The notes below the pieces were generated by a model. That model was not told the DNA's origin and made no database searches. It worked only from the letters and a program-made list of their open reading frames with translations. From NCBI GenBank assembly GCA_015904045.1, contig JABMDG010000044.1, forward strand, positions 1 through 8,468: DNA of 8,468 nucleotides, read 5' to 3'. The position numbers and the translations under genes were made by a program. The DNA is from Nitrospira sp. (GTDB lineage Bacteria; Nitrospirota; Nitrospiria; Nitrospirales; Nitrospiraceae). The number at the start of each line of letters is the position of its first letter. The stretch's first letter is position 1. This document shows positions 1 to 8,468 of the stretch, one piece after another.

Positions 1-1
1 G

Positions 2-274
2 ATGATGGAGGACCAGCTTGTGTTTGCGTACGATCCGAACGAGTTTTTTTGCAAAGATTTCTCGATGGATGACGAGCACATCATTATCGTTGGTGGCACA
101 ACCGCGGAGCGTGGACAGCGATCGTCGGCCTCAGGCGTGGTCTTCATTCTGAACCGTCGATTTGAGCTGCTGTCCAAAGAGATCATCAGTGGGCTTGGCG
201 GCTTCAACGGCTGCCGCTTAATGGGATGCGATTACAGCAAAGGGTATGCAGGTTCAGCCGGGGAACCCACGTGA
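2..274 (+). CDS. Hypothetical protein, probably the C-terminal end of a gene that starts left of the window
   Basis: The open frame reaches the left edge and ends at TGA 272-274. The two Met codons at positions 2 and 5 may be internal, because no upstream sequence is available to show a ribosome binding site. The 90 visible residues are mixed in character, with alternating hydrophobic stretches (HIIIVGGT at about 26-33, GVVFILNRRFELL at about 45-57) that look like beta strands. This is loosely reminiscent of one blade of a beta-propeller, but no family is recognised. No catalytic motif, signal peptide or membrane segment is seen. The stop lies 34 bases before rfbD on the same strand, so it is probably co-transcribed with the sugar genes that follow. 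A run of seven T at 44-50 could be a slippage or sequencing-error site. The function is unknown. Confidence 0.5.
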   Translation: MMEDQLVFAYDPNEFFCKDFSMDDEHIIIVGGTTAERGQRSSASGVVFILNRRFELLSKEIISGLGGFNGCRLMGCDYSKGYAGSAGEPT

Positions 275-308
275 TACCGATCCACGTTCCACACGATAAG
301 GGCGTGCG

Positions 309-1166
309 ATGCGCATTGTGGTGACGGGTTCCGGCGGCCAGCTGGGCAGCGATCTGTGCCGAAGGCTGGCGAACGAAACAGTCATACCCATGGATCTTCC
401 GGAGTTCGATCTGACTCAGCCGGAAATCGAATCGACGATTGTTGACGCCAAACCGGACGTGGTCATCCATGCCGGCGCGTATACGGATGTGGATGGGGCG
501 GAGCGCACCCCGGATCTCGCCATGGCGGTGAATCGTGATGGAACGGCTCGGGTGGCGCGGGCTGCCGCCCAAATCGGAGCCCGCCTGATCTATGTGTCCA
601 CGGACTACGTGTTCGATGGAACTGCTACAGTTCCCTACACTGAGCAGGCTGCTCCAAATCCGATCAACGCCTACGGAATGTCGAAATGGCTGGGCGAACA
701 GGCCGCCCTTGCATCGGGCGCCGACGCCCTCGTTGTCCGGACAGCCTGGCTCTATGGACATCACGGGAAGAATTTTGTGAAGTCGATCATGAGCGCGGCC
801 CGGCGAGAGCCCGCATTAAGGGTCGTGAGCGATCAGCGAGGCTGTCCGACTTTCGCCGAAGATCTGGCCTCCGCGCTCAGTGCGCTCATGGCGAAGCACG
901 TGAGCGGGGTGATCCACGTTGCGAATCGGGGAGACTGCACCTGGCACGAATTTGCCGAGGCGATTGTGCGTGAAATGGGACTCGCGGTTCCTGTGGCTGC
1001 CATCAGTACCGAGGCAGCGGGACGTGTCGCCAAACGGCCACGGTTTTCAGTCTTGAATCAGGATCGTCTGGTGTCGCTGGGGATTGTGATGCCGGAATGG
1101 CGCCGGTCCCTGGCACAATTCGTCAGCATGCAAGCGAGCGGCAGTTTCGCAGGAGGGGGTGCATGA
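309..1166 (+). CDS. rfbD: dTDP-4-dehydrorhamnose reductase
   Basis: This NADPH-dependent short-chain reductase performs the last step of dTDP-L-rhamnose synthesis, reducing dTDP-4-dehydro-L-rhamnose in the cytoplasm for LPS or other surface glycans. The 285 residues match the usual family length. The N-terminus is a Rossmann fold with the glycine-rich loop GSGGQLG (residues 7-13). HAGAYTDVDGAE (54-65) is a typical cofactor-side motif of the RmlD family. The catalytic region has STDYVFDG (97-104) followed by YGMSK (122-126), which gives the Tyr122/Lys126 pair. VRTAWLYG (143-150), SDQRGCPT (174-181) and the C-terminal RPRFSVLN (243-250) are also family hallmarks. The start ATG has a modest AAGGG at 298-302 with a 6-base spacer. 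The stop overlaps the next start in an ATGA arrangement, so translation of the two genes is probably coupled. The rfbA, rfbB and rfbC partners are not in the window. The family call is firm. Confidence 0.93.
   Translation: MRIVVTGSGGQLGSDLCRRLANETVIPMDLPEFDLTQPEIESTIVDAKPDVVIHAGAYTDVDGAERTPDLAMAVNRDGTARVARAAAQIGARLIYVSTDYVFDGTATVPYTEQAAPNPINAYGMSKWLGEQAALASGADALVVRTAWLYGHHGKNFVKSIMSAARREPALRVVSDQRGCPTFAEDLASALSALMAKHVSGVIHVANRGDCTWHEFAEAIVREMGLAVPVAAISTEAAGRVAKRPRFSVLNQDRLVSLGIVMPEWRRSLAQFVSMQASGSFAGGGA
1151..1159 (+). promoter_or_regulatory. Strong ribosome binding site for the HAD phosphatase gene
   Basis: AGGAGGGGG lies inside the last codons of rfbD, 3 bases before ATG 1163 when counted from its final G, with the AGGAG core about 7 bases upstream. 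It decides the start of the phosphatase: a longer open frame reaching back to 1097 exists, but it has no comparable site and would overlap rfbD by 70 bases. Confidence 0.75.
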
Positions 1167-1741
1167 CAACGAAAACTCGGAAGTCTGGCGTTTCCCGTCA
1201 ACCTGCCGTGAGCCTTTTGCGGCACATCCGGTTATTTGCCACGGATGTGGACGGCGTGCTGACCGATGCCGGCATGTACTATTCCGAGTCGGGCGATGAA
1301 TGGAAAAAGTTCAACACTCGCGATGGCATGGGCATCAAGTTGCTTCAACGAGCAGGTCTGATCACGGCGATTGTCACACAAGAGCGCACGAGGCTGGTAG
1401 CTCGCCGGGCTGAAAAACTTGCCATCCCGGAATTGCACCAGGGTGTCATGGATAAACTATCGGTGATTCGCGATATAGCCGCCCGACACGGAATTTCTCT
1501 TGATCAGGTCGCCTATATCGGCGACGATGTGAACGACATCGAAGCGTTGAAGGCCGTGGGCTTGTCCGCTTCTCCTGCCGATGGTCTTCCGGAAGTCGTG
1601 CGAGTTGTGAAATACCTGTGCCAGAAGAAGGGTGGGGAAGGGGCAGTCCGTGAATTGGCGGAGATGATTCTGAAGGCGCAAGGTCAGGTTTCAAGTTTCA
1701 AGGGGCAAGTTTCAAGTTCAGGAAACGATCGTAGATCATGA
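1163..1741 (+). CDS. kdsC: KdsC-like HAD-family phosphatase (3-deoxy-D-manno-octulosonate 8-phosphate phosphatase or a related sugar-acid phosphatase)
   Basis: This C0-type HAD phosphatase likely removes phosphate from Kdo-8-P, or from a nonulosonate-9-P, to supply LPS or capsule sugars. HAD motif I is DVDGVLTD (28-35; nucleophile Asp28, acid/base Asp30). The substrate loop SGDEWKKFNTRDGMGIKLL follows at 43-61. Motif II is Thr72, motif III is Lys98, and motif IV is GDDVND (120-125). GGEGAVRE (157-164) is the tail that closes the neighbouring subunit's active site in KdsC tetramers. Motif II reads IVTQERT where classical KdsC usually has ITGRxS. That resembles the HAD domains linked to NeuA-type enzymes, so the exact substrate is open. 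The start at 1163 is fixed by the AGGAGG site and the 4-base overlap with rfbD. The last 19 or so residues (from about 174) are unlike the family and are encoded by a 7-base repeat array that duplicates the peptide GQVSS. Confidence 0.85.
   Translation: MTTKTRKSGVSRQPAVSLLRHIRLFATDVDGVLTDAGMYYSESGDEWKKFNTRDGMGIKLLQRAGLITAIVTQERTRLVARRAEKLAIPELHQGVMDKLSVIRDIAARHGISLDQVAYIGDDVNDIEALKAVGLSASPADGLPEVVRVVKYLCQKKGGEGAVRELAEMILKAQGQVSSFKGQVSSSGNDRRS
1681..1722 (+). repeat. Degenerate 7-base tandem array in the 3' end of the phosphatase gene
   Basis: Six consecutive heptamers can be read: AGGTCAG, GTTTCAA, GTTTCAA, GGGGCAA, GTTTCAA, GTTCAGG. Three are identical. The array lies just before the stop of the phosphatase gene and encodes its non-conserved C-terminal tail. 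Similar short-period patches occur at other gene boundaries in this window. Confidence 0.8.
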
Positions 1742-1756
1742 TGGGAGACTCAACAG

Positions 1757-3265
1757 ATGCCTTCTCGTAGACCTTGGACCTTGGGCCTTGATCTGAATTC
1801 TTCTCTCTATCCGGTGATTATGGCAGGCGGAAGCGGGACGAGGTTTTGGCCCTTAAGCCGGCATTTGTTCCCGAAGCAGCTCTTACGCATCGGTGGGAAC
1901 GAGACATTGATTCAACAGACGATGCGGCGTGTATCCGGTTGTGCCAAGCCGGCCCATGTCTTGATATCCACCAATGCAGCCCAAGCGGAGTTGATTAAAG
2001 GACAATTGGCTGACTGGAAGGACGACATCCAGGACAATTTTGTGTTGGAGCCTGAGGGCCGGAATACCGCGCCCGCCATCGCGTTAGCTGCCCTTGAAGT
2101 GCTCAGGCGTGATCCGAACGGGCTGATGCTGGTCGTGCCGGCCGATCATGTGGTGACTGGACAACGTGAGTTCGAGGCGGCGGTCGGGTTAGCTTCGCGG
2201 TTGGCAATGGAAGGCTATCTGGTGACGTTCGGGATCAAGCCGGTCAGACCGGAAACAGGTTATGGATATATCAAGCCGGACAGCAAGGCTCTGTTGGGGA
2301 AGAAGGGCACACTGCGCGGCTATCGAATCAGTAAATTCGTGGAGAAACCCAATGCCGCCAAAGCGGCTCAGTATCTCAAGGCGGGGGGCTATTACTGGAA
2401 TAGCGGCATGTTCGTGTGGCGCGCGGCAACGATCCTCGAGGAGATCCGCCTCTATCAGCCGAGTCTCGGCAAAGCGATGGATCACATAAATGACATGCAG
2501 ACCGCAGGCGCAAACAGGCAGGTCATCGACGAGGCCTATCGCCGCGTCGCTTCCGTCTCGATCGACAACGGTGTGATGGAACAATCGTCTAAGTCGGCGG
2601 TGGTGCCGGTGTCGTTCAAGTGGTCGGATGTGGGCAGTTGGGGAAGTCTGGATGAAGTGGCGGCAAAGAACAAGGCCGGCAATGTGGTGACCGGGCGGGT
2701 GATCGACGTCGAAAGCACCGACTCGATCGTGTATGCCGACCGGCGGGTGGTGGCGACGATCGGTCTGCATGATATGGTTGTCGTCGATACGCCTGATGCC
2801 ACGCTGGTCTGTCCGAAGTCACGCGCGCAGGATGTGAAGAAGGTCGTCGAGATTTTGAAGCAGCAACAGGCCCCGGAACATCTGGAACACCTGACGGTTC
2901 AGCGGCCCTGGGGGTCGTATACCGTGCTGGAAGAAGGGCCCGGGTTCAAGGTCAAACGGGTGACGGTGAGTCCGGGCGGGCGATTGTCGCTTCAGTTGCA
3001 CCACAAACGCAGTGAACATTGGGTGGTAATCGCCGGTACGGCGCGAGTGACGAGAGGAGAAGAGATCTTTGACTTACACGTGGGACAGAGCACTGCCATT
3101 CCGGTTGAAACCCAGCATCGATTGGAAAACCCAGGCACGGAGACGCTGCATATCATCGAGGTGCAGAATGGGCCGTATCTTGGCGAGGATGATATAGTCA
3201 GGTTCAAAGATGATTATGGACGCGGCGTCGAACTGCTAGGAAGTTCAAAAAGTGTAAAGGGTTGA
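1757..3265 (+). CDS. manC: Bifunctional mannose-1-phosphate guanylyltransferase / mannose-6-phosphate isomerase (type II)
   Basis: The enzyme interconverts fructose-6-P and mannose-6-P and makes GDP-mannose from mannose-1-P and GTP, in the cytoplasm. The N-terminal nucleotidyltransferase domain carries GGSGTRFWPLSR (24-35), PKQ (39-41), VPADH (127-131), FVEKPN (194-199) and NSGMFVW (215-221). The C-terminal cupin isomerase domain carries RPWGSY (383-388), the metal-ligand region QLHHKRSEHW (413-422) and the later AIPVETQHRLENPG strand (447-460). At 502 residues it is slightly longer than the usual 470-480, and the excess is at the N-terminus. The first 16 residues precede the conserved LYPVIMAGG and partly come from a 7-base repeat. 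ATG 1757 was kept because GGGAG at 1743-1747 sits 9 bases upstream; TTG 1781 is a weaker alternative. It starts 15 bases after the phosphatase stop. Its product pathway requires the phosphomannomutase that follows. Confidence 0.93.
   Translation: MPSRRPWTLGLDLNSSLYPVIMAGGSGTRFWPLSRHLFPKQLLRIGGNETLIQQTMRRVSGCAKPAHVLISTNAAQAELIKGQLADWKDDIQDNFVLEPEGRNTAPAIALAALEVLRRDPNGLMLVVPADHVVTGQREFEAAVGLASRLAMEGYLVTFGIKPVRPETGYGYIKPDSKALLGKKGTLRGYRISKFVEKPNAAKAAQYLKAGGYYWNSGMFVWRAATILEEIRLYQPSLGKAMDHINDMQTAGANRQVIDEAYRRVASVSIDNGVMEQSSKSAVVPVSFKWSDVGSWGSLDEVAAKNKAGNVVTGRVIDVESTDSIVYADRRVVATIGLHDMVVVDTPDATLVCPKSRAQDVKKVVEILKQQQAPEHLEHLTVQRPWGSYTVLEEGPGFKVKRVTVSPGGRLSLQLHHKRSEHWVVIAGTARVTRGEEIFDLHVGQSTAIPVETQHRLENPGTETLHIIEVQNGPYLGEDDIVRFKDDYGRGVELLGSSKSVKG
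1771..1791 (+). repeat. Three 7-base repeats inside the manC N-terminal extension
   Basis: The heptamers ACCTTGG, ACCTTGG and GCCTTGA follow one another directly. They encode part of the non-conserved residues 6-12 of ManC, before the conserved domain begins. The array is short, so chance is possible, but the same period is seen 50 bases upstream at the end of the phosphatase gene. Confidence 0.55.
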
Positions 3266-3320
3266 AAGTTCGAATGTGCGCCGTCAACTTTCCAACTTGC
3301 TGACTTTCTAACCTTTGAAC
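3242..3320. repeat. Head-to-head 8-base-period repeats between manC and the mutase gene
   Basis: The left half reads in 8-base steps as AAGTTCAA, AAAGTGTA, AAGGGTTG, AAAGTTCG, AATGTGCG. The right half, from 3286, reads AACTTTCC, AACTTGCT, GACTTTCT, AACCTTTG, which is the same type of unit (GAAAGTTN) on the other strand. The two halves therefore form an imperfect inverted repeat. It covers the last manC codons and nearly the whole 63-base gap, ending just before the GAGGA ribosome binding site of the next gene. Confidence 0.7.
3261..3296 (+). other. Potential RNA hairpin spanning the manC stop codon
   Basis: GTTGAAAGTT (3261-3270) can pair with AACTTTCCAAC (3286-3296), giving 10 base pairs with one bulged C and a 15-base loop. 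The manC TGA lies inside the left arm. No U-run follows, so it is not a standard intrinsic terminator. It might attenuate transcription or protect the manC 3' end, or it may simply reflect how the repeat inserted. The pairing is read from the sequence; any role is inference. Confidence 0.5.
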
Positions 3321-3328
3321 GAGGAACC

Positions 3329-4387
3329 ATGGGTTTATTTCGCGAATATGACCTTCGAGGAATTGTCGGCACCGAGCTCACCAAGAATACGGCTGAACAA
3401 CTGGGGCGGGCCTATGCGACGTATGTCGCCGGGCATGGTGTCAAGACGGTCAGCCTCGGACGCGATGGGCGGCTGAGTTCCCCGGCGCTGCACAAGTCGC
3501 TGCTGAACGGTTTGCTGGCCGGTGGGCTCGACGTCATCGACATCGGCATGTGCTCGTCACCACTCCTGTATTTCTCGTTGTTCACCTTGCCGGTTGGCGG
3601 CGGGATCATGATCACTGGCAGCCATAACGCGGCCGAGTACAACGGATTCAAGATCTGTATCGGCAAAACAGCGATCCATGGTGAGGACATTCAGCGACTC
3701 AGGCAGGTGATGGAAGCGGGAACGTTCGTGTCGGGGGCCGGGCGGGTATCTGAACATCCGATCATTCCGGACTATCTGTCGTATCTGAAGAAGAGTTTTG
3801 CCCATGTGAACGCGCAACGGTTGCATGTGGTGATCGATTGTGGGAATGGGGCTGCTTCGTTGGTCGCCAAGCAAGCCTTGGAGTTGCTGGGGTGCAAGGT
3901 GACCGGGCTCTACTGCGATCTCGACGGCCGATTTCCGAACCATCATCCTGACCCTACTGTCCTCGATAACTTGTCGGATTTGATGCGTGCCGTGAAAGAG
4001 CACAAGGCCGACGTGGGAATCGGGTACGACGGCGATGCGGATCGGATCGGCGCCGTCGACGAACAGGGCGAGGTGCTGTGGGGAGACCGGCTGCTGGTGC
4101 TCTATGCGCGGGATATTTTGGCTGAGAAGCCGGGCAGTACGATTATTTCAGAGGTGAAGGCCTCACAGAGCCTCTATGACGATATCGCCGCGCGCGGCGG
4201 GAGGCCGATCATGTGGAAAACCGGTCATTCGCTGATTAAGGCGAAGATGAAGGAAGAGTCCGCCGTCCTGGCCGGTGAAATGTCGGGGCATATGTTTTTT
4301 GCCGGCCGCCACTTCGGCTATGACGACGCGGTATATGCGTCCTGCCGGCTCGCGGGTTCAAGAGATTCTGAGCTGGTACGGCAGTGA
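3329..4387 (+). CDS. Phosphomannomutase/phosphoglucomutase, 3'-truncated (domain 4 missing)
   Basis: This alpha-D-phosphohexomutase would convert mannose-6-P to mannose-1-P (and possibly glucose-6-P to glucose-1-P) for the neighbouring ManC. Domain 1 has the phosphoserine loop TGSHN (96-100, Ser98), followed by AAEYNGFK where PPEYNGFK is common. Domain 2 has the Mg-binding loop DGDADR (234-239). Domain 3 has the sugar-specificity motif GEMSGH (316-321). The family match continues through FGYDDAVYASCRL (about 329-341) and then breaks off into AGSRDSELVRQ and a stop. Full-length enzymes have about 450 residues; this one has 352 and lacks domain 4 with its phosphate-binding RxSNT-type loop. The last 11 residues are the aldolase 5' sequence read in another frame. 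ATG 3329 has GAGGA at 3321-3325. The protein is probably inactive or badly impaired. The gene is best regarded as broken, unless the junction is an assembly error. Confidence 0.88.
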   Translation: MGLFREYDLRGIVGTELTKNTAEQLGRAYATYVAGHGVKTVSLGRDGRLSSPALHKSLLNGLLAGGLDVIDIGMCSSPLLYFSLFTLPVGGGIMITGSHNAAEYNGFKICIGKTAIHGEDIQRLRQVMEAGTFVSGAGRVSEHPIIPDYLSYLKKSFAHVNAQRLHVVIDCGNGAASLVAKQALELLGCKVTGLYCDLDGRFPNHHPDPTVLDNLSDLMRAVKEHKADVGIGYDGDADRIGAVDEQGEVLWGDRLLVLYARDILAEKPGSTIISEVKASQSLYDDIAARGGRPIMWKTGHSLIKAKMKEESAVLAGEMSGHMFFAGRHFGYDDAVYASCRLAGSRDSELVRQ

Positions 4388-5267
4388 TAATGCCGGTACC
4401 AAGACCAATATTGCGCGTATGCTGCGATCCGGCAAGCTGGCGGGGACCGGTAAGCTGGTCATTCTGCCGGTCGATCAAGGGTTCGAGCATGGGCCGGCAC
4501 GAAGCTTTGCGCCGAACGCGCCCGGCTACAATCCGCACTATCACTTTCAACTTGCCATTGACGCCGGTTGCAATGCCTATGCGGCACCGCTGGGATTTTT
4601 GGAAGCCGGCGCGGGCCACTTCGCCGGGCAGATTCCGTTGATCCTCAAGTTGAACAATCATGATGTGCTGCATGACGACAAAGATCCGCTTCCGTCGGTC
4701 ACCGGCAGTGTGAAAGATGCCCTTCGGCTGGGCTGCAGCGCCGTAGGATTTACGGTTTATCCCGGTTCCGTCCATTGCAACGCTATGTATGAGCAGTTGA
4801 GGGCGATTGCTGAGGAAGCAAAGGAAAGCGGATTGGCCGTCGTGGTCTGGTCTTATCCGCGTGGATCCGCGCTCAGCAAAGAAGGAGAAACCGCCATCGA
4901 TGTCGTCGCCTACGCGGCGCACATTGCGGCTCAACTTGGTGCGCATATCATCAAGGTGAAGTTGCCGACTGCCCATCTGGAACAGGCTGCGGCCAAGAAG
5001 GTCTATGAAGCGACGCAGATTCCGATCAAGACATTGGCGGAGCGTGTCCAACATGTGGTGCAGAGTTCGTTCGACGGGCGGCGGATCGTGATTTTCTCAG
5101 GCGGCGCGAAAAGCGAAGATAAGAACGTGTTTGAAGAAGCGAAGGCCATTCGCGACGGGGGAGGATTCGGTAGCATCATCGGCCGAAATTCGTTCCAACG
5201 TCCGAAAGCAGAAGCGATTACGTTTCTTCACACGATCATGGACATCTATGCAGGCAAGATCCGGTAA
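4335..5267 (+). CDS. fbaB: Class I fructose-bisphosphate aldolase, DhnA/FbaB type, with a displaced start
   Basis: This Schiff-base aldolase of central carbon metabolism cleaves or forms fructose-1,6-bisphosphate in the cytoplasm. With a start at ATG 4335 it has 310 residues. Recognisable parts are LPVDQGFEHGP (44-54), the barrel strand LILKLNNHD (102-110), WSYPRG (172-177), HIIKVKLP (204-211; holds the candidate Schiff-base lysine, Lys207 or Lys209), FSGG (254-257) and IIGRNSF (281-287), the last two for phosphate binding. The conserved protein begins at SRVQEILSWYG (6-16). Only four residues precede it when ATG 4335 is used, and these derive from the mutase gene in another frame. ATG 4320 and GTG 4275 are other in-frame starts, and ATG 4419 would lose conserved residues. 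None has a clear ribosome binding site, so expression may depend on coupling to mutase translation, which ends at 4387. The family call is firm and the start is uncertain. Confidence 0.88.
   Translation: MRPAGSRVQEILSWYGSDNAGTKTNIARMLRSGKLAGTGKLVILPVDQGFEHGPARSFAPNAPGYNPHYHFQLAIDAGCNAYAAPLGFLEAGAGHFAGQIPLILKLNNHDVLHDDKDPLPSVTGSVKDALRLGCSAVGFTVYPGSVHCNAMYEQLRAIAEEAKESGLAVVVWSYPRGSALSKEGETAIDVVAYAAHIAAQLGAHIIKVKLPTAHLEQAAAKKVYEATQIPIKTLAERVQHVVQSSFDGRRIVIFSGGAKSEDKNVFEEAKAIRDGGGFGSIIGRNSFQRPKAEAITFLHTIMDIYAGKIR
4345..4356 (+). other. Deletion/fusion junction between the mutase and aldolase genes
   Basis: Left of this point the mutase frame matches its family (YASCRL, then normally an EIL-like helix). 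Right of it the aldolase frame matches its own N-terminus (SRVQEIL). The two frames differ by one, so the mutase runs out of frame to TGA 4385-4387. The bases GCTCGCGG at the junction could belong to either gene, which is consistent with short-homology deletion. The missing material is the mutase domain 4, any spacer, and the aldolase start with its ribosome binding site. Confidence 0.7.
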
Positions 5268-5279
5268 GGCCGCACGAAT

Positions 5280-5303
5280 ATGAAGAGCATGGACCAGGCA
5301 TGA
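5280..5303 (+). other. Possible 7-residue upstream ORF coupled to the HtrA start
   Basis: ATG 5280 opens a frame encoding MKSMDQA and ends in a TGA that overlaps the HtrA start as ATGA. AAGG at 5266-5269 lies 10 bases upstream, whereas the HtrA ATG itself has only a distant AAGAG (5283-5287). It could couple HtrA translation to the upstream gene. Such a short frame can easily arise by chance. Confidence 0.2.
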
Positions 5304-6850
5304 TGAATCAGTTGGATCAAGAACAGAGGCCTCCGCAAGGGGGCCGCAAGTGGATCGTCACGGCGTCATTGTTGACGGCGGGAATGATTATCGGTTTCGT
5401 CGTCGCGTCAGATCTCGGTTGGCTGCCGACCGGCCATGCCGTTCCCGATGCTTCGTCCGTTCCGATCGCCAGACCGGTCGCAACAGCCCCGCAACCGGTC
5501 TTGTCAGGCGGTGGCGGACAGACATTCGTTGAGATCGCCAAGGCGGTGAAGCCGGCGGTCGTGAATATCTATGCCAGCAAGAGCAGCGGACGCGGAGAGG
5601 GCCCGCATGGAGGGCCCCTCGACGATCCGCTTTTCCGAAAGTTTTTTGGAGATGAGTTTTTCAGGCGGTTTGAGCAGCAGCCGAAGGATCGCAAGGAGCG
5701 GGGGTTGGGGTCAGGCGTCATTGTCGAGTCCAACGGCCTGATCATCACCAACAACCATGTGGTCGGCAAGGCGGATGAAATTCGCGTCACGCTGTCTGAT
5801 AAGCGGGAGTTCAAGGCGAAGCTTATCGGCACCGATCCGAAAACGGATGTCGCCGTCGTCCAAATTGATGCGACAGGATTGCCGACCGTCGCCTGGGCCG
5901 ATTCGGATCAATTGGAAGTCGGCGAGTTTGTCCTGGCTGTCGGCAATCCCTTCGGACTGACGCAGACGGTGACACTGGGCATTGTGAGTGCGCTGGGGCG
6001 GGCCGCAGGCATTGCGGAGTATGAGGACTTCATCCAGACGGATGCGGCGATCAATCCGGGCAATTCCGGTGGTGCCCTGGTCAATGTGCGAGGCGAACTG
6101 GTGGGGATCAATACGGCCATTTTCAGCCAGAGCGGCGGCAATATGGGCATCGGTTTCGCAGTCCCGAGTAATATGGCCCAGTCAATCATGGGACAACTGG
6201 TGCAGACCGGGAAGGTCGTGCGCGGGTGGCTCGGCGTGTCGATTCAGGATCTGACACCGGAATTGGCCTCCCAGTTCGGCCTCGGCGATACGAAGGGCGT
6301 GCTGGTCAGCGATGTCATGGAGGACAGTCCCGCCAAGAAGGCCGGGTTCGAACGAGCCGATGTGATCGTGGAATATGACGGCAAACCGATGGACTCGCCG
6401 GCCCACCTTCGCAACGCGGTGGCGCAGACTCCGGTCGGGAAGAAGGTGACGGTCAAAATCATTCGCGACAAGAAGCCGAGAACCATCGAGCTGGCCATCG
6501 CTGAACAGCCCAAGACGATGGCGCAATCCGGCGACGATGATGGAGGCGAGTCGGTCACACCGACAGGCGTCTTATCCGGTCTGGATGTGCGGGAGCTGAC
6601 GGAAGAGCTCGCCAACCGGTATGGCCTGAAATCCGGCGAACGTGGTGTGGTCGTGGTCCGGGTAAAACCCGGCACCCCGGCTGAGGAGATCGGTGTACGT
6701 GAGGGCGATCTCATCATGGAAATCAACCGCGAGGCCGTGACGTCGGTCAGGGCCTACGAGAAGGTTGCCGGCAAGTTACCGAAGGATCACCCTGTGCTGT
6801 TGTTGTTGAAACGGCAGGGGAGAACCATTTATCTCACGCTTCGTCCATAA
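5300..6850 (+). CDS. degQ: DegP/DegQ (HtrA) family periplasmic serine protease
   Basis: This envelope quality-control protease and chaperone degrades or refolds misfolded exported proteins. The 516 residues are typical. A basic start followed by one hydrophobic segment (about 18-36, WIVTASLLTAGMIIGFVVA) acts as a signal anchor or signal peptide; no lipobox cysteine is seen. The trypsin-like domain (about 75-300) has the complete triad His153 (TNNHVV), Asp183 (TDVAVV) and Ser256 (GNSGG). PDZ1 is at about 308-400 (RGWLGVSIQDL onward) and PDZ2 at about 425-515 (LSGLDVRELTEE onward), joined by an acidic linker (SGDDDGGES). The segment at 95-134, rich in Gly, Phe and charged residues, corresponds to the LA loop. 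The gene starts 33 bases after the aldolase stop with a weak ribosome binding site; ATG 5303 is equally possible as the start. The symbol could also be degP or mucD, as paralogues cannot be separated by eye. Confidence 0.93.
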   Translation: MMNQLDQEQRPPQGGRKWIVTASLLTAGMIIGFVVASDLGWLPTGHAVPDASSVPIARPVATAPQPVLSGGGGQTFVEIAKAVKPAVVNIYASKSSGRGEGPHGGPLDDPLFRKFFGDEFFRRFEQQPKDRKERGLGSGVIVESNGLIITNNHVVGKADEIRVTLSDKREFKAKLIGTDPKTDVAVVQIDATGLPTVAWADSDQLEVGEFVLAVGNPFGLTQTVTLGIVSALGRAAGIAEYEDFIQTDAAINPGNSGGALVNVRGELVGINTAIFSQSGGNMGIGFAVPSNMAQSIMGQLVQTGKVVRGWLGVSIQDLTPELASQFGLGDTKGVLVSDVMEDSPAKKAGFERADVIVEYDGKPMDSPAHLRNAVAQTPVGKKVTVKIIRDKKPRTIELAIAEQPKTMAQSGDDDGGESVTPTGVLSGLDVRELTEELANRYGLKSGERGVVVVRVKPGTPAEEIGVREGDLIMEINREAVTSVRAYEKVAGKLPKDHPVLLLLKRQGRTIYLTLRP

Positions 6851-6882
6851 TGGGGGAAGCGGTTTCTTCAAAATCTCCTTGA
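6850..6882 (+). other. Short ORF linking degQ to ispD: leader or displaced ispD start
   Basis: ATG 6850 overlaps the degQ stop as TAATG and encodes MGEAVSSKSP before a TGA at 6880-6882. That TGA overlaps the TTG 6879 start of ispD as TTGA. One extra base in the upstream run of five G (6852-6856) would join this ATG in frame to ispD. It is therefore either a coupling leader, the remnant of the true ispD start after a one-base loss, or chance. Confidence 0.35.
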
Positions 6883-7616
6883 AAGTCGGTCAAGCGCGTC
6901 AGGAGTTGCACGTTCCGCGAGTTGTCGCCATCGTTCCCGCAGCGGGGCGGGGATTGCGCATGGGCGGCGCGGTTCCGAAGCAGTTTCTGGCCTTGGGGGG
7001 AGAACCGCTGGTCGTCCACTCGCTCCGCGTGCTTCAGGCTTCTCCGGTCATCGATGAAATCGTGATGGCCGTGCCGCAAGCCGATCTCGACTATTGCCTC
7101 AACGACCTCGCCGTCCGCTTCGGGTTTTCCAAAGTCACGAAGGTGGTCGCGGGTGGAAAGGAGCGTCAGGATTCAGTCCGCCATGCGCTCGAGCATGTGT
7201 CGAAGGAAACGGAAATCGTGCTCGTGCACGATGCCGTGCGGCCGTTTGTGACTGAAGGCATGGTGACCGAGGTGGTCGAGGCGGCGCGCCTGGTCGGCGG
7301 GGCGATCGTGGCCTTGCCGATGCGTGATACGGTCAAACAGGTCGGAGCTGAACGTCGAATTGAACGGACGGTTGATCGCCAGCCGCTGTGGCTGGCCCAG
7401 ACCCCTCAGGCATTCCGGCGGGATCAATTGCTGGCCGCCCATTGCAAAGCCTATGCTGAGAAGGTACATGCCACCGATGATGCATTTATATTCGAGTGGG
7501 CCGGCCGCCCTGTCGTCGTGGTGGAGGGAAGCGGCGAAAATATTAAAGTCACGAGACCGGAAGACATGATCATCGGGGAAGCGATCTTGGCGTCGCGAAA
7601 GGGACGTTCTGCGTGA
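6879..7616 (+). CDS. ispD: 2-C-methyl-D-erythritol 4-phosphate cytidylyltransferase
   Basis: This is the third step of the MEP isoprenoid pathway: it joins CTP and 2-C-methyl-D-erythritol 4-phosphate to give CDP-ME in the cytoplasm. Motifs seen are the nucleotide-binding loop PAAGRGLRMG (20-29) with PKQF (33-36), AGGKERQDSVRHAL (91-104), VLVHDAVRPFV (114-124), ALPMRDTVK (145-153), LAQTPQAFR (172-180), ATDDA (198-202), and the C-terminal GENIKVTRPEDM (219-230). The total of 245 residues is about 10-15 more than usual, from the N-terminus before RVVAIVPAAG. The frame offers no ATG upstream of the conserved core. Candidate starts are TTG 6879 and TTG 6906, neither with a well-placed ribosome binding site. 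The start is therefore doubtful, although the conserved core is intact. The gene follows degQ by 28 bases and precedes ispF, its usual pathway partner. Confidence 0.92.
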   Translation: MKVGQARQELHVPRVVAIVPAAGRGLRMGGAVPKQFLALGGEPLVVHSLRVLQASPVIDEIVMAVPQADLDYCLNDLAVRFGFSKVTKVVAGGKERQDSVRHALEHVSKETEIVLVHDAVRPFVTEGMVTEVVEAARLVGGAIVALPMRDTVKQVGAERRIERTVDRQPLWLAQTPQAFRRDQLLAAHCKAYAEKVHATDDAFIFEWAGRPVVVVEGSGENIKVTRPEDMIIGEAILASRKGRSA

Positions 7617-7714
7617 ACCGTTCAACGTGAATCGCGAGTTGCGGGATGCCTCCGAGGATGACGTGGCTTTACGGATACCGATTGACGTGTAACGATTAAC
7701 GAGGAGCGAAGCGT
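7611..7714. repeat. ispD-ispF spacer with 7-base periodicity and an imperfect inverted repeat
   Basis: The 98-base gap between ispD and ispF shows loose 7-base steps near both ends: CGTGAAC, CGTTCAA, CGTGAAT, CGCGAGT on the left, and TGACGTG, TAACGAT, TAACGAG on the right. ACGTGAATCG (7625-7634) can pair with CGATTGACGT (7679-7688) at 9 of 10 positions across a 44-base loop. No U-run or clear promoter was recognised. It resembles the other decayed short-period patches here, but the match is weak. Confidence 0.4.
7701..7706 (+). promoter_or_regulatory. Ribosome binding site of ispF
   Basis: GAGGAG lies 8 bases before ATG 7715. It supports this start and shows that ispF can be translated independently of ispD despite the shared pathway. 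Confidence 0.7.
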
Positions 7715-8197
7715 ATGCGCATAGGGTACGGCTACGATGTCCATCCGCTGGGGCCGGAGCGGAAACTGATTCTCGGCGGGATCGAGATTCCTCACAGCAA
7801 AGGACTGCTTGGGCATTCCGATTCCGATGTCTTGGTGCATGCGGTGTGTGACGCGTTGTTAGGCGCGATGGGGGAAGGCGATCTGGGCCGTCACTATCCC
7901 AGCTCCGATCCAAAATACAAGGGGATCTCCAGCCTCAAGCTCTTGGAAGACGTGACATCCAAGCTGAAGGCGAAAGGCTACCGGGTGTGCAATATCGACA
8001 CGGTGATCGTGGCGCAGGCACCTCGTCTCGGTCCGCATCTGGCCGCCATGCAGAAGAAGATGGCGGAGACCGCCGGCATCGATCCCCGCTTGGTGAATGT
8101 GAAGGTCAAGAGCGGTGAAGGGCTCGATGCCGTCGGCAAGGAAGAGGGCATGATTGCCCACGCGGTGTGTTTGATCGATAATGTTGAGAAGTTGTAA
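7715..8197 (+). CDS. ispF: 2-C-methyl-D-erythritol 2,4-cyclodiphosphate synthase
   Basis: This is the fifth step of the MEP pathway: it cyclises CDP-ME 2-phosphate to MEcPP and releases CMP. The enzyme works as a cytoplasmic homotrimer with zinc. The metal ligands Asp8 and His10 are in YDVHPLG (7-13) and His42 is in VLVHAVCDALLGA (39-51). GHSDSD (33-38) and GEGDLGRHYPSSD (53-65) are standard. The nucleotide-side strand reads NVKVKSGEGLDAVGKEEG (128-145), keeping Glu135. E. coli has Phe7, Phe139 and Arg142 lining the trimer's central cavity; the aligned residues here are Tyr7, Ala139 and Lys142. Length (160) is normal and the GAGGAG site fixes the start. ispD lies upstream; the ispE step is not encoded in the window. 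Confidence 0.95.
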   Translation: MRIGYGYDVHPLGPERKLILGGIEIPHSKGLLGHSDSDVLVHAVCDALLGAMGEGDLGRHYPSSDPKYKGISSLKLLEDVTSKLKAKGYRVCNIDTVIVAQAPRLGPHLAAMQKKMAETAGIDPRLVNVKVKSGEGLDAVGKEEGMIAHAVCLIDNVEKL

Positions 8198-8202
8198 CGC
8201 TT

Positions 8203-8234
8203 GAAAGTTGGAAGGTTAGAAGGTTAGGAAGGCC
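8203..8234 (+). repeat. 8-base-period repeats between ispF and the four-helix-bundle gene
   Basis: The units are GAAAGTTG, GAAGGTTA, GAAGGTTA and GGAAGGCC, in direct succession. They resemble the units in the manC-mutase gap (3242-3320) and fill most of this 41-base gap. The last units also contain the AGGA/AAGG bases that could serve as ribosome binding site for ATG 8239. Confidence 0.7.
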
Positions 8235-8238
8235 GTAA

Positions 8239-8468
8239 ATGGCCAAGATCGAGCGGTTCGAGGATATCAAAGCATGGGACATGGCCAGAGGCTTAGTCGC
8301 GACGGTGTACCGGCTGAGCGGAATTGGAAACTTCTCACAAGATTTTGGGCTGAAAGATCAAGTGCGCAGAGCGTCCATTTCCGTAATGTCCAATATTGCG
8401 GAAGGATTTGAGCGAGGGTCGAGAGCCGAATTCACCAGGTTTCTGAAAATTGCGAAGGCATCATGTGG
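8239..8468 (+). CDS. Four-helix-bundle protein, S23/Avd-like family (partial, runs off the right edge)
   Basis: The frame from ATG 8239 stays open to the window end, giving 76 complete codons of a family usually about 115-130 residues long. It begins MAKIERFEDIKAWDMARGLV, where the FEDIKAW motif is typical. It continues with FGLKDQVRRASISVMSNIAEG (about 36-56) and then ERGSRAEFTRFLKIAKAS, the classic pattern of the four-helix-bundle proteins first found in 23S rRNA intervening sequences and related to Avd, the accessory protein of diversity-generating retroelements. The molecular role of stand-alone members is not established. It starts 41 bases after ispF, downstream of the 8-base repeats. 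No rRNA sequence or reverse transcriptase is visible nearby, so this is probably an orphan member. Confidence 0.88.
   Translation, partial: MAKIERFEDIKAWDMARGLVATVYRLSGIGNFSQDFGLKDQVRRASISVMSNIAEGFERGSRAEFTRFLKIAKASC

What the first reader, a model, noticed from the sequence alone, without database searches (positions are those of the whole stretch)
4320..4420. A scar fusing two broken gene ends: the mutase loses its 3' end and the aldolase loses its start
The mutase frame matches its family through YASCRL at about 4349 and then becomes out-of-family sequence. The aldolase matches its family from SRVQEIL at about 4350, one frame over. Two conserved proteins meeting within a few bases, in different frames and each lacking its adjacent end, is what a deletion between neighbouring genes would leave. 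The ambiguous GCTCGCGG at the join fits short-homology recombination. About 100 codons plus the spacer and aldolase start region are missing. The alternative is a misassembly.
Basis: partly seen in the sequence, partly recalled or inferred. Interest (0 to 1): 0.75.

Follow-up and report, generated by a model that had tools for sequence, protein, structure and literature searches.

The report
Two-lineage splice with coupled gene deletion
In this stretch of nitrifying-bacterium DNA a block from a different Nitrospira lineage sits exactly where about 2.3 kb of the usual genes are missing, which looks like either a rare sloppy DNA import or an assembly chimera; only the raw reads can say which.

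Summary
In detail: a phosphomannomutase/phosphoglucomutase frame (3329-4387) leaves its family after residue 341 at 4352, and a class I aldolase picks up its family at 4353, one frame over. The scar is larger and stranger than described. In 16 of 16 Nitrospira loci that hold both genes, 1.6-2.7 kb lie between these points, with fructose-1,6-bisphosphatase in all 16 and a DUF3108 gene in 14. No listed match crosses the join in 77 of 79 genus genomes; two had no listed rows. The join is also a lineage switch: 1-4352 and 6139 onward belong with G001 and L016 (90-98% by piece), 4353-6106 with L015 (97%), with 100/100 tree support each way. The right switch lies in a 32-bp run shared by both lineages; the left join shares no base between the parents seen, so 'short-homology' is not supported at the join itself. 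Best reading: import from another Nitrospira species, homologous at one end and illegitimate, with deletion, at the other (HFIR-like), about 0.5. Assembly chimera about 0.35; import then separate deletion about 0.14. Reads were not available.

The parts
3329..4351 (+). In-family part (341 codons) of a phosphomannomutase/phosphoglucomutase (nearest model PgmG), recipient-lineage type; listed kin are mostly 466 aa, so about 125 codons are lost
   Evidence: 94.7% DNA identity to L016, 78.6% to L015 (3329-4352)
4352..4387 (+). Foreign tail of the truncated mutase frame (11 residues and stop)
   Evidence: ORF; no family match beyond residue 342
4352..4353 (.). Illegitimate join: recipient-type ...GGCTCG | CGGGTTC... 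donor-type, 0 bp microhomology with the parents seen; about 2.3 kb missing relative to G001 and L016
4353..6106 (+). Donor-lineage block (L015-like, 97.3%): aldolase from its 4th codon, intergenic region, and 5' part of degP/htrA; its right edge lies somewhere in 6107-6138
4320..5267 (+). Aldolase frame, now with in-frame ATGs only inside the mutase gene (4320 MTTRYMRPAGSRV..., 4335 MRPAGSRV...; GTG 4275 also possible); native start and its purine-rich leader lost
   Evidence: start choice and lack of a ribosome site judged by eye
6107..6138 (+). 32-bp run identical in both lineages inside degP; the switch back to recipient type happens here; longest such run in 4353-8200
6139..8197 (+). Recipient-lineage DNA again: 3' part of degP, ispD, ispF
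   Evidence: 6139-6850 is 97.7% L016; gene names
309..3265 (+). Upstream recipient-lineage genes: rmlD, KdsC-family phosphatase, GMP/PMI (manC-like)
   Evidence: lineage (before 606 compared with G001 only)

Best explanation
A real interspecies recombinant made in one step by homology-facilitated illegitimate recombination (HFIR). A DNA fragment from an L015-like Nitrospira, carrying at least the aldolase from its 4th codon and the 5' part of degP, entered a G001/L016-like Nitrospira. Its right side paired with the resident degP and crossed over within a 32-bp identical run (6107-6138). Its left side was joined without homology to the resident mutase gene. The resident DNA between was lost; about 2.3 kb of it was not brought back: the mutase domain IV end, DUF3108, fructose-1,6-bisphosphatase, and the aldolase start with its leader. 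Shown: the mosaic, both switch points, the gene loss relative to relatives. Inferred: that it happened in a cell, in one step, and the route of entry. Expected consequence (inferred): the mutase is dead, the resident FBPase is gone, the aldolase is poorly started; the archaeal-type bifunctional FBP aldolase/phosphatase that both nearest relatives carry could cover gluconeogenesis.
For: Sites where G001 and L016 agree against L015: 1200-4352 recipient 523, donor 29, other 24; 4353-6050 donor 280, recipient 22, other 9; 6201-6850 recipient 118, donor 4, other 1; 6900-8200 recipient 262, donor 27, other 23; last donor site before the switch 6106, first recipient site 6139. dS to L016 and L015 is 0.19 and 1.30 in the mutase, 1.51 and 0.14 in the aldolase. 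Trees put the window with L016/G001, then L015, then L016/G001 again, 100/100 each; of the 12 other loci common to the three pieces, the only large change of nearest neighbour is L015's, whose partner in the middle piece is the window. L016 and G001 align in one unbroken piece, 93.6%. No word over 9 bp is common to the parents within 300 bases of the left join, too short for an overlap- or k-mer-based assembler, yet the two sides are neighbours in the same order and strand in 16 of 16 loci, which random ligation would rarely give (inference). The aldolase frame stays open with an in-frame ATG. Published HFIR products pair insertions of about 1 kb with deletions of about 1 kb, and 3 of 4 E. coli HFIR clones had no homology at the join (PMC3240628, abstract and passages). 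Archaeal-type FBP aldolase/phosphatase is in G001, G006 and G060. A ComEC-family gene is in G001, G006 and G060, weak support, since it also rings in 10 of 14 control genomes.
Against: No second copy of the join: not in the 77 genus genomes with listed rows; none of the 120 listed of 8000 scored mutase relatives carries the foreign tail. Class I FBPase is kept in 49 of 49 near-complete genus genomes, 77 of 79 overall. The truncated mutase shows no decay (dN/dS 0.08 against L016, 0.07 for L016-G001). The right switch sits in the longest run shared by the lineages in 4353-8200, which an assembler with k near 31 would also choose. HFIR usually shows 3-10 bp of microhomology (PMC3240628). Nitrospira populations in one study recombine little, one population excepted (PMC8751384, abstract and passages). 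Crossovers at about 20% divergence are rare (general knowledge).
Confidence: 0.5

Rival explanations
1. Assembly or library chimera between two Nitrospira species in one sample: the contig leaves the recipient-type genome at 4352, follows the donor-type genome to degP, and slips back at the shared 32-bp run.
For: The right switch is in the longest shared run of 4353-8200 (32 bp; the others 29 or less), where a k near 29-31 graph would join two genomes. Chimeric contigs are common in short-read metagenome assembly: 22.15 per genome for megahit and 2.63 for SPAdes in one benchmark (PMC11261854, passages). No second copy found. Mutase without decay. It would remove a gene kept in 49 of 49 near-complete genomes.
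Against: At the left join the parents share no base, and within 300 bases no word over 9 bp, so a k-mer join is not possible there; a random ligation chimera would have to hit the same locus, same strand, about 2.3 kb on, in another species (inference). Two separate artefacts within 1.8 kb are needed. A longer shared run (38 bp, 3158-3195) on the left was not used. No N in the window, so no scaffold gap is marked.
Confidence: 0.35
2. Two steps in a real genome: first an ordinary homologous import of L015-like DNA whose left edge lay inside the stretch now missing, later a deletion from the recipient-type mutase to the donor-type aldolase start that removed that edge.
For: Needs no coupling of illegitimate joining to import; the same final sequence results. 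The locus loses genes elsewhere: DUF3108 is absent in L025 and reduced to a weak partial match in L043, and class I aldolase is missing or a remnant in G013, G044, G070.
Against: Two events must overlap by chance and both be recent; no intermediate seen among the listed rows of 77 genomes.
Confidence: 0.14
3. Fixed compact arrangement with a functional short mutase.
For: None found.
Against: 70 of 79 genus genomes have the locus mutase matched to model position 450 or more of 460; the other nine are one frameshift (G006), one in several pieces (G045), two at contig ends (G051, G062) and five without a listed locus copy (G004, G016, G052, G071, G088). Domain IV is absent here.
Confidence: 0.01

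Closest known systems
Homology-facilitated illegitimate recombination (HFIR) products in naturally competent bacteria and in E. coli conjugation
   Same: Homologous crossover at one end, illegitimate join at the other, insertion of donor DNA coupled to deletion of resident DNA, sizes near 1-2 kb (PMC3240628, passages)
   Different: Here the imported block is itself homologous (about 81%) to the resident locus; the join is blunt although 3-10 bp is usual; seen in an unplaced Nitrospira sequence, not in a selected recombinant
Interspecies chimeric contig of a short-read metagenome assembly
   Same: Lineage switch inside a shared run of 32 bp; single occurrence
   Different: The other switch has no shared word of use and drops about 2.3 kb at a syntenic place
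NHEJ-type (Ku/LigD) deletion join
   Same: Blunt join without microhomology
   Different: Ku family found in G060 (donor-like) but in neither G001 nor G006; end joining alone does not explain the lineage switch

Membership tests
HFIR product | Crossover by homology at one end | tested here: met
   Switch within 6107-6138, 32 bp identical in both lineages
HFIR product | Illegitimate join at the other end | tested here: met
   Recipient GGCTCG|TCGAG, donor GAGAT|CGGGTTC, window GGCTCG|CGGGTTC
HFIR product | Insertion coupled to loss of resident DNA | tested here: met
   1,754-1,786 bp donor block; 2,307 bp (G001) or 2,260 bp (L016) between the joined points in relatives
HFIR product | 3-10 bp microhomology at the illegitimate end (usual, not universal) | tested here: not met
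   0 bp with the parents seen, at most 1 bp by codon argument; an unused GAGATC lies 2-8 bases away; usual range and exceptions from PMC3240628
HFIR product | One event in one cell | not testable with these tools
   Final sequence is the same for two steps; reads and strains not available
Assembly chimera | Shared word of assembly length at the right switch (6107-6138) | tested here: met
   32 bp
Assembly chimera | Shared word of assembly length at the left switch (4352/4353) | tested here: not met
   None at the join; longest common word within 300 bases is 9 bp
Assembly chimera | No single molecule spans the switch; coverage step | not testable with these tools
   No reads; the window's own assembly is not held
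Phosphomannomutase/phosphoglucomutase, intact | Domains I-IV | tested here: not met
   I, II and most of III; IV absent; L015 copy has all four
Class I fructose-bisphosphate aldolase (NF006704) | Score over the curated cut-off | tested here: met
   523.9 bits against cut-off 277, model 5-307 of 308

The most novel reading that the evidence does not exclude
A natural, interspecies HFIR event caught in a nitrifier with both parental lineages known, in which the recipient lost its bacterial-type FBPase and its phosphomannomutase in one stroke and lives because its kin carry an archaeal-type bifunctional FBP aldolase/phosphatase: a snapshot of non-orthologous enzyme replacement made permanent by a sloppy import.
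Probability: 0.25. Interest if true: 0.6.

Novelty: new member of a known kind. Interest (0 to 1): 0.4.

Why it matters
If real, it shows that imports between Nitrospira lineages about 20% diverged can proceed with homology at one end only and can delete conserved metabolic genes, and it gives both parental types and both edges at near base resolution outside a selected laboratory transformant. If an artefact, it is a useful warning: the protein-level picture (broken gene next to an intact one) looks like biology, while the lineage switch exposes a possible chimera.

Tried and rejected
Short-homology deletion within one genome: set aside because the two sides belong to different lineages and share no base at the join. 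I looked for a donor allele reading MGSRV, which would have given a 6-bp GGCTCG overlap: none among the 120 listed aldolase relatives (113 have D, 3 E, 3 N at residue 3, one outlier P0122). Donor already carrying the deletion: rejected as sole cause because recipient-type sites continue to 4346-4352, directly at the join. 'Loss is lethal, hence artefact': weakened, because G001, G006 and G060 carry archaeal-type FBPA/P; against that, GlpX is in 0 of 79 and class II aldolase in 1 of 79; phosphofructokinase family is in 72 of 79 (whether any is reversible was not tested). Exact join in viral contigs: 0. No fold prediction was run. Papers: 'Nitrospira' with 'illegitimate recombination' gave 2 papers, neither on this by title (listing only); 'Nitrospira', 'gluconeogenesis', 'bisphosphatase' gave 21, of which the 10 listed show nothing on Nitrospira FBPases by title (listing only). 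PMC13344027 was seen in passages only.

Rows dropped: one search kept only loci matching at least 85% of each region (20 loci given plus the window; 15, 16 and 14 rows remained, window counted). In one search only rows with at least 80% aldolase identity were printed (22, of which L014, L098 and L099 are all G001); 6 of these 22 had no distance because the mutase was not on the piece. One search was a search with the L015 aldolase, not the window's.

Full report
What is there. The window carries rmlD, a KdsC-family phosphatase, a GMP/PMI gene, the mutase, the aldolase, degP/htrA, ispD and ispF. The mutase frame 3329-4387 follows its family for 341 residues and ends in 11 foreign residues; domain IV is absent. 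The nearest model is PgmG (NF046027), below its cut-off, which no genome of the genus passes (0 of 79). The aldolase frame picks up its family at SRVQEIL from 4350-4353, one frame over, lacking only the first residues.

What relatives have. In G001, the nearest genome held, the window's two pieces meet at 4352|4353 in the query but lie 2,306 bases apart in the genome. In 16 of 16 loci where both genes are on the piece, 1,583-2,682 bp lie between. A search of these 16 and the window with the L015 proteins finds FBPase in 16 of 16, DUF3108 in 14 of 16 plus a weak partial match in L043 and none in L025, and neither in the window. In L015 the mutase has domain IV and the FBPase both its domains. 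Across 79 genomes of the genus no listed match runs over the join: left pieces end at query 417-427 and right pieces begin at 425 or later; the list was cut, and G016 and G071 have no listed rows, so this covers 77 of 79. 70 of 79 have the locus mutase matched to model position 450 or more of 460. Among the 120 listed mutase relatives (8000 scored) none has the foreign tail.

The join is a lineage switch. Identity in 100-base steps falls from about 95% to about 82% against L016 and rises from about 78% to about 96% against L015 at the join, and reverses near 6107-6138. By piece, the flanks are 92.2% (1-4352) and 90.5% (6920-8178) to G001 and 92.3%, 94.0% and 93.1% to L016, and 97.7% to L016 in 6139-6850. 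At sites where G001 and L016 agree against L015 the window is recipient-type at 523 of 576 left of the join, donor-type at 280 of 311 in 4353-6050, recipient-type at 118 of 123 in 6201-6850 and at 262 of 312 in 6900-8200. Of the 29 and 27 donor-type sites in 1200-4352 and 6900-8200, 16 and 16 lie in 3242-3320 and 7587-7693, mostly between genes, where the alignment is poor. Synonymous distances between the two lineages are 1.1-1.5, so these are distant species, not strains. Trees of the three pieces place the window with L016 and G001, with L015, and with L016 and G001 again, each at 100/100. L016 and G001 align in one unbroken piece at 93.6%.

The two edges. The right edge lies in 6107-6138, 32 bp identical in both lineages and the longest such run between 4353 and 8200. 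At the left edge the parents seen share no base: recipient-type DNA continues TCGAG after GGCTCG, donor-type DNA has GAGAT before CGGGTTC. Unseen alleles would hardly give more than 1 bp, given the residues there in 119 of 120 mutases and 119 of 120 aldolases. The longest word common to both parents within 300 bases of the break is 9 bp; a 6-bp GAGATC lies 2-8 bases from the join and is not used.

How it most likely arose. One event explains both edges: a fragment from an L015-like cell crossed over by homology in degP and was joined without homology to the mutase, deleting what lay between. That is the pattern of HFIR: about 1 kb inserted with about 1 kb deleted, usually 3-10 bp of microhomology, but none in 3 of 4 E. 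coli clones (PMC3240628, abstract and passages). A ComEC-family gene is present in G001, G006 and G060, but also in 10 of 14 controls; whether these organisms take up DNA is unknown. An import followed by a separate deletion would leave the same sequence.

Why it may be an artefact. The right edge is just where an assembler with a word near 31 would cross between genomes, chimeric contigs are common in some assemblers (PMC11261854, passages), the mutase fragment has not decayed, a gene kept in 49 of 49 near-complete genomes would be gone, and one Nitrospira study found low recombination in most populations (PMC8751384, abstract and passages). Against this, the left edge offers no word of assembly length, and the joined points are syntenic. 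Without reads I put it at about 0.65 real (0.5 one step, about 0.15 two steps) to 0.35 artefact.

Consequences if real (inferred). A mutase lacking domain IV should be inactive (recalled family knowledge). The aldolase has lost its leader and would start at ATG 4320 or 4335 inside the mutase frame without a ribosome site that I could see. Class I FBPase has one match in 76 genomes, two pieces in one, and none in two incomplete ones, so no spare copy of that type is expected; but G001, G006 and G060 hold a full-length archaeal-type FBP aldolase/phosphatase, a family recalled to do both reactions, which could replace both lost activities.

Noticed in passing
G001:C32, G006:C79, G060:C9: Archaeal-type FBP aldolase/phosphatase (PF01950) is patchy in Nitrospira: over the cut-off in 32 of 79 genomes, but near full length in 23 rows from 22 genomes; much of the rest are fragments.
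   Followed up: partly
G013, G044, G070; G071 incomplete: These genomes lack the class I aldolase NF006704 over its cut-off (G013 keeps a match of 38 model positions) and have no class II aldolase match, so their FBP aldolase is unclear.
   Followed up: no
L016 2694-4871 (G006:C74): The nearest relative's mutase lacks 11 bp against G001 at about residue 407, which shifts the frame into the DUF3108 gene: a second damage to the same mutase end, or a sequence error.
   Followed up: partly
L025 and L043 between mutase and aldolase: DUF3108 is not found in L025 and only as a weak partial match in L043; the gaps are the two shortest of 16 (1,583 and 1,771 bp).
   Followed up: yes
window 3242-3320 and 7587-7693: Two mostly intergenic stretches where the window aligns poorly to L016 and G001 and shows clusters of donor-type letters; no repeats found there. 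Alignment noise or further small replacements.
   Followed up: partly
window 1682-1718: Two direct copies (16 nt, 88% alike) of GGTCAGGTTTCAAGTT near the end of the KdsC-family frame.
   Followed up: no
G060:C4:179973-180527: A Ku family match in the donor-like genome, none in G001 and G006.
   Followed up: no
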